From Sedimentisphaerales bacterium (GTDB lineage Bacteria; Planctomycetota; Phycisphaerae; Sedimentisphaerales; Anaerobacaceae): 64,000 nt of DNA. A program made the position numbers and the translations under genes. The stretch is from positions 1 to 64,000 of the forward strand of contig JAFGGH010000083.1 in NCBI GenBank assembly GCA_016930645.1. Reading direction: 5' to 3'. This document shows, piece by piece, positions 1-64,000 of this stretch. Numbering within the stretch: position 1 is the stretch's first letter; every line of letters starts with the position of its first letter. The notes under the pieces were generated by a model. It was not told the DNA's origin and ran no database searches. It saw only the letters and a list, made by a program, of their open reading frames with translations.

Positions 1-434
1 AAAATTCGGCCTGAAGTGGTCTCTGGTGAATTGTCTTTTACTGTTAGTTATCAATATAACATAAAATTATGTTTTGTCAACAGAAAATTCAGGGAAAATT
101 TGAAAATTTTTTCGTATAGCACAAAAATAGTGGATTCTGGGCTAAAAATGGGGATTTGAAAGGATAAATACTTAGACAAGATAACAGGAAAAACTGGATT
201 ATTTACTAACCAAGAAGAACACGAAGGAATTTTCGTGGATTTTGAGCTAATAATGGCAATTTTGAAAAAAACGAACACAATTCAAACCCAAACGAACCCA
301 ATCTAAAGCCAATCTTGTCCGCCGCAGTTTACTCGCCTTTTACCCGCCTCTTGCGGGCAGGCGGGAAAACCCAATTTTAGACTCAAAAACAAAGCTTTGA
401 CTATTAGGTGAATTTGAATATAATCCCTTAATAA

Positions 435-490
435 GTGAATAGTTAATAGTTAATAGTTAATAGTGAATAGTGAATAGTGAATAGTAAGGA
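435..490. repeat. Heptanucleotide tandem repeat (GTKAATA x7 plus a degenerate unit) directly upstream of bioY
   Basis: Units gtgaata, gttaata x3, gtgaata x3, then gtaagga, read directly from 435-490. Confidence 0.95.
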
Positions 491-498
491 TATATGAA

Positions 499-1092
499 AT
501 GGCAGCAGGGACGATGGTAGTAGCGGAAGTGTTTCGGCCTGGCGCAAAGGCGGCAGGGCGGATTTATGATATAGTCCTGGTATTCGCCGCGGCGCAGCTA
601 ATAGCGCTATCGGCGCAAATATCCTTCTGGGTCGGCCCTGTACCGATTACAGGCCAGACATTCGCGGTGTTAATATTAGCGGCATTATTAGGCTCCGGAA
701 GGGCGGTCAGCTCGGTATTGTTATACTTAGCCGAAGGAGCTATCGGAATGCCGGTATTTGCAGGCGGAGCGGCAGGTATCGCGTGGATGGCCGGGCTTAC
801 TGGCGGGTACCTGGCGGGATTTGTCGTAGCCGCTTATGTTGTGGGGTATCTGGCAAAGGCCGGCTGGGACAGGAAATTTATTACAACCATCGCCTGTATG
901 TTGATAGGCAATTTGATTATTTATATTTGCGGCGTTGCCTGGCTGATGGTTCTGTTTTTCAGCGCAAAGCTGTCAGGCGATTTGCAATCGATATTGACTA
1001 AGGGAGCGTTAATATTCATACCGGGTGACATTTTTAAGATTGTCCTTGCGGCGTGCCTGCTGCCGATTGGATGGCGATTAATAAGTAAATAA
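499..1092 (+). CDS. bioY: Biotin transporter BioY
   Basis: Small multi-TM protein with the BioY-like N-terminal pattern ISFWVGPVPITGQTFAVLILAALLG; RBS aagga upstream of the ATG. Confidence 0.9.
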   Translation: MAAGTMVVAEVFRPGAKAAGRIYDIVLVFAAAQLIALSAQISFWVGPVPITGQTFAVLILAALLGSGRAVSSVLLYLAEGAIGMPVFAGGAAGIAWMAGLTGGYLAGFVVAAYVVGYLAKAGWDRKFITTIACMLIGNLIIYICGVAWLMVLFFSAKLSGDLQSILTKGALIFIPGDIFKIVLAACLLPIGWRLISK

Positions 1093-1093
1093 G

Positions 1094-1711
1094 TCAATGA
1101 GTAGATGTGGGAATGGTTTGCTGACTCAATGAGCCGGTGGGGTCAACGCGTTTTTCGATATCGTTAAGCTGTGTGTGCATAGTTCTGACAACGTGCTCGA
1201 TGTAGGGATTAGACTGTTCGGGTGCAGGCGTTTGGTTTTGTTCGTGATTGTCGGTCTTGGCCGAATTGTTCGTGTGGGCTTTTATTGATTCGGCGTGGCG
1301 TAGCATATCATCGACGAGTTTTTTAATTTCGCCAGGTTTAATGTTCGATTTTTTCTGAGGCAAATCGGGCAAGTCGTATTGGTCGATTTGTGTTTGGTTT
1401 TTATTTTCAGGGATGATGGTTTTGTGTTGAGTGCTTTGCCTGCGTGCTGGTTTTTTTATGCGGAGCAGTTCGGCGACCTCGTTATCTATTTCTGTGGTGT
1501 TTTCGTAAGATGATACGGGTATATCTACTACGTATATTTTACCCCTGTTTTTGCGCAACTGGAGGATTCCGATTTCGCTGCACTTTTCGACATCGGCAAT
1601 GGTGATACCTTCGCGTTTAGCGAATTCATTGATATCGATGAGCGGCCTGTGCAGGCGCAAAGCCTGACAACCAATATCAGTAGTATCCTGACAAGTCAAT
1701 TTCATATCCAC
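1094..1711 (-). CDS. Hypothetical protein with a possible N-terminal HTH/excisionase-like segment
   Basis: 205 aa ORF in a gap between convergent neighbours; 'LIDINEFAKREGITIADVEKCSEIGIL' looks helix-turn-helix-like; low-complexity charged C-terminus. Confidence 0.5.
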   Translation of the reverse strand: MDMKLTCQDTTDIGCQALRLHRPLIDINEFAKREGITIADVEKCSEIGILQLRKNRGKIYVVDIPVSSYENTTEIDNEVAELLRIKKPARRQSTQHKTIIPENKNQTQIDQYDLPDLPQKKSNIKPGEIKKLVDDMLRHAESIKAHTNNSAKTDNHEQNQTPAPEQSNPYIEHVVRTMHTQLNDIEKRVDPTGSLSQQTIPTSTH

Positions 1712-1827
1712 AATCTAACCGGTTAGCAATTATCGATATATTGTTTTTCGGCGTTGGATGGGTATTTTCTTAAAAATATAGGACTTATTAGGCTCACAGC
1801 AGGCCAAATTGCAAATAAACAAGCCTG

Positions 1828-2169
1828 CTAACTTTGCAGGGCGTCTATTGTTTCTATAACTAATGGAATGTGGGTAAAAACGGGGCCTCCACCCATCATA
1901 AGCACGACCTGGGCCGCTTCCAGAATCTCTTCTTGGGTCGCGCCCGCGGCTAATGCCTTTTGGACGTGCAATTTGATACAAGGCTCGCATTGAATTGCCA
2001 GGCCTACCGCCAGGGCGATAAGCTCTTTCTGTTTTACGCTGAGTTTTCCTTCTTTCATTGTTGCTGCGAACAGGTTCATGAAGGCTTTTGTCCCGTCAGG
2101 GATGAGTTTGTTCATATTACCTGCGGCGTGTTTGAAATCTACAAAGAATTTCCTGATGTCTTCTGCCAT
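1828..2169 (-). CDS. Carboxymuconolactone decarboxylase / AhpD-like protein
   Basis: CxxC in 'AIQCEPCIKLHVQKALAAGATQEEILEAAQVVLMMGGGP', characteristic of the CMD family. Confidence 0.88.
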   Translation of the reverse strand: MAEDIRKFFVDFKHAAGNMNKLIPDGTKAFMNLFAATMKEGKLSVKQKELIALAVGLAIQCEPCIKLHVQKALAAGATQEEILEAAQVVLMMGGGPVFTHIPLVIETIDALQS

Positions 2170-2202
2170 TGAATTTCTCCTGATTATAATTATGTGATGG
2201 TT

Positions 2203-3051
2203 TTAACTGAAAGCCGCCGGCAGTGCTTCGATTATGTCGGTGGCGATGAGACTGATTTGTCCGAGCTCTTCGGCGGCGATGTCACCGGCAAGGCCGTGAG
2301 TATAAACGGCGTCTATCGCGGCTTCGAGGTTGCTCATACCCTGGCCCATAAATGCCGTTATTACTCCTGTTAATACGTCGCCGGCACCTGCCGTAGCCAT
2401 TCCGGGATTGCCGGTTGTATTAATGTAAATGTGTTTGCCTTCGGTAACAATGGTTCCTGCGCCTTTGAGAATGACTGTTGTGTTTGTTTTTTGCGCGAAT
2501 GTTACAGCCTGGTCTTCTCTGTCCATCGGTATTTTATCTCTGAAGATGCTCTGCCACAGGCGTTCCATTTCGCCGGGGTGTGGAGTGAGGACGAGGTTGG
2601 CTTTTATTTTGTCCGGCCAATCTTTGATTTTGCACAAATTATTCAGGCCGTCTGCGTCGATGATAAGTCTTAAATCTTCGATTGCGATTAGCTCTTCGAT
2701 TATTTGCCTAAGGCCGATACCAATTCCGACCCCGCAGCCGAAGGCGAGGGCATCGTTTTCAGATGCGGCATCGAGTATGGCAGGCAGTGCTGACCTCGAT
2801 ATTTTGCCTGCTGATTCTGGAAGCGGGATAGTTGTATATGAAGGCTCTATGGCGGCAACAATTGGCAGGATGGATTTTGGTACTGCGATTCTGACCAGGC
2901 CTGAGCCGCTACGCAATGCTGCTCGTCCTGCAAGGGCCGGTGCTCCGCTCATTCCGACAGAGCCTCCGATGATGCAGACCTTGCCGAATGTCCCCTTGTG
3001 GGCATCGAAAGAACGCGGCATTAGTTTCGGTACTGTTTTTATTACCTGCAT
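2203..3051 (-). CDS. nnrD: ADP/ATP-dependent NAD(P)H-hydrate dehydratase
   Basis: YjeF C-terminal family motifs 'GKVCIIGGSVGMSGAPALAGRAALRSGSGLV' and 'GNPGMATAGAGDVLTGVI'; no epimerase domain present. Confidence 0.92.
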   Translation of the reverse strand: MQVIKTVPKLMPRSFDAHKGTFGKVCIIGGSVGMSGAPALAGRAALRSGSGLVRIAVPKSILPIVAAIEPSYTTIPLPESAGKISRSALPAILDAASENDALAFGCGVGIGIGLRQIIEELIAIEDLRLIIDADGLNNLCKIKDWPDKIKANLVLTPHPGEMERLWQSIFRDKIPMDREDQAVTFAQKTNTTVILKGAGTIVTEGKHIYINTTGNPGMATAGAGDVLTGVITAFMGQGMSNLEAAIDAVYTHGLAGDIAAEELGQISLIATDIIEALPAAFS

Positions 3052-3107
3052 ATAACCTCATTTCCTGCAATATAGTATAAATAACGCAGGAAACGGTCAA
3101 TAAAGAT

Positions 3108-3135
3108 TTGACAGGCAGAAAAAAAGATTTATAAT
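3108..3135 (+). promoter_or_regulatory. Sigma70-type promoter: TTGACA (3108-3113), N16, TATAAT (3130-3135)
   Basis: Perfect consensus hexamers with 16 bp spacing; the ATG of the HicB-like ORF lies at 3142. Confidence 0.75.
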
Positions 3136-3141
3136 AATACT

Positions 3142-3321
3142 ATGAGTGAAATTATATTTATCGTCGAAAATTCTGATGAAGGCGGTTACACCGCTAAGGC
3201 TCTTGGCCACTCTATTTTTACCGAGGGCGAAACATTAGACGAGTTAAAAGAAAATATCAAAGATGCGGTAAAGTGCCACTTTGACTTGACACAGATTAAC
3301 ACTGATTTACACTGTTTTTAA
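3142..3321 (+). pseudogene. HicB-like (DUF1902-type) antitoxin, C-terminally truncated/replaced
   Basis: 59 aa: MSEIIFIVENSDEGGYTAKALGHSIFTEGETLDELKENIKDAVKCHFD... is HicB-like, then the reading frame runs into repeat-derived sequence. Below the size cutoff of the supplied ORF track. Confidence 0.7.
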
Positions 3322-3378
3322 TCCATTTCTCTGTGACCTCTGTGTTCTCGGTGGCTAAAAAACTCTGTGGCTGAATTT
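3285..3378. repeat. Dispersed intergenic repeat of the 'CACAGAG' type (encodes SHREHRGHRE on the minus strand)
   Basis: acacagattaacactgatttacactg...ccatttctctgtgacctctgtgttctcggtggc; resembles a short CRCAGAG-rich stretch at 15998-16025. Confidence 0.7.
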
Positions 3379-3416
3379 TTTGTTAGGGAGCTAAGGCTCT
3401 CTTGCGGGATACAGAA

Positions 3417-3944
3417 ATGACAGGCAAGCAATTCTATGACTGGCAGACTTCCGGCGGGACCGATGATGTGATGAGGCTGGTTGACTGCCTTGAAAGGGCG
3501 GACGTAGCGTGGTGCGCCATTGGAGGCGTAGCGGTGAACCACTGGGCAGAGCAGACTATGGTAACGCAGGACGTGGATTTTGTCGTAGCTACTGATGCGG
3601 TCGAACGTACCATCTCGCTGCTTGCCGATGTGGGATTTCGCCCGGAGAGATTCGAGAAATCTATCAACTTCAAGGGACATTCGGCGGTCAGTATTCAGCT
3701 CAGTACGGAGGATTTCTACAGGGATTTTCCTTCCCGCGCCGTTGCAGCCGACGTGAACGGTATTTTATTAAGAGTAGCCTGCCTTGAAGACACTCTCAAA
3801 GGCAAAATAAAGGCGTGGTCCGAGCCGGGACGAAGGCAGAGCAAGCGATTAAAAGACCTTGCCGATATCGCTCGCTTGGTGGAGGCACATCCACATTTGA
3901 GAGATATGCTCCCAGATGAACTGAAAAAACAAATACAGGGATAA
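3417..3944 (+). CDS. Nucleotidyltransferase, AbiEii-like toxin family
   Basis: 'CAIGGVAVNHW ... VTQDVDFVV' nucleotidyltransferase GG/DxD pattern. Start moved from the track's TTG at 3402 to the ATG at 3417 (tentative). Confidence 0.75.
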   Translation: MTGKQFYDWQTSGGTDDVMRLVDCLERADVAWCAIGGVAVNHWAEQTMVTQDVDFVVATDAVERTISLLADVGFRPERFEKSINFKGHSAVSIQLSTEDFYRDFPSRAVAADVNGILLRVACLEDTLKGKIKAWSEPGRRQSKRLKDLADIARLVEAHPHLRDMLPDELKKQIQG

Positions 3945-3953
3945 TAAATAGCA

Positions 3954-4262
3954 ATGACACAGAAAGATAAAACAACGGAAATCGCGAAGCAATTAAAAAA
4001 AGCTGTCGAAGATAAATACAACATAATTGAGATGAAGTTATTCGGCTCTTTCGCACGCGGTGATTATTCGAAGACATCCGATATCGATTTAATGGTGGTA
4101 CTGGCCAAAGTTGACAGGGACATCGAAGAAGACCTCTTCAATCTTGCTTATGATTTGGAGCTACAATACGATTGTGTTATAGATGTTATAGTACTTCCGC
4201 AGGATTTTAATAATAGTATTCCGATTTACCGGAACATTCAGAAAGAAGGGATAGCGGTTTGA
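3954..4262 (+). CDS. MNT-type nucleotidyltransferase (antitoxin-like)
   Basis: GSFARGDYSKTSDIDLMVV motif; 4 nt overlap with the downstream HEPN gene. Confidence 0.88.
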   Translation: MTQKDKTTEIAKQLKKAVEDKYNIIEMKLFGSFARGDYSKTSDIDLMVVLAKVDRDIEEDLFNLAYDLELQYDCVIDVIVLPQDFNNSIPIYRNIQKEGIAV

Positions 4263-4666
4263 CTCAGGAAGAAAAAGAAACTTTAGTGAAATATCGGCTG
4301 GAGCGGGCAAATGAGTCAATAAAGGCGGCTCAGTTATTGTTCGAGAATAAACTGTTTATACCTGCGATGAACAGGATTTACTATTCGATGTTCTATTCAG
4401 TTCAGGCGTTGCTTGTTCTGGATGAAAAGGCCTTTTCCAAGCATGGGCAGGTTAAGGCGTATTTTAACAGAGAGTTTATAAAAACCGGAGTTTTCCCCAA
4501 AGAGTTCGGCAAGCTTTTTAACGCTGTTTTTGAATACCGACAAAAATTTGATTACGTTGACCTGCTCGAGCCTGAAGAAGAGCTGATTTGGGATTATATC
4601 GCCGAAGCCAGGAAATTTATTGCTCAGATTTCGTCTTATCTTAATGATAAACTTGCCGGTGAATAG
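4259..4666 (+). CDS. HEPN domain protein (UPF0332-like), partner of the MNT gene
   Basis: 'RLERANESIKAAQLLFENKLFIPAMNRIYYSMFYSVQALL ... KHGQVKAYFNREFIKTGVFPKEFG' HEPN pattern. Confidence 0.87.
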   Translation: MTQEEKETLVKYRLERANESIKAAQLLFENKLFIPAMNRIYYSMFYSVQALLVLDEKAFSKHGQVKAYFNREFIKTGVFPKEFGKLFNAVFEYRQKFDYVDLLEPEEELIWDYIAEARKFIAQISSYLNDKLAGE

Positions 4667-4839
4667 TGCATTGAGGTCGCTGGTCGGCATTGCCAAGACC
4701 AAATTGCGCCACGCGAATTGACCCGCAAGTAAGACACCAGCGAAAAGTGGCGATAGCATATTAGGCCGAAACTTTGCGTCCTAAAAAGAATAGGTAGAAA
4801 TCATATATATAACGTTAACTCTCGCGAAATACTGTAACT

Positions 4840-5331
4840 ATGGCAGGGACAAAAATAAAATTCAAAGAACTTGCGGGACGAATCACCGGCATATCTATTC
4901 CGGTCTTTGGTGTATCTTGGAACCCGCCGGAATCCGAACGAAAAGTCGTACGTGAGACTTTCATCTTCCTTGAGGACCGTCGTGCCTTGTACAATGATTT
5001 CGCCCACGAGATAGATCAAGATGTTGCGGAGTCCGTAATCTCAATCAGGTCTGAACTTACAGCTGCACTAAAACGTATTCCCGAGAATTCCGAAGCTGTG
5101 GCGGCTTTTAAGGCGATGCGAGCAGCATGCCGTGAATATCTTGATAACACGCAAAGACACCATGGTGGCTATGGTGGTCCCTTTTCTTTTATGACTCAAC
5201 TTGGCCGCCTTCGAGCAATAATAGGAGTCCACATATCCTATTTGGCTGTGAAATATGGAATTGACATAGATGGCGAACTGGTTCGTGTAATTCCACCGGA
5301 ACTTCGAAATGCAAATTATCTCGAAGCATAG
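4840..5331 (+). CDS. Uncharacterised protein, possibly DUF6650 family
   Basis: 163 aa ORF with 'GISIPVFGVSWNPPESERKVVRETFIFLEDRRALYND'; family assignment from memory only. Confidence 0.6.
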   Translation: MAGTKIKFKELAGRITGISIPVFGVSWNPPESERKVVRETFIFLEDRRALYNDFAHEIDQDVAESVISIRSELTAALKRIPENSEAVAAFKAMRAACREYLDNTQRHHGGYGGPFSFMTQLGRLRAIIGVHISYLAVKYGIDIDGELVRVIPPELRNANYLEA

Positions 5332-5530
5332 GGGGGTGAGGTGTTGAATGAAACTTTCCTAAGGCTTCGTATTGTTTATTGCGAGCATTAGTGGTTTTGC
5401 CAGAACTCGCCGGAGCGGCGGGCGTCGCTTGTTTCTGAAAACGCTTGGCGTTCAACGAAAACGTAACGAGCCGCGCAACCGAAACCATTTTTCGTTCTTT
5501 AGCCTGAAGCCTTCCCGGCTACGGCTCGGC

Positions 5531-6598
5531 CTACGCCGAGGCGAGTGGTTCGAGAGATAAGTCGGCGAATAATCCTGCTTTGTATTTGTGATACGCCAGG
5601 GAGGCTACCATAACGGCGTTGTCGGTGCAGTAGCGTTTTTCGGCGATGAGCAGTTTGCAGTGTAATTCGTCGCACTTGTCTTTCAGGGATTCTCGCAAGA
5701 GACTGTTAGCGGCGACGCCTCCGCCGAGCAGGACTGTTTTGGCGGCGGTTTTTTTGACTGCACGTTTTGTTTTTTCGATGAGGACATCGACAACGGCTTT
5801 CTGAAATGATGCGGCGATATCGGCGATTTGCTTTTTGCTCATCGACGCTATCCGATTTTGTCCCTTCATATCCTGTCCCTGACAATGATAAAGGACTGCT
5901 GTTTTTATTCCGCTGAATGAAAAGTCGAGCGAATCTTTTTCGAGCAGTGAGCGCGGGAAATTGACAGCATCAGAATTACCGCCTTTGGCGGCATTTTCGA
6001 TTGATGGTCCGCCGGGGTACGGTAAACCGAGTATCATAGCGACTTTGTCGAAGGCTTCGCCTGCGGCATCGTCAATAGTGCTGCCTAATAGTTCCGGTTC
6101 GAGCGGGGAATGATAATCGTACAGACTTGTATGTCCGCCTGAGACTATCAGGGCGACAGCGGGCATTTCAATACTTCCGTGTTCGAGCAGGGCCGACTGC
6201 ATATGGGCGTGCAGATGGTTGATTGCGATAAGGGGTATATTCCAGGCGAAGGCCAGGGTTTTCGCGGCAGTTACACCGACAATGAGGGCGACAGTCAAAC
6301 CCGGTTGATTGGCGACGGCGATTGCGTCAATTTGGTCTTTGGTAATTTTTGCTTTTTCGAGGGCCTGGGAGATTACCGGATATATGTTTTCGATATGGGC
6401 TCGCGATGCTATTTCCGGGACGACGCCACCGTATTGGGCGTGCAGCTCGGACTGGCTTGCCACTACGGACGAGAGAATATCGCGGCCGTCGGCGACTACC
6501 GCGGCTGCGGTCTCATCGCAGCTTGTCTCGATACCGAGGACGTTAATCGTCGCTCGTGACTCGGCCCTCGTAGCTCGTATTTTTTTTCTTTTACCCAT
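5531..6598 (-). CDS. tsaD: tRNA N6-adenosine threonylcarbamoyltransferase
   Basis: 'GIETSCDETAAAVV', 'AINHLHAHMQSALLE', 'VSGGHTSLYDY', 'DDAAGEAFDKVAMILGLPYPGGPSIE' signatures. Confidence 0.97.
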   Translation of the reverse strand: MGKRKKIRATRAESRATINVLGIETSCDETAAAVVADGRDILSSVVASQSELHAQYGGVVPEIASRAHIENIYPVISQALEKAKITKDQIDAIAVANQPGLTVALIVGVTAAKTLAFAWNIPLIAINHLHAHMQSALLEHGSIEMPAVALIVSGGHTSLYDYHSPLEPELLGSTIDDAAGEAFDKVAMILGLPYPGGPSIENAAKGGNSDAVNFPRSLLEKDSLDFSFSGIKTAVLYHCQGQDMKGQNRIASMSKKQIADIAASFQKAVVDVLIEKTKRAVKKTAAKTVLLGGGVAANSLLRESLKDKCDELHCKLLIAEKRYCTDNAVMVASLAYHKYKAGLFADLSLEPLASA

Positions 6599-6600
6599 AG

Positions 6601-7563
6601 TTATGGTTTGCGTAACCTAAGCAATATAAGAAATTGTTTTATGATGCTTTTACAGATTCTTGGCAGGGTGAACCGGATGGGAATTAGTTCGGGCATTTCA
6701 AAATCGGTGCAGATGTTGTCTTTATAGTCGTCACCGAGTATGTTTATTTTGTCGATGTCACTGCAACCGAAATTGATTTGTCTTGCCGTTTTGATTATTG
6801 GATACTCGTCCGGTTCCGTGTTTATCAGTTTAGCACAGACGGTTTCGCAGGCGATAGGGTCTGTTGAGCCGATGAGCCAGCCAAGAGGACGAGCGCGGCC
6901 GTTAATCGGGCCTGGGCCGTCCATTACGAAAATGGCGTCGATGATTGTAAGGGCGGGTTTGCAGAAGCGATATATATCAATGAGAAATTCGCAGAATTGT
7001 TTTTCGTCGCCGCCTTTTCTGAAATGCCAGAGTGCTTTGCGTTTGCCGGGAACGCAGCCGAACATATTTTTTACGGCGAATGTAGCGACAAGCTGCTGGT
7101 GAGATTTGAATTTCGGCAGGTTAATTATTACATCGGCATCGAGGGCGAGGCGGCTTATAGTTGTTTTGATTTTGGTATTCGGCAGGGTGCATTTTTGGGG
7201 CAGGTCGAGCTGCATAAAAGGGACGCCAAGGGCTTTTAGCAGTTGATCGATTTTGAGTTTTTTGATACAGGCAGCAACGTCAGCCCAGGCAGGGGAATCG
7301 GCAATGAATGGTTTGGCTCCATAGTCTTTTAAAATTTTCGCCAGCTCAACGATGACAGCAGGGTGGGTCTGGGTAGCGTGGCTTGCAGATTTGGGGGCGA
7401 TTAGATTCGGTTTTATTAAGACGGAATCGCCCGGTTTGATGAATTTATCAATACCGCCGAGCAGCTCGAATTGTCTTAGTAAGCAGCCCTGCACTTGTTT
7501 AGGGTTATATTCGGTGCATCTTGTCAGAGCTACGATAGGCGGTTTCATAATTTTTTCAATCAT
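6601..7563 (-). CDS. DUF362 domain-containing protein
   Basis: 'GDSVLIKPNLIAPKSASHATQTHPAVIVELAKILKDYGAKPFIADSPAW' and 'INLPKFKSHQQLVATFAVKNMFGCVPG' match DUF362 patterns. Confidence 0.88.
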   Translation of the reverse strand: MIEKIMKPPIVALTRCTEYNPKQVQGCLLRQFELLGGIDKFIKPGDSVLIKPNLIAPKSASHATQTHPAVIVELAKILKDYGAKPFIADSPAWADVAACIKKLKIDQLLKALGVPFMQLDLPQKCTLPNTKIKTTISRLALDADVIINLPKFKSHQQLVATFAVKNMFGCVPGKRKALWHFRKGGDEKQFCEFLIDIYRFCKPALTIIDAIFVMDGPGPINGRARPLGWLIGSTDPIACETVCAKLINTEPDEYPIIKTARQINFGCSDIDKINILGDDYKDNICTDFEMPELIPIRFTLPRICKSIIKQFLILLRLRKP

Positions 7564-8356
7564 TAATTCCGATGCAGAAGACAGCGTATATCAGGACTTT
7601 CTCCCTGTTATACTTTCTGTGGAAGAAATAGCTGCTTAAAGAATCTTTTTGTTTGTAGTTTTTACGTGGCCCGATTAGCAGGAAATCACCCGGTGTCATT
7701 TTAGCGATGAGTCCAAGATGCTCGAAAGGATTTTTATCGGTGTCCGGTGTGGAATCTTTAGAAGGTGCAGGCTTATCGGTGATTAATGTTGGTGTGATTA
7801 AAAGGCTGCATACTCCTCTTGTACCAAGCGGTTTGTCGGCTTTGAAGTTTAGGGAGATGCGGCCAGTTTGTTCTGTAAGAATTTCCGGCGATAAAGAAGC
7901 GTTTAGGTAGTAGATATCGATTGGCTTGATTAGGTTTTTTATTATGAAGTTTTCCGTTTTTTCCATTGTCATAAGAAAGCGTGACCGGCTTGACTGCTGG
8001 GCCTGTGCAGAATCTATGATTTCACCGACTTGTTTCCACATTTGGATTTCACCAAAAGCGGTTTGAAAGGCGTTTCCTTTGTAAGAGAACGTATTTGCTA
8101 AAGTTATTGGTTTTGTATAAAGTGCCGGCCAGATTTCGTCGAGCATTGAGAGATTTTCAGCGGGTATTTCTAAAGTAATGATGTCAAAGTTCATAGTTTT
8201 TAGATTGTAGTCTATATCATCGTTGTCGATTGGCGCAAGGTCGGTTATTTTGAGGCCCTGTGTTGAAGGTGTGTTTTGCTGCGGTTGCTGCGTCTCACAG
8301 CCGGTAAGTGTAAAGAGTAAATAAAAATGGAAGATTACAATTAAGTGTTTTTTCAT
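7556..8356 (-). CDS. Hypothetical lipoprotein
   Basis: Signal peptide with LTGC lipobox; 8 nt overlap with the downstream DUF362 gene. Confidence 0.7.
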   Translation of the reverse strand: MKKHLIVIFHFYLLFTLTGCETQQPQQNTPSTQGLKITDLAPIDNDDIDYNLKTMNFDIITLEIPAENLSMLDEIWPALYTKPITLANTFSYKGNAFQTAFGEIQMWKQVGEIIDSAQAQQSSRSRFLMTMEKTENFIIKNLIKPIDIYYLNASLSPEILTEQTGRISLNFKADKPLGTRGVCSLLITPTLITDKPAPSKDSTPDTDKNPFEHLGLIAKMTPGDFLLIGPRKNYKQKDSLSSYFFHRKYNREKVLIYAVFCIGIND

Positions 8357-8454
8357 ACTTAGAGGTTAGCAATTATCACTGTTACTGTCAACTTGCGGGT
8401 ATTATTAGATTATTACATCGGTCAGTTTGAGTAATATGTTCAAGCGGCAGAGGA

Positions 8455-9213
8455 TTATTTTAGCATACTTGCGGCCTGACTGTCCACCAGCCAAGTTATT
8501 TTGTTAAGTACCGGCCAAAGAGTGTGTATTGGAAACCTGCATTCATCCGGTTCTGAGGTGAGGACTTCTTTTAAGATTTTGGCTTTTTCATGTCCGCTGA
8601 CAAGTACGGCAAGGTGGCTGGCATTGCAGAGTACCGGATGGGTGAGAGTGATGCGCGTTACCTCGTTTTCGAGTGTATAGACAACACAGGCAAGGTCTTC
8701 GGTATCGAAGGGAGCGTAGCTATTCGGAAATAATGAACCGGTGTGGCCGTCAGCACCCATACCGAGCACAATCAAGTCGAACTGGGGGAGTTGATTTTTG
8801 GGAATATCAAAGACCTGGCGAATTTTAGTTTCATAATTATGGGCGGCCTGGCTGGAATCGAGTAATTCAGTTGGTATTCTGTGTACGTTTTCTTTTGGTA
8901 TTGGTACATTTGTAAGAAAAGTGTCCATCGCCAGCTTATAATTACTTAATGGTGATTCCTGTGGGACATAACGTTCATCGACCCAGAAAAGCTGCACTTT
9001 GTTCCATGGGATGTCATTTGAGTGTTCTTTTTGCCCAAGTAATTCATAGAAACGTTTAGGACTATGTCCGCCTGAGATAGCAGCGAAGAAAACACCTTTT
9101 TGTGCGACGGCGTTATTGGCGTATTCGGCGAAGAACTTTACACTGCGTTGAGCCAGGGATTCAAGGTCATTGGCAATTTCAACGTTTGGTTTGTTTTGTG
9201 CCATGGTTTCCAT
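8455..9213 (-). CDS. pgl: 6-phosphogluconolactonase
   Basis: 'AISGGHSPKRFYELL', 'WNKVQLFWVDERYVP', 'LGMGADGHTGSLFPN' signatures. Confidence 0.94.
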   Translation of the reverse strand: METMAQNKPNVEIANDLESLAQRSVKFFAEYANNAVAQKGVFFAAISGGHSPKRFYELLGQKEHSNDIPWNKVQLFWVDERYVPQESPLSNYKLAMDTFLTNVPIPKENVHRIPTELLDSSQAAHNYETKIRQVFDIPKNQLPQFDLIVLGMGADGHTGSLFPNSYAPFDTEDLACVVYTLENEVTRITLTHPVLCNASHLAVLVSGHEKAKILKEVLTSEPDECRFPIHTLWPVLNKITWLVDSQAASMLK

Positions 9214-9355
9214 ACCTTAAACCGTCCTTTCCCAGTATTAACTGTAGAAGCATTATCCATTATTTAATTCTGGTTTTCCAGAAAAATTTTTTCTTTTTTA
9301 AATATTACGTTAATCTTATCAGTGAGTTCTAAGAAAAAAGCTCCTAAGGCCAGCT

Positions 9356-12300
9356 TTAATAAGCATTTAGCTGGTTTGTTTTTTTTGTAAAAAACTGTTT
9401 GATGTCTTCGATAATCATATAGAGTGAAGGCACAAGCAGCAATGTAATCATAGTTGCGAATAACACACCGAAAGCGAGTGATATGGCCATAGGTATAAGG
9501 AACTGTGCCTGCAGGGATTTTTCGAGCATTATAGGTGTCAAGCCGAGGAATGTTGTTAAAGTAGTTAACATAATCGGTCTGAACCTTCGCGTTGCGCAGT
9601 CGCGAATTAGCTGATGACCAGCTATGCCCTGTTCACGTTCCCGGTTAATCAGGTCTATGAGAATAAGTGAGTCATTTACCACCACGCCTGCCAGAGCTAC
9701 CAGTCCGAACATCGAAAGAAAGCTAAGATTAAATCCCAGAGCTAAATGCCCTAATGTAGCGCCGACAATTCCAAATGGTATAGCGCTCATAACGATAATA
9801 GGCTGGACGTAACTTTTGAACTGCACAGCCAGCAGGGCGTAAATAGCCAGTAAGGCGATTGGAAAATTAACAAGGAGACTACCGAGAGATTCGTTTCGTT
9901 CTTTTCTTTCACCTCCGAAAGTATATGTAAGTCCCGGATATTTTTGCTGTAATTCGGGCAGAACATTTTTGATAAGGTCTTTGTTTATTTCCTCGGTCAG
10001 CTCAGTATTGGTGACATCTGCGGTTACGGCGATGATTCTTCGTTTATCGACCCTGCGTATCAAAGCGTATCCTCGGCCGTATTGGACTTCGGCGACGGCC
10101 TTGAATGGGATTTCAGTTCCATCGGGCAGGCGTATTCTCATGTTTTCGATGTCGGCGATGCTTTTACGCTGGTCTTTTGGATAGCGAACCATTACGCGAA
10201 TGTCGTCCCTGCCACGTTGAATTCGCTGGGCCTGTTCTCCGTAAAATCCCTGCCGCACCTGCCTGGCGAGGTCGCCGAGTGTAAGGCCGAGTACCCTGCC
10301 GGTATCTTTGATGTTTAATTTTAGTTCGGGCTTTCCTTCCTCGAAGCTGTCGGTAATGTCCGTGGTGCCGGAATATTCAGCTAAGATATTTTTTAACTCT
10401 TCCGATATCGTAAGCAGGGTATCGAATTTTGCGTGTGACAGCTCCACGTTAATAGGTTCACCGAGGCTGGCGATTTCGGAAATGAATTTTAATGAAGTTG
10501 CGCCGGGTATTTCGCCTACGATATCCCTCCATTGGTTCATCAGCTCTTTTATGGAGAGGCCTTCGGGTCTTTCTTCGCCGCCTAAAAATTCTACGTTTAC
10601 CTCAGCCAGATGTGACGCCCCTTCGGCTCCGGCTTCGATAGACATAGGACCTTGATTGCCGGTGGCGGGATGCGCACCGATTGTTATAGCTATATGTTTG
10701 ACAATAGATTTATCAGAAGGATATTTTTTGTCGTATTCCGAGCGGATTTGCTCGGCAGCATCGTAAATCTGTTGTGTGATTTGAGTGGTTTTTTCGACGG
10801 GTGTGCCGAGAGGCATTTTCAGCCAGGCTACCATATTGTCCGCTTCGACAGGGTCAAAAAAGCTGAACCCTATATATCCACCTTTAATCAGACCAAAGGT
10901 GAACAGTAAAATGGCCAATGCGGCAGAGAGAGTTATGTATCTGAATTTTACCACTGCTTCGACCCAGTTGGTAAATATGTTCTGGATGAAGAATTCGAGC
11001 TTGCCGCTTATCCAGATTCTCAGGTTGTCTATTGATTTGGTGATTATGTTGGATTTGATTTTTATCTTCGAGCTTAGATGTGCCGGCAGAATCAGCAAAG
11101 CCTCAATAAGGCTGATAAACAGAACGCTCGAAATGATAATCGGCAGGGCGACGAGAATTTTACCCCAGACGCCTTTAGTAAAGGCAAGAGGTACAAAAGC
11201 GAATATGGTAGTCAATACAGCCAGAATTACAGGGACAGCCATTTCTTTTACGCCTTTTATCGCAGCTTCCGTGGGGTCCATTCCCTGCTGGCGGTAGGTG
11301 AAGATGTTTTCGCCGACTACGATAGCGTCATCGACGACTATACCAAGGCAAACGATGAGCGAAAACAAACTCAGCATATTTATTGTAATGTCGAAGGCGG
11401 GCATCAGCCAAAACGCGCCGAGAAACGATATTGGGATTCCCATCGTTGTCCAGAATGCCAGCTTCAAATCCAGAAACAGGGCGAGGCAAATGAATACGAG
11501 AATGAGTCCGTATCTTGCGTTTTTTAGTAACAGGTTCATTCGGTCTTTGAGGATTTCAGATTGATCTTCCCACAAGTTAAGCTTTATGCCTTGGGGCAGC
11601 ACTTTTTGTTTTTCTTCGATGTACTTTTTTATAGTGTCTGTAATACTGATAACATCCTGGTCGCCGATTCGATAGACTTTTATATAGGCCGCTTTTTGGC
11701 CGTCGAAGATTGTATAAAGGTCGATATCCTCGAAGTCGTCTTTTACCGTTGCTATGTCACCCAGCCTGACCACAGTGCCGTCCGGACGAGTAAGTACGAC
11801 GATGTTCTCGAACTGGGGACCGTAGTATCGCTGGCCTTTAGTGCGAACGAGGATTTCACCGCCGGTGGTTTTAACCGAGCCTGCGGGAATGTCGAGAGAA
11901 GACTGGTTTACCACTTGTGCAACCCGGTCGAAAGTCAGTCCGTAACGTCTGAGGGTTTCCTCGGAAACTTCAATACTGATTTCATAGGGACGAATCCCCG
12001 CGACAGAAACGAGGCTGATATTGTCCATAGCGGTCAGGTCGTCCCGCATCTGGTCGGCGATTGTCTTTAGGGTCTTCTCTGAGGCGTTGCCGGAAACCAT
12101 TATGCTTATGACTTTGTTTCGAGTGGTCAGCTCGGTTATTTCAGGCTCTTCGGTCTCTTCGGGAAATGTGATTATGCGGTCAACTTCGGCTTTTATATCG
12201 TCGAGGACTTCCTTTGTGTCGGCGTATTCGTCCACCTCGACAAGGACGGTGCCGACTCCTTCGCCGCAGTATGATGTCATCTTCTTTATTCCGTCAACAC

Positions 12301-12538
12301 CGCCGATGGCTTCTTCGACGCGTTGTATTACACCATTTTCAACATCTTCAGGCGAGGCGCCCAGATAGGGCACGGTGACGGTTATCATGTCGATGCTAAG
12401 GTCGGGAAAGACCTCCATTGTGATGCTGAATAGGGACAGCAAGCCTGAAACCACGATAAACAGCATCAGCAGATTAGCGGCAACGTGGTTCGAGGCGAAC
12501 CAGCCGAGTAAACCTTTTTTGTCAATAGAGTCGGACAT
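9356..12538 (-). CDS. RND efflux transporter permease (AcrB/MdtBC/CzcA-type)
   Basis: 1060 aa, 'VFPDLSIDMITVTVPYLGASPEDVENGV', 'GIVVDDAIVVGENIF' and repeated RND TM architecture. Confidence 0.96.
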   Translation of the reverse strand: MSDSIDKKGLLGWFASNHVAANLLMLFIVVSGLLSLFSITMEVFPDLSIDMITVTVPYLGASPEDVENGVIQRVEEAIGGVDGIKKMTSYCGEGVGTVLVEVDEYADTKEVLDDIKAEVDRIITFPEETEEPEITELTTRNKVISIMVSGNASEKTLKTIADQMRDDLTAMDNISLVSVAGIRPYEISIEVSEETLRRYGLTFDRVAQVVNQSSLDIPAGSVKTTGGEILVRTKGQRYYGPQFENIVVLTRPDGTVVRLGDIATVKDDFEDIDLYTIFDGQKAAYIKVYRIGDQDVISITDTIKKYIEEKQKVLPQGIKLNLWEDQSEILKDRMNLLLKNARYGLILVFICLALFLDLKLAFWTTMGIPISFLGAFWLMPAFDITINMLSLFSLIVCLGIVVDDAIVVGENIFTYRQQGMDPTEAAIKGVKEMAVPVILAVLTTIFAFVPLAFTKGVWGKILVALPIIISSVLFISLIEALLILPAHLSSKIKIKSNIITKSIDNLRIWISGKLEFFIQNIFTNWVEAVVKFRYITLSAALAILLFTFGLIKGGYIGFSFFDPVEADNMVAWLKMPLGTPVEKTTQITQQIYDAAEQIRSEYDKKYPSDKSIVKHIAITIGAHPATGNQGPMSIEAGAEGASHLAEVNVEFLGGEERPEGLSIKELMNQWRDIVGEIPGATSLKFISEIASLGEPINVELSHAKFDTLLTISEELKNILAEYSGTTDITDSFEEGKPELKLNIKDTGRVLGLTLGDLARQVRQGFYGEQAQRIQRGRDDIRVMVRYPKDQRKSIADIENMRIRLPDGTEIPFKAVAEVQYGRGYALIRRVDKRRIIAVTADVTNTELTEEINKDLIKNVLPELQQKYPGLTYTFGGERKERNESLGSLLVNFPIALLAIYALLAVQFKSYVQPIIVMSAIPFGIVGATLGHLALGFNLSFLSMFGLVALAGVVVNDSLILIDLINREREQGIAGHQLIRDCATRRFRPIMLTTLTTFLGLTPIMLEKSLQAQFLIPMAISLAFGVLFATMITLLLVPSLYMIIEDIKQFFTKKTNQLNAY

Positions 12539-12542
12539 AAGT

Positions 12543-13727
12543 TTATTTGGAATCCTCGGGATTTTCGTCTTGACTTATTCTTACAGTCATACCGTCAACG
12601 ACGGCGTCGAGCGAACTGGTAATAATTAAATCACCATCGGTTAATGTGCTTGTGGTATATGCGAAATCTTTGTCGTCTCGAACTATGTTCAACGTTGTTA
12701 TATGCAGCTTATTATCATTAACAATCCATACTTCGTTTTTGTTATGCAGGGAATTCCTCGGGATGGCAAAAGCATTTTTCAGTATATCGCCCTGAATTTG
12801 TGTTTCCACAAATGTTCCAGGCAGCAATGTTGTTTCTGATTTAAACGGTTCAGGTACTTCGACAACGATGTAAACAAGCCTGCTTTTGGCGTCAACCTGT
12901 CCGACGGTTCGTTTAACGAAGCCTTTCCATGAGAGTTCCTTTCCGGCGAAATCGGCTTTAACAAGAACATCCGAGCCTTTGTCCTTACTGTATCCGTTTG
13001 TCGGGTCGGGGATGTCGAACCAGGCAAGGTCCTTATCTTCCAGCGGCACCTCGATTTCTATAGCGTCGATTCCATAAGCCCTTCCGATTGATTGGCCTGT
13101 AGTAACAAACTGACCAAGGTCTGCTGTTTCGGTCATTATTCTGGCGTCAACAGGCAGCTCAATGCTTGTCCTATCAAGATTTAGCTGCGCGGTAGCCAGC
13201 GATGCCTCGGCGGAATCGAGCAGGGCCTGTGCCTGTTTGATTTGCGGCTGGCGAAGAACAAGCGGCGAGCCTGGTTCTGTGCCTGGATGAAGCTGTTTCC
13301 ATTCTTCTATTGCTACCGCGGCTTCTGATTTTTCCAGTTCGAGTTTTACCTCGGCATCTGCTACGCCCGCCTCGGCCTGGCGGACCGCCAACTGATAATC
13401 ACGCGGGTCTATCCTTATAATCTGCTCACCAGCTTTTATGAAACCGCCTGCTTTGAATTCTCGATTGACTGAGACAATCTTGCCGGAGACCTGCGGTGCT
13501 ATTTCCACTTCTGTTTTTGCGCGGGCTGTGCCGTAACCCGTGACAGTCATTTGAATGTCCCGCTTTTGGAGTTGTGTTACCTCGACCAGCGGTGCGAGCT
13601 TCTGGGGTATGACCTTTTCAGGAGCTGGTTTCAGCAAAATGAATAAACCTGATATAATTGAGGTTGTCACCAGAATTATTACTATTATTAAAACTTGTTT
13701 ACTTATTTTTTTATTGCGCTGATTCAT
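12543..13727 (-). CDS. RND efflux periplasmic adaptor (membrane fusion protein)
   Basis: 'VTGYGTARAKTEVEIAPQVSGKIVSVNREFKAGGFIKAGEQIIRIDPRDY' lipoyl/hairpin pattern. Confidence 0.95.
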   Translation of the reverse strand: MNQRNKKISKQVLIIVIILVTTSIISGLFILLKPAPEKVIPQKLAPLVEVTQLQKRDIQMTVTGYGTARAKTEVEIAPQVSGKIVSVNREFKAGGFIKAGEQIIRIDPRDYQLAVRQAEAGVADAEVKLELEKSEAAVAIEEWKQLHPGTEPGSPLVLRQPQIKQAQALLDSAEASLATAQLNLDRTSIELPVDARIMTETADLGQFVTTGQSIGRAYGIDAIEIEVPLEDKDLAWFDIPDPTNGYSKDKGSDVLVKADFAGKELSWKGFVKRTVGQVDAKSRLVYIVVEVPEPFKSETTLLPGTFVETQIQGDILKNAFAIPRNSLHNKNEVWIVNDNKLHITTLNIVRDDKDFAYTTSTLTDGDLIITSSLDAVVDGMTVRISQDENPEDSK

Positions 13728-13744
13728 AATCTATCCTTCGTAAT

Positions 13745-15244
13745 TTACTTATGGAGAAACCAAAAGAAGTCGTTTTTTTGTTCTTTTGTTTTTTTGTCAT
13801 TTTTGTTGGTCTTGTTAATCTCATCATCTATTACCCAGTCGCCTCCTAAAGCGAGGAACAGATTTACCCTGTTAGTCCAGATTTGTCCTTTCAATAAAGC
13901 CAGTTCCTCCTCGGCGCCCCTGCGTCTTCTTTCGGATTCGAGTACAGTAAGTATGGTCTCGACACCTCTGCCGTAACGGTCGCGGGAAAGGTCTTCGGCG
14001 GCTTTTGCCTCGGCAAAGCGGAGTCGAACCTGCTCAAGCTGGATTTTGAGTTTCTGCTCGGTGACAAGGGCATCCTCGACTTCACGCAGGGCGATGAGTA
14101 TAGTCTGAGCATAATTGGCGGCTAATTCGGCGTATCTTGCCTTTGAAGAATCAATCGCGGCTTTTAGCTGGCCGCCTTTGAAAATCGGCTGGGCGAGGTT
14201 CATAACAAGTCCGTAAACCTCAGCTTCATGTCGGAAGATGTCTCTCAATGTACCGGCTGAGCCGCCGTAAGTGCCGGTAAGTGTCAAATCAGGATATAAT
14301 TGAGCAATGCTGACCCCGATTCGCTCATTTGATGATTTTAGTGACATTTCAGAAGCGATGATGTCCGGTCTGCGGTCAAGCAGTGAAGCGGGCAGGCCGA
14401 CAGGTATAGGCTGTAAATCGGGCAGGTCGGCTAAGGTGTCGGGCAGAGTCTGGCTGGAACCGGGTCTTCTGCCAAGCAAGACATCAAGCGAATGATGCGC
14501 AGTGGCAAGTGACAGTTCGATACTTGTCTGAGCTGATTGAGATGCCGCGAGGTTTTCTCTTGCCAGTCTTACATCGACCGGCCCGACTAAACCTTGCTTA
14601 TATCGACGCTCAACAATATCGAGAGTGCTTCGTCGGCTTTCGGTGTTAGCTTGAGCGATTTGGAGTCTTCTTGTAAGAGTGGCGATCTGGATTCTGGAAT
14701 TTATGACCGAAGCTATTACTGAATTTATAAGCGCATCCTGTGTTGCCTTTGAAGCGAGCATATCAGCCCAGGCTGCACGTTCGGCGTGTTTTAGCTTGCC
14801 GAACAAATCTAATACATAGGAAACTGAAAAATTCTGACTGTAAGTAGTTGTTAAGGCCGACATTCTTCCGGTGCCGAAGTCAAATGACGTTTTTCTCCTG
14901 TCGCGGCTCAGGCCGTAAGAAATTTCCGGCAGTTGTCTGCCTTTTGCTTCGGCGAGAATGGCCTGGGCCTGGAGAACTCTGGCCGCAGCGGCTTTTAAGT
15001 TGTAATTATTTTCAAGAGCTTTAGTAACGATTTCAGTTGTGGTATCGTCGGCGAATCTTTCCCACCAGTGATAATCGGCGTCAAGCTGGTTGACATCCTG
15101 TTTATGCCGGCCGGTGTTGTAAAACGCACCTTCATCGGCAGGGGTAGGGGGCCTTTGGTAATCCGGCCCGACCATGCAACCTGTCAGTGTTGCCGTAACA
15201 CAAAGAAGAAATCGGTAACAAATTGTTTTAACTGAATTTTTCAT
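13745..15244 (-). CDS. Outer membrane efflux lipoprotein (TolC/NodT/OprM family)
   Basis: 'TGCMVGPDYQRPPTP' lipobox start, duplicated efflux repeats, 'ERRRRGAEEELALLKGQIWTNRVNLFLALGGDW'. Confidence 0.95.
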   Translation of the reverse strand: MKNSVKTICYRFLLCVTATLTGCMVGPDYQRPPTPADEGAFYNTGRHKQDVNQLDADYHWWERFADDTTTEIVTKALENNYNLKAAAARVLQAQAILAEAKGRQLPEISYGLSRDRRKTSFDFGTGRMSALTTTYSQNFSVSYVLDLFGKLKHAERAAWADMLASKATQDALINSVIASVINSRIQIATLTRRLQIAQANTESRRSTLDIVERRYKQGLVGPVDVRLARENLAASQSAQTSIELSLATAHHSLDVLLGRRPGSSQTLPDTLADLPDLQPIPVGLPASLLDRRPDIIASEMSLKSSNERIGVSIAQLYPDLTLTGTYGGSAGTLRDIFRHEAEVYGLVMNLAQPIFKGGQLKAAIDSSKARYAELAANYAQTILIALREVEDALVTEQKLKIQLEQVRLRFAEAKAAEDLSRDRYGRGVETILTVLESERRRRGAEEELALLKGQIWTNRVNLFLALGGDWVIDDEINKTNKNDKKTKEQKNDFFWFLHK

Positions 15245-15898
15245 TTACTCCTTTGCCGCTTTTCGTATAGCATCCGATGCGAATTGTACTATGTGATTTA
15301 TTAAATCGTCCGGTGCCAGGTCGGGTGCTATATCGTGATAGAATTCGCCGAAAAGTAACGGATGAATTACCATCCCCTCCAGCGAAAAAACGCAAAGCAT
15401 CGCCTTTTGAGGTTTAAGCTTTGGGAATAAAACGAGAATCGCTTTTTGTATTTCCGTTAAAAAATCCTTTATTATTTCCAATTCCACAACTTCTTTTTTG
15501 AACTGTGGATTAAGGCTCTCACGAACGGTCAGCTTTAACATAGGCATTTGGCTGACTTTTTCAGAAGAATGTTCGAGCATCGGCCTGACAAGAGCTTCTG
15601 TGAGTTTCTCTATAGTCGGATTTTCCGAGCTCATTACCTTTTTAATGTTGTCTTTATGAAAGCCAAAAACCTGTTCGAGGTGGCGTTTGAACATAGCCTT
15701 GTAGAGAAGCTCCTTGTTGCCGAAATGATAATTTACAGCGGCTACGTTACAGCCAGCCTCGCTGGTTAAATCTCTTACACTGGTTGCGCTAAAACCTTTC
15801 TCGGAGAAGAGTTTTTCCGCTGCGTCGAGGAGCCGGTTTTCGACATCACATTTGCAACAGCCGTTTTTGACCTGATAACCAACATTTTCCGGGACCAT
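15245..15898 (-). CDS. TetR/AcrR-family regulator of the efflux operon
   Basis: 'ENRLLDAAEKLFSEKGFSATSVRDLTSEAGCNVAAVNYHFGNKELLYKAMF' HTH. Start reassigned to the ATG at 15898 (SD aaagga); the track start at 15991 would translate through the promoter/operator. Confidence 0.93.
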   Translation of the reverse strand: MVPENVGYQVKNGCCKCDVENRLLDAAEKLFSEKGFSATSVRDLTSEAGCNVAAVNYHFGNKELLYKAMFKRHLEQVFGFHKDNIKKVMSSENPTIEKLTEALVRPMLEHSSEKVSQMPMLKLTVRESLNPQFKKEVVELEIIKDFLTEIQKAILVLFPKLKPQKAMLCVFSLEGMVIHPLLFGEFYHDIAPDLAPDDLINHIVQFASDAIRKAAKE

Positions 15899-15915
15899 AA
15901 GCATCCTTTCAAATA

Positions 15916-15956
15916 CACGTTTCAAACAAAAGTATAAAACATTTGTTTGAAACGTG
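15916..15956. promoter_or_regulatory. TetR-type operator: 15 bp perfect inverted repeat CACGTTTCAAACAAA-N11-TTTGTTTGAAACGTG overlapping the operon promoter
   Basis: Arms 15916-15930 and 15942-15956. Minus-strand -35 TTGCAC (15954-15959) and -10 TATACT (15931-15936), spacing 17; the -10 sits in the palindrome centre. Confidence 0.92.
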
Positions 15957-16033
15957 CAAGTATTTTTACGTGATTTTTTCAAAAAGTGCAAATTTTTACC
16001 GCAGAGGCCGCAGAAAGCGCAGAGGTTTTAAAA

Positions 16034-16068
16034 TAAAAAAAAGGCCGGGGGTTAATCATTCCGGCCTT
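16034..16068 (-). terminator. Rho-independent terminator after the ECF module 1 genes
   Basis: AAGGCCGG (16041-16048) / CCGGCCTT (16061-16068), followed on the minus strand by a T tract. Confidence 0.8.
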
Positions 16069-16082
16069 ATTAGCATATCACT

Positions 16083-16122
16083 GGCATCTTGCCCGTGCCA
16101 ACATGGGCAGGATGCCCATGTT
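16083..16122. repeat. Nested inverted repeats (alternative hairpins)
   Basis: AACATGGGCA-GGA-TGCCCATGTT (16100-16122); the middle arm also pairs with ggcatcttgcccgtg (16083-16097). Confidence 0.85.
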
Positions 16123-16132
16123 ACATATGAGC

Positions 16133-17179
16133 TTATTTGTTGAAAGCTGATATATCCAGCTCTGTGTAGTCATCGGGTATATTCGGGATAAAGATGCTGT
16201 CATCAAATTCGGCACCCCATTCAATACTGCTTGTTTCGGATTTAGTGTGAACATCAGTAAAGTTCGTCAATGGGCCTTTTTTCATTATAAAATCAGCTTC
16301 AACTTTAATCGGTAGTTTTGTTTCGACATCTACCCAGAGCCGCCATGTATTATCGCCGATAGGGAACATTCCTTTGCTGACTTTCGCCATTTCGGCCATA
16401 GCTTTTGGATTTACGGTTTCGAAGCCTTCCGCCTTTCTGCCGTTAATTTCTTTTTGGCCGAGCCTGACGGGATTCGATTCCGATACTATCCATTCGACAT
16501 AACCTTTTGCATTGAAACCTTCCTGCAGCTCAAGGGCGGTATTATCAAGTGGAATGATAAAATATTTTTTAGGCGGATGCAGGACGGTAATAATCTGCTG
16601 CTTTTCCTTGAGAAGATAAACGGTTGTTATAAGGTTGCCGTTTTGGTCGTATTGCTCTTCGACGGCACCGTGTTCGGTAGAGACATATTTCTTCACATCG
16701 GTAATCATAAAAGGCTGGTCTTGCCCGACAACGGTAATAATGCGATTTTCACGCTGAATAATCTTGTCGAATTGTTTGACTTTTTCAACCACGTCAGCGA
16801 GGACGACCGACGTCGGTCCGACGAAGAGGCTGAATATAACCGCAGCTACGAGTATTACCGCTGCTGCGGTTGCGAGTTTTGTGATTTTACTGTTCATAAT
16901 TATTCTCCATATCTGTATGTGCCGGTAATCCCGGCGAGATTGTTTTAGTTTTTGGTTTTGCCGGCGGATAATTCTGTCAGCAACCTTGTTTTCCAGAGCT
17001 ACCTGTTTGAATTGCTCGCTGCTTTCTTTAAGGTTCGCTTGAAGCTCGTTTAGCTCATTAAGCTCAGCCTGGCAGCCGGTACATTTAGCCAGGTGCTCTT
17101 GAATTTGTTTTTCCTGATTATCTTCAAGAAGGCCTTCGGTGTATTCAACGAGTTTTTCTTTACATTCAGCGCAGTTCAT
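16133..17179 (-). CDS. Zinc-finger (zf-HC2) anti-sigma-like protein fused to a TM segment and an extracytoplasmic LolA/DUF-like sensor domain
   Basis: N-term 'MNCAECKEKLVEYTEGLLEDNQEKQIQEHLAKCTGC'; TM after 'WRIIMNSKITKLATAAAVILVAAVIFSLFVG'; 4 nt overlap with the upstream sigma gene. Confidence 0.82.
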   Translation of the reverse strand: MNCAECKEKLVEYTEGLLEDNQEKQIQEHLAKCTGCQAELNELNELQANLKESSEQFKQVALENKVADRIIRRQNQKLKQSRRDYRHIQIWRIIMNSKITKLATAAAVILVAAVIFSLFVGPTSVVLADVVEKVKQFDKIIQRENRIITVVGQDQPFMITDVKKYVSTEHGAVEEQYDQNGNLITTVYLLKEKQQIITVLHPPKKYFIIPLDNTALELQEGFNAKGYVEWIVSESNPVRLGQKEINGRKAEGFETVNPKAMAEMAKVSKGMFPIGDNTWRLWVDVETKLPIKVEADFIMKKGPLTNFTDVHTKSETSSIEWGAEFDDSIFIPNIPDDYTELDISAFNK

Positions 17180-17703
17180 TTTTGCACCTCATTATTTTGT
17201 TTCCGCAGAATTTCGCGTAGTTGTGAATAAGCCCTTGAGAGTGTTTTAGTAACCGTACCGAGACGCATATCAAGGATTTGAGCGATTTCCTTACAGGAAC
17301 GTCCTGCGTAAAACCTGAGCAGTATTACTTCCCTGTAGCCGGCCGGCAGCAGGGCGATTGCCTGTTCCATTTCGAAGTCTCCTGATGGTTCGGCCTCTGT
17401 TACTTGTAGAGTTTGAGGCTCAGGAATTGGTTTGAAGCGGCTTTTATTTCTGGTTTGCTCCTTGGCTACCCTGTCAGCAATACCTATAAGCCAGGAATTA
17501 AAGCTCTGATGCTTTTTCAGGTTGTTCAGGGCAAAATATGCCCGGACAAAGGTCTCCTGAGCTGCTTCTTCGGCGTCATTTTTGTTTCGGAGCTTACCTG
17601 CCAAATAGGCCGTTACAGGCCATTGATGCTTTATTACAAGATGCCGAAAATCATCGGGATGGCCGTCCAAACACCGCTCTATATGATATTTGTCGCTTTG
17701 CAC
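17176..17703 (-). CDS. ECF-type RNA polymerase sigma factor
   Basis: 'AEEAAQETFVRAYFALNNLKKHQSFNSWLIGIADR' (region 2) and 'LPAGYREVILLRFYAGRSCKEIAQILDMRLGTVTKTLSRAYSQLRE' (region 4). Confidence 0.93.
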   Translation of the reverse strand: MQSDKYHIERCLDGHPDDFRHLVIKHQWPVTAYLAGKLRNKNDAEEAAQETFVRAYFALNNLKKHQSFNSWLIGIADRVAKEQTRNKSRFKPIPEPQTLQVTEAEPSGDFEMEQAIALLPAGYREVILLRFYAGRSCKEIAQILDMRLGTVTKTLSRAYSQLREILRKQNNEVQK

Positions 17704-17783
17704 TTTTCTACCTCAAGAACAATAAGGAGAACCGGTTTCTCACTATATAGTGCAGTAAGCGGACATTTTGCGACAGAAAAAAT

Positions 17784-17815
17784 AAAAAAAGGCCGGTTTT
17801 GCTAAACCGGCCTTT
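17784..17815 (-). terminator. Rho-independent terminator after the ECF module 2 genes
   Basis: AAAGGCCGGTTT (17788-17799) tgct AAACCGGCCTTT (17804-17815) with a T tract on the minus strand. Confidence 0.85.
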
Positions 17816-17838
17816 AAGGATAATTATATCAACACCTC

Positions 17839-19461
17839 TCAGATTCCGCCGTCAAACTGCCAGCGGTGCGCTTCGTTGTCATTTCGAATCGCCAGGTTGT
17901 GTTTTTTGACTCCGCCCGGCACACGGCATCTCACAAAGTAAGCCGAATTCTCTTCCGACCAGACAGATTTCCCTATTACTTCACAAAATGGTTGTTCTTC
18001 CTTTGGTTGGCCGCGTTTTGTCCACTCTTCGAAGTCATGTTTTAGTTCTTCCACAAAAGAATCCGGCGCGAATTTTCGCATTTCATCCCAGTCCTGCCTT
18101 GAAAAGGCCTCATTGAATGCCTTCACTGCTTCATCCGGAGACATCTTGGCGTATGTATCGTTATCCGGCAGGACCTCCGGCTCGTTCGACCATTTCATTT
18201 CGCGAAGAAGTCGTAGTTTAGAGTCACACATTCCCGTTATGACTAACCGTCCCGCAGCATTTGTTTTGGATAGCCGCAAGTTGAATTTCTGCGACGGAAT
18301 CCTTATCTCGTATGGTATAAACCAGCCTCTATAGCCGCCGGATTTGAATGGCTCGCCGATGCTGATAATCTCCAGTCCGCCGAGGTATTCCTTTATTTGC
18401 TCGTCAATGCTTGAAGCACCCCAGAATTTCAAGACTTCATCCCAGTTTTCCTCTGCGCATGCCTGAAATAAAGCCGCGGCGACCTCTTTTGGTGTCATGT
18501 TTTCATATTTCTCATTATCCGGCAGTATTTGCGGCTCCGTGTGCCAAATCATATCTTCCGGCAAGTCGAGAGCGAAAACGCTGCCGGGAATTTCTGTATT
18601 GTATTCGATGTCCGTGACCTCAAAGACCAGCACATCATTATCTTTGGTGTACACGAACACCTGGAAACTTTCCAATAAATTCGTTTCTGTATCAAAGCGG
18701 TAAACTTTCAGGTGGTCGGAGTCCGAGATGAACTGGTTTCGAAGATAATCATTCTCAGCAACGTCGGTTGTTACGTCAACCTCGAGTACAATCTTGTCCC
18801 TGCCTTCAATGTCCGTGTGTTGGATATGAATTTGGCGGTCCGGATTGTCCTTCGCGTTTTGCATCTCACTGTCCAACAGCTCGCTTACGTTTAATAATCG
18901 GCCCATCCATGAGTCAAAACAGCCTAAAGGCCAGGTTTCTTCTTTAATAACCCCGTGATTGGGGCGTATTAACATAGTGGTGCTTTGCCCATCCATAAGC
19001 AAAACCCGTCCGGGTTTTTCTACACGCCACCGTACCAGCCCGTTTTCGTCTGTCTGTTTCCACATCTCAATAGGCACAAAATCATAATCCAGGCCAATCA
19101 GTGAAAAGTTATCACTCGGTAATGTACGCATACGAGCATTCATGTGTACTGACCATATATCAGATACCGCATCAATTGCATCTTGCAAAACCTGAGCATA
19201 GGCTGTCGGTACGGATTGTTCTATAAAAGTAATGCCAATGACTGCTGCGATTACTATCGTTGCAGCGGCGGCGAGTTTTGTTATTTTACTTTTCATAATT
19301 ATTCTCCATATATTTGGCTCAGGCTCAATGTGTCTGTGTTCTGATATTTGCTTATGGGCCTGGAGCAATTGGTTTAGAATTTTCTCGTCAGCATCGATGT
19401 TTGTGCCGACCTCAGCTTTTTTGAAAAACCTTTTTATATCATCCGCGCGTTTCATAATCAT
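17839..19461 (-). CDS. ECF-linked membrane protein with a large extracytoplasmic region; duplicated 'EPxxLPDNxxYxxMxPxEAxxxF' segments
   Basis: TM after 'NIWRIIMKSKITKLAAAATIVIAAVIG'; internal repeats 'TEPQILPDNEKYENMTPKEVAAALFQA' and 'NEPEVLPDNDTYAKMSPDEAVKAFNEA'. Confidence 0.78.
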   Translation of the reverse strand: MIMKRADDIKRFFKKAEVGTNIDADEKILNQLLQAHKQISEHRHIEPEPNIWRIIMKSKITKLAAAATIVIAAVIGITFIEQSVPTAYAQVLQDAIDAVSDIWSVHMNARMRTLPSDNFSLIGLDYDFVPIEMWKQTDENGLVRWRVEKPGRVLLMDGQSTTMLIRPNHGVIKEETWPLGCFDSWMGRLLNVSELLDSEMQNAKDNPDRQIHIQHTDIEGRDKIVLEVDVTTDVAENDYLRNQFISDSDHLKVYRFDTETNLLESFQVFVYTKDNDVLVFEVTDIEYNTEIPGSVFALDLPEDMIWHTEPQILPDNEKYENMTPKEVAAALFQACAEENWDEVLKFWGASSIDEQIKEYLGGLEIISIGEPFKSGGYRGWFIPYEIRIPSQKFNLRLSKTNAAGRLVITGMCDSKLRLLREMKWSNEPEVLPDNDTYAKMSPDEAVKAFNEAFSRQDWDEMRKFAPDSFVEELKHDFEEWTKRGQPKEEQPFCEVIGKSVWSEENSAYFVRCRVPGGVKKHNLAIRNDNEAHRWQFDGGI

Positions 19462-20003
19462 ATTTTTCCATTCAAAATCGACCGCAGTCTGTCAATTCCA
19501 TATCGATAACGGCCTTTGACTGTGTTAGCTGAAACACTCTGAATTATGGCTATCTTTTTGTAGGCCATATTGTTTTCTATTCTCAGGGCTACTACTTCGC
19601 GTTGCTCATCCGGTAACTGAGCCATAGCTGAGCTTAGAAACTTCAATTGTTCGCTGAGTATCGCCCATTGCTCAGGCCTTTTTTCACTGGAGGCTGTGCA
19701 GTCGTTTTCGTTCAGTTGCGATGTTCTGTGCCTGGCTGTGTTACGCCTGATATTGCGAATCCGGTTTACAACGCTCGTAGCAAGATAACTTTTTAGACTG
19801 CCGTGCAATTCCATCCGGCCAATCGACTTGGTAAAACTCAGGAAGACATCGTGAACGCAATCTTCGGCGATATATACATCATTAGTCAATACAACACCCA
19901 GTTTTAGAAGCTGGAGTCTGTACTTGTCGTAAATCCCGCGCAGGGCATCGGAGTCGCCGTTTTTGAACTTTTTAATCAACAATCTGTCTTCAAGAACTTT
20001 CAT
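19458..20003 (-). CDS. ECF-type RNA polymerase sigma factor
   Basis: 'VYIAEDCVHDVFLSFTKSIGRMELHGSLKSYLATSVVNRIRNIRR' and 'LPDEQREVVALRIENNMAYKKIAIIQSVSANTVKGRYRYGIDRLR'. Confidence 0.92.
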   Translation of the reverse strand: MKVLEDRLLIKKFKNGDSDALRGIYDKYRLQLLKLGVVLTNDVYIAEDCVHDVFLSFTKSIGRMELHGSLKSYLATSVVNRIRNIRRNTARHRTSQLNENDCTASSEKRPEQWAILSEQLKFLSSAMAQLPDEQREVVALRIENNMAYKKIAIIQSVSANTVKGRYRYGIDRLRSILNGKI

Positions 20004-20060
20004 ACATCCGGCCGGATAAACAACGTCGTTCGTATATTACACACCAAAGTAATAGATTTG

Positions 20061-20135
20061 GGTATAAAAAAAGCCGGGCAAAATCACCCGGCTTTGGTTT
20101 TAGAGTTGGATAGTGGTCTATTTTTTAATGCATTC
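20061..20135. repeat. Direct repeat copy A (terminator plus tail) flanking the GH43 gene; contains terminator hairpin 20070-20095 for minus-strand transcripts
   Basis: GGTATAAAAAAAGCCGGGC...CCCGGCTTTGGTTTT...TCTATTTTTTAATGCATTC, matching 23547-23622. Confidence 0.85.
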
Positions 20136-20249
20136 GGCAAAATACATCGTTGTATAATCATCAAGGATTTTAAGATTAAAAGTCTCCGCGGTGATTTCTG
20201 CATTTAAAAATAAAACTGTCAAATACCGGCTTATTTCCAAGGTGAGGTG

Positions 20250-23200
20250 CTAATATTTTTTCAGGTCCCAGTGATTGGCAAGGCGGTCGGCTTGGTCTTT
20301 GGTGAGTTGAATAACTGCGCCGTGCTTTGGTGAAGAGAAATTGGTCGTTTTCATGACGCCTTCATTAAAGTGACCAAGATCTTCGAAGGTAACAAAATCG
20401 CTGGTTTGGCAAAAACCAAAATTATGAGGCCTGATACTGAAAATGTCATACATCAGCACCCATTTGTCTTTGCCGATACGCTTGAAGACATTTGGAGCTT
20501 CGCAGGCACCCGGCTCGACATCAATCCATTGCGACTGGTATTCATAGCCCTTGTTGATATGGTCGGAAAAGGCCAACTTAATACCGCCTGGTCTTCCCTG
20601 TGCGACATACATCATACAATAACGCCCATCCGGCAGGGGGGTAATATCGGCATCGAGAACCTGGATTTCCGGATTCGGATATTCAAACAGCAGCTTCGGC
20701 AATGTGGTCAGTTTCGTAAAATCGTTATCGGTATAGGCATAATACAGTTTCGTGCGTCCGTGGGCGATGCGCATGGTAAAATACAACATCATCTTGTCCG
20801 CCTCGGGGTCGTAGATTGTCTGCGGAGCCCAGGCACAGCCCATTTCTTTTAATTCAGAAAAGGCCTCAGTCAGCAGTACGTTACTGTGCGTCCAGTTTAT
20901 CAGGTCAAACGACTTCATCAGCACAAACCCGCGATTGTTACCCCAGTCATATTTCGCCGCATCCCGCTCCCACTGGGTATCTCGGTAGCCGGCTCGTTGG
21001 GCGAATATATGCAAATCGGTCATTGCCATATAAAACGCGCCATCCGGTCCGCGGGTGATGTGCGGGTCGCGAATACCTTTTTGCATTGCAATCTTATGAC
21101 CTTCTATGATCGGGTTGTTATCATTGAGGGCGGTAAAAGTGTAACCATCAGAACTCAGTGCCATGTGCAGACTGTGGTCTGAGTCACTGAAATAAACCAT
21201 CAGATAAGCCGCCATATCTTTTTCCATTGGCATTGTGCAGATGATAGGGGCGATGCCTTCAAGCGTCGGCTGGACGCGGATAATTTTTCCGGATTCGTCA
21301 AATGTCAGCTTGTCGATACAGGTTTCGCGATGATAGCCTGCTGAACGACCCATACGGATTCCCTTAGGATAGGTGAAGCGATGATAAACGATGTACCATT
21401 CGTCTTCACCGGGGACCTGGATTGTAGAATTATGGCCGGTGGCATAGATGCCGGCTTTTGCATCCTTTGCAATTACGAGGTTATCTGCAGGTATATCCAG
21501 CGGTCCGGTCGGGGTCGGAGCAATGGCATAACGAACTCGGTAGTTTTCACTGCGTGTATCATCTTCCGACCAGAGGATATAGTATTTGCCATTGCGATAA
21601 AAGACGTGCGCCCCTTCACGGAAGGTGCGATCCGGAGTTATGACCCTGATTGTGCTTTGATTGATAGACACCATATCGTCATTCAATTCAGCGACCGCCA
21701 TGTATCCATTGCCCCAGTAAAGGTAGCTTTTATTGGTCTTCGGGTCGGTGAAAACATCGGGGTCGATTTGCTGGCCGCCGTTGACGCCCGGAGGGAAAGA
21801 ATCAATGAGCGGTTTGCCGCTGTCGGTGAACGGCCCGGTCGGACTGTCAGAAACGGCAACTCCGATTTTTTGAGCTGCGGTGAAGTAGTAGAAGTATTTG
21901 TATTGGCCGTCTATCTTCTTTTCGGTGATGCAGGGTGCCCACGCATTGCGGTCGGCCCAGCTTACATCTTTTTTAAGGTCGAGAATGACGCCTTGGTCTT
22001 TCCAGTCAACGAGGTTGTCGGAGGAGAAGGCCTTGAAGTATGTTCCCGACCAGCTTGTAAAGCCGTCGCTGGTGGGATAAATGTAGTACTTTGCGGTTTT
22101 TTCGGAATAGATAATGTCAGGGTCGGCGTAGTAGCCATCGAGTACCGGATTATGGTCCTCGGTTGCTGTTACTTTAAGGACAATAGGCTTTTGTTCAGCG
22201 ATGTCGATGGAATATTCGACCGGGCCTTTGGAGAAATCCTGTTTGCCTTTTGGTGTGATGTTTGCGCCGGCAGAGGCCTCGAATTTCGGGTCCAGCCTGG
22301 TCAAATCCGTTCCGCGTTTGACCGACAGGCGAATTGTTCCTTTTTCCCTGTCGATCGCAACATTGCGTGTCTTTACCGATTCACTGGTCGCTTTAAACGA
22401 AAGATTCTCCAGCGTGCCCCACTTGTTCACCAGACGCATCAGCTCTTTGTTGGTAATCGGTACCACGGTTCCGTGACGCGGATGAAAGTCCATTGTGATT
22501 TCATTATCAATCACTTCGAAGTGTAATAAATCCGAACTGCGGGTGAACTGATAACGCCCTCTCGTATAAACGTCATACATCAGAATCCAGTCGTCGCTGT
22601 TATTGAGCTTGAATATACAGGAACCTTCCACCCTATCACGTGACCGGTCTATCCGCCGGTCGCTGTGGAGCTTGTATCCTTCCGTCAGCTTATCGGAAAT
22701 CGCCAGTTTGATACCCGGGTCGCCGTCCTCGGCTTTGTGAAACAGGTAGTACCTGCCGTCCTTATAGATGATGTCGCCGTCGATACAGGCTTTGGTATTA
22801 CTTTCAGCAGGCGGGAAATAAAGCTGTTTTGGCGCGGCTTCGAATCCGGTGAAATGTTCGTTGGCATAAGCGTAATAGATTTTATCAGGGTCATCACCTT
22901 GTTTCATAGAGAAATAGACCATATATTTGCCCGTTTTTTCATCGTAGATGGTTTGCGGCGCCCATACACGAGAAACCTTACCAAACTTTTGGGGATAGGT
23001 TTCGGGAATGTTCACTGCCGATGAAGTCCAGTTGATCAGATCGGTTGATTTCAGCATAACCATCGCATAGTTTCTCCAGCCCATCTTCGGAACATACAGG
23101 TCGGTTACGACCATATAGAAGGTTTTACCGTCGGCACATCGCAGGATGTGCGGGTCACGGACGCCGCCTGAGGTGCTGATGTCTTTGGAGTCTATAATCG

Positions 23201-23420
23201 GTTTATTGTTGTTCAGGGCTTTATAGTTGAATCCATCCTCGCTTATGGCGAAATGTATCTGCTCCTGCCCCGGTCCATTGCCGGTGAAATAGGCGAACAA
23301 ATAAGCTGAGTATTCTTTTTCCGGTGCACAGGAAGCTATGTTAGCGGCGGCCACCAAAATCGAAATGGTCATTAATGCGATAAAAACCGGTCTTTGTAAT
23401 TTTCTGAATAAGTTGTTCAT
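20250..23420 (-). CDS. Secreted/lipoprotein multi-domain glycoside hydrolase, three tandem GH43-like five-bladed propellers
   Basis: GH43-like segments start at 'EYSAYLFAYFTGNGPGQEQIHFAISEDGF', 'NPVLDGYYADPDIIYSEKTAKYYIYPTSDG' and 'MAAYLMVYFSDSDHSLHMALSSDGYTF'; signal peptide; SD ggaga before the ATG. Confidence 0.9.
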   Translation of the reverse strand: MNNLFRKLQRPVFIALMTISILVAAANIASCAPEKEYSAYLFAYFTGNGPGQEQIHFAISEDGFNYKALNNNKPIIDSKDISTSGGVRDPHILRCADGKTFYMVVTDLYVPKMGWRNYAMVMLKSTDLINWTSSAVNIPETYPQKFGKVSRVWAPQTIYDEKTGKYMVYFSMKQGDDPDKIYYAYANEHFTGFEAAPKQLYFPPAESNTKACIDGDIIYKDGRYYLFHKAEDGDPGIKLAISDKLTEGYKLHSDRRIDRSRDRVEGSCIFKLNNSDDWILMYDVYTRGRYQFTRSSDLLHFEVIDNEITMDFHPRHGTVVPITNKELMRLVNKWGTLENLSFKATSESVKTRNVAIDREKGTIRLSVKRGTDLTRLDPKFEASAGANITPKGKQDFSKGPVEYSIDIAEQKPIVLKVTATEDHNPVLDGYYADPDIIYSEKTAKYYIYPTSDGFTSWSGTYFKAFSSDNLVDWKDQGVILDLKKDVSWADRNAWAPCITEKKIDGQYKYFYYFTAAQKIGVAVSDSPTGPFTDSGKPLIDSFPPGVNGGQQIDPDVFTDPKTNKSYLYWGNGYMAVAELNDDMVSINQSTIRVITPDRTFREGAHVFYRNGKYYILWSEDDTRSENYRVRYAIAPTPTGPLDIPADNLVIAKDAKAGIYATGHNSTIQVPGEDEWYIVYHRFTYPKGIRMGRSAGYHRETCIDKLTFDESGKIIRVQPTLEGIAPIICTMPMEKDMAAYLMVYFSDSDHSLHMALSSDGYTFTALNDNNPIIEGHKIAMQKGIRDPHITRGPDGAFYMAMTDLHIFAQRAGYRDTQWERDAAKYDWGNNRGFVLMKSFDLINWTHSNVLLTEAFSELKEMGCAWAPQTIYDPEADKMMLYFTMRIAHGRTKLYYAYTDNDFTKLTTLPKLLFEYPNPEIQVLDADITPLPDGRYCMMYVAQGRPGGIKLAFSDHINKGYEYQSQWIDVEPGACEAPNVFKRIGKDKWVLMYDIFSIRPHNFGFCQTSDFVTFEDLGHFNEGVMKTTNFSSPKHGAVIQLTKDQADRLANHWDLKKY

Positions 23421-23546
23421 TTAAGATTCTCCATTTTTTCTGATTTTGTTATTCGTTGTTATTTGTTGGTTAGTATCATACTATTTAACAGGCTGTTCAG
23501 CCACATAAAAACAAGTTCGGAATGTAGAGCAATATCCTCTGGTTTT

Positions 23547-23622
23547 GGTATAAAAAAAGCCGAGTGGATTTTGCCCGGCTTTGGTTTTTAGATTGGACGG
23601 CCTTCTATTTTTTAATGTATTC
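23547..23622. repeat. Direct repeat copy B (terminator plus tail) on the other side of the GH43 gene
   Basis: GGTATAAAAAAAGCCGAGT...CCCGGCTTTGGTTTTT...TCTATTTTTTAATGTATTC. Confidence 0.85.
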
Positions 23623-23639
23623 AGTGACGTTCGTATGCG

Positions 23640-23843
23640 CTATTGTAATTGTACCGGCAAGCCCTGCGGTCCATGAATCACGCAGGAAGTTTTCCCATCG
23701 ATTTGCCTGAATTGTACGATACATTTGGCTTGCCAGGCGGTGCCATCTCCGCGTTTTGTTGAAACCGGCACGACAATGAGAGGCCCGATTTTAGAGGAAC
23801 CTTCTTTCGTTATCTGACAACTGATAATGTTATTTTAGTATAG
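23640..23843 (-). pseudogene. Probable C-terminal remnant of a protein-coding gene
   Basis: Open minus-strand frame without a convincing start: ...QITKEGSSKIGPLIVVPVSTKRGDGTAWQAKCIVQFRQIDGKTSCVIHGPQGLPVQLQ*. Confidence 0.45.
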
Positions 23844-23891
23844 AATTTTGTCGGGAAGATTTATTTTTTGGGAAATTGCAGAAGATTTTTT

Positions 23892-23919
23892 TGACAAACC
23901 GGCTGACTGTAATAGGATA
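23892..23919 (+). promoter_or_regulatory. Putative sigma70-like promoter for the TPR protein gene: TTGACA-N16-TAGGAT
   Basis: TTGACA 23892-23897, TAGGAT 23914-23919. Confidence 0.45.
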
Positions 23920-23970
23920 TGTGTTAAAGTCCGTAAAAAGTACTATCTATAACCAAGGAAGGGAAAAAAG

Positions 23971-25866
23971 ATGAATCTGCAAATAGAACGGCTCAAGCGG
24001 CTTCCGCAGCATCCGAAAGAGACGTGGCAGGGGGGACTTATCAAGCTGCCTTTATGGGTTGAAAATGAGGACGAAAAGCCGTACCGCCCCTGGGTTGGCG
24101 GCTGGATAAGCCTCAAGACAAGGTTGATTCACACCACAGATCCGTGTCCACCGCAGGAAAAGAGCTTTGAAATGGCCTTGAACAGCCTGGTAAACTTCGC
24201 CTGCGATGAAAAGCTTGCGGGTTACAGGCCTGCGAAAATTGAGGTAAGGGATTCGGCTTTAGCGGAACATTTAAGCGGTCTGCTTGCAGAAGCAGGTATT
24301 AAGGTTGAACATAGAAATAAGTTGTTTACTTTAGACGAAGTAATCAAACAAATGGGGGATGATATAGGCGGTGGACGTGATATACCCGGATGTCTGGATG
24401 CTAAGGGGATTACTGTAGAGCTTATGAGGTCGTTTGCGGATGCTGCCGCCGAGTTTTATAACGCTGCGCCGTGGGAGTATTTATTAAGCGAGGATTTGAT
24501 AGAGGTGGAATCTCCGTTTGCCGGGGCATCACTGCGTTTTCTTTCTGTTGTTGGTTCTGGATTGGGAGTTTATGGTGTTGGTTTCTATGATTCGCGAGAG
24601 CATTTTGAAAGGATGCTGGGGCTGACAGATATTACCGACATAGATTATGATTCACACTGGACGGTATTATTTGGGCCAATTGAAGGATTGCCGATTGAGG
24701 ACAGTGATATCTGGGAAGATTACAAGCTGCCTGTTGCCGGGGAGTTTGCTTATCCGGCAGCGGTGTGCTGGAGGTCGAATGGAAAGCATAGCCGGCCCGG
24801 CCCGGACATACTTGCTTATATGGAAGGTTTGCTGCGTGCGCTGGCACAGAGCAGCGAAGATGAAATAGACAGCGGTCGCTGGCGCAAGAAAGCTGATACC
24901 GCTGCCGGGCAGATGGAATTCGTGTTGGCGCTGCCGGAACTGCTGGAATCCGGGGAGGATACGACAAAGAAGTCCAAACCGGAAAGACAAATAGTGGATT
25001 TCAGGGCTATGGAGCGGACTCAACGGGATATTCAGCGTATTTTAGACGAGTATGAATTCGAGAATATGGAAGAGATGCAGGCTTTCATCAATGAAAATAT
25101 TGTGGGCAGGGAAGTTCCTCATCAGGAGGCGGCGACACCTTTGGAAAAGGCGCAGGACCTTATTTATGAAGCATTCGAGGTCAGGGGAAGGAAACAGCTT
25201 CAGCTTATACGAAAGGCGCAGGAGATATGTCCGGATTGTGCCGATGCTTACGTAGCCCTTGCCGAGCGTACCGGTGATATAGACAAGGCTGTAGAGCTTT
25301 ACTCGAAGGGTGTTTCAGCGGGTGAAAAGGTATTGGGTAAGGATTTATTTAAAAAGGAAACGGGCAATTTCTGGAGTATTTTGGAGACACGTCCTTATAT
25401 GCGTGCCAGGCTTGGTCTGGCTCAATGCCTGCGAGAGGCAGGCAGAACTAAAGAAGCCAAAGAGAATTACCGGCAATTGCTTCGCCTAAATCCTTCGGAT
25501 AATCAAGGTGCCCGGCACGAGCTTTTGACGTTACTGATCGAGACAAATGCCGATACTGAAGCGGCTGAATTGCTGAATGAATACAAGGATGATAAGTACC
25601 TGGCTATATGGCGCTATACAAAGGCACTTTTGAGTTTCAGGGAAAAAGGAGATACGAAAATTGCTCGAAAGTATCTCAAAGAAGCTTTGGAGGTAAACAA
25701 GTATGTTCCCATGTATCTGGTTGGGGATGAGGTTCTACCTGTTACAATGCCTTCAAGCTACGGTCTTGGTTTAGAAGATGAGGCGGTAATCTGTTCGGAG
25801 GAGCTGATGATTGCGTGGGATAGCACCCCCGGAGCGATAGAATGGCTCGAATCTAATATGGGGTAG
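23971..25866 (+). CDS. Tetratricopeptide-repeat-containing hypothetical protein
   Basis: C-terminal TPR-like repeats 'ARLGLAQCLREAGRTKEAKENYRQLLRLNPSDNQGARHELLTLLIETNADTEAAELL'; RBS aaggaaggg before the ATG. Confidence 0.75.
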   Translation: MNLQIERLKRLPQHPKETWQGGLIKLPLWVENEDEKPYRPWVGGWISLKTRLIHTTDPCPPQEKSFEMALNSLVNFACDEKLAGYRPAKIEVRDSALAEHLSGLLAEAGIKVEHRNKLFTLDEVIKQMGDDIGGGRDIPGCLDAKGITVELMRSFADAAAEFYNAAPWEYLLSEDLIEVESPFAGASLRFLSVVGSGLGVYGVGFYDSREHFERMLGLTDITDIDYDSHWTVLFGPIEGLPIEDSDIWEDYKLPVAGEFAYPAAVCWRSNGKHSRPGPDILAYMEGLLRALAQSSEDEIDSGRWRKKADTAAGQMEFVLALPELLESGEDTTKKSKPERQIVDFRAMERTQRDIQRILDEYEFENMEEMQAFINENIVGREVPHQEAATPLEKAQDLIYEAFEVRGRKQLQLIRKAQEICPDCADAYVALAERTGDIDKAVELYSKGVSAGEKVLGKDLFKKETGNFWSILETRPYMRARLGLAQCLREAGRTKEAKENYRQLLRLNPSDNQGARHELLTLLIETNADTEAAELLNEYKDDKYLAIWRYTKALLSFREKGDTKIARKYLKEALEVNKYVPMYLVGDEVLPVTMPSSYGLGLEDEAVICSEELMIAWDSTPGAIEWLESNMG

Positions 25867-25880
25867 ATGGTATCTTGAAG

Positions 25881-25934
25881 TTATTTACCGTAAGCCTGTT
25901 CAGTGTCATATATCTTTTCGGCGACGAATTCTAA
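25881..25934 (-). pseudogene. Remnant of a hisI 3' end
   Basis: Minus-strand KLEFVAEKIYDTEQAYGK* versus intact HisI tail KLEFIAEKTYDPESAYGD* (13/18 identical). Confidence 0.7.
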
Positions 25935-26024
25935 TTTTTAACGATTGCAATCGGTCGTACATTAATATGACAACTAAAAGGTCATATTAGTATATCGGGA
26001 AAAATATTTTTTGTCAGTATTTGC

Positions 26025-26061
26025 GCAAAAAACAAGGCTGGGATAATTGCTCCCAGCCTTG
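26025..26061 (-). terminator. Rho-independent terminator after the C39/LamG/dockerin gene
   Basis: CAAGGCTGGGA (26033-26043) / TCCCAGCCTTG (26051-26061), T tract on the minus strand. Confidence 0.88.
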
Positions 26062-26085
26062 TCGTATGAGTAAAACTTTAAGTAT

Positions 26086-29000
26086 TTACGGACAATAAGT
26101 AAGCCATTGCTGGCAGAAGATATCAAGGTCGGCCAAATCGACATCTCCGTCGCAGTCGAGGTCGCCGTTGTTATAGCCGCCGGCAGAACCTGACCAGAAC
26201 CAGTTTATAGCAAATTCAGCGTAATCGAGGAAGTTGACATTCGCGTCAAGATTGTAATTGGCACAGTCTGAGCATTCATTCGAGTCAGTGAACAGCATGA
26301 AAGACATATCCTCACTTTTTCCGGTTTGGTCGTAGAGTTCTATCCATTTTAATTCGCCCATATCCCGGTAACCCTGGACGGCGTCATCGTTAAAGACGTG
26401 GTCATGATTCGTCCAGCCCCAGAGGTATGGCGGATCTGCGGCTTCATAAATGGCCTGGACGCTCAGCCAGAAGACCTCGTTATAATTCGGCTGCTTGAAC
26501 CAGTTTTCTTCGGGCAGTCTTACCGAATACCTGAATACCGGCTCTGTAGAATAAGGAGAAGTACCTCCGTGAGCAGGGTGCGGGTGTTTATCGAAGCCGA
26601 CGAGAACCTCATCGACATCGTCGGTGGTGTACTCCCAGATTTCTTCGCCAGGGTGGCTGTAGGTATAACAGGGGTCGGCGCCTGCCGGTACGTCTGTCCA
26701 GAAGGTCAATTTAAACCTGTCGGGCTTTACCGGTAACTGCATAAACGTATCGCCGCATGCCTGGTAATTGTAGCCTAAGTACGAACCCCACCAGACGATT
26801 GCTGTAATTGGAGTACGTTTCAGGCATTGCCAGTCATCTGCAACGAGTTTTTCGTTAACAGGGTCCAGCATATTGAAGGTCGAATTTACATCTTCATAAT
26901 GCAACCAGTGACGAATACCCGTATAAAGCTGCTCCCACTTGATGTAATTCGGGTCGGTGTTAAGCTCAAATGCCAAATCGTAGCTTTCCTCGTACAAGGG
27001 GTCTTTAATCGGCTCAATAGAACATGGGTCCAGAGTTATACCCGGCACAAGCGTCCCATTGTATGGGAACCTTACAGCATCGTCCATCCAGTGCCATGGT
27101 CTTGTATGCCAACCCCAGGGGAATCCCACAGTAACGTTATCAGGATACACTGCTGCGATGCTCAGCCAGAAGACATTGTCGTTTGTATCTTCGGTGTATT
27201 GGTCCTGCCAGAAGTAATCATTTGGCTCGAGATACAGATTGTGCTGATAGATATCACCAATTTTTTCGATATCGTAACCGAAGCCTGACAAACCTTTTTG
27301 GTAATGTCGTTTAATTGTATCTCCGCTCAGGTTTGTATTGAAGATAGCAACCTGGTCGATTTTTCCCTCGAAAGGCAGATAACCACCCCAGCCGTATAAT
27401 CTTTTACCGATACCCAGATTATGGGTTGTTGAAGCAGGGCCCAAACCTAAACCCCAGCAGCTTGTTGGTTTAGCTGTGCCGTCAATGTAAAGTTTAATAT
27501 CAATACCGTCCCAGGTGGAGGCGACATGATGCCATTGATTGTCCCGAAGATCTACACTTACCACAGAGCAATCTTTGTTACCGGTTGCTCCGCCGTATAA
27601 TGAAAGCCTGAGATTTCCATCCGTAAGATAAAGTGTATATCCATACGATAAAGTTGCGGAACCGTCAAACTTGTCTACGATTGCATGATACTTATCGGTG
27701 CCGGTTGCTTTTATCCAGGCCTCGATGGTGAATGGGACTGTAATATCCAGGCTTGCCGAATGAGGAACTACTACTGCGTCACCGCCTGAATTCCATTGGC
27801 CGCCGCCGTGGAAATACAAAGCCGTACCTTCTTTTCCTGTAGTCCATGTTGCACCGGATATTGCGCCGTTATTACCGTTTGCTGAATCGCCTGCGATTGT
27901 TCCGGCCCCTTCGTTAAATTTCCAATAAGAAATTAACGAAGGTTCTGCTGTCTGGTTAGTGTCAACCTTAATTTGCCACAGCAATTTATCAGGGCGACTG
28001 AAGGTATCAGGATTGTAAGGATTTGGATCCGGTATATTGCTCCAGAATCCAATTTGCCATGCGTTTGGCTCCGGTAACGGAGGCTCATTTCCTTCCCAGT
28101 CAAGGAATGAGCCCCACCAATGAATGCTGGTAACAGGCATCGTACCAAGACAGCGGAAATCATCGGCAACCATAATCCAGTTTTGCTGGTCTAATTTATA
28201 AGAAAGCTCATCCCAGCCGCAATAAGATGGTACTTCCGAATCCGGGTCGGTTTCAATTGGAGGCTGAGACCATTTCGTGTGCGCCATCAACGGCTTAGAA
28301 TAATCTTCCGGCTCATTAGGTTCGTTCGTATCGGTGTAAATCGCAAAAGCCAAATCGATTGAATCAGGGTACAATTGGTGTGTCGGCGGGTAACGAAGCT
28401 CCATCCAGGGGCCAGGGTATGGCTCAATTCCCATGCCCCATACGGCGTCGTCATTCCAATGGTTGATGGATGTTTTCCAGCCGAACTTGGCGTATGGTGC
28501 GAACGGTTTGGCCTGAACATCAAGCCAGTAAATTATAGGTTCATTCGGTGTACCAAGCTGCTCGAAGGTTTCATTGCGGTCTATTGTAAACGTGTATTTC
28601 CAGCACACAGTGTCAGCGGGGAAGATGTAGTTTATAGGTGGATCCATCCAGCCTTCCTCGATTTGTTCACGCTCAATTTCCGCAGTGAACATACCCGGGT
28701 CAAAAACTTTGTACCACAGGGTATCTCTCGGTTTGCTCCACTGGTCAGGATTACAGGGATCACCAACCGGCATGTCATTGTGAATGCTTAAGGTGAATCT
28801 TACAAGATTGGGGTCGCCTTCAGGCAGTTCGTCATTTAACCATGAACCCCAGACAACTATCTTTGTAATATCACCTGTTGTATTACAATTAAAATCATCA
28901 GCGAGGAGCATCGGTTCGGTTGCGTTGACATCGATACCGGTTTCAGTCAGGTCGGGCTTTTGTTCCCATTTAATAATCGGCCCTGGTTCGTCGGGTTGAT

Positions 29001-30552
29001 TGGTGTCGGTAGTAATTACAAAGGCCATATCAACAGAATCGCCTTCGTATGGATGTCCTACACCAACCGGGTATCTCAGCTCCTGCCATGCATAAGGCGG
29101 GCTAAAGTTAGAAGCATGTACGGCATCATCGTTCCAGTGCTCTTCGGAAGTTTTCCAGCCGAATTTGCCCGGGTCGCTTTCCTGCGGGCCGCCGGTTGTC
29201 TCGACATAAATATCGAGCCAGTAAACAATCGGCTCTGCTTCTGTGCCTTCTTGTACGAATGCTTCACAGGGGTCGATGTAGATGTCGTACTTCCAAACCT
29301 GAGTATCACCGGTAGGAAATACAATTTGATTCTGTATGTCCCACCACCACTCGTGGTCCGGGTCGGGCAGTTCGTAATAGAGCGTTTCGTTAAAATCGTT
29401 ATCAAAGAAATCCATTTCCCAAAGTAACAGGTCTGGTTTTGAGTATGTGTTTTGAGGGTCCGTGCCTCCCGGACCTACAGGGTCGTCACTGTGTATGCTG
29501 AGGTGGATTCTTGTAATAGTTTCTTTCGCGTCGTACTTCCATGAACCCCAGAAGTGAACATCGGTAATCCGGCCTGTTGTAGTGCACTGGAAATCATCAG
29601 CCATAATTCTTGGGATTCCGTCGTTTCTATCGAGTCTTATGTCCATTCCGGCGGTACTAAGGTCTGGTTTTTGCTCCCATTTGACATATTGTGGTGATGG
29701 CGGTGCGGCCAGTGAGAAGGACCATCCGCCCCAGATGCCCCAGGAGTAAGATGAGCTCATTCCACGGAATTGCTCCCACCTGATAGTACCTGCGGGCGCC
29801 CAGGTATCGAGGCATCCATATTTTTTGGGTGTGCTGTCATCATAGCCGACTACGGTAACGAAATGGTCGGTACTTCCATCGCCGTCGCTGTCAACCAGAA
29901 AGACCATAGGTCTGTTGTTATCGATTTCATTGGTTAATACCGCCCAGGTAAGTGCTCCGGTTGACCATTGGTATTCTGTACAAGCCGGGGAGTGGCTTGA
30001 GTTTTGCTGATTCACATAGCCGGTAAAAGCCGGGCAGACGTCGCTTGACCAGCTCCATCCATAGTAATTGCTTCGCGTACTTTTGGATGTGTCCATATAG
30101 TCGGCGATACAGTCGTCTGTATGTGAATAGCCCCTTGCTATCCAGGCATCTGGCTGAAGTGTCGGAGGGCTGTCTATAGGCAAGGAATAATCTTCGTAAT
30201 GCAGATAAGGCGGAGCTGCGCCGGATGACGCTATTGCCTGGTTAACAGAAGCGGTTTGAGTATTAGCATCGCCCGGGATCAGGTCGTCATAACCGTGCGT
30301 GTCGTAGTAACCAACTACCATGCCTACCGCAGTTGGGCCGCAGCCATGTCGCCAGAGATAACCCGGTACTCCTGCGATTGTGTGTTGTACTCCGACTGGT
30401 ACCGGTACAGGCTCTTCGAGGGCTTTTTGTGTGTCTCTTTCTATTACTGCTGCCGGAGGTACAGGGCCGGTTGTACTTTGCTGCGGTTCGTCACCTTGTG
30501 CTGCACAGGCTGCAAATAATACAAATAAAATTGTAATTGATAGCTTTTTCAT
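26086..30552 (-). CDS. Large secreted protein: C39-like/papain-fold cysteine peptidase domain, four repeat domains ('KWEQKPD..DDF.C...I....WGS'), inserted LamG/concanavalin-like domain, C-terminal dockerin-like domain
   Basis: 'LWRHGCGPTAVGMVVGYYDTHGYDD' (Cys), 'DHFVTVVGYDDS' (His); LamG 'SLISYWKFNEGAGTIAGDSANGNNG...GKIDQVAIFN'; dockerin 'NLDANVNFLDYAEFAINWF...DLDCDGDVDLADLDIFCQQWL'. Start refined to the ATG at 30552 (SD ggagg). Confidence 0.87.
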   Translation of the reverse strand: MKKLSITILFVLFAACAAQGDEPQQSTTGPVPPAAVIERDTQKALEEPVPVPVGVQHTIAGVPGYLWRHGCGPTAVGMVVGYYDTHGYDDLIPGDANTQTASVNQAIASSGAAPPYLHYEDYSLPIDSPPTLQPDAWIARGYSHTDDCIADYMDTSKSTRSNYYGWSWSSDVCPAFTGYVNQQNSSHSPACTEYQWSTGALTWAVLTNEIDNNRPMVFLVDSDGDGSTDHFVTVVGYDDSTPKKYGCLDTWAPAGTIRWEQFRGMSSSYSWGIWGGWSFSLAAPPSPQYVKWEQKPDLSTAGMDIRLDRNDGIPRIMADDFQCTTTGRITDVHFWGSWKYDAKETITRIHLSIHSDDPVGPGGTDPQNTYSKPDLLLWEMDFFDNDFNETLYYELPDPDHEWWWDIQNQIVFPTGDTQVWKYDIYIDPCEAFVQEGTEAEPIVYWLDIYVETTGGPQESDPGKFGWKTSEEHWNDDAVHASNFSPPYAWQELRYPVGVGHPYEGDSVDMAFVITTDTNQPDEPGPIIKWEQKPDLTETGIDVNATEPMLLADDFNCNTTGDITKIVVWGSWLNDELPEGDPNLVRFTLSIHNDMPVGDPCNPDQWSKPRDTLWYKVFDPGMFTAEIEREQIEEGWMDPPINYIFPADTVCWKYTFTIDRNETFEQLGTPNEPIIYWLDVQAKPFAPYAKFGWKTSINHWNDDAVWGMGIEPYPGPWMELRYPPTHQLYPDSIDLAFAIYTDTNEPNEPEDYSKPLMAHTKWSQPPIETDPDSEVPSYCGWDELSYKLDQQNWIMVADDFRCLGTMPVTSIHWWGSFLDWEGNEPPLPEPNAWQIGFWSNIPDPNPYNPDTFSRPDKLLWQIKVDTNQTAEPSLISYWKFNEGAGTIAGDSANGNNGAISGATWTTGKEGTALYFHGGGQWNSGGDAVVVPHSASLDITVPFTIEAWIKATGTDKYHAIVDKFDGSATLSYGYTLYLTDGNLRLSLYGGATGNKDCSVVSVDLRDNQWHHVASTWDGIDIKLYIDGTAKPTSCWGLGLGPASTTHNLGIGKRLYGWGGYLPFEGKIDQVAIFNTNLSGDTIKRHYQKGLSGFGYDIEKIGDIYQHNLYLEPNDYFWQDQYTEDTNDNVFWLSIAAVYPDNVTVGFPWGWHTRPWHWMDDAVRFPYNGTLVPGITLDPCSIEPIKDPLYEESYDLAFELNTDPNYIKWEQLYTGIRHWLHYEDVNSTFNMLDPVNEKLVADDWQCLKRTPITAIVWWGSYLGYNYQACGDTFMQLPVKPDRFKLTFWTDVPAGADPCYTYSHPGEEIWEYTTDDVDEVLVGFDKHPHPAHGGTSPYSTEPVFRYSVRLPEENWFKQPNYNEVFWLSVQAIYEAADPPYLWGWTNHDHVFNDDAVQGYRDMGELKWIELYDQTGKSEDMSFMLFTDSNECSDCANYNLDANVNFLDYAEFAINWFWSGSAGGYNNGDLDCDGDVDLADLDIFCQQWLTYCP

Positions 30553-30848
30553 AATGTTTCCTCCAAAATTTATAGTATTAGAATTATCCCCTAAAAGCAT
30601 TTAACGAAATGTTAGTTGATGTGCTGAAATCCGGGTCATATAGTACCCTCATCGATAATCTTCCTTCAAACGAAAATAGTGTGGCAGTTTTTTTGATAAT
30701 GTCAAGTTAATTATTGAGTAAGTAAAGTTAAAAAATAGTTAAATTTAATTAACATTTATAAGTACAGAAAATCTCTAAGCTTATGAAAAAACCGGATTAA
30801 AAAATATATGTTTTTTAAATTTTGGGCTAATAGCCCTGTAATATAAAC

Positions 30849-32078
30849 TTATAGTTTTCGTTTTCTCAGCACAACAATAGAGCCGATACTTATTATGAGA
30901 AGCGTTGCAGGCTCCGGTGTGGAGTAAGAAAGCACATCACAGTACATTGCTGTTGTTAAAATATTGTCGTAATAAACAGCCCCTGCCCAGGAGCCGTTAG
31001 CATATTGATAGTTTACGAGATAATCCCAGTAATCTTGTGACCAGTTCCATTCGTCGTCTGGATCGAGCATTCCCTCAGAGCGCAGGTTTTGAATCCAGGT
31101 GTTGTCATCGATTCCAATGATGTCTTTCAGGCCCATGAATGCCGCCCATAGTGCGCCTGGATTTTGAAAGTTTCCATCAGTACCGCTGTATTGCCAGCGG
31201 CTGTTGATATAGCTCAGTGCCATCTGCACTTTGGTATCGTCTTCGGTGTAACCATTGAAATATTGTTCACTCAATAAAGCACCTGTTCGATAAACGTTGC
31301 TGCCTAAACTTCCGTTTCCCATATAAGCTGCGCCGCCGTCAGGCATTTGGATATAATTCATAAAATTATCCAGCTCGGAATGGACGAACTGCGGTATTGT
31401 AAGCCCCCATGAATCAGCTTCGAGCATGCCCATAATAGGCCAGGGTGTGCAGGATTGGTCTGTAGAGCCGGAATAATTTGCCCAGTATCTCCAGCCGCCT
31501 CGCATATAGGCGGCGACATTTTCGACCTGACCGAAAGCGAAGTAATCAACGACATCCTGTGCTACTTCGGCGTATGTTCGTCCCGCCATAGAACCGGTAG
31601 TAACAATAGCATCCGGAGTTCCGCTGCCGATTATCGCCATTAGTGACATACCTGTTGATTGTGTGTCTCTGCTGTTAGTGCCGCCCGGGATTAATTTTAT
31701 ACCGTAGCCATTACCGTTGATATCGGGGTCGCCGTAAGTCTGAGGGGAAATACTGACGGTTTGCGTTCTTGAGAAAAGGTAGTTGAGTCCTTTGCCGACG
31801 ACATCACCGTAATTTGTTTCGTTTAAGACAACGTCTGTGCCAGCATAATATCCGGCGTTTTGGAAGGCTTGTACGCATTGGCCTGTTGATACTCCGGTTC
31901 CTGCGCTGCTATACCAGGAGCCATCTCCATACTGTTGTTGCGCAAGATACTCCAGACCTGATTCGAGAGCGGTTTGCTTTTGCTGGCTGGTTGCGGCCAA
32001 AACCGACGAACCGATGAATGTTAAAAGAATAATGAGTGTGTATAATGATACTTTTGCAATCTTAGAAGCCGTGAACAT
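30849..32078 (-). CDS. Secreted prenyltransferase/squalene-cyclase-like alpha/alpha-toroid protein with a PEP-CTERM sorting signal
   Basis: 'ALESGLEYLAQQQYGDGSWYSSAGTGVSTGQCVQAF' repeats; C-term 'STPEPATLLIISIGSIVVLRKRKL'; N-terminal signal peptide. Confidence 0.85.
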   Translation of the reverse strand: MFTASKIAKVSLYTLIILLTFIGSSVLAATSQQKQTALESGLEYLAQQQYGDGSWYSSAGTGVSTGQCVQAFQNAGYYAGTDVVLNETNYGDVVGKGLNYLFSRTQTVSISPQTYGDPDINGNGYGIKLIPGGTNSRDTQSTGMSLMAIIGSGTPDAIVTTGSMAGRTYAEVAQDVVDYFAFGQVENVAAYMRGGWRYWANYSGSTDQSCTPWPIMGMLEADSWGLTIPQFVHSELDNFMNYIQMPDGGAAYMGNGSLGSNVYRTGALLSEQYFNGYTEDDTKVQMALSYINSRWQYSGTDGNFQNPGALWAAFMGLKDIIGIDDNTWIQNLRSEGMLDPDDEWNWSQDYWDYLVNYQYANGSWAGAVYYDNILTTAMYCDVLSYSTPEPATLLIISIGSIVVLRKRKL

Positions 32079-32139
32079 CTTTATCTCTCCTCTTATTGAA
32101 AAAATGAATCACGTTAGATGATTTAGAAAAATACCACAC

Positions 32140-32208
32140 TTAAATTGTTATAAGGGATAGTGTTAGAATAGCCTCCTTCCGACTACTTGGTATTTTACTT
32201 TTCATCAT
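32140..32208 (-). other. Possible leader micro-ORF (22 aa, MMKSKIPSSRKEAILTLSLITI) upstream of the PEP-CTERM gene
   Basis: ATGATGAAAAGTAAAATA preceded by a GAGAGAGAG purine tract; ends 62 nt upstream of the PEP-CTERM gene start. Confidence 0.3.
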
Positions 32209-32387
32209 AACTCTCTCTCTTCTGCCAGGTAAATAAACAAAAACCTGACTATAATAACCATTTTATGTTACTATAAACTTCTGTCAAGAAAATTTAATTA
32301 TTTTTCATAAAATAATACCCGGATGCAAATTCATAAGGAATGCTATGTCTATATCAGAGTATAGCTTATATGAGCATGTTGAATTAG

Positions 32388-32804
32388 TTAATCGCCATAG
32401 GCACTCTCAGGGTCATAGGTTTTTTCGGCGATAAATTCCAATTTTTCGGAATTCTCTATTTTAACAGCGCGGTAGAAGCAGGATTGATATCCCACGTGAC
32501 ACTGGCCCGCATCAACGCTCACTTTCAGAATCAGGCAGTCCTGGTCGCAGTCAACGAGTATCTGCCGCACTTTCTGGATATGGCCTGATTGCTCCCCTTT
32601 TTTCCAGAGCTTTTTTCGTGAGCGGCTGTAGTATGTAGCTATGCCGGTTCGGATAGTAGTATCGAGGGCCTCTTTATTCATATAAGCAACCATTAGGACT
32701 TCGGTCGTATTTACGTCCTGGGCAATTGCGGTTATCAAACCATTATCATCAAATTTTGGTGTGAAATTCGTACCGCTTTCGATTTCTTTTTTATCAGCAG
32801 ACAT
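32388..32804 (-). CDS. hisI: Phosphoribosyl-AMP cyclohydrolase
   Basis: 'VLMVAYMNKEALDTTIRTGIATYYSRSRKKLWKKGEQSGHIQKVRQILVDCDQDCLILKV' signature. Start refined to the ATG at 32804 (SD aaagga). Confidence 0.95.
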   Translation of the reverse strand: MSADKKEIESGTNFTPKFDDNGLITAIAQDVNTTEVLMVAYMNKEALDTTIRTGIATYYSRSRKKLWKKGEQSGHIQKVRQILVDCDQDCLILKVSVDAGQCHVGYQSCFYRAVKIENSEKLEFIAEKTYDPESAYGD

Positions 32805-32903
32805 TGTATTGTTTCCTTTTATGGTTTTTAATTTTCTTTGCATTTGGCTAATTTAACGTGTATTATCTTCGTCTACAAGTATTTTTCAATAAGGAACAGG
32901 CTA

Positions 32904-33965
32904 TTGTTTAAGTCAAAGAGAGGTAAGTTCATATCTTATATCCTGCGTTTTGCGGTAGCAGGCGGCGCACTATATTTACTGTTTAGAAATCAAGACCCTG
33001 TAGAAACAGCCAAGCGGCTTATAGATATTAGCCCGCTGATTATATTTGCAGCTTTTTGCACCTGGCTGGCAAGCCAGGCAATATTTGTTTCAAGATGGCT
33101 TTTATTATTGCGCGTTCAATCGATAAAAATCAGCTATTGGGTAGCGTTCAGACTGCATCTTTTAGGTATTTTTTATAATATTTGCCTGCCAAGTGCCGTT
33201 GGTGGTGATTTTATTCGAGCTGGATACGTAACCACTCATACCGATAAGAAAATCGAGGCTGCCCTGAGTGTTTTTGTCGACCGGTTTGTCGGTGTAACAA
33301 GTATGATACTAATGGCTGGAATTTGCTATTTTTTTATACCAATAAAAGGGCAGGTACCGGCCACGTCAGAACAGGTTGAACAAAAACAGGATTTATTTAC
33401 TGTACTACAAAATTACTGGTGGCTTGGAGCGATAATTTTGGGGGTGATTATATTAGTTATTGCAGCCTTTTTAATTAACGCAAAATGGAGAAGATTGCTT
33501 TTTAAGGCATTATTCTTCTTATGGCATAAAGGTTTAATCATATTGAAAAGAATACACAGAGCGATGCTGATTTACGGAAATCATAAGATTGCATTTATTT
33601 TTGCATATTTTCTTTCTTTTGCCTGTCAGGGTATTTTTATAATCGGGATGTGGTTAGTTGGAAGGGATTTGGGCATAGATTGTCCCGCCAAATATTATTT
33701 TGTGTTCTTCCCGATAGCCTGGATGGTTGGTGTTATACCGATAAGTGTAGGTGGAATAGGTGTTTGGGAGGGAGTTTTGATATTTTTCTTCGTATCAGTT
33801 TCAGTGGGTCTGGATAAAGATATCATCACCACGAAAGCGAATGATTTGGCATTATTTCATCGTGCGTTGTGGCTTTTTGGTTCTTTACCGGGGATTGTTA
33901 TACATCTTTGCGGAGCTCATTTACCTAAAGACTTTTCTGTTGACTACAGCGAAGTTGAGAGTTAG
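32904..33965 (+). CDS. Lysylphosphatidylglycerol synthase TM region / UPF0104-type flippase-like membrane protein
   Basis: Multi-TM; 'ISYWVAFRLHLLGIFYNICLPSAVGGDFIRAGYV', 'GVIPISVGGIGVWEGVLIFFF'. Start refined to the TTG at 32904 behind aaggaa. Confidence 0.87.
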   Translation: MFKSKRGKFISYILRFAVAGGALYLLFRNQDPVETAKRLIDISPLIIFAAFCTWLASQAIFVSRWLLLLRVQSIKISYWVAFRLHLLGIFYNICLPSAVGGDFIRAGYVTTHTDKKIEAALSVFVDRFVGVTSMILMAGICYFFIPIKGQVPATSEQVEQKQDLFTVLQNYWWLGAIILGVIILVIAAFLINAKWRRLLFKALFFLWHKGLIILKRIHRAMLIYGNHKIAFIFAYFLSFACQGIFIIGMWLVGRDLGIDCPAKYYFVFFPIAWMVGVIPISVGGIGVWEGVLIFFFVSVSVGLDKDIITTKANDLALFHRALWLFGSLPGIVIHLCGAHLPKDFSVDYSEVES

Positions 33966-34035
33966 TTTATGCAAATATAGTTAAGGCCTTAGGTTTATGC
34001 TTGTATAGCGTTTTTAGGCTGAAAAATGGCCTTTT

Positions 34036-34866
34036 TTGGAAGTTTTGTTGCAGCAAAGGATTGTTGTTAAAGATATGCGCCTGACAAGTGGTTTCAGAAG
34101 CTATTTTCTCCGCGGTTTAGCGGTATTATTGCCGACTATTCTGACCATCTGGATATTCGTTTGGGGCTTCAACTTCATCCAGGACAAGATCAGCAAACCC
34201 ATTAATAAAAGCATAGCATGGTTGGATGTACAGTTTGAAGATGGTAACTGGGAAGATGTAACTTATCGTGGCGAGAAAATCGAGCTTTGGACTGACGGCT
34301 GGCATTCTATAGCGGGATTTGTAATCGCTCTTATTGCGGTTTGCATTGTCGGAATGATTTTAGCAAGCGTGATTGGTCGCGGTCTTTGGCGATATATAGA
34401 AAAATTAATAATGAACCTTCCGTTTTTGAAGAGGGTATATCCTTACATTAAGCAGATTACGGATTTCGTACTGGTTCAGAATGCCCAGGAGTCTCTGTTT
34501 GTGCGTGTTGTTGCAATTCAGTATCCACGCAAGGGCATCTGGTCTCTCGGGCTGGTAACAGGCGAAGGTCTAACGGATGTAGCTGAATATATCAGAAGAG
34601 AATGTTTGACCGTTTTGATTCCGACATCGCCGACACCTTTTACGGGTTTTGTGATAATGATTCCCAAGAAAGACACAATCGAAATGAATATGACCATTGA
34701 AGAGGCTATGAGATTTATAATAAGCGCCGGCGTGATAATTCCATCAACAAATCTTGACAGGTATAAAAATATAAAATTGGCCGAATCTTCTGATACATCG
34801 GCAGATTTTGAAGACGACCCCGAAGAAGAGAACGAGCAGATAATAACAGAGCCGAGTGAACAATGA
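34036..34866 (+). CDS. DUF502 family membrane protein
   Basis: 'LRGLAVLLPTILTIWIFVWGF' and 'YPYIKQITDFVLVQNAQESLFVRVVAIQYPRKGIWSLGLVTG' patterns; true start may be the ATG at 34075. Confidence 0.87.
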   Translation: MEVLLQQRIVVKDMRLTSGFRSYFLRGLAVLLPTILTIWIFVWGFNFIQDKISKPINKSIAWLDVQFEDGNWEDVTYRGEKIELWTDGWHSIAGFVIALIAVCIVGMILASVIGRGLWRYIEKLIMNLPFLKRVYPYIKQITDFVLVQNAQESLFVRVVAIQYPRKGIWSLGLVTGEGLTDVAEYIRRECLTVLIPTSPTPFTGFVIMIPKKDTIEMNMTIEEAMRFIISAGVIIPSTNLDRYKNIKLAESSDTSADFEDDPEEENEQIITEPSEQ

Positions 34867-34894
34867 TAATTTTTTGTTATTAAGGAGGCTGATT

Positions 34895-35206
34895 TTGCTT
34901 TTTACAATTACGGGAAAACATATTGAAATTACTGAGGCTCTTAGGGCCCACGCAGAAGAAAAGACTTCCAAACTGCCGAGGTTTTACAACAGCATCAATC
35001 AGGTGGAGGTGATTATCGATGGCGGCAACGGTGGTAATGTCAGTGTTGAGGTTATCGCCCGCGGTGAACACCGCAATGTTTTTGTGGTTACAAAAAAGGG
35101 TGAAGATGCTTATAGCTGCATCGACATGGCGGTGCATAAACTTGAGAGACAGCTTAGAAAGAAGAAAGGAAAGGAACGTAACAACAAACATATACCCAGC
35201 CAGTAA
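34895..35206 (+). CDS. hpf: Ribosome hibernation promoting factor / RaiA family
   Basis: 'FTITGKHIEITEALRAHAEEKTSKLPRF...DAYSCIDMAVHKLERQLRKKKGK'. Start refined to the TTG at 34895 behind aaggagg. Confidence 0.9.
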   Translation: MLFTITGKHIEITEALRAHAEEKTSKLPRFYNSINQVEVIIDGGNGGNVSVEVIARGEHRNVFVVTKKGEDAYSCIDMAVHKLERQLRKKKGKERNNKHIPSQ

Positions 35207-35281
35207 CAGTTATTTGTTTTGTTGTAAAGGATGTTTTAGTGCGTCAGGAGTGTTCTTACATTTTTTGTTGAGGAAATATGG

Positions 35282-35755
35282 ATGGAATTAGCTGATTTTG
35301 TTTGCTTTGAAGCGACTGTTGCGAAGCTTAAATCGACGGACCGTAATAAGGTTATCGGCGAGTTGGTGGCGTCACTGGATAATGCAGGCAAGTTAGGCAA
35401 AAATAATGTTGTAAAGATAACCCGTGCTATAATACGAAGGGAAAACGAAGCGAGCACGGGTCTCGGTAAAGGAGTAGCGATTCCTCATGTGAAACATCCG
35501 GTGGTTACTGAGCCTGTTGCCGCTGTTGGACTAAGCACTGAAGAGATAGATTTTAAGTCACTTGATGAGCAGCCGGTATATTCTGTGATACTTCTTATCA
35601 GCCCGACAGATGACCCTGAAAAGCATTTAAGGGCGATGGAGTGTATAGTCGGCCATCTACAGAAAGAACAATTCAGAAATTTTTTGCGTCAGGCAGATTC
35701 GTCTGAATACATAGAGGATTTGTTCAGGGAAACAGGCGAAAATCCTGCGCTGTAA
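35282..35755 (+). CDS. PTS fructose/nitrogen-type IIA domain protein
   Basis: 'REN EASTGLGKGVAIPHVKHPVV' IIA active-site region with the phosphorylatable His. Confidence 0.9.
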   Translation: MELADFVCFEATVAKLKSTDRNKVIGELVASLDNAGKLGKNNVVKITRAIIRRENEASTGLGKGVAIPHVKHPVVTEPVAAVGLSTEEIDFKSLDEQPVYSVILLISPTDDPEKHLRAMECIVGHLQKEQFRNFLRQADSSEYIEDLFRETGENPAL

Positions 35756-35774
35756 ATGATAACGGGTATGAGAG

Positions 35775-36146
35775 TTGTATGATTGCCGGCAAGGGAAGGT
35801 TGTTATGCAGGCAGAGGAAGAGCAGTTGGGACAATGTGTTTATGAGAAAGAAGTAGAGATAAAAAATGCAGACGGGCTCCATATGCGTCCGGCGATGCAA
35901 TTTGTTGATATTGCAAGTAAGTTCGACTGCGATATAACCGTTAGTAACGGGCCGACAAGTGTTGACGGTAAAAGTATAATGCAAATGAGCATGTTAGCAG
36001 CTACAATCGGGACGAAACTGAGGATTTGCGCAGAAGGTGATGATGCGAAGGAGGCGATTGACGCTCTTACCGAGCTAATCGAGGTGAAGAAATTTGATGA
36101 GCCGGGACCGGATGAAAAAAACAGCAAAAGTGAGAGCAGTCATTAA
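35775..36146 (+). CDS. ptsH: HPr family phosphocarrier protein
   Basis: 'NADGLHMRPAMQFVDIASKF' active His and 'VDGKSIMQMSMLAATIG' Ser site; N-terminal extension. Confidence 0.92.
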   Translation: MYDCRQGKVVMQAEEEQLGQCVYEKEVEIKNADGLHMRPAMQFVDIASKFDCDITVSNGPTSVDGKSIMQMSMLAATIGTKLRICAEGDDAKEAIDALTELIEVKKFDEPGPDEKNSKSESSH

Positions 36147-37885
36147 TGGAGATAAAAAAAGGCATAGCAGTTTCACATGGTATAAGCATCGCTAAATGTA
36201 TTGTTATCGATGCTGAAGATTACCGGATTCCGCAGCGGAAGATAAATCCTTCACAACGGATGATAGAAGTCCAGCGCAGTCGCAACGCCTTCAAAGGGGC
36301 AATCGATGAGCTTGCCCTGATGGAGAAACAGCAAAACAAGACCGGACAGCGCAACATAAAAGATATTTTCGCCGTTCACCTTCGTTTTCTTCGTGACAAG
36401 AGCCTGAGAAAGAGAATCTCGGATTTGATACAGGCTGAATCCGTAGCCGCTGAATACGCGGTTTCCACTATTTTACGTGAAATTGCCGCTCATTTTGCCA
36501 AGGTTCCCGACCCGTATATCAGTGAGCGAGCCGCTGATATACACGATATCGAAAGACGTTTGCTGCAGCAGCTTCTCGGCAGTAAACGTGAAGACCTGGA
36601 GCATCTTACTGAAGAAGTTACGGTTGTGGCCCGTGAGTTAAGTCCCACTCAGACAGCAGGCTTTAATAAAGAATTTATCAAGGGTCTGGCTTCGGATGCC
36701 GGCGGAAGGACAAGTCACGCGGCAATTGTTGCAAGGAGTCTGGGGATTCCGGCGGTGGTTGGTCTTGAGGATTTCAGCGAGTCTGTCAGCGGAGGAGAGA
36801 CGGTCATTATAGACGGTAACCGGGGAATAGTTATTTCCAATCCCGATGAAGAGACAATCAAGCAGTATGAAGGTTATTTACAGGAATTTTTAGAGCTTGA
36901 GGAGAAACTTGGAACTATACGTGAAAAGCCGGCTGTTACCCGGGACGGTGAGCGAATCAAGCTGTTTGGTAATATAGAGTTCCCGGATGAGGCTGAGATG
37001 ATTCTTGAAAAAGGCGGTGAGGGAATAGGGTTGTACAGAACCGAATTTCTGTATCTTGGCTCGGAAGTGGAGCCTTCTGAAGAGGACCATTACGAGGCAT
37101 ACGCAGAGACCGTCAGGGTGTTTAATGACAGACCGGTTATCATAAGGACAATGGACCTCGGTGCTGATAAATTTACCCAGCATAAAAGATTTGTCCGTGA
37201 GCCTAATCCATTTTTGGGATTACGCTCTATACGTTTTTGCCTGCGACATCTGACGCTGTTTAAGACTCAGCTCCGAGCGATTTTGCGGGCATCGGTTCTG
37301 GGACAGGTTAAAATAATGTTCCCGCTTATTACCAACATTCAGGAGCTGATGCAGACCAAGATGATACTGCACGATGTTATGGAAGACCTGGATGAAGAGA
37401 AAATACCGTACAACCGCGATATCGAGGTTGGAATTATGATAGAGACTCCGTCCGCTGCCCTTATGGCGGCTACCCTTGCAAGAGACGTGAATTTTTTCAG
37501 TATCGGCACCAACGACCTTACACAATATACGCTTGCGGTTGACAGAAGTAATGAGCTTGTCTCGCCTCTGTATTCATCAGTTGACCCTGCGGTGCTGCGG
37601 CTGATTCGTACCGTTATTCAGGATGCCCATAAATCTCAGATAGATTTGAGCGTCTGCGGAGAGGTCGCTTCGGAACCAGAACAGGTGATGCTTATGCTGG
37701 GGCTTGGTGTCAGGACTCTTTCGCTGGCGCCGCCTATGATTCCTGAGATTAAACAGATAATACGCTCGGTGACAATAGAAGATTGTAACAGTGTAGCCAG
37801 AAAAGTGCTTGGTATGAACTCTGAACGGCAGATATCCTCTTACCTGAGGGATGCCGCCAGAAAAGTAATGCCGGAGGCGTTTTAA
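36146..37885 (+). CDS. ptsI: Phosphoenolpyruvate-protein phosphotransferase (PTS enzyme I)
   Basis: 'DAGGRTSHAAIVARSLGIPAVVG', 'GIGLYRTEFLYLG', 'FFSIGTNDLTQYTLAVDR' signatures. Confidence 0.97.
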   Translation: MEIKKGIAVSHGISIAKCIVIDAEDYRIPQRKINPSQRMIEVQRSRNAFKGAIDELALMEKQQNKTGQRNIKDIFAVHLRFLRDKSLRKRISDLIQAESVAAEYAVSTILREIAAHFAKVPDPYISERAADIHDIERRLLQQLLGSKREDLEHLTEEVTVVARELSPTQTAGFNKEFIKGLASDAGGRTSHAAIVARSLGIPAVVGLEDFSESVSGGETVIIDGNRGIVISNPDEETIKQYEGYLQEFLELEEKLGTIREKPAVTRDGERIKLFGNIEFPDEAEMILEKGGEGIGLYRTEFLYLGSEVEPSEEDHYEAYAETVRVFNDRPVIIRTMDLGADKFTQHKRFVREPNPFLGLRSIRFCLRHLTLFKTQLRAILRASVLGQVKIMFPLITNIQELMQTKMILHDVMEDLDEEKIPYNRDIEVGIMIETPSAALMAATLARDVNFFSIGTNDLTQYTLAVDRSNELVSPLYSSVDPAVLRLIRTVIQDAHKSQIDLSVCGEVASEPEQVMLMLGLGVRTLSLAPPMIPEIKQIIRSVTIEDCNSVARKVLGMNSERQISSYLRDAARKVMPEAF

Positions 37886-37911
37886 TCGATAAACCGTTAA
37901 CTTAAGGAGAA

Positions 37912-38571
37912 ATGTTTATAGGCGATAGCGGCAGGATTATTACGATTGCCGTAAGGTTCCGGATATTCGGCGATATGCGTTTTCTGTCGCACAGCCAGAC
38001 GCTGAGATTTTTTCAGCGTGCCTGTGTTCGGGCAGATATGGAACTTTATTACAGTAGAGGGTTTAATCCCCGCCCGAAGCTGTCTCTGCCTTTGCCCAGA
38101 AACGTCGGCGTCGAGTCGGAAGACGAGCTGCTTTGTGTTAAGGTAAATGCAAACGGCGATGAGGCTGATTGCGAAGATATTTTGAAGAAGCTCAAAAGCC
38201 AAATGACGGATGGTGTCGAGCTTTTAAGTGCAGAGATATTAACCGACAACCGAGTATTTGGTAAGGGAGCTGTAGCTTACCGGATAGATATTAATCAGGA
38301 GAACGAGAAGGAGTTAGATGAGCGAATCAGGGATTTGCTGAATAAAGACAGCGTGAAAGTAAAAAGGCAAGCAAATACAAAGAGCAAAGGCAAAGAGGTT
38401 GAAATAAGAAGTTATTTGAAATCTTTAGAGCAAAAGGATAATAAAATAATAATTGATTGTATATTCGGGCCGGCAGGTACAATAAGAGTCGATGAGATTC
38501 TTGGTCTGCTTGGGCTTAAGATGGAACAATTGGCTGGGCCGGTTAAGCGTTTGAAAATAATTTGGCAGTAA
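37912..38571 (+). CDS. DUF2344 domain protein (TIGR03936-type, radical-SAM-linked)
   Basis: 'RFRIFGDMRFLSHSQTLRFFQRACVRADMELYYSRGFNPRPKLSLPLP' pattern; directly upstream of rng. Confidence 0.88.
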   Translation: MFIGDSGRIITIAVRFRIFGDMRFLSHSQTLRFFQRACVRADMELYYSRGFNPRPKLSLPLPRNVGVESEDELLCVKVNANGDEADCEDILKKLKSQMTDGVELLSAEILTDNRVFGKGAVAYRIDINQENEKELDERIRDLLNKDSVKVKRQANTKSKGKEVEIRSYLKSLEQKDNKIIIDCIFGPAGTIRVDEILGLLGLKMEQLAGPVKRLKIIWQ

Positions 38572-38589
38572 GGAAAATCATATAGAGAA

Positions 38590-38642
38590 TCCCACTTAGA
38601 CCCTTCGAACCCGATAAATCGGGACACAGGACAGGTGTGGGA
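38590..38642. repeat. Palindromic intergenic element (tcccac...CCCGATaaATCGGG...gtggga)
   Basis: Nested inverted repeat; the core cccgataaatcggga recurs at 42721-42738. Confidence 0.75.
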
Positions 38643-38662
38643 CTAAATATAAGGTGTAATAT

Positions 38663-40189
38663 ATGGCAAGAGAAATGCTTATAAACGTGGCTGAGAGCGA
38701 AGAATGCCGGATAGCGGTTGTTGAGAACGATATATTGGAGGAGCTTTACCTCCAGCGTACCAGTCTTGGCAGCCATGTGGGGAATATTTATAAGGGCAAG
38801 GTTGTTAATATTGAGTCGGGTATCCAGGCGGCGTTCATAGATTTCGGGATGGGCAGGAACGGCTTTCTTCACGTTAGTGACCTCCACCCCCGGTATTTTT
38901 CCGAATCAGACGGAGACGATACCGAAGCAATAGGCAAGAGGAAATCACTCAAGGAAAGAATGCCCATTCAAAAGTGTCTTAAAAAAGGCAATGAGCTTTT
39001 GGTGCAGGTTACCAAAGAAGGAATCAACACAAAAGGGCCGACACTGACAACGTATATTTCACTACCAGGCAAGTATCTTGTAATGATGCCGTGGATGCAC
39101 AAGCACGGAGTTTCACATAAAATAGAGAATGAAGAGGAGCGCCAGAGACTAAGGGTGATACTTGAAGAGAGCAACCCTCCCAAAGGACAGGGCTTTATCA
39201 TCCGTACAGCGGGGGAGGGCTGTAGCAAAAGGGATTTGCAGAACGACCTTCGCTATCTTAGAAGATTATGGGCGGCTATTCAGAAACGAATCAAAAACGA
39301 AAAGGCACCATGTGAGCTGTACCGCGAATCGGATTTGGTGATTCGCACATTGAGAGATACCTTCACGAGTAAAATTGAGAGAATTATCTGCGATTATGAA
39401 CCTATGACCCGTAAGATAAGAGAATTTCTAACGATAGCAACTCCGAGGCTCAGAAATCGCGTAGTATATTATGACAACAAGGTGCCGTTGTTTCACAAAT
39501 ACGGCATTGAGGAAGAGATAGCCAACGTCCAGTCTCGCACCGTACCTCTTAAAAGCGGCGGCTCTATAATTATCGAGCAGACTGAGGCTCTGGTGGCGAT
39601 AGATGTGAACAGCGGCAAGTTCCGCAAACAAAAAAGCGCCGAAGAGACGGCGTTTAAGACAAATCTCAAGGCAGCCGAGGAAATAGCAAGACAATTACGG
39701 CTTCGCGACCTTGGCGGATTGATTATTTGTGACTTTATCGATATGCGCAGCAACAAGCATCGAGTACAGGTGGAAAGGGTGTTCAGAGCAGCGGTCAAAC
39801 CAGACAGGGCGAGGACGAGGATTCTCAGAATAAGCAGATTCGGAATTGTAGAGATGACTCGCCAGAGGATGAGACCTTCCCTTCAGTCAAGCACGTATCT
39901 GGCTTGTCCTCAGTGCGGTGGAAGCGGTTTTGTGAAAAGTCATGAGTCGGTATCAATCGAGCTTATAAGAATGCTGAACCTTGCCGCGTCCAAGAAGAAT
40001 ATCAAAGTGATTGAGCTTTTTGTTTCGCCTGAAGTCGCGGACTACCTGCAAAATGAAAAACGAGCGTCGCTGGCTCAAATCGAGCAGATTAGAGAAGAGA
40101 AGGTTATCATTCATTCCGAGCCGAATTACGTAAGCGATAAACATAAATTTGTTTGTAAAAATGAACGTGGCACCGAAGTAAAACTTTAG
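38663..40189 (+). CDS. rng: Ribonuclease E/G family protein
   Basis: 'GNIYKGKVVNIESGIQAAFIDFGMGRNGFLHVSD' S1 domain; 'IDVNSGKF', 'GGLIICDFIDM', Zn-link 'CPQCGGSGFV'. Confidence 0.95.
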   Translation: MAREMLINVAESEECRIAVVENDILEELYLQRTSLGSHVGNIYKGKVVNIESGIQAAFIDFGMGRNGFLHVSDLHPRYFSESDGDDTEAIGKRKSLKERMPIQKCLKKGNELLVQVTKEGINTKGPTLTTYISLPGKYLVMMPWMHKHGVSHKIENEEERQRLRVILEESNPPKGQGFIIRTAGEGCSKRDLQNDLRYLRRLWAAIQKRIKNEKAPCELYRESDLVIRTLRDTFTSKIERIICDYEPMTRKIREFLTIATPRLRNRVVYYDNKVPLFHKYGIEEEIANVQSRTVPLKSGGSIIIEQTEALVAIDVNSGKFRKQKSAEETAFKTNLKAAEEIARQLRLRDLGGLIICDFIDMRSNKHRVQVERVFRAAVKPDRARTRILRISRFGIVEMTRQRMRPSLQSSTYLACPQCGGSGFVKSHESVSIELIRMLNLAASKKNIKVIELFVSPEVADYLQNEKRASLAQIEQIREEKVIIHSEPNYVSDKHKFVCKNERGTEVKL

Positions 40190-40239
40190 GATGATGTCAT
40201 TCTATATAAAATGCCCAGTTATTCAGGAGCAACAGTAAG

Positions 40240-41217
40240 TTGAAATTTGACCTTGAATACGCCAAAGAAGTTATAAACACCGAAGCCGAGGCGGTTAAAG
40301 CTATGAAGTGTATGGTCGCCGGCCAATTCAGTAAAGCACTTGAGTTGCTTTATAACTGTAAAGGCTCGGTTATAGTGAGCGGTATAGGTAAAGCCGGAAT
40401 AATCGGTCAAAAGATAAGCGCTACACTGGCATCGACAGGCACGCCAAGCCATTTTCTTCATCCGGCTGAAGCGGTACACGGAGATTTGGGCAGAATCAGA
40501 GAAGGTGATATTATTATAGTGCTAAGTTACGGCGGAGAGACCGACGAAATAATCAGGCTGATAAACATCGTTAAACAAAGAGACATTAAGCTGATATCAA
40601 TAACCAGTGACGAAGGCTCGACCCTCGGTGAATACAGCGACGTGATTTTATGTATGGGCGAACAATCAGAGGCTTGTCCTTTGGGGGTGGCGCCGAGTGT
40701 TTCCACGACTTGTATGCTTGCGATAGGAGATGCGCTTGCGCTGACTTTAATGAAGGCGAAGAATTTCAGTGTTGAAGATTATGTTCGTTTCCATCCTGGC
40801 GGCTCGCTCGGCACAAAACTTATGACGGTGGAGCAGTCGATGATGTTCAGGCCCGGTGAGAAACTGGCGTTGGCTCGGATGTCGGATACGATTGAGCAGA
40901 TGCTCGAAGATACCAATGAGGTCAAACGTCACGGTGCGGTAATGATAGTGGATGAGGACGGCAAACTTGCAGGTATTATTACCGACGCCGATTTGAGGAG
41001 GCTCTTAACAATTAAAGGTGCTGAGGTGCTTAAGTTTAAAGCCGGTGACATTATGACCTCGAACTGCAAGAGAATAAAATCGAATGCCCTTGCCGCCGAA
41101 GCAACGGCGATATTTCATAAATACAGGATAGATGAATTGCCTGTTGTGGATGATGGAGACAAACCCTTAGGACTGATTGATGTACAGGATATCGTTATGC
41201 TTAAGGTGGTGGGTTGA
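40240..41217 (+). CDS. kdsD: KpsF/GutQ-family arabinose-5-phosphate isomerase with CBS pair
   Basis: 'GIGKAGIIGQKISATLASTGTPSHFLHPAEAVHGDLG', CBS domains at the C-terminus; adjacent to kdsC. Confidence 0.95.
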   Translation: MKFDLEYAKEVINTEAEAVKAMKCMVAGQFSKALELLYNCKGSVIVSGIGKAGIIGQKISATLASTGTPSHFLHPAEAVHGDLGRIREGDIIIVLSYGGETDEIIRLINIVKQRDIKLISITSDEGSTLGEYSDVILCMGEQSEACPLGVAPSVSTTCMLAIGDALALTLMKAKNFSVEDYVRFHPGGSLGTKLMTVEQSMMFRPGEKLALARMSDTIEQMLEDTNEVKRHGAVMIVDEDGKLAGIITDADLRRLLTIKGAEVLKFKAGDIMTSNCKRIKSNALAAEATAIFHKYRIDELPVVDDGDKPLGLIDVQDIVMLKVVG

Positions 41218-41744
41218 TGAGCACGAAAAGGAAGCTCGAACTTAACGAGATAAAGATTTTAGTGCTGGACGTTGACGGTGTATTGACCGACGGCGGACTG
41301 TTCATGCACGATAACGGGACTGAAAGCAAGATTTTCAATACGCTGGACGGGCATGGTATCAGGATGTGGAAAAGGGTTGGATTGAAGGTTGCGTTTTTGA
41401 GCGGCAGGCCTTCAGAGCCGACAAGCCGGCGGGCTGAACAGCTTGATGTGGATTATTGCCTGACGGATTGTTATGATAAGTTACCTCGTTTGAAGGAAAT
41501 TTTAGAGCAGGAGAATTTGGCCGCTCACAATGCCGCGTATGTTGGAGATGATTTGCCGGATTTGCCGGTAATGAAATATGTCGGTTTTGCGGCGGCGGCG
41601 GCCAATGCCGTCGACGAAGTAAAAGAATATGCTGATTATGTAACCAGCCGCAGCGGCGGTGCCGGTGCTGTGCGCGAGGTGATAGAATATATACTTAAAG
41701 GCTGCGGCAAATGGGATGGTTTGATGGAAAGATATTTACTTTAG
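41217..41744 (+). CDS. kdsC: KdsC-type HAD phosphatase (KDO-8-phosphate phosphatase)
   Basis: 'KILVLDVDGVLTDGGLFM', 'AFLSGRPSEPTSRRAEQLDVDYC', 'AYVGDDLPDLPVMKYVG'; ATGA overlap with kdsD. Confidence 0.93.
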   Translation: MSTKRKLELNEIKILVLDVDGVLTDGGLFMHDNGTESKIFNTLDGHGIRMWKRVGLKVAFLSGRPSEPTSRRAEQLDVDYCLTDCYDKLPRLKEILEQENLAAHNAAYVGDDLPDLPVMKYVGFAAAAANAVDEVKEYADYVTSRSGGAGAVREVIEYILKGCGKWDGLMERYLL

Positions 41745-41763
41745 GTAAGTAACCGGAGTTATT

Positions 41764-43902
41764 ATGGAAGATAAATGGCGAAAATTAAAGATAGGTGCCT
41801 TAGCTTTACTGATTGTCTTTGGTGTCTACTTTCTTTATAACCGATTTTCCGAAACACCCCATATACAAATCGAAGGGGAACCGGTAATTAGAGGAGAAAT
41901 AGCCGAGGTTGAACAGTTACCTGAAGAAGGAGTAAAAAAAGTCGGGCCTGTCGGGATAGGTCAGCTTGAGATGGCACGCTTCAGTACACTGGATCCAAAG
42001 ACCAAGCGCCTCGAAAGAGAGTTTGGTTTTGAAAAACTCCTGCACGAAGAAGGCAGTCAGTGGGAGATTGAAAAACCTTATATGAATATCTACAGGCCGG
42101 AATTGACCTGCTATGTTACAGCGGACAAGGGATTTGTATTGCTGGAATCCGAAGTTAATCCTCCCACTCCGAAAGACGCTACACTTATCGGTAATGTCAA
42201 AGCACATATCGTTCCGAAACCCGGCAGTGATATCAGAGAGAGCTTTGTTTATCTTGATGACCTGAGTTTTTTCAGTGAGAAGAGCCGGTTTTCCACGGCC
42301 GGGCCGATTCGCTTTGTTTCGGACAACGCGATTGTCAAAGGCAGGGGTCTTGAGCTGGTTTACGACCAGCAGAACAAAAGACTGGCGTTTTTGCGGATTG
42401 AAGAGATACAACAAATGGAGTTACGCTCCTCAAAGGATTATTCTTTGACCAGAGATAAAGTTGAAGAGAAAGGGACTGATTCGACACCTGCACAGGCATC
42501 CCGGGAAAAAGGCCAAATGTATAAATGTATTTTTGGCAACAATGTGAGTATTGAGACTGTTGATGAGATTATATTGGCTAATCAGCTAAGCATAAGTGAT
42601 ATCTTATGGAAAGATTCATCTGTTAATGGTTCGGAAGAAAATATAACCGAGGCGAATATTGCCAAAGAGTCCGATGCTGATGCGAATGAACGGAATTTTG
42701 AGACATTTGCTGACCCTGCTGTCCCGATAAATCGGGACTCCGCCGCGGCGAGTATACCGGATGATATGGTTGAGATTGCCGTAAGCTGTGATGCAGGAAT
42801 TGTGATTGTTCCGCAGCAGACCGAGGATGTCAGCAGAGCGGAGAAATTATTTTCCGAAAGAAGAAAAGATAAATGGGACCTGGATAAAAAAGCCGAGCAG
42901 TCCGAGGGTAGAACTTTCTTTATTGCAGACCAGATTGATTACAGCACACTGGCATCGGAAGCAGTGGCGGATGGCAGATCAATATTGCAGTTTTATGTCA
43001 GTGACATTTTAAGTGACGACTCGGATATGGTGACACCTGTTACAGTTATGTCGAACAAAAGGGCAAAATTCTCGGACAAGAGCAACCATGTTTCATTTGA
43101 GGGTAACTGCGTCTGCAAAATGGTCAGGTTTGAGGAAGGCATGCTGCAGGAGTATTCTTTAAGCGGCGACAGATTGTTGGTTGATTTAGCTAAACAGGCC
43201 GGTTCTGATAAAAGGACGACGGCTCCGCCAAACGGCCGGCGGACAAGTATTGAAAAAATAACTGTTTTGAGTGATATCCGGCAGATGGCAAGGCTTTCAA
43301 GTGTGAAAAAAGTGGGCAAAGATTTTATTACAGGCATCGAGTTGAAATGTCCAAAATTTGAATACGATACAAAGGGCCGAATGTTTACGGCTTTCGGTTC
43401 GGGAGTGGTTAAAGTTGATAATTCAAAGATACCCCAGCTAGGCGAAGATGTGGGTAAGTTCAGTCTTCAAAGGCCTTGTTATGCGATTGTGCGGGATTTC
43501 GATAAGCTCAGTTATGAGCTTGAACGGGAAAAAATAATTGCCTACAACGAGCAGGGGCGGCTTTATATAGATTATTTCCCGATTGTTAAACACGAGCAGC
43601 AGCAGGTCAGTATGACGGCAGGACGTATAGAAGCCGACCTGGTCGAGACTGTCCGCGGACATTACAGGCTCTGGGCGCTGACAGCCAGTGAAGGAATCAG
43701 TTTTGAAGATGAAGATAAAGTGTTCGAGGGCAGTGAGCTTGTCTATAACGACCGCAAATCAATAATAATAGCAAAAGGCAGTGATGCAATGCCCGCGTAC
43801 TTTAACGGAGTTCTGTTTGACGGGATTGAATATGACCTTGTTACCGATGAGGTCAAAAATATTGAGATACGCGGACCTGGTTATTTCCAAAGCGGCAACT
43901 GA
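41764..43902 (+). CDS. Very large LptC-like / LptA(OstA)-like protein (712 aa)
   Basis: Single N-terminal TM; LptC-like 'TADKGFVLLE...LIGNVKAHI'; C-terminal OstA-like 'LWALTASEGISFEDEDKVFEGSELVYNDRKSIIIAKGSDAMPAYFNG'; synteny kdsD-kdsC-lptC. Confidence 0.72.
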   Translation: MEDKWRKLKIGALALLIVFGVYFLYNRFSETPHIQIEGEPVIRGEIAEVEQLPEEGVKKVGPVGIGQLEMARFSTLDPKTKRLEREFGFEKLLHEEGSQWEIEKPYMNIYRPELTCYVTADKGFVLLESEVNPPTPKDATLIGNVKAHIVPKPGSDIRESFVYLDDLSFFSEKSRFSTAGPIRFVSDNAIVKGRGLELVYDQQNKRLAFLRIEEIQQMELRSSKDYSLTRDKVEEKGTDSTPAQASREKGQMYKCIFGNNVSIETVDEIILANQLSISDILWKDSSVNGSEENITEANIAKESDADANERNFETFADPAVPINRDSAAASIPDDMVEIAVSCDAGIVIVPQQTEDVSRAEKLFSERRKDKWDLDKKAEQSEGRTFFIADQIDYSTLASEAVADGRSILQFYVSDILSDDSDMVTPVTVMSNKRAKFSDKSNHVSFEGNCVCKMVRFEEGMLQEYSLSGDRLLVDLAKQAGSDKRTTAPPNGRRTSIEKITVLSDIRQMARLSSVKKVGKDFITGIELKCPKFEYDTKGRMFTAFGSGVVKVDNSKIPQLGEDVGKFSLQRPCYAIVRDFDKLSYELEREKIIAYNEQGRLYIDYFPIVKHEQQQVSMTAGRIEADLVETVRGHYRLWALTASEGISFEDEDKVFEGSELVYNDRKSIIIAKGSDAMPAYFNGVLFDGIEYDLVTDEVKNIEIRGPGYFQSGN
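42721..42738. repeat. Palindromic repeat core GTCCCGAT-AA-ATCGGGAC inside the LptC/LptA-like CDS
   Basis: 8 bp perfect arms; encodes 'VPINRD' in a low-complexity linker; shared core with 38590-38642. Confidence 0.8.
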
Positions 43903-43947
43903 AGCAAATTATAACTTTGAATACTCTTATTTCTTTTTTATATCGCC

Positions 43948-44490
43948 ATGCTCGAAAAGGGATTAGTACAAATTTATACAGGTGATGGCAAGGGCAAGAC
44001 GACAGCCGCCTTTGGGCTGGCGTTGAGAGCGGCGGGGTGTGGACATAAGGTTCTGATCTATCAGTTTCTAAAACCACCGTCATTAAATTCGGGTGAACGT
44101 ACCGCCATTAAGAAATGGGGAATCGATATTAAGATAGAAGCTCTCGATTGCCAATGGGATATGATAAAGTCCCCAGCGGATGAGCGGGCGGTTAGTAAGA
44201 CCAGGTTATTAATAAAGAAGGCTTTACAGGAACTGGCCGAAGCGGCGGGCAATGGTGAGTATGATGTTATAATTCTTGATGAGATAGTGTATTGTGTATC
44301 AAAGGGTCTTGCGGCGACAGAGGATATCAGGAGATTAATAGATAAAAAAGACAATCGTGTAGAAATTGTAATGACAGGCAGGGGGGCGGATGAACGGTTA
44401 AAAGGCCTTGCCGACCTTGTTTCTGAGATAAAGTGCGTAAAACACCCCTATGATTGTGGTGTTAAAGCCAGGAAGGGAATTGAATTTTAG
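43948..44490 (+). CDS. cobO: Cob(I)yrinic acid a,c-diamide adenosyltransferase
   Basis: 'LVQIYTGDGKGKTTAAFGLALRAAGCGHKVLIYQFLK' P-loop signature and 'DVIILDEIVYCVSKGL'. Confidence 0.94.
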   Translation: MLEKGLVQIYTGDGKGKTTAAFGLALRAAGCGHKVLIYQFLKPPSLNSGERTAIKKWGIDIKIEALDCQWDMIKSPADERAVSKTRLLIKKALQELAEAAGNGEYDVIILDEIVYCVSKGLAATEDIRRLIDKKDNRVEIVMTGRGADERLKGLADLVSEIKCVKHPYDCGVKARKGIEF

Positions 44491-44806
44491 GTTTAGACAC
44501 CAACTATTCACGTTTAGGTTCATTTCTAATAGATTCAGCTATTTCCAATGCTTATTTATACTAAAAAAGGTGATATTATCGGGGCTGTTTATGAGCATAG
44601 AAAAACAGTATTTTATTTGTTATAAGAGCGGTTTTGGGTATGTGGATTTGTCTGAACTTATCGGTCTCAAGAATCGTATAAAATCGGTCAAAACAGTGTT
44701 TTGGCTGGTGGAATACGGGTTGGCAAGGTTAAAGTTATGTCCTTTTATTGTCGATACTTATGGCATTAAAACTTACCTGAGTTCAAACGGCCTATCCGGC
44801 CTTCGC

Positions 44807-44826
44807 AGCCGAAGCGGTTGCTTCGG
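44807..44826. repeat. Hairpin GCCGAAGC-ggtt-GCTTCGGC in an intergenic region
   Basis: Perfect 8 bp arms, tetraloop. Confidence 0.7.
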
Positions 44827-44937
44827 CGGAGTAGGCTCGGTTACTTAGTTTCAAGGGCAGAAATTGCCATTGGTGGAGTTTTTATAAGTTTTTATTGCAA
44901 CCGACAGGGACGGAGTCTAATCTCATAGCGTAATTCA

Positions 44938-44962
44938 ATTAATCCGCCTGTGGCGGATTAAT
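44938..44962. repeat. Perfect inverted repeat ATTAATCCGCC-TGT-GGCGGATTAAT upstream of gmd
   Basis: 11 bp arms, 3 nt loop, about 43 bp before the gmd ATG. Confidence 0.9.
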
Positions 44963-45004
44963 CTTAATTGTTACTTTTATTTTGATAAAAGGGACAGATA
45001 GAAA

Positions 45005-46953
<1,949 letters not shown>

Positions 46954-46983
46954 AGATAAATTAACACGGGCTGGAAGCTCGTG

Positions 46984-47487
46984 CTACGATTTTTTGTTCA
47001 TTTCATCGAGCAGGTTTTGCATTTTTTCGATAAAAAGTTCAGGCGGATCATAGCCGAGACGCGGACCGAATAATTCATCGTTATCCGGTTGTTTGACGTA
47101 ATGAGTGGGGTAGTAATTAATACCAAATTGTTCCACCAGGTCAGGTCGGTCAAGGACATTGATTAATACCGGCACAAAATTAGCTTCGACGAATTTTTTT
47201 ACTTTAGGATTTATGTAAGTATCATCTGAAGCGGCAGTGAACATTGGAGCATTGGGTTTATAAAAAACCAGAAGAAGCGGTTTGTTTGTTTTTCGAGCCA
47301 GGTCAACAGCGTCCTGATAATTTCTGACCCAGCCTATAGGGTCTTTTTTCTGGGTAGTGAAAACAATAACAACCAGCGAGATAAAGACAAGAGCGATGAA
47401 AAGAAGCGGTTTTTTTGAATCTTTGCGGTTTTGTGCAGGGTTTTGAGACTCCGAGATTTGTGTTACGTTGTTATTTTTATCTGTCAT
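46984..47487 (-). CDS. Membrane-anchored thioredoxin-fold protein lacking the CXXC motif
   Basis: 'KTNKPLLLVFYKPNAPMFTAASDDTYINPKVKKFVEANFVPVLINV...FGINYYPTHYV'. Confidence 0.75.
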   Translation of the reverse strand: MTDKNNNVTQISESQNPAQNRKDSKKPLLFIALVFISLVVIVFTTQKKDPIGWVRNYQDAVDLARKTNKPLLLVFYKPNAPMFTAASDDTYINPKVKKFVEANFVPVLINVLDRPDLVEQFGINYYPTHYVKQPDNDELFGPRLGYDPPELFIEKMQNLLDEMNKKS

Positions 47488-47586
47488 AGGGTTTCTTCTT
47501 AATATTGACTCATTAATCGTTTTAGAAGATTATAAATGATGTTTGCAATGTGTCAAGACAGCGGTTCGAGGTCGGCGATATAAGTT

Positions 47587-49125
47587 TTGGAACCAAACAG
47601 TAAAAAGAAAAACATTTTATTTCAGTATCTGTTTGTGCTGGCAGGTGCTCTTGTCCTGTACGGTTTTACCTGTGCGCCTACTGTTTTATGGCAGGACAGC
47701 GGCCTGTTTGTATATCGCATCTGGCAAAATGATATGCAGGGCAATCTTGGGATAGCGCTGGCCCATCCGCTTTATATCCTGATTGGTATGTCGGTTAAGC
47801 TGATACCCGTTGGCGAATTGGCCTGGCGGATAAATATGATATCAGCGGTTTTCGGAGCGGTCGCGGTTGCCAATCTTTTTCTGCTGTTGCGGTTATGGCT
47901 GGAACGGCTTTGGCCCGCCTTGATTGGTGCTATTACTTTAGCGGTTTCGTGGACATTCTGGCAGAACGCTGTATTAGCCGAAGTATATACTTTGTATGCC
48001 GCGCAGCTTTTTACCGAGCTGATTATATTGCTGCTGTACTTTAAGAGCAAAAAAACAGGGTATCTTTATTTGCTCGGCTTGTTAAATGGATTGTCGATAG
48101 CTAATCATCTTTGGGGTGTGTTTCCACTTTTATGTTATTTGATTTTTATTTTGTTCAAAGTGCTAAGAAAAGATATATCAGTCAAGACCTTAACGGTTTT
48201 TATTGTTCTCTGGATAGTTGGGGCTTTACCGTATGAGTATCTGGTGATAAGGAATTTATTTATAACAGGGGATTTTGCGAGCACTGTTAGAAGCGCTCTT
48301 TTCGGGATTATGTGGCAGGAGCATGTTCTTAATACTTCCGTAACAGTGAAGATTGTTGCTGAGAATATTATTTTCCTGGTACTTAATTTTCCGACGCCGA
48401 ATATTATTCTTTTAGCTATAGGCATTTTTGTCTTGTGGAAAAAGGCTCCTGCAAAAAGTTTCGCTAACATCTTGGCTGCTATGTGCCTGTTGTTTTTTGT
48501 TTTTGCCTTTAGATATACGGTTGCCGACAGACATGCCTTCTTTTTGCCTTTTTATTGTATTTGCGCAATATTTTTTGGGATAGGCGCAGATGTTGTTTTT
48601 CGTAAATTTCAAAGCAAAACAGTTGTTATTGTGATGCTTGCTTTTTCACTTTTACCGGTGCCTGCTTATGCGGTTGCGTCGGAGGCTGCACGCAAGTGTT
48701 ACAAATCACTGGCCCAGCGTCGCCAGCGGCCTTACCGGGATGAATATAAATATTGGCTTAGACCCTGGAAGACCGGCTACTATGGAGCGGAGCGGTTTGC
48801 AACTGAAGCGTTGCAAGGTGTAGAAGAAAATGCAATCATTTATGCTTATACTACAGATGTTCACGCAATGATTTATACCCAACAGATTAAAGGTGTCAGG
48901 CCTGATGTAAGAATCGTTTCCGTCTATAACAGCAGCCCGTGGTCACCTGATTTTAATGAAGAAACAATTGCTGGACTACTGGCTGAATCTGCCGTATATG
49001 TTACTGCCGACAGGCCGGGATATTGCCCGAAGTTTATACTGGATAATTATGAACTTGAAAAAGCCGGCCATCTGTGGCGCGTGGTTAATAAATATGAAGA
49101 ATCAGAAACGAATGGAGTCAATTGA
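47587..49125 (+). CDS. DUF2723-type membrane protein (O-mannosyltransferase-like)
   Basis: 'TCAPTVLWQDSGLFVYRIWQNDMQGNLGIALAHPLYILIG...SWTFWQNAVLAEVYTLYA'. Confidence 0.85.
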   Translation: MEPNSKKKNILFQYLFVLAGALVLYGFTCAPTVLWQDSGLFVYRIWQNDMQGNLGIALAHPLYILIGMSVKLIPVGELAWRINMISAVFGAVAVANLFLLLRLWLERLWPALIGAITLAVSWTFWQNAVLAEVYTLYAAQLFTELIILLLYFKSKKTGYLYLLGLLNGLSIANHLWGVFPLLCYLIFILFKVLRKDISVKTLTVFIVLWIVGALPYEYLVIRNLFITGDFASTVRSALFGIMWQEHVLNTSVTVKIVAENIIFLVLNFPTPNIILLAIGIFVLWKKAPAKSFANILAAMCLLFFVFAFRYTVADRHAFFLPFYCICAIFFGIGADVVFRKFQSKTVVIVMLAFSLLPVPAYAVASEAARKCYKSLAQRRQRPYRDEYKYWLRPWKTGYYGAERFATEALQGVEENAIIYAYTTDVHAMIYTQQIKGVRPDVRIVSVYNSSPWSPDFNEETIAGLLAESAVYVTADRPGYCPKFILDNYELEKAGHLWRVVNKYEESETNGVN

Positions 49126-50258
49126 TGAAGAGCAAGATGAAACAGGAAGTTCAACCAATGCATGTACCGCTTTTGGATTTGAAAGCCCAATATTCTAAAA
49201 TCAGGGAGGAAATTTTAGAAGCCGTTACAGAGGTACTTGATTCGCAGTATTGTATCGGCGGGCCGAAGGTGGCCGAGCTTGAAGAGAAAATAGCTCAAAT
49301 CAGTGATTGCAAATATGCTGTCGGAGTGTCAAGCGGTACCGATGCGATTTTATGCAGCCTGATGAGTCTTGATATAGGTGCTGGTGACGAAGTTATAACT
49401 ACGCCATTTACCTTTTTCGCGACCGGCGGCTGTATTACAAGGACAGGTGCCAAACCGGTGTTTGTGGATATCGACCCGAAAACTTACAACATTAATCCCG
49501 AACTTATTGACAAAGCTGTGACTGAAAAAACCAGGGCGATTATACCTGTTCACCTTTTCGGTCAGATGGCTGATATGGACCCTATAATGGAAATTGCTCA
49601 CAAGCATAATCTTTATGTGATAGAAGATGCGGCGCAATCCATCTCGGCGACATATAAAGGCAGAAAGGCAGGCAGCATCGGAACCTGCGGGTGCTTTAGC
49701 TTTTTCCCCAGCAAAAACCTCGGTGGTATTGGTGATGGCGGGATGATAGTTACCAATGATGAGAGTTTGTATAAGAAGATGGTTTGTATGCGTAATCACG
49801 GCCAGACGGATGAATATCAGCATCAGTATATCGGGGGCAATTTCCGGCTTGACCCGATTCAGGCCGCGGCGCTTTTAGTTAAACTGCCGTATCTGGATGA
49901 ATGGTCGAAGGCTCGAAGGGATAATGCCGTTTACTATGATGAAAGATTTGCAGGAAGTGTAGTTGAGACGCCGTATATCCATCCTGATTGTGTTTCAATC
50001 TATAATCAATATGTGATTCGAGTGCCTAATAGAGATGAACTGCTGGAATATTTGGAAAGTAAAAATATCAGTTGTAGAGTTTATTATCCGTTGCCCTTAC
50101 ATCTTCAGCCATGTTTTAAATATCTTGGCTACAAACAAGGCGACTTTCCGGAATCCGAAAAAGCCGCCAAAGAGGTTATGGCACTGCCGATTTACCCTGA
50201 GTTGACGGATGAAATGATAGACTATGTTACGGAGTTCATCAAGGCAAAGAAAAAGTAA
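49125..50258 (+). CDS. DegT/DnrJ/EryC1/StrS-family sugar aminotransferase
   Basis: 'VPLLDLKAQYSKIREEILEAVTEVLDSQYCIGGPKVAELE', PLP Lys in 'CFSFFPSKNLGGIGDGGMI'; ATGA overlap, SD ggag. Confidence 0.95.
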   Translation: MKSKMKQEVQPMHVPLLDLKAQYSKIREEILEAVTEVLDSQYCIGGPKVAELEEKIAQISDCKYAVGVSSGTDAILCSLMSLDIGAGDEVITTPFTFFATGGCITRTGAKPVFVDIDPKTYNINPELIDKAVTEKTRAIIPVHLFGQMADMDPIMEIAHKHNLYVIEDAAQSISATYKGRKAGSIGTCGCFSFFPSKNLGGIGDGGMIVTNDESLYKKMVCMRNHGQTDEYQHQYIGGNFRLDPIQAAALLVKLPYLDEWSKARRDNAVYYDERFAGSVVETPYIHPDCVSIYNQYVIRVPNRDELLEYLESKNISCRVYYPLPLHLQPCFKYLGYKQGDFPESEKAAKEVMALPIYPELTDEMIDYVTEFIKAKKK

Positions 50259-50367
50259 AAAGGCAAAAATTACGATTAATCAGCATACAAATGTGGCAGT
50301 TTTTGACGAATCACTGGCTTGGGTGGAGATGGAATCAACAGGGAATTAGAATTGAAATAAAATCAAA

Positions 50368-51903
50368 ATGGTCGAAGCAAAAAAACGTTTAGTCGTAAAT
50401 GTTGTTACTAATATCCTGGTTGTTGTCGTTAATACGATTATTAATCTTTGGATGACTCCTTATTTAATACGTAACCTTGGTTTAGGTATATATGGAATGA
50501 TTCCTTTGGTCATTTCATTTATTGCTTACTTTAATGTTTTAACAGTATCATTTGCGAATACAGTCAGTCGCTACATAGCCATTTATTTAAATAAGAAGCA
50601 AATTGAAGAAACTAATATCTTCTTTAGTAGCGCAGCCATAGGGCTTGGATTTATTTGTTTAATTGTTTTAATTCCAATAATCGTCATGGCGTGTTCATTT
50701 AGTAAAATATTTCAGGTCACCAAAGGTTTTGAAAAGGGCGCAGGGTGGTTGTTCTTTTTAATAATGATTTCATCTTTATTCATGGTTCTCAGGGTACCAT
50801 TTAGGACCGGCACATTTGTCAAACATCGTTTTGACCTGTATAACCTTAACGAAATATGCGGCAGAATCATTCGCGTAGTCGTCCTTGTAGTCTGTTTTAC
50901 ATATTTAAGTCCTAAAATGGAATACTTTGGTTTGTCTTATTTAATGATGTGTTTGTTTGCGTTTATTTTTGAGATATTTTTAGCAAGTCGTTTAACTCCG
51001 GAGCTTAAAATCAAGTCGAAATTGTTTTCCTGGACTGCGATTTGGGAGATGAGCAAAATGAGTTTCTGGTTATCACTCAATCAGGCAGGTGCTTTGATGT
51101 ATCTTGCGACTAGTTATATAGTGATAAACATTTTTCTTGGTCCTTACGCGGTAGGGATGTTTGCACCTATCGCATTATGGGTAACATTGCTTGGTACTTT
51201 TGCGGGTTCTTTTTGCAGTGTATTTTCTCCTATTGCATTGGAATACATTGCCAAGGAAAGACTGGATTTACTTGTCATTCAAACTTGCAGGTCCGTAAAA
51301 TTTATTGGGATCATAATGGCGATACCTGTAGGCATTCTCTGTGGTTTGTCTTCGCCTATTCTTAAATGGTGGCTTGGCCAGGAGTTTTCTGAATTGAGTT
51401 CTTTGGTTTGGCTTCTGATAATGCCCTGGATAGTGACTGTTTCAGTCAGGCCGATGTTCGGAATATTCAGCGGCATGGATAAAGTCAAAATACCTGCATT
51501 GGTTACTATTTTTATTGGCATTGTCAATTTACTGTTGTCAATTTTACTCATAACCATTACGGATCTGGGGATTTACAGTGTTGCCGTATCGTTACTGTTC
51601 TGTTGGACGGGCAAAAACATGTTCTTTACTCCCATCTATGCCGCTATTATTACTGGACAGCCTAAGAGTGCTTACGTAAAGGAGTTTTTGCCAGGAATAT
51701 TAGTTGTTATTATCACATCTCTCTTATTATTAATGTTGGATCAATTGTTTTATATGGTTTCTTTTATGCGACTTTTAACTGCTAGCGTTAGTGTGGCATT
51801 ACTAATTTCAATTATATCCTACAAATTAATCCTAAACAGTCAGGATAAAGATTTTTTATGGTCACTGTTTTTTAAGACTGCGAAGGTGGATAACTGTGGC
51901 TGA
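50368..51903 (+). CDS. Polysaccharide flippase (Wzx/MATE-like)
   Basis: 511 aa, about 12 TM; 'NIIxNLWMTPYLIRNLGLGIYGMIPLV' style N-terminus. Confidence 0.85.
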   Translation: MVEAKKRLVVNVVTNILVVVVNTIINLWMTPYLIRNLGLGIYGMIPLVISFIAYFNVLTVSFANTVSRYIAIYLNKKQIEETNIFFSSAAIGLGFICLIVLIPIIVMACSFSKIFQVTKGFEKGAGWLFFLIMISSLFMVLRVPFRTGTFVKHRFDLYNLNEICGRIIRVVVLVVCFTYLSPKMEYFGLSYLMMCLFAFIFEIFLASRLTPELKIKSKLFSWTAIWEMSKMSFWLSLNQAGALMYLATSYIVINIFLGPYAVGMFAPIALWVTLLGTFAGSFCSVFSPIALEYIAKERLDLLVIQTCRSVKFIGIIMAIPVGILCGLSSPILKWWLGQEFSELSSLVWLLIMPWIVTVSVRPMFGIFSGMDKVKIPALVTIFIGIVNLLLSILLITITDLGIYSVAVSLLFCWTGKNMFFTPIYAAIITGQPKSAYVKEFLPGILVVIITSLLLLMLDQLFYMVSFMRLLTASVSVALLISIISYKLILNSQDKDFLWSLFFKTAKVDNCG

Positions 51904-53323
51904 GAGTGTATTAGACCGGATAGTTGTTAACAAATTATGTGTTGGCTGTGGTGTATGTGCGGGAGTATTTCCAGAAGTATTGCGCATGTATACAGATAAA
52001 TATGGTACATATCTTCCGGAACTGTTCGGAGAATCTGACGAAGATTGGGGCAAGTTAAGCTTGAAAGTATGTCCCTTTTCAAATAACCAGGTGAATGAAG
52101 ATGGATTTGCAGCAGAAATGTTTGGCCACCAGGAAGGGATTGAGTATCGTTTGGAAACAGGGTATTACCTGAAATGTTTTGCTGGCCATGTTACGGATAT
52201 GGAGAATAGATTGATGTCTACTTCAGGTGGCATTATAACTTGGCTTGCTGGTGAAATGCTTTCTATGGGTATGGTTGATGCTGTTGCATGTGTTGGTCAA
52301 AGTGATAAGCGAGGAAGCTTGTTTGAATACCAACTCATTACTGAAATTGCGAACCTTTGCAGATGTACGAAAGCTAAATATTATCCTGTGGAAGTATCAG
52401 AGATAATTGGAAAAATCAAGAAATTAGATAAGAGGGTTCTGTTCATTGGTTTACCCTGTTTTCTCAAAGCATTGAAATTGGCAGGAGAAGTAGATTCTGT
52501 ACTTAAGAGTCGGATTACATACACTATAGGATTGTTCTGCGGTCATCTAAAAACCAAGCAGTATTCTTCTTATCTGTCAAGATGCTGTGGAGTGAATGAT
52601 GAGAAAATAAAAACGGTTGATTTTCGGAAGAAAGTTGCTGATAAACCAGCTAATCAGTATGCATTTGAAGTGATCGCAAAGAATGATGCCAATGAGTACC
52701 ATCGGCAAATAATGATGCGAGATGTATGGGCCAGCGGATGGGGATATAACCTCTTTATGCTGGATGCATGTGAATGTTGTGATGACGTGATGTCTGAAAC
52801 CGCACACATTTCTGTTGGCGATGCATGGTTGGGGGAGTATGTAAAGGACTACCGTGGGACAAGTATTATTGTGTGTCGTCATAAAGAGATGTTAGACCTG
52901 CTTGAGACTGGTGTTGGAAAAGGAGCACTTTCACTAAAAGAGATCCCTGTTGAAAAAGTAATCAAATCTCAAGTAGGATGTATTCGCCAACGACGCGAAG
53001 GGTTGCAGTATCGTTTATATATATCCGCTAAGAATGGTCAATGGCGACCACATAAGCGCGTAACGGCTAAGCGTAAAGTTGGGACTCTCTGTTATCGTAT
53101 GCTTCAATTATTAAGAATGAAATCTAAGGCTGTGAGCAAGGAAGCATTTCTTGAACAGCAATTAACCGATGGGATAGGTGTATTCGTTAAAAAACTTTGG
53201 CCTTGGATCACAATGATTAACATTGTTAATTTTATGCGCCATGTACCTTATGGTATTGCTAAAGGGTGTTGCTATATATGGAATATATTTACTCATGGGG
53301 GAAAGAAAGAAAACAATGAATAG
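51896..53323 (+). CDS. Coenzyme F420 hydrogenase/dehydrogenase beta-subunit (FrhB)-like protein of the polysaccharide cluster
   Basis: 'CVGCGVCAGVFPEVL', 'LKVCPFSNNQVNEDGF', 'STSGGIITWLAGEMLSMGMVDAVACVG'; 8 nt overlap with the flippase gene. Confidence 0.85.
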   Translation: MAESVLDRIVVNKLCVGCGVCAGVFPEVLRMYTDKYGTYLPELFGESDEDWGKLSLKVCPFSNNQVNEDGFAAEMFGHQEGIEYRLETGYYLKCFAGHVTDMENRLMSTSGGIITWLAGEMLSMGMVDAVACVGQSDKRGSLFEYQLITEIANLCRCTKAKYYPVEVSEIIGKIKKLDKRVLFIGLPCFLKALKLAGEVDSVLKSRITYTIGLFCGHLKTKQYSSYLSRCCGVNDEKIKTVDFRKKVADKPANQYAFEVIAKNDANEYHRQIMMRDVWASGWGYNLFMLDACECCDDVMSETAHISVGDAWLGEYVKDYRGTSIIVCRHKEMLDLLETGVGKGALSLKEIPVEKVIKSQVGCIRQRREGLQYRLYISAKNGQWRPHKRVTAKRKVGTLCYRMLQLLRMKSKAVSKEAFLEQQLTDGIGVFVKKLWPWITMINIVNFMRHVPYGIAKGCCYIWNIFTHGGKKENNE

Positions 53324-54551
53324 CCAATCTCCTTTATTTATTCTTGCAGGTAACGCCGGCTATTATAACCGCGGCTCTGAAGCGATAGCAATAGGGACAA
53401 TGCATATACTGCGAAAGCATTTTACGGATCCGAGATTTCTTACAGTTAGTCATTTCAAGAAAAAAGAACAATTTAAAGAACAATGCTTTCGTGAGACTGA
53501 TCCTAAAATATTACATAGGAAAATGCATACCGGTGCCCAGAAATTTACATTTCCATGGTTTTTAGTCAAAACACTCAGGAAAGTTTGTCCGCCGGCTGTA
53601 AAACACGTAGTTTATAAAGATTTAAAAAAATATCTGGACGAAGCAGTAGCTGTCCTTGCCGTGGGTGGGGATAATTACTCACTGGATTACGGTAGAGTAC
53701 CCAAAACCTGCACAGACCTTGATGATTTAGTTGTTGCAGCAGGAAAGCCATTGATTATATGGGGGGCTTCTATTGGTCCCTTCGACAGGAATCCTGAGTA
53801 TGAACAATATATGGCTAATCACCTGAAGAAGGTGCACATTTTGGCCAGGGAAACATCAACTATCCAATATCTGTCAAATCTTGGACTTGTTAAAAATGTT
53901 CACCGTGTTGCTGACCCAGCCTTTGTTGTGGAAGCAATACGGCCAAGTTGTGACCGATATGAGCTTGAGGATGATAGGATGGCGATAGGTCTCAATTTTA
54001 GCCCGTTGATGGCAGAATATGTAACTGCAGGCGATATGGAAAAATGGAGAGAAACCACTGCTGCTATTATAACAAGCATAGCGCAAGAAACAAAAAGCAG
54101 AATATATCTTATTCCGCATGTTACGGGAATAGCGTCAAATGATGATTATGAGTTTATGAAAAAAGCTATGTTGCTGATATCGGAATATAAAGATCAGATA
54201 AATTTGATTAAGCCGGTACTGAACTCTCCTGAGACTAAGTGGGTAATCAGCAAGATGGCTGTTTTTATCGGAGCAAGAACGCATTCAGCAATTGCCTCTC
54301 TCTCTTCAGGTGTGCCTACCTTAAGTTTGGGTTACAGTATGAAGGCATTAGGATTGAATAAAGATATTTTCGGAAACAGCGAGTTTTGTATTATGCCGAA
54401 AGAAATATCGGTCGAAGTTGTTGTAGAAAAGCTGAAATATATAATGCAAAATTCGGATAGAGTTAAAACTATCTTGAAAAATAAAATTCCTGAAATGAAA
54501 GATTTGGCAATGAGGGCAGGAAGCATTTTGAAAGAAATATTGGCATCATGA
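53316..54551 (+). CDS. Polysaccharide pyruvyl transferase family protein
   Basis: 'LAGNAGYYNRGSEAIAIGTMHIL', 'PLIIWGASIGPFD', 'FIGARTHSAIASLSSGVPTLSLGYSMKALG'. Start refined from 53223 to the ATG at 53316. Confidence 0.88.
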   Translation: MNSQSPLFILAGNAGYYNRGSEAIAIGTMHILRKHFTDPRFLTVSHFKKKEQFKEQCFRETDPKILHRKMHTGAQKFTFPWFLVKTLRKVCPPAVKHVVYKDLKKYLDEAVAVLAVGGDNYSLDYGRVPKTCTDLDDLVVAAGKPLIIWGASIGPFDRNPEYEQYMANHLKKVHILARETSTIQYLSNLGLVKNVHRVADPAFVVEAIRPSCDRYELEDDRMAIGLNFSPLMAEYVTAGDMEKWRETTAAIITSIAQETKSRIYLIPHVTGIASNDDYEFMKKAMLLISEYKDQINLIKPVLNSPETKWVISKMAVFIGARTHSAIASLSSGVPTLSLGYSMKALGLNKDIFGNSEFCIMPKEISVEVVVEKLKYIMQNSDRVKTILKNKIPEMKDLAMRAGSILKEILAS

Positions 54552-54586
54552 TTTAGGTTGGACAAATATTTGAGAGTGGCAAATAT

Positions 54587-55762
54587 ATGAATAATACACT
54601 CAAAATATTTTATATATCACAATCTTCATTTCCATCGACAGGCGCCCAATCAGTATATGATATGTGTGTCTCAGAAGTATTTGGTAATCGTGGTTATGAC
54701 ACAACTCTTATTATGAAAAGAAAATTTTGGGAGTCTCCTCCCAAAGAGTATAATGGTGATTTATATGAATTCTTTGGCGTTCAACACAATTTTAAAATCA
54801 AAAAGCTTTTTGGATTACCTAGATATACATCTTGGTTTCAACATAAAGCTATGAAGTATATTGGTAATATTAACTCACTTATATTTGCGCAAAGTGTTAC
54901 AACTGCTTCTGTTGCATTAGACCATGGCCACTGGGTATTGCTTGATCGACATGGATTAATGCCTCCCGACCAAGAAGAAATGTTGAGGCGACGTGTTAAT
55001 TTACCAAAATTTCTTGGCACTGCAGTTGTTACTGAGACACTTCGAAAAGATTACGTAGAAAAAATCCCTAGTCTGGCTAATAAGATAATAGCTATACCTA
55101 ACGGGGTTAAGGGGCATAAATATGCTCAAGCTGCACTAAATACTAATAAGAATAAAGAAAAGGGAAGGTCTAAATTTGTATCCGGTTATCTCGGGAGCTA
55201 TCATCGTGGTAAGGGAGTAGAAGTAATTCTTAAAGTAGCAAATCTGTGTCCGGATATTACCTTCGAAATGTATGGCGGAAATAGAAGAGTTACAAGATTA
55301 TACAATGTAAAAGAAAGATACGGCATAACTGAGTTACCTGTAAATATAGCTATAAAGGGTGGGATTCCGCAGTCACAGGTTCCTCAAAAGATTGCAACTT
55401 TTGATATTGCCCTGTTGCCCAATCAAGAACATGTTTATATGCCAAACGGTACAGACATTGGGAATTGGACGTCGCCAATGAAAATGTTTGAATATATGGC
55501 TTCAGGGCGTCCCATTATTGCTTCGGATATTCCTGTTCTTCGTGAAGTACTAAAAGATAATTACAATGCACTACTGGTTCCTCCAACGGATTATGCTGCA
55601 TGGAGAGATGCGATTAAGACACTACAGTCTTCACCTGAACTGCGGAAACAATTAGGAGAGCAGGCGCAGAAAGACGCCTTAGAAAAGTTTTCATGGGAAA
55701 ACAGGATTATTACGATTTTCGAAAAGTTAAATGTGGAGTCTAAGGTTTTGGGGCAGTCTTAA
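54587..55762 (+). CDS. Glycosyltransferase (GT4/GT1-like)
   Basis: 'SPMKMFEYMASGRPIIASDIPVLREVLKDNYNALLVPPTDYAAW'. Confidence 0.88.
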   Translation: MNNTLKIFYISQSSFPSTGAQSVYDMCVSEVFGNRGYDTTLIMKRKFWESPPKEYNGDLYEFFGVQHNFKIKKLFGLPRYTSWFQHKAMKYIGNINSLIFAQSVTTASVALDHGHWVLLDRHGLMPPDQEEMLRRRVNLPKFLGTAVVTETLRKDYVEKIPSLANKIIAIPNGVKGHKYAQAALNTNKNKEKGRSKFVSGYLGSYHRGKGVEVILKVANLCPDITFEMYGGNRRVTRLYNVKERYGITELPVNIAIKGGIPQSQVPQKIATFDIALLPNQEHVYMPNGTDIGNWTSPMKMFEYMASGRPIIASDIPVLREVLKDNYNALLVPPTDYAAWRDAIKTLQSSPELRKQLGEQAQKDALEKFSWENRIITIFEKLNVESKVLGQS

Positions 55763-55826
55763 ATTTATTTTAGGGTGCTTTTAGAAAGTTTGTATTTTTG
55801 TAATATAGATAAGAGTACTTTTTGCT

Positions 55827-57389
55827 ATGAACGAGCAGATTGAATTAGATGGTTACGACGTTGATGTTACCGGAGAGACGGGTTGGGCTTATTATGATTC
55901 GTACAACGTTGATTTGCCCGAGACTATCGGTCCGGGAACGTCTATAGGAGCAGGGGATTATCTAATTTCCATTTTGGCCACTTTTATAATAGCCGGTGGA
56001 TTTTTTCTTGTATCCAAAGATTGTCGCCATTGGTGTTTATTACCTCTGACATTTTGTGGAATTTTGTCTGGAAGTGATATTGTTGCTTGGATGCGGAAAA
56101 AACTTGAGCCACTTGACCCTAAAATGATTGTTAGTGCCTTTCTGTATTTAAATTGTTTTCTTGCGCCGTTAATACATTTAAAATATCAAATATACGGCAG
56201 GAGTTATCATATACCCAATTGGGATGATTACTTTGGGTATATGGGGCTTTTTAACATGTTTGGTATTATTTTTTATAAGCTGGCCCATCTTTCTTTTTAC
56301 AAGCTTACCCGTCCGGTAAAGAGTTTCTGGAGTATAAATGGGGTCAAGTTCTTTACTGCAATATTGCCAGCGCTAGTGATAAGCCTTATGGCAACAGCTG
56401 TGGTAAAATTATTCTTTGGCGGCCTTGCTAGGGAAGTGGGGGAAGTTACATATAAAGGAATTTCTGGTGCCTACGCGGCGCACTTGAGTTGGATTGTTAT
56501 GTTAAGCGACCCCTTTATAATTCTTATGGCCATGGCTGTGATTGTCTGGTTGAGTCAAAAAGTAGACCCCAAGGCGAAAACCAGCTTAATTACAGTTATT
56601 TTTATTATACTTATAACTGCTGTTTTGCAATTTTGGCTGGTTGGTTTGAGAGGTAGCCGTTCTGCATTTTTGAGTATGCTTGCTGTTGCCGTTGGTATGA
56701 TTCATTATCTTTTAAGACCATTCTCAGCAAAACTAATTATAATGGGTATAATAGTAATGTTCGTATTTTTATATTTATATAGTTTTTATAAAAAGCTCGG
56801 GCGCGAGGGTTTTCAGGCATTTTATTTAGCGGAGGTTAGAAAACAAATGGCTTACGAAGTAGAAGGAGGCACCCCAATTTCGATTTTGCTTGGAGATTTA
56901 GCAAGGGCTGATATTCAGGCTTATATGCTATATCGTCTAAAGGAAAATCCTGGGAATTACAACTGTGTGTGGGGGAAAACTTATACGGAGGCGATACTTA
57001 CATTTATACCTCGTGGTATCTGGAAAAACAAGCCGGTAAGTATTAAAGGTGAAGTTGGAAGTGCTCTTTTGGGTTACTCGTCAGCCTGGTCCTCTACGGC
57101 ACAATACGGCGTTGCAGGGGAGGCTATGCTTAATTTCAGTTATTATGGTATTGTTCCGGCTTTTGCTGTGTTTGGATGTTTGGTAGGATGGTTTCGTAAA
57201 AAAATGCTGACTTTGCATAAATTTGATAGTAGATTTTTGCTTGTATCTCTTGTGTTTTTTGTTATTGGTCTTATGGTAATCGCAGATTCAAGAAATTGGA
57301 TGATGGGCATCTTGCGTCGAGGTACTCTGCCATTTCTTGTGGTATTTTTCTCTTGTGTAAAGGTAAAGTATGCAAGTCGGGAAGCTTAA
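55827..57389 (+). CDS. O-antigen/EPS polymerase-like membrane protein (Wzy-like)
   Basis: 520 aa multi-TM protein in a polysaccharide locus; 'GLRGSRSAFLSMLAVAVGMIHYLLRPF', 'FIPRGIWKNKPVSIKGEVGSALLG'. Confidence 0.75.
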   Translation: MNEQIELDGYDVDVTGETGWAYYDSYNVDLPETIGPGTSIGAGDYLISILATFIIAGGFFLVSKDCRHWCLLPLTFCGILSGSDIVAWMRKKLEPLDPKMIVSAFLYLNCFLAPLIHLKYQIYGRSYHIPNWDDYFGYMGLFNMFGIIFYKLAHLSFYKLTRPVKSFWSINGVKFFTAILPALVISLMATAVVKLFFGGLAREVGEVTYKGISGAYAAHLSWIVMLSDPFIILMAMAVIVWLSQKVDPKAKTSLITVIFIILITAVLQFWLVGLRGSRSAFLSMLAVAVGMIHYLLRPFSAKLIIMGIIVMFVFLYLYSFYKKLGREGFQAFYLAEVRKQMAYEVEGGTPISILLGDLARADIQAYMLYRLKENPGNYNCVWGKTYTEAILTFIPRGIWKNKPVSIKGEVGSALLGYSSAWSSTAQYGVAGEAMLNFSYYGIVPAFAVFGCLVGWFRKKMLTLHKFDSRFLLVSLVFFVIGLMVIADSRNWMMGILRRGTLPFLVVFFSCVKVKYASREA

Positions 57390-58497
57390 TATCTGGCCAA
57401 GGAATGCTAAAAGGAAGATATATATCTGTATTGTATATATATCCTTTATATGTATTTCTGCGAAATCACAGGATAACATTTCAGATTCATATACTATTAT
57501 TTTCAATCCGTTGTTTCATCAAAACCAAGAAAAATGGCGAGCTCCTTATCATAAGACCATGATGTACGCATGGTTTACAGCAAGAGTTATTGCCCCAGAT
57601 TACAAAACATACATGCACTCAATGGAAGATCAATATGGAAATGGGGTGAAATACATAGGTTATTATTATTCAGCCACAACAACTCACTCGAAGGAGAGTG
57701 GGGCTCACGGTATATTCCCTGAGAAAAAGTTTCCTTTAAACGAAGTAAAAAAAGATTGGTTACTTCGTCGACCTGACGGTAAATTCTCCACTTGGCCTAA
57801 TCAAGAAGAAAGGTATTTCCTTGACGTTGGTCTCCGAGAAGTTCAAGATGCTATTTTAAATAGAGCAATACTGAACGCAAAAAAACTCAAATGTAATGTA
57901 CTTACGCTAGATAACTGGTATTATAAATATGGAGCACCGGCTGGCTTGGAAGAGAAAGCATGGACCGAAAAATGTATGTTGTTTTTGAAACGAGCTCGCG
58001 AGTTAACAACGGCTAATAATCTCAAACTTGTGGTTAATCATACTTCTCCACCTCAGTATTGGATCGAATTTGCTCCATATCTCGATGGTTCGTCTTATGA
58101 GATGGGGTGTCACCCAACAAGGCTTAGATCGCGTGACCTTTATGAACAAGAGTTGAGTAGCTATCAGGAATTTATTGCTATGGGTAAAAGTATATTTCTT
58201 TATACTGACCGAGCTGTATACAAGGGAGACCGTTGGGATAAGGATGGAAGAAAAGCTGCTGCGACTGTTATGCTCGTTATGCCTAAAGAACAGCATTATT
58301 GGGGGGGAATATATGTATGTTCTCCGCACTATGAGGTTTGGCCGGTGGGTGGTTGGGCTATGTGGCCGGAGCAACTCGGAAAGCCTTTGGGCCCAAGGGA
58401 ATGGGATGGTGATACTGTTACACGGAAATTCGAGAATGGCTTGATAAGTGTAACAGTAGGAGAAAAGCCTAAATTCAATATTAGCATTGAATACTAA
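57370..58497 (+). CDS. Putative glycosyl-hydrolase-like (GHL15-type TIM barrel?) secreted protein
   Basis: 'NVLTLDNWYYKYG', 'LKLVVNHTSPPQYWIEFAPYLDGSSYEMGCHP', 'WDGDTVTRKFENGLISVTVG'; N-terminal hydrophobic segment. Confidence 0.6.
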   Translation: MQVGKLNIWPRNAKRKIYICIVYISFICISAKSQDNISDSYTIIFNPLFHQNQEKWRAPYHKTMMYAWFTARVIAPDYKTYMHSMEDQYGNGVKYIGYYYSATTTHSKESGAHGIFPEKKFPLNEVKKDWLLRRPDGKFSTWPNQEERYFLDVGLREVQDAILNRAILNAKKLKCNVLTLDNWYYKYGAPAGLEEKAWTEKCMLFLKRARELTTANNLKLVVNHTSPPQYWIEFAPYLDGSSYEMGCHPTRLRSRDLYEQELSSYQEFIAMGKSIFLYTDRAVYKGDRWDKDGRKAAATVMLVMPKEQHYWGGIYVCSPHYEVWPVGGWAMWPEQLGKPLGPREWDGDTVTRKFENGLISVTVGEKPKFNISIEY

Positions 58498-58517
58498 CCA
58501 AAGATTAATATTGTCTT

Positions 58518-59771
58518 TTGGTAGTTAAAAGAAAGCACCAGTTTATGCAAGTAATGGTTGCTATAGAAAATCGTTTCGAGCAAACACTCAACGGTAATAT
58601 TTATTCGACAACAAATTGCGATTATGCCTTTTGGTCGAGGTATTTAGCTACATTCGATGAAGTTGTTGTATTTGCACGTGTTCTTGATATTCCGGAATAT
58701 GCGTTGGATAAACCTCCTGCAAACGGACAGAAGGTCAGCTTCAGTTCTCTTCCGACATACATAGGCCCCTGGCAGTTTATAAAGCATTATCGGCAAATAA
58801 AAAAACTAACTAATCAAGCTGTTAGTGAAGCAGATGCATTTATTTTACGAACGCCAGGCACCCTGTCTTTGTTACTCTGGTCTGAACTGCGAAAAAGGAA
58901 AATACCTTACGGTTTGGAAGTCGTAGCAGAGCCCTGGGAGGCTATGCGTTCCGGAAATATTAAGAGCATTGTCAGGCCGTTCCTAAGGCGTATGTATCGG
59001 AATAAACTAATTCAGCAGTGCAAGCAGGCAAGTACTGTTTCTTATGTTACCGAGCATACTTTGCAGAAACTTTATCCTGCCACGTGTTGGACAACTCATT
59101 ATTCCAGCATTGAATTACCGGAGAATATGATAATTGCTGATGCGGCTCTTGCCGAGCGGATTCGTATGATAAGAGAACGGATTAGAAATAAAAAGCCCTT
59201 GAGAATCTGCAATTTAGCTGGTATGACGGGTTTTTATAAAGGCCAGAATATTCTGATAGAGGCGGTTTCAATGTGCTGTAAGAGAGGATTAGATATCAAA
59301 TTAACCTTAATAGGCGATGGACGTTGTAAAAACACTTATGTCGAGCTGGTGGAAAAGTTAGGATTGTCGGAAACAGTAACTTTTCTTGGACATATTCTTC
59401 GTGGAAAACAGACCAATGACAAGCTTGATGAATCGGACCTATTTGTGTTTCCGTCATTTACAGAGGGCCTGCCTCGAGGTCTGATCGATGCGATGGCGAG
59501 GGCTCTACCTTGTATTGCAAGTGATATAGGGGGTATTCCTGAATTGCTTTCGCAGGAAGATTTGGTGCCGCCCAGAGATGCTGCGGCATTAGCGGCAAAA
59601 ATTGAATCTGTTGCCAGAGACCCGGAAAAAATGGAGAAAATGGCGAGACGTAATCTTGGAAAATCGCGGGAATACATCGCAGATAAGCTTAATCATAGGC
59701 GTGTTGAGCATTATGAGCGATTGAAGGAGATAACAGAATCATACTATTCTTCAAAAACGGCACAAAAGTGA
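58518..59771 (+). CDS. Glycosyltransferase family 4
   Basis: 'LFVFPSFTEGLPRGLIDAMARALPCIASDIGGIPELLSQEDLVPPRD'; ATG at 58545 may be the true start. Confidence 0.9.
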   Translation: MVVKRKHQFMQVMVAIENRFEQTLNGNIYSTTNCDYAFWSRYLATFDEVVVFARVLDIPEYALDKPPANGQKVSFSSLPTYIGPWQFIKHYRQIKKLTNQAVSEADAFILRTPGTLSLLLWSELRKRKIPYGLEVVAEPWEAMRSGNIKSIVRPFLRRMYRNKLIQQCKQASTVSYVTEHTLQKLYPATCWTTHYSSIELPENMIIADAALAERIRMIRERIRNKKPLRICNLAGMTGFYKGQNILIEAVSMCCKRGLDIKLTLIGDGRCKNTYVELVEKLGLSETVTFLGHILRGKQTNDKLDESDLFVFPSFTEGLPRGLIDAMARALPCIASDIGGIPELLSQEDLVPPRDAAALAAKIESVARDPEKMEKMARRNLGKSREYIADKLNHRRVEHYERLKEITESYYSSKTAQK

Positions 59772-59790
59772 TATATGTTTAGGAGTTACT

Positions 59791-60837
59791 GTGGATATTA
59801 AAAATTATGTAGCTTGTGACAACATTTTGGGCATTCGAACATCTTTGAAAAAGTTCGACTGGTCGTTTGGACAGCCTCCCAGGACGGCAACAGAAGACGA
59901 GATAAATCAGTGCAAAATTGTAATAAAACTTACGATAGATTCACTTAAAGATGAGGCCAAAAGGTTCGAAAACTCACAGAAATATCACTATTGGCGGGGA
60001 GATTGCGGCAGAGACGAGCTGTATTATCAGCGTAATTTATTTGCAGGCAGCAAGCTAAGGTTGCTGTTAAGGGGAATTAAAAACGGCCGGCCGGAAATTA
60101 TCATAAATAAAAATTATCTCCGTTTTGTAATAGGACGTTTTATTAATCTTCACTCGATAGGTTATCAGCTAACAGACCTTGCCTGTGCTATGCTGTTAAG
60201 CAGGGAGCTGTGCCCGCTGCACTGTTCAAGCTTTAGTATCGACGGTTCGACAGTTGCTGTGATTGCCCCCGGTAATACGGGAAAAACATTATCTACTATG
60301 CGGGCAGTTTTGCATTTAGGAGCTTCTTTTATATCTGAAGATTTAGCTGTTATAGACGGAGAAAGTATTTATGCATGTCCATGGACTTCGACTTTTCGTT
60401 ATTATGACGAGTTGTCAATGAGCTGGTTTTTGCGAATGAGGATGAAACTGATTAAAATTATTCCTCCTCTGGAACTGATTCCAATTCGTGGCGGTGATAG
60501 AAAGATAAACGCTTATATTGAAGATGAACGTATCCTTTCAAAGGAAAAACTGACCCATACCATAATATTGGCCCGTTGTCCCGGGGGAGTTAAAGTTCTC
60601 GATAAAAAAGAGGCTTTGTTTATGGTGCGCAATTTAAATCGTTATGAATTTATGTATATGAAAAGCCCAATGATGACGGCATATTCTTATTTTAATCCGG
60701 AGCTGGATATCTTTGCACTGGAAGAAAAAGAGAAAAGCATTTTAAGTAAGCTCGTAGAGAATACGACATGCCTTTTGGCACAAAGCGAAGACCCAACAAA
60801 ATTTGCTGATATGATTATAGGCAGTTTGAAGAAATAA
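59791..60837 (+). CDS. HPr kinase (HprK)-like P-loop protein of the polysaccharide cluster
   Basis: 'LCPLHCSSFSIDGSTVAVIAPGNTGKTLSTMRAVLHLGASFISEDLAVIDG' resembles the HprK C-terminal kinase core; SD aggag before the GTG. Confidence 0.75.
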   Translation: MDIKNYVACDNILGIRTSLKKFDWSFGQPPRTATEDEINQCKIVIKLTIDSLKDEAKRFENSQKYHYWRGDCGRDELYYQRNLFAGSKLRLLLRGIKNGRPEIIINKNYLRFVIGRFINLHSIGYQLTDLACAMLLSRELCPLHCSSFSIDGSTVAVIAPGNTGKTLSTMRAVLHLGASFISEDLAVIDGESIYACPWTSTFRYYDELSMSWFLRMRMKLIKIIPPLELIPIRGGDRKINAYIEDERILSKEKLTHTIILARCPGGVKVLDKKEALFMVRNLNRYEFMYMKSPMMTAYSYFNPELDIFALEEKEKSILSKLVENTTCLLAQSEDPTKFADMIIGSLKK

Positions 60838-60863
60838 TAATTCTATCTGTACATAAAAACGGT

Positions 60864-62036
60864 TTGGGAAATAGAAAAGACAAAATTAAAATATGCCTGC
60901 TGTCATCCATTTCGATTACCCTGCGGAATTTTTACGGCCCTTTGATTCGCAAACTCATAGACTCTGATTATGAAGTTACCTTGGTCTCGTCTGATTTTGA
61001 CAACTTAAACAAATTAAAAGAAGACTTAAATTGTAAGATATATTCAACTCCGATTTCCCGAAGGGTATCGCCTTTTCGTGATATTATTTCGATATGCCGA
61101 TTATCTCTTTTTTTGCATAAACAAAAGTTCAAAATTGTACATGCGCACACTCCCAAAGGTGGATTTATTGGTATGATTTCTTCAAGGCTGGCTTTTATTC
61201 CCAATAGAATCTACACTATTCACGGTCTTGTACTTGAAACAGCAAGAGGTATTAAAAAGAAATTGCTTTGGTTTTCTGAATGGCTTTCTTGTAAACTGGC
61301 TACCCAAGTTCTTGCTGTGAGCCCAAGCTTGAGACAGCGTGTAATTGACGAAGGTATATGTTCTGAGGAAAAGATACAGGTTTTAGGATATGGTAGTGCC
61401 TGTGGTATAAATATAGACAAATTCACTCGTAATGAAAATTATAGCGTTATGCGCAGTAGCATCAGGTCAGACTATAATATTCACGAAGATGCGATTGTCA
61501 TAGGTTTTTTGGGCAGAATAGTCCCCGATAAAGGAATTGAAACTCTTGTCCTTGCGTTTAAGGGATTACAAAAGTTAGACAAGAGGTGTTATTTGCTTCT
61601 TGTGGGTAATTTTGAAACTGTTCGTGATTGTCTTGATGGCGAAACTATCCAGGAAATAAATAACAATCCGCAAATTATCTGTAACGGTGAATTTGTATCG
61701 GATGTACTACCTTTTTATGCTGCTATGGATATTAATGTTCTGCCATCAAGGCGGGAAGGTTTTGGTTTGACTCTTATTGAAGCTTCTGCACTGGAGTTGC
61801 CGGTAATTAGCACAAAAATCACCGGTTGTGTTGACGCTGTTGAAGATAACGTTACGGGATTGCTCGTTGATGTTGATGACGTCGAGCAATTGTCGGATGC
61901 AATGTTAAAATTAGTAAACGATTCAGAGTTGAGATGCACTTTGGGGAAAAATGGTCGTCAAAGAGCTCGTGATCTTTTCGATTCACGCAGATTGGTAACG
62001 AGCCATATCAGTCTTTATCAAAACTGTTCAATATAA
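60864..62036 (+). CDS. Glycosyltransferase family 4
   Basis: 'HAHTPKGGFIGMISSRLAFI', 'GFLGRIVPDKGIETLVLAFK', 'LPSRREGFGLTLIEASALELPVI'. Confidence 0.93.
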   Translation: MGNRKDKIKICLLSSISITLRNFYGPLIRKLIDSDYEVTLVSSDFDNLNKLKEDLNCKIYSTPISRRVSPFRDIISICRLSLFLHKQKFKIVHAHTPKGGFIGMISSRLAFIPNRIYTIHGLVLETARGIKKKLLWFSEWLSCKLATQVLAVSPSLRQRVIDEGICSEEKIQVLGYGSACGINIDKFTRNENYSVMRSSIRSDYNIHEDAIVIGFLGRIVPDKGIETLVLAFKGLQKLDKRCYLLLVGNFETVRDCLDGETIQEINNNPQIICNGEFVSDVLPFYAAMDINVLPSRREGFGLTLIEASALELPVISTKITGCVDAVEDNVTGLLVDVDDVEQLSDAMLKLVNDSELRCTLGKNGRQRARDLFDSRRLVTSHISLYQNCSI

Positions 62037-62085
62037 TAAAAGATAGCATCTGAAAATAGATTACACTTAAAGAAAGAGCAGGTTT

Positions 62086-63198
62086 ATGCACGGGCGAAAA
62101 ATTCTTATGATTACGTATGCTTACTATCCGGCCACAGGGGGAGGAATCCGATACCAAAAAGATGTGGTTGATTACTTCAGGGCGAAAGGAAATATCGTAG
62201 ATGTTTTGTCTGTGAGTTCTGACAATAATATGCGTGTGGAAAGCTGTGCCCAGGGTTCTGTCATTGAGCTTCCGAAATTAGCTACAATAAGTTCAGCGGT
62301 GGTATCCATCCCATATTATTCTCTTTTTGGCAAGCTTGCATCTGGCTATGACATTCTGCATTTCAACTTTCCTAATCCAATTGCAGAGATAGCTGCTGTG
62401 CGACATAGAAAGAAATTAAGACACGTAAAAAAAATTGTCTTTTATCACGCGGACATTGTACCCGCAAAACGGTTTTCCGGGTTGTACAACAAACTTATCA
62501 CAAAGCGTTTTCTGAAACTTATGGACCAGATTCTGGTTTCTTCTCCCAAGATGGCCGAATTCTCCCCCCACTTACAATCTTTCAGGCAAAAGGTAACCGT
62601 AATTCCATTTGGGATAGATGTTAATTACTATGTGCCGTCAGCACCGAATCGACTTAGCGATGACAAAGTTTCCCCAAGGATTCTATTTGTTGGCCGTTTG
62701 GCGAGATATAAAGGTTTAGAATACTTAATTCAAGCTATGAAAGATGCACCAGGACGTCTTTCTATAGTTGGAAGTGGCCCGCTTAAGGAGATGCTTGTTA
62801 AACTTAGGGACAGTTTAGGGCTGGCGGAGCGGATTGATTTTTGTGGTTATGTATCTGAGCAGGAGCTGCTTCAAAAGTATCAACAAGCCGACATCCTGGT
62901 ATTACCTTCTACAGATGCAGGTGAGGCTTTTGGATATGTTCTTATTGAAGCAATGGCTTGCCGTACTGCTATTATAAGTACCGAGCTGAACACAGGAACT
63001 TCTTATGTAAATGTAGATGGCCAAACAGGTTTTGTTGTACCGCCTAAAAATGTTGAAGCATTGAGTAAAGCTATCAAGTCCCTTTCTGAAAAACGGGATA
63101 TGCTTACTCGTTTCAAGGACAATGCGTTGCGTCGTGCTCATGAACATTTTTCTTTACCTCGTATGCTCGGTGAGACGGAGGATTTGTACAACATTTAA
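62086..63198 (+). CDS. Glycosyltransferase family 4
   Basis: 'YYPATGGGIRYQKDVVDYF', 'LFVGRLARYKGLEYLIQAM', 'LPSTDAGEAFGYVLIEAMAC'. Confidence 0.93.
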   Translation: MHGRKILMITYAYYPATGGGIRYQKDVVDYFRAKGNIVDVLSVSSDNNMRVESCAQGSVIELPKLATISSAVVSIPYYSLFGKLASGYDILHFNFPNPIAEIAAVRHRKKLRHVKKIVFYHADIVPAKRFSGLYNKLITKRFLKLMDQILVSSPKMAEFSPHLQSFRQKVTVIPFGIDVNYYVPSAPNRLSDDKVSPRILFVGRLARYKGLEYLIQAMKDAPGRLSIVGSGPLKEMLVKLRDSLGLAERIDFCGYVSEQELLQKYQQADILVLPSTDAGEAFGYVLIEAMACRTAIISTELNTGTSYVNVDGQTGFVVPPKNVEALSKAIKSLSEKRDMLTRFKDNALRRAHEHFSLPRMLGETEDLYNI

Positions 63199-63222
63199 TA
63201 AAGTATTAATAATGACTTCAGC

Positions 63223-63846
63223 ATGACCATTACAATAGACAAAATCGCGGTGGAGCACCTTAGTCAGGTGGTATCTGTACACATGCGGGCGTTTCCTGAA
63301 TTCTTTCTGACTTTTCTGGGGCCAAAGTTTCTGAAAGAATTTTACAAGTCTTTTACTCGCGATCCTTCGGGTATTGGTTTTGTGGCTATAGATAATGAAA
63401 CTGGTCAACTTGTAGGTGCGATTGCTGGCTCTGTCGAGCCTGCCGGTTATTTTAAGAGACTCTTGATTCATCGTTTCTGGGCATTTTGCTTTGCAAGTCT
63501 TTGGGCTGTATTAAGAAAACCAACAGTTATCAAAAGACTTTTTCGAGCGGTTTTTTATAGGGGGCAAGCTCCAGTCGGTCCAAAGAGAGCATTACTTAGT
63601 AGTATAGCAGTTTCTCCTGATTGTCAGAAAAGGGGTATTGGTAAATTGCTTGTTAATAAATGGGTGGAAGAAATCAAAAACAGGGGAGCTGCCGGTTGCT
63701 TTCTGACCACAGATGCAATTGATAATGACTCAGTGAATAACTTTTACAAAGACCTTGGCTGGACTGTTGAATCAACTTATGAAACTCCTGAAGGCCGAAA
63801 AATGAATAGATATATTTATGATTTCGCGAATCAAGAGGAGTCTTGA
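63223..63846 (+). CDS. GNAT-family N-acetyltransferase
   Basis: 'LLSSIAVSPDCQKRGIGKLLVNKWVEEIKNRGAAGCFLTTDAIDNDSVNNFYKDLGW'. Confidence 0.92.
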   Translation: MTITIDKIAVEHLSQVVSVHMRAFPEFFLTFLGPKFLKEFYKSFTRDPSGIGFVAIDNETGQLVGAIAGSVEPAGYFKRLLIHRFWAFCFASLWAVLRKPTVIKRLFRAVFYRGQAPVGPKRALLSSIAVSPDCQKRGIGKLLVNKWVEEIKNRGAAGCFLTTDAIDNDSVNNFYKDLGWTVESTYETPEGRKMNRYIYDFANQEES

Positions 63847-63847
63847 T

Positions 63848-64000
63848 TTGAATAAACCTGTCCATAATTTTCAAAAGAGCTTTGGTGAGTTTTTTGATGT
63901 GGCTCACACCTTTGCTTTCTGGAAAGCGCGTGTGGCTTTGTATGCCATTCTCAAAATGCTGGGAGCGGGAAAGGGTGACGAGGTAATATTGCCCGGTTAT
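63848..64000 (+). CDS. DegT/DnrJ/EryC1/StrS-like aminotransferase, N-terminal part (runs off the window)
   Basis: TTG start; LNKPVHNFQKSFGEFFDVAHTFAFWKARVALYAILKMLGAGKGDEVILPGY, with the typical AL...GDEVILPGY N-terminus. Confidence 0.7.
   Translation, partial: MNKPVHNFQKSFGEFFDVAHTFAFWKARVALYAILKMLGAGKGDEVILPGY

What the first reader, a model, noticed from the sequence alone, without database searches (positions are those of the whole stretch)
16895..16912. In-frame internal Shine-Dalgarno plus ATG inside a zf-HC2 anti-sigma/sensor gene
Minus-strand sequence ATATGGAGAATAATTATGAAC lies inside the continuous ORF 16133..17179, so GGAG sits 7 nt before in-frame Met95, just after the zinc-finger domain and just before the TM segment. 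This is where a second translation start would release a sensor domain lacking the sigma-binding domain. The same 20-mer is conserved in a paralogous module (next finding). Inference: two isoforms from one ORF, one tethering the sigma factor and one not. Alternatively it is a relic of gene fusion.
Basis: partly seen in the sequence, partly recalled or inferred. Interest (0 to 1): 0.68.

Follow-up and report, generated by a model that had tools for sequence, protein, structure and literature searches.

The report
Conserved internal start in anti-sigma sensors
A large family of membrane stress sensors in a group of planctomycete bacteria carries, inside each gene, a second evolutionarily protected ribosome-binding site and start codon, so one gene probably makes both a sensor that holds a transcription factor and a shorter copy that cannot.

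Summary
In detail: GGAG-N7-ATG lies in frame at Met95 of the zf-HC2 ORF, and 20 of its 21 bases recur in the neighbouring paralogue. Alone it is unremarkable, since 8 such sites occur in the window's plausible genes. Across 153 non-redundant copies from related genomes it is strongly conserved at the nucleotide level. The Arg after Trp is AGA/AGG in nearly every copy, against about 35-43% elsewhere. Where Trp is replaced the codon is nearly always NGG (AGG, CGG, GGG, TTG), so the amino acid changes while GGAG stays. On a sigma-factor tree the first base of that codon changes 21 times; the two G's change 2 and 1 times. ATG/GTG is kept in 148 of 153. Codons 2-7 are A-rich, and a positioned, covarying hairpin precedes the SD in about half of the copies. 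The frame stays open upstream, and an ECF sigma gene precedes 139 of 140. The exception is a standalone gene that starts exactly at this element. Best reading: a selected internal start making a long anti-sigma sensor and a short sigma-blind sensor with a signal-peptide-like start (LolA/RseB fold here). Initiation and the short form's role are inferred. No prior report was found in the papers searched.

The parts
16133..17179 (-). Long form: 348-aa anti-sigma/sensor ORF (P0001): zf-HC2 domain, internal start at Met95, TM, LolA/RseB-like periplasmic domain
16133..16897 (-). Short form predicted from the internal start (254 aa): TM/signal sequence plus sensor domain, no zf-HC2 domain
   Evidence: initiation inferred
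16905..16908 (-). Internal Shine-Dalgarno GGAG, 7 nt before ATG
   Evidence: conserved at nucleotide level; anti-SD CCTCC present in relatives' 16S
16895..16897 (-). Internal start codon ATG (Met95)
   Evidence: ATG 146 and GTG 2 of 153 copies
16921..16935 (-). Hairpin upstream of the SD, GCCGG-gatta-CCGGC, in the coding sequence
   Evidence: fold of this copy; family-wide excess over synonymous controls
17069..17173 (-). zf-HC2 zinc-finger anti-sigma domain (residues 3-37)
   Evidence: PF13490, 25.4 bits against cut-off 22.2
16823..16882 (-). Transmembrane / signal-sequence helix directly after the internal Met (residues 100-119)
   Evidence: sequence, and helix 100-119 of the model although at low confidence
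16796..16798 (-). Ala128 codon: end of a signal-peptidase-I-like site (VLA|D) after the TM
   Evidence: the [AVTS]-x-A-[DEQ]-V pattern occurs in 57% of copies against 15% in shuffles; cleavage not shown
16190..16801 (-). Periplasmic sensor domain with LolA/RseB fold (residues 127-330)
   Evidence: AlphaFold model and Foldseek, LolA E 8e-9, RseB E 9e-8
17176..17703 (-). ECF sigma factor gene; its stop overlaps the long-form start (ATGA)
   Evidence: Pfam Sigma70_r2/r4; overlap
17839..19461 (-). Paralogous sensor ORF (P0002, 540 aa) with a short non-zinc N-terminal segment and internal Met56
19304..19307 (-). Internal GGAG of the paralogue
19294..19296 (-). Internal ATG of the paralogue (Met56)
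19458..20003 (-). ECF sigma factor gene of the paralogous pair; stop overlaps the start of P0002

Best explanation
Each of these genes encodes two proteins in one frame. The long form starts next to, and often overlapping, the sigma-factor stop codon, and carries a cytoplasmic anti-sigma segment, a TM helix and a periplasmic sensor. A second ribosome-binding site (often a hairpin, then NGGAG, 7 nt, ATG, then A-rich codons) inside the same ORF lets ribosomes start just before the TM helix. They then make a short form with a signal-peptide-like start and the whole sensor domain but no sigma-binding part. Shown by comparison: the internal SD and start are under selection at the nucleotide level, and the long frame is kept as well. 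Inferred: that initiation occurs there in cells. More weakly inferred: the short form is a sigma-blind sensor subunit that shares or competes for signal, partner or protease with the long form and so sets the threshold for sigma release, much as RseB is a separate LolA-fold partner of RseA.
For: (1) 153 non-redundant protein-selected copies: GGAG at -11..-8 in 140, ATG 146 plus GTG 2. (2) In the first 78 copies the Arg after Trp is AGA 67, AGG 1, against 20% AGA in the same genes; WR elsewhere in these loci is 27% AGA and 16% AGG. In 89 family genomes a pattern allowing TGGAGN or TGGCGN finds one TGGCG and all the rest TGGAG; reversed-pattern controls find none. (3) The Trp codon is replaced by AGG 18, CGG 2, GGG 8, TTG 1: residue changes, GG stays. 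On a sigma-factor tree codon base 1 changes 21 times, bases 2 and 3 change 2 and 1 times, ordinary third positions 11-52 times. (4) Codons 2-7 prefer A-ending forms, and ATA before ATG is nearly absent, 1 of 69 Ile. (5) The SD is more open, and the -36..-31/-24..-19 arms more paired, than in synonymous controls; a stem of 5 bp or more in 74 of 153 against 12-25 in resampled sets, 43 at one register, 56 distinct stems. (6) L082 is a standalone gene without sigma or N-terminal segment that begins at this element. (7) Frame open in 96 of 97 further copies from the DNA-pattern set, apart from one cut by a contig end. (8) Signal-peptidase-like motif after the TM in 57% against 15% shuffled. (9) Relatives' 16S ends in CCTCCTTTCT.
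Against: No ribosome profiling, proteomics or reporter data; the genomes named are MAGs. The SD is usually only a 4-base match, weaker than many long-form starts. Five copies have lost the start codon and four of these keep GGAG, so it is not essential everywhere. The hairpin is missing in about half of the copies, including the paralogue in this window. No direct evidence on the short form's role.
Confidence: 0.8

Rival explanations
1. The GGAG is an elongation pause site that slows ribosomes before the TM segment to help membrane targeting; no protein starts at the ATG.
For: It lies directly upstream of the TM helix in every copy, and internal SD-like sequences may slow ribosomes (discussed in PMC5100845).
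Against: A pause would not require a start codon at fixed 7-nt spacing (148 of 153), A-rich codons after it, or a neighbouring hairpin that leaves the SD open. The standalone L082 uses the same element as its gene start.
Confidence: 0.08
2. Relic: a sensor gene with its own start was fused to an upstream anti-sigma segment, and the old ribosome-binding site persists by shared ancestry without function.
For: The element sits at a module boundary: P0001 (94-aa zf-HC2 N-terminus) and L054 (52-aa non-zinc N-terminus) share the sensor (E 9e-132) with different N-termini. L082 shows the unfused arrangement.
Against: Third positions a few codons away have changed 30-50 times on the same tree while the two G's changed 1-2 times. 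Residue-changing substitutions that keep GGAG are not expected of a decaying relic.
Confidence: 0.05
3. A conserved nucleic-acid element not used for initiation: a recombination joint for module exchange, or a binding site for a GGA-recognising RNA regulator such as CsrA.
For: Conservation covers more than the SD (hairpin arms, GCC/GCG codons after it); modules are exchanged here; GGA is the core of CsrA sites (own knowledge).
Against: The pattern of constraint is that of a translation start (GGAG, spacing, ATG/GTG, A-rich codons). A CsrA site would act on initiation in any case. The hairpin varies in sequence while keeping pairing, unlike a sequence-specific recombination site.
Confidence: 0.06

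Closest known systems
CheA-L / CheA-S and other bacterial N-terminal proteoform pairs (ClpA, IF2, CcmM, SsaQ)
   Same: One ORF, in-frame internal start, short form lacking an N-terminal functional domain; examples reviewed in PMC11005335.
   Different: Those are single genes. Here the arrangement is repeated in tens of paralogous sigma/anti-sigma pairs per genome, with a covarying hairpin in many copies. The short products have not been observed.
RseA-RseB of the E. coli sigma-E system
   Same: TM anti-sigma factor plus a LolA-fold periplasmic domain; the P0001 sensor matches RseB and LolA structures.
   Different: In E. coli the LolA-fold part (RseB) is a separate gene; here it is fused to the anti-sigma segment and predicted to be made without it from an internal start.
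zf-HC2 / ASD class I membrane anti-sigma factors (RsiW, RslA, ChrR N-terminal domain)
   Same: P0001 has the zf-HC2 domain and adjacent ECF sigma gene; profile matches to RsiW, RslA and ChrR chains are weak.
   Different: 124 of 147 relatives carry instead a segment of about 53 aa without the zinc motif; no internal start has been described for this class in the papers searched.

Membership tests
In-frame internal-start (N-terminal proteoform) gene, CheA type | In-frame internal start codon preceded by a suitably spaced SD | tested here: met
   GGAG-N7-ATG
In-frame internal-start (N-terminal proteoform) gene, CheA type | Internal SD conserved beyond what the protein requires | tested here: met
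In-frame internal-start (N-terminal proteoform) gene, CheA type | Long reading frame also maintained | tested here: met
   open frame in the protein-selected copies and in 96 of 97 pattern copies; sigma gene upstream in 139 of 140
In-frame internal-start (N-terminal proteoform) gene, CheA type | Both proteins detected | not testable with these tools
   no expression data
zf-HC2 class I membrane anti-sigma factor | zf-HC2 domain with HxxxCxxC | tested here: met
   P0001: PF13490 above cut-off, HLAKCTGC. Not met in most relatives: 17 of 147 N-termini
zf-HC2 class I membrane anti-sigma factor | Encoded next to an ECF sigma factor, with a TM segment after the domain | tested here: met
zf-HC2 class I membrane anti-sigma factor | Binds and inhibits the sigma factor | not testable with these tools
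   needs binding or activity assay
LolA/RseB fold | Structural match of the periplasmic domain | tested here: met
   Foldseek: LolA E 8.3e-9 (TMt 0.60), RseB E 9.1e-8
RseB (function) | Acts as a partner of a separate anti-sigma factor | not testable with these tools
   analogy only
Known Rfam cis-regulatory RNA | Match to a described family at gathering score | tested here: not met
   no match over the element; only sub-threshold chance matches nearby

The most novel reading that the evidence does not exclude
A clade-wide internal ribosome-binding cassette (hairpin, SD, ATG, A-rich start, signal-sequence-like helix) lies at the module boundary of tens of ECF anti-sigma sensors per genome. Every sensor can then be made with or without its sigma-binding part, and sensors and anti-sigma segments can be exchanged while keeping both products: a systematic dual-output design for one-gene transmembrane signalling.
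Probability: 0.55. Interest if true: 0.78.

Novelty: new variant of a known kind. Interest (0 to 1): 0.64.

Why it matters
Internal starts in bacteria are mostly known as single curiosities or from profiling lists where function is unclear. Here one is repeated in a whole paralogous family with an unusually clean comparative signature: residues change while the SD stays. If real, standard annotation misses a second product for hundreds of genes, and models of ECF sigma control in these bacteria (one anti-sigma per sigma) are incomplete. It also gives a natural series of positives and broken copies (L055, L062, L098, L115, L213) for testing what the short form does.

Tried and rejected
Chance alone: rejected for the family, although the single site would be unremarkable (8 in the window's genes). 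Protein-level conservation of W-R-x-I-M as the sole cause: rejected, because synonymous and residue-changing patterns both point to the nucleotides. AGY for the Ser at codon 3 (61 of 61) was not used as evidence, since TCN and AGY are two changes apart. A known RNA family: none. Ser TCN after Trp: pattern found 0. L315, a copy with an in-frame stop 11 codons upstream, was examined as a second standalone gene but lies at a contig end and its upstream segment matches nothing clearly, so it is left open. Literature searches for internal starts in anti-sigma factors returned nothing relevant. DNA-pattern loci (L142-L171) were kept out of the codon statistics because they were picked by nucleotide sequence. 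The HMM was trained on copies with W and M, so the conservation of those two residues may be somewhat overstated.

Full report
What was checked. The sequence ATATGGAGAATAATTATGAAC is at 16912..16892 on the minus strand, in frame in ORF 16133..17179, with GGAG 7 nt before the ATG of codon 95. The paralogue at 17839..19461 has the same 21-mer with one mismatch, at Met56. As an isolated motif this is weak: 8 of 380 internal in-frame ATGs in 43 plausible genes of the window have GGAG at similar distance. The question is conservation.

Where it occurs. The window is from a 2.18-Mb genome in 103 contigs. A 40-residue query around the motif has matches in 46 of 60 relatives, up to 30 in one genome. 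A class-wide search found matches in 97 of 397 genomes, mostly the same family and order. An exact DNA pattern over 84,980 species returned 98 stretches; every titled record that was listed is a planctomycete (Phycisphaerae, Sedimentisphaerales or Planctomycetota MAG) apart from one record titled 'uncultured bacterium'.

Nucleotide-level constraint. From loci picked by protein similarity only, 153 non-redundant copies align without gaps around the motif. GGAG is at -11..-8 in 140, and the start codon is ATG in 146, GTG in 2, lost in 5. In the first 78 copies the Arg after Trp is AGA 67 and AGG 1, where the same genes use AGA for 20% and AGG for 14.5% of Arg; WR pairs elsewhere in the loci use AGA 27% and AGG 16%. 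In 89 family genomes a pattern that admits AGN and CGN equally finds TGGAG in all matches but one (TGGCG), with no match to the reversed pattern. Most telling, the Trp is replaced in 31 copies and the codon is then AGG (18), CGG (2), GGG (8 of 8 Gly), TTG (1), or one of two single cases (Cys, Met): the first, residue-changing base varies while GG remains. On a tree of the neighbouring sigma factors (142 rows) that first base changes 21 times, the two G's 2 and 1 times, the A and G that follow 4 and 6 times, and other third positions nearby 11 to 52 times.

Other marks of a start. Codons 2-7 after the ATG favour A-ending forms (AAA, AGT/AGC, AGA or CCA, ATA, ACA, AAA), far from the genes' own usage, as at true gene starts (own knowledge). 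The 16S genes of relatives end in GGATCACCTCCTTTCT, so the anti-SD is intact. L082 is a standalone gene: no sigma gene, no N-terminal segment, an intergenic region upstream, and a 247-aa protein with an F5/8-type C-terminal domain (weak Pfam match) that begins exactly at AAGGAGAACGATTATGAAAAGC. It is the only one of 140 copies with enough upstream sequence that lacks the sigma gene.

RNA structure. Just upstream, positions -36..-31 and -24..-19 are more paired, the loop between them more open, and the SD more open than in synonymous controls. The segment -39..-16 is more stable than controls in all copies, also in those without the commonest TCGGC stem; the window -60..-37 shows no effect. Stems of at least 5 bp occur in 74 of 153 against 12-25 in ten synonymous resamplings; 43 of the 74 share one register and there are 56 distinct stem sequences, among them TCGGCT/AGCCGA, CCGACAGT/ACTGTCGG, AGCACT/AGTGCT and TCGCCTT/AAGGCGA. 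Copies are related, so these figures overstate independence, but the sequence differences between arms that keep pairing are hard to explain otherwise. In this window the zf-HC2 copy has GCCGG-gatta-CCGGC (16935..16921); the paralogue has no comparable stem. A weaker stem after the start (+21..+44) also exceeds controls. No Rfam family matches.

The long form is kept too. 139 of 140 copies with 900 nt or more upstream follow an ECF sigma gene. The nearest start for the long form overlaps the sigma stop as ATGA in 83 of 147 and often has its own SD; both window copies do so. Of 98 distinct elements in the DNA-pattern check, 96 have 45 or more upstream codons, one is cut by a contig end, and one is L082.

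Modules. N-termini are of two main kinds: about 53 aa without the zinc motif (124 copies) and about 92-117 aa of zf-HC2 type (18 copies). P0001 (zf-HC2) and L054 (52-aa N-terminus) share the sensor and element (phmmer 9e-132; 64% identity in the alignment) but not the N-terminus. So the element lies where modules are exchanged. The P0001 sensor is modelled with good confidence and matches LolA (E 8e-9) and RseB (E 9e-8). After the TM, 57% of copies have a signal-peptidase-I-like site ([AVTS]-x-A then D/E/Q and V) about 35 residues from the internal Met, against 15% after shuffling; from that Met the protein reads like a secretory precursor. Whether it is cleaved is unknown.

Mechanism and limits. 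Shown: the internal SD and ATG are maintained by selection on nucleotides, in a frame that is itself kept open. Inferred with good support: ribosomes start there. Inferred weakly: the short product is a sensor without sigma-binding part that tunes the long one, by mixed complexes or by competing for ligand or protease, as RseB is a separate LolA-fold partner of RseA. Other roles, such as an exported protein with its own task, are open. Known N-terminal proteoform pairs such as CheA, IF2, CcmM and SsaQ (PMC11005335) are the nearest kind. Internal SD sequences are in general depleted from coding regions (PMC5100845), which makes this family stand out. No paper in the library links internal starts with anti-sigma factors, but that library lacks most subscription journals.

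Noticed in passing
window 17839..19461 and L042-L141: The common N-terminal segment (about 53 aa, pattern IExxIKxxxxxT...DxxIL.D.L.A.E.S) before the internal start has no Pfam or NCBIfam match in P0002 or L054; it may be an undescribed short sigma-binding segment. A profile comparison aligns its last helix with the end of the zf-HC2 type N-termini.
   Followed up: partly
L082 1562..2305: Standalone gene with an F5/8-type domain that starts at the same hairpin/SD/ATG element without sigma or anti-sigma part.
   Followed up: partly
L315 about 150..220: Copy with an in-frame stop 11 codons before the internal start, at a contig end; possibly a second standalone or a broken long form.
   Followed up: partly
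L055, L062, L098, L115, L213: Copies in which the internal ATG became CTT, CTA or ATA; L055 has also lost GGAG (TGGCGA). Natural loss-of-internal-start variants.
   Followed up: no
window 17780..17820 (-) and 16038..16070 (-): Terminator-like GGCCGG...CCGGCC stems followed by T runs after each of the two sensor ORFs, suggesting that each sigma/sensor pair is its own transcription unit.
   Followed up: no
+21..+44 after the internal ATG, family-wide: A second, weaker stem (codons GCC GCT GCG GCG) exceeds synonymous controls, so the start region may be flanked by hairpins on both sides.
   Followed up: partly
window 20250..23420 (-): 1056-aa protein with GH43 and GH32-type domains next to the two sigma/sensor pairs.
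   Followed up: no
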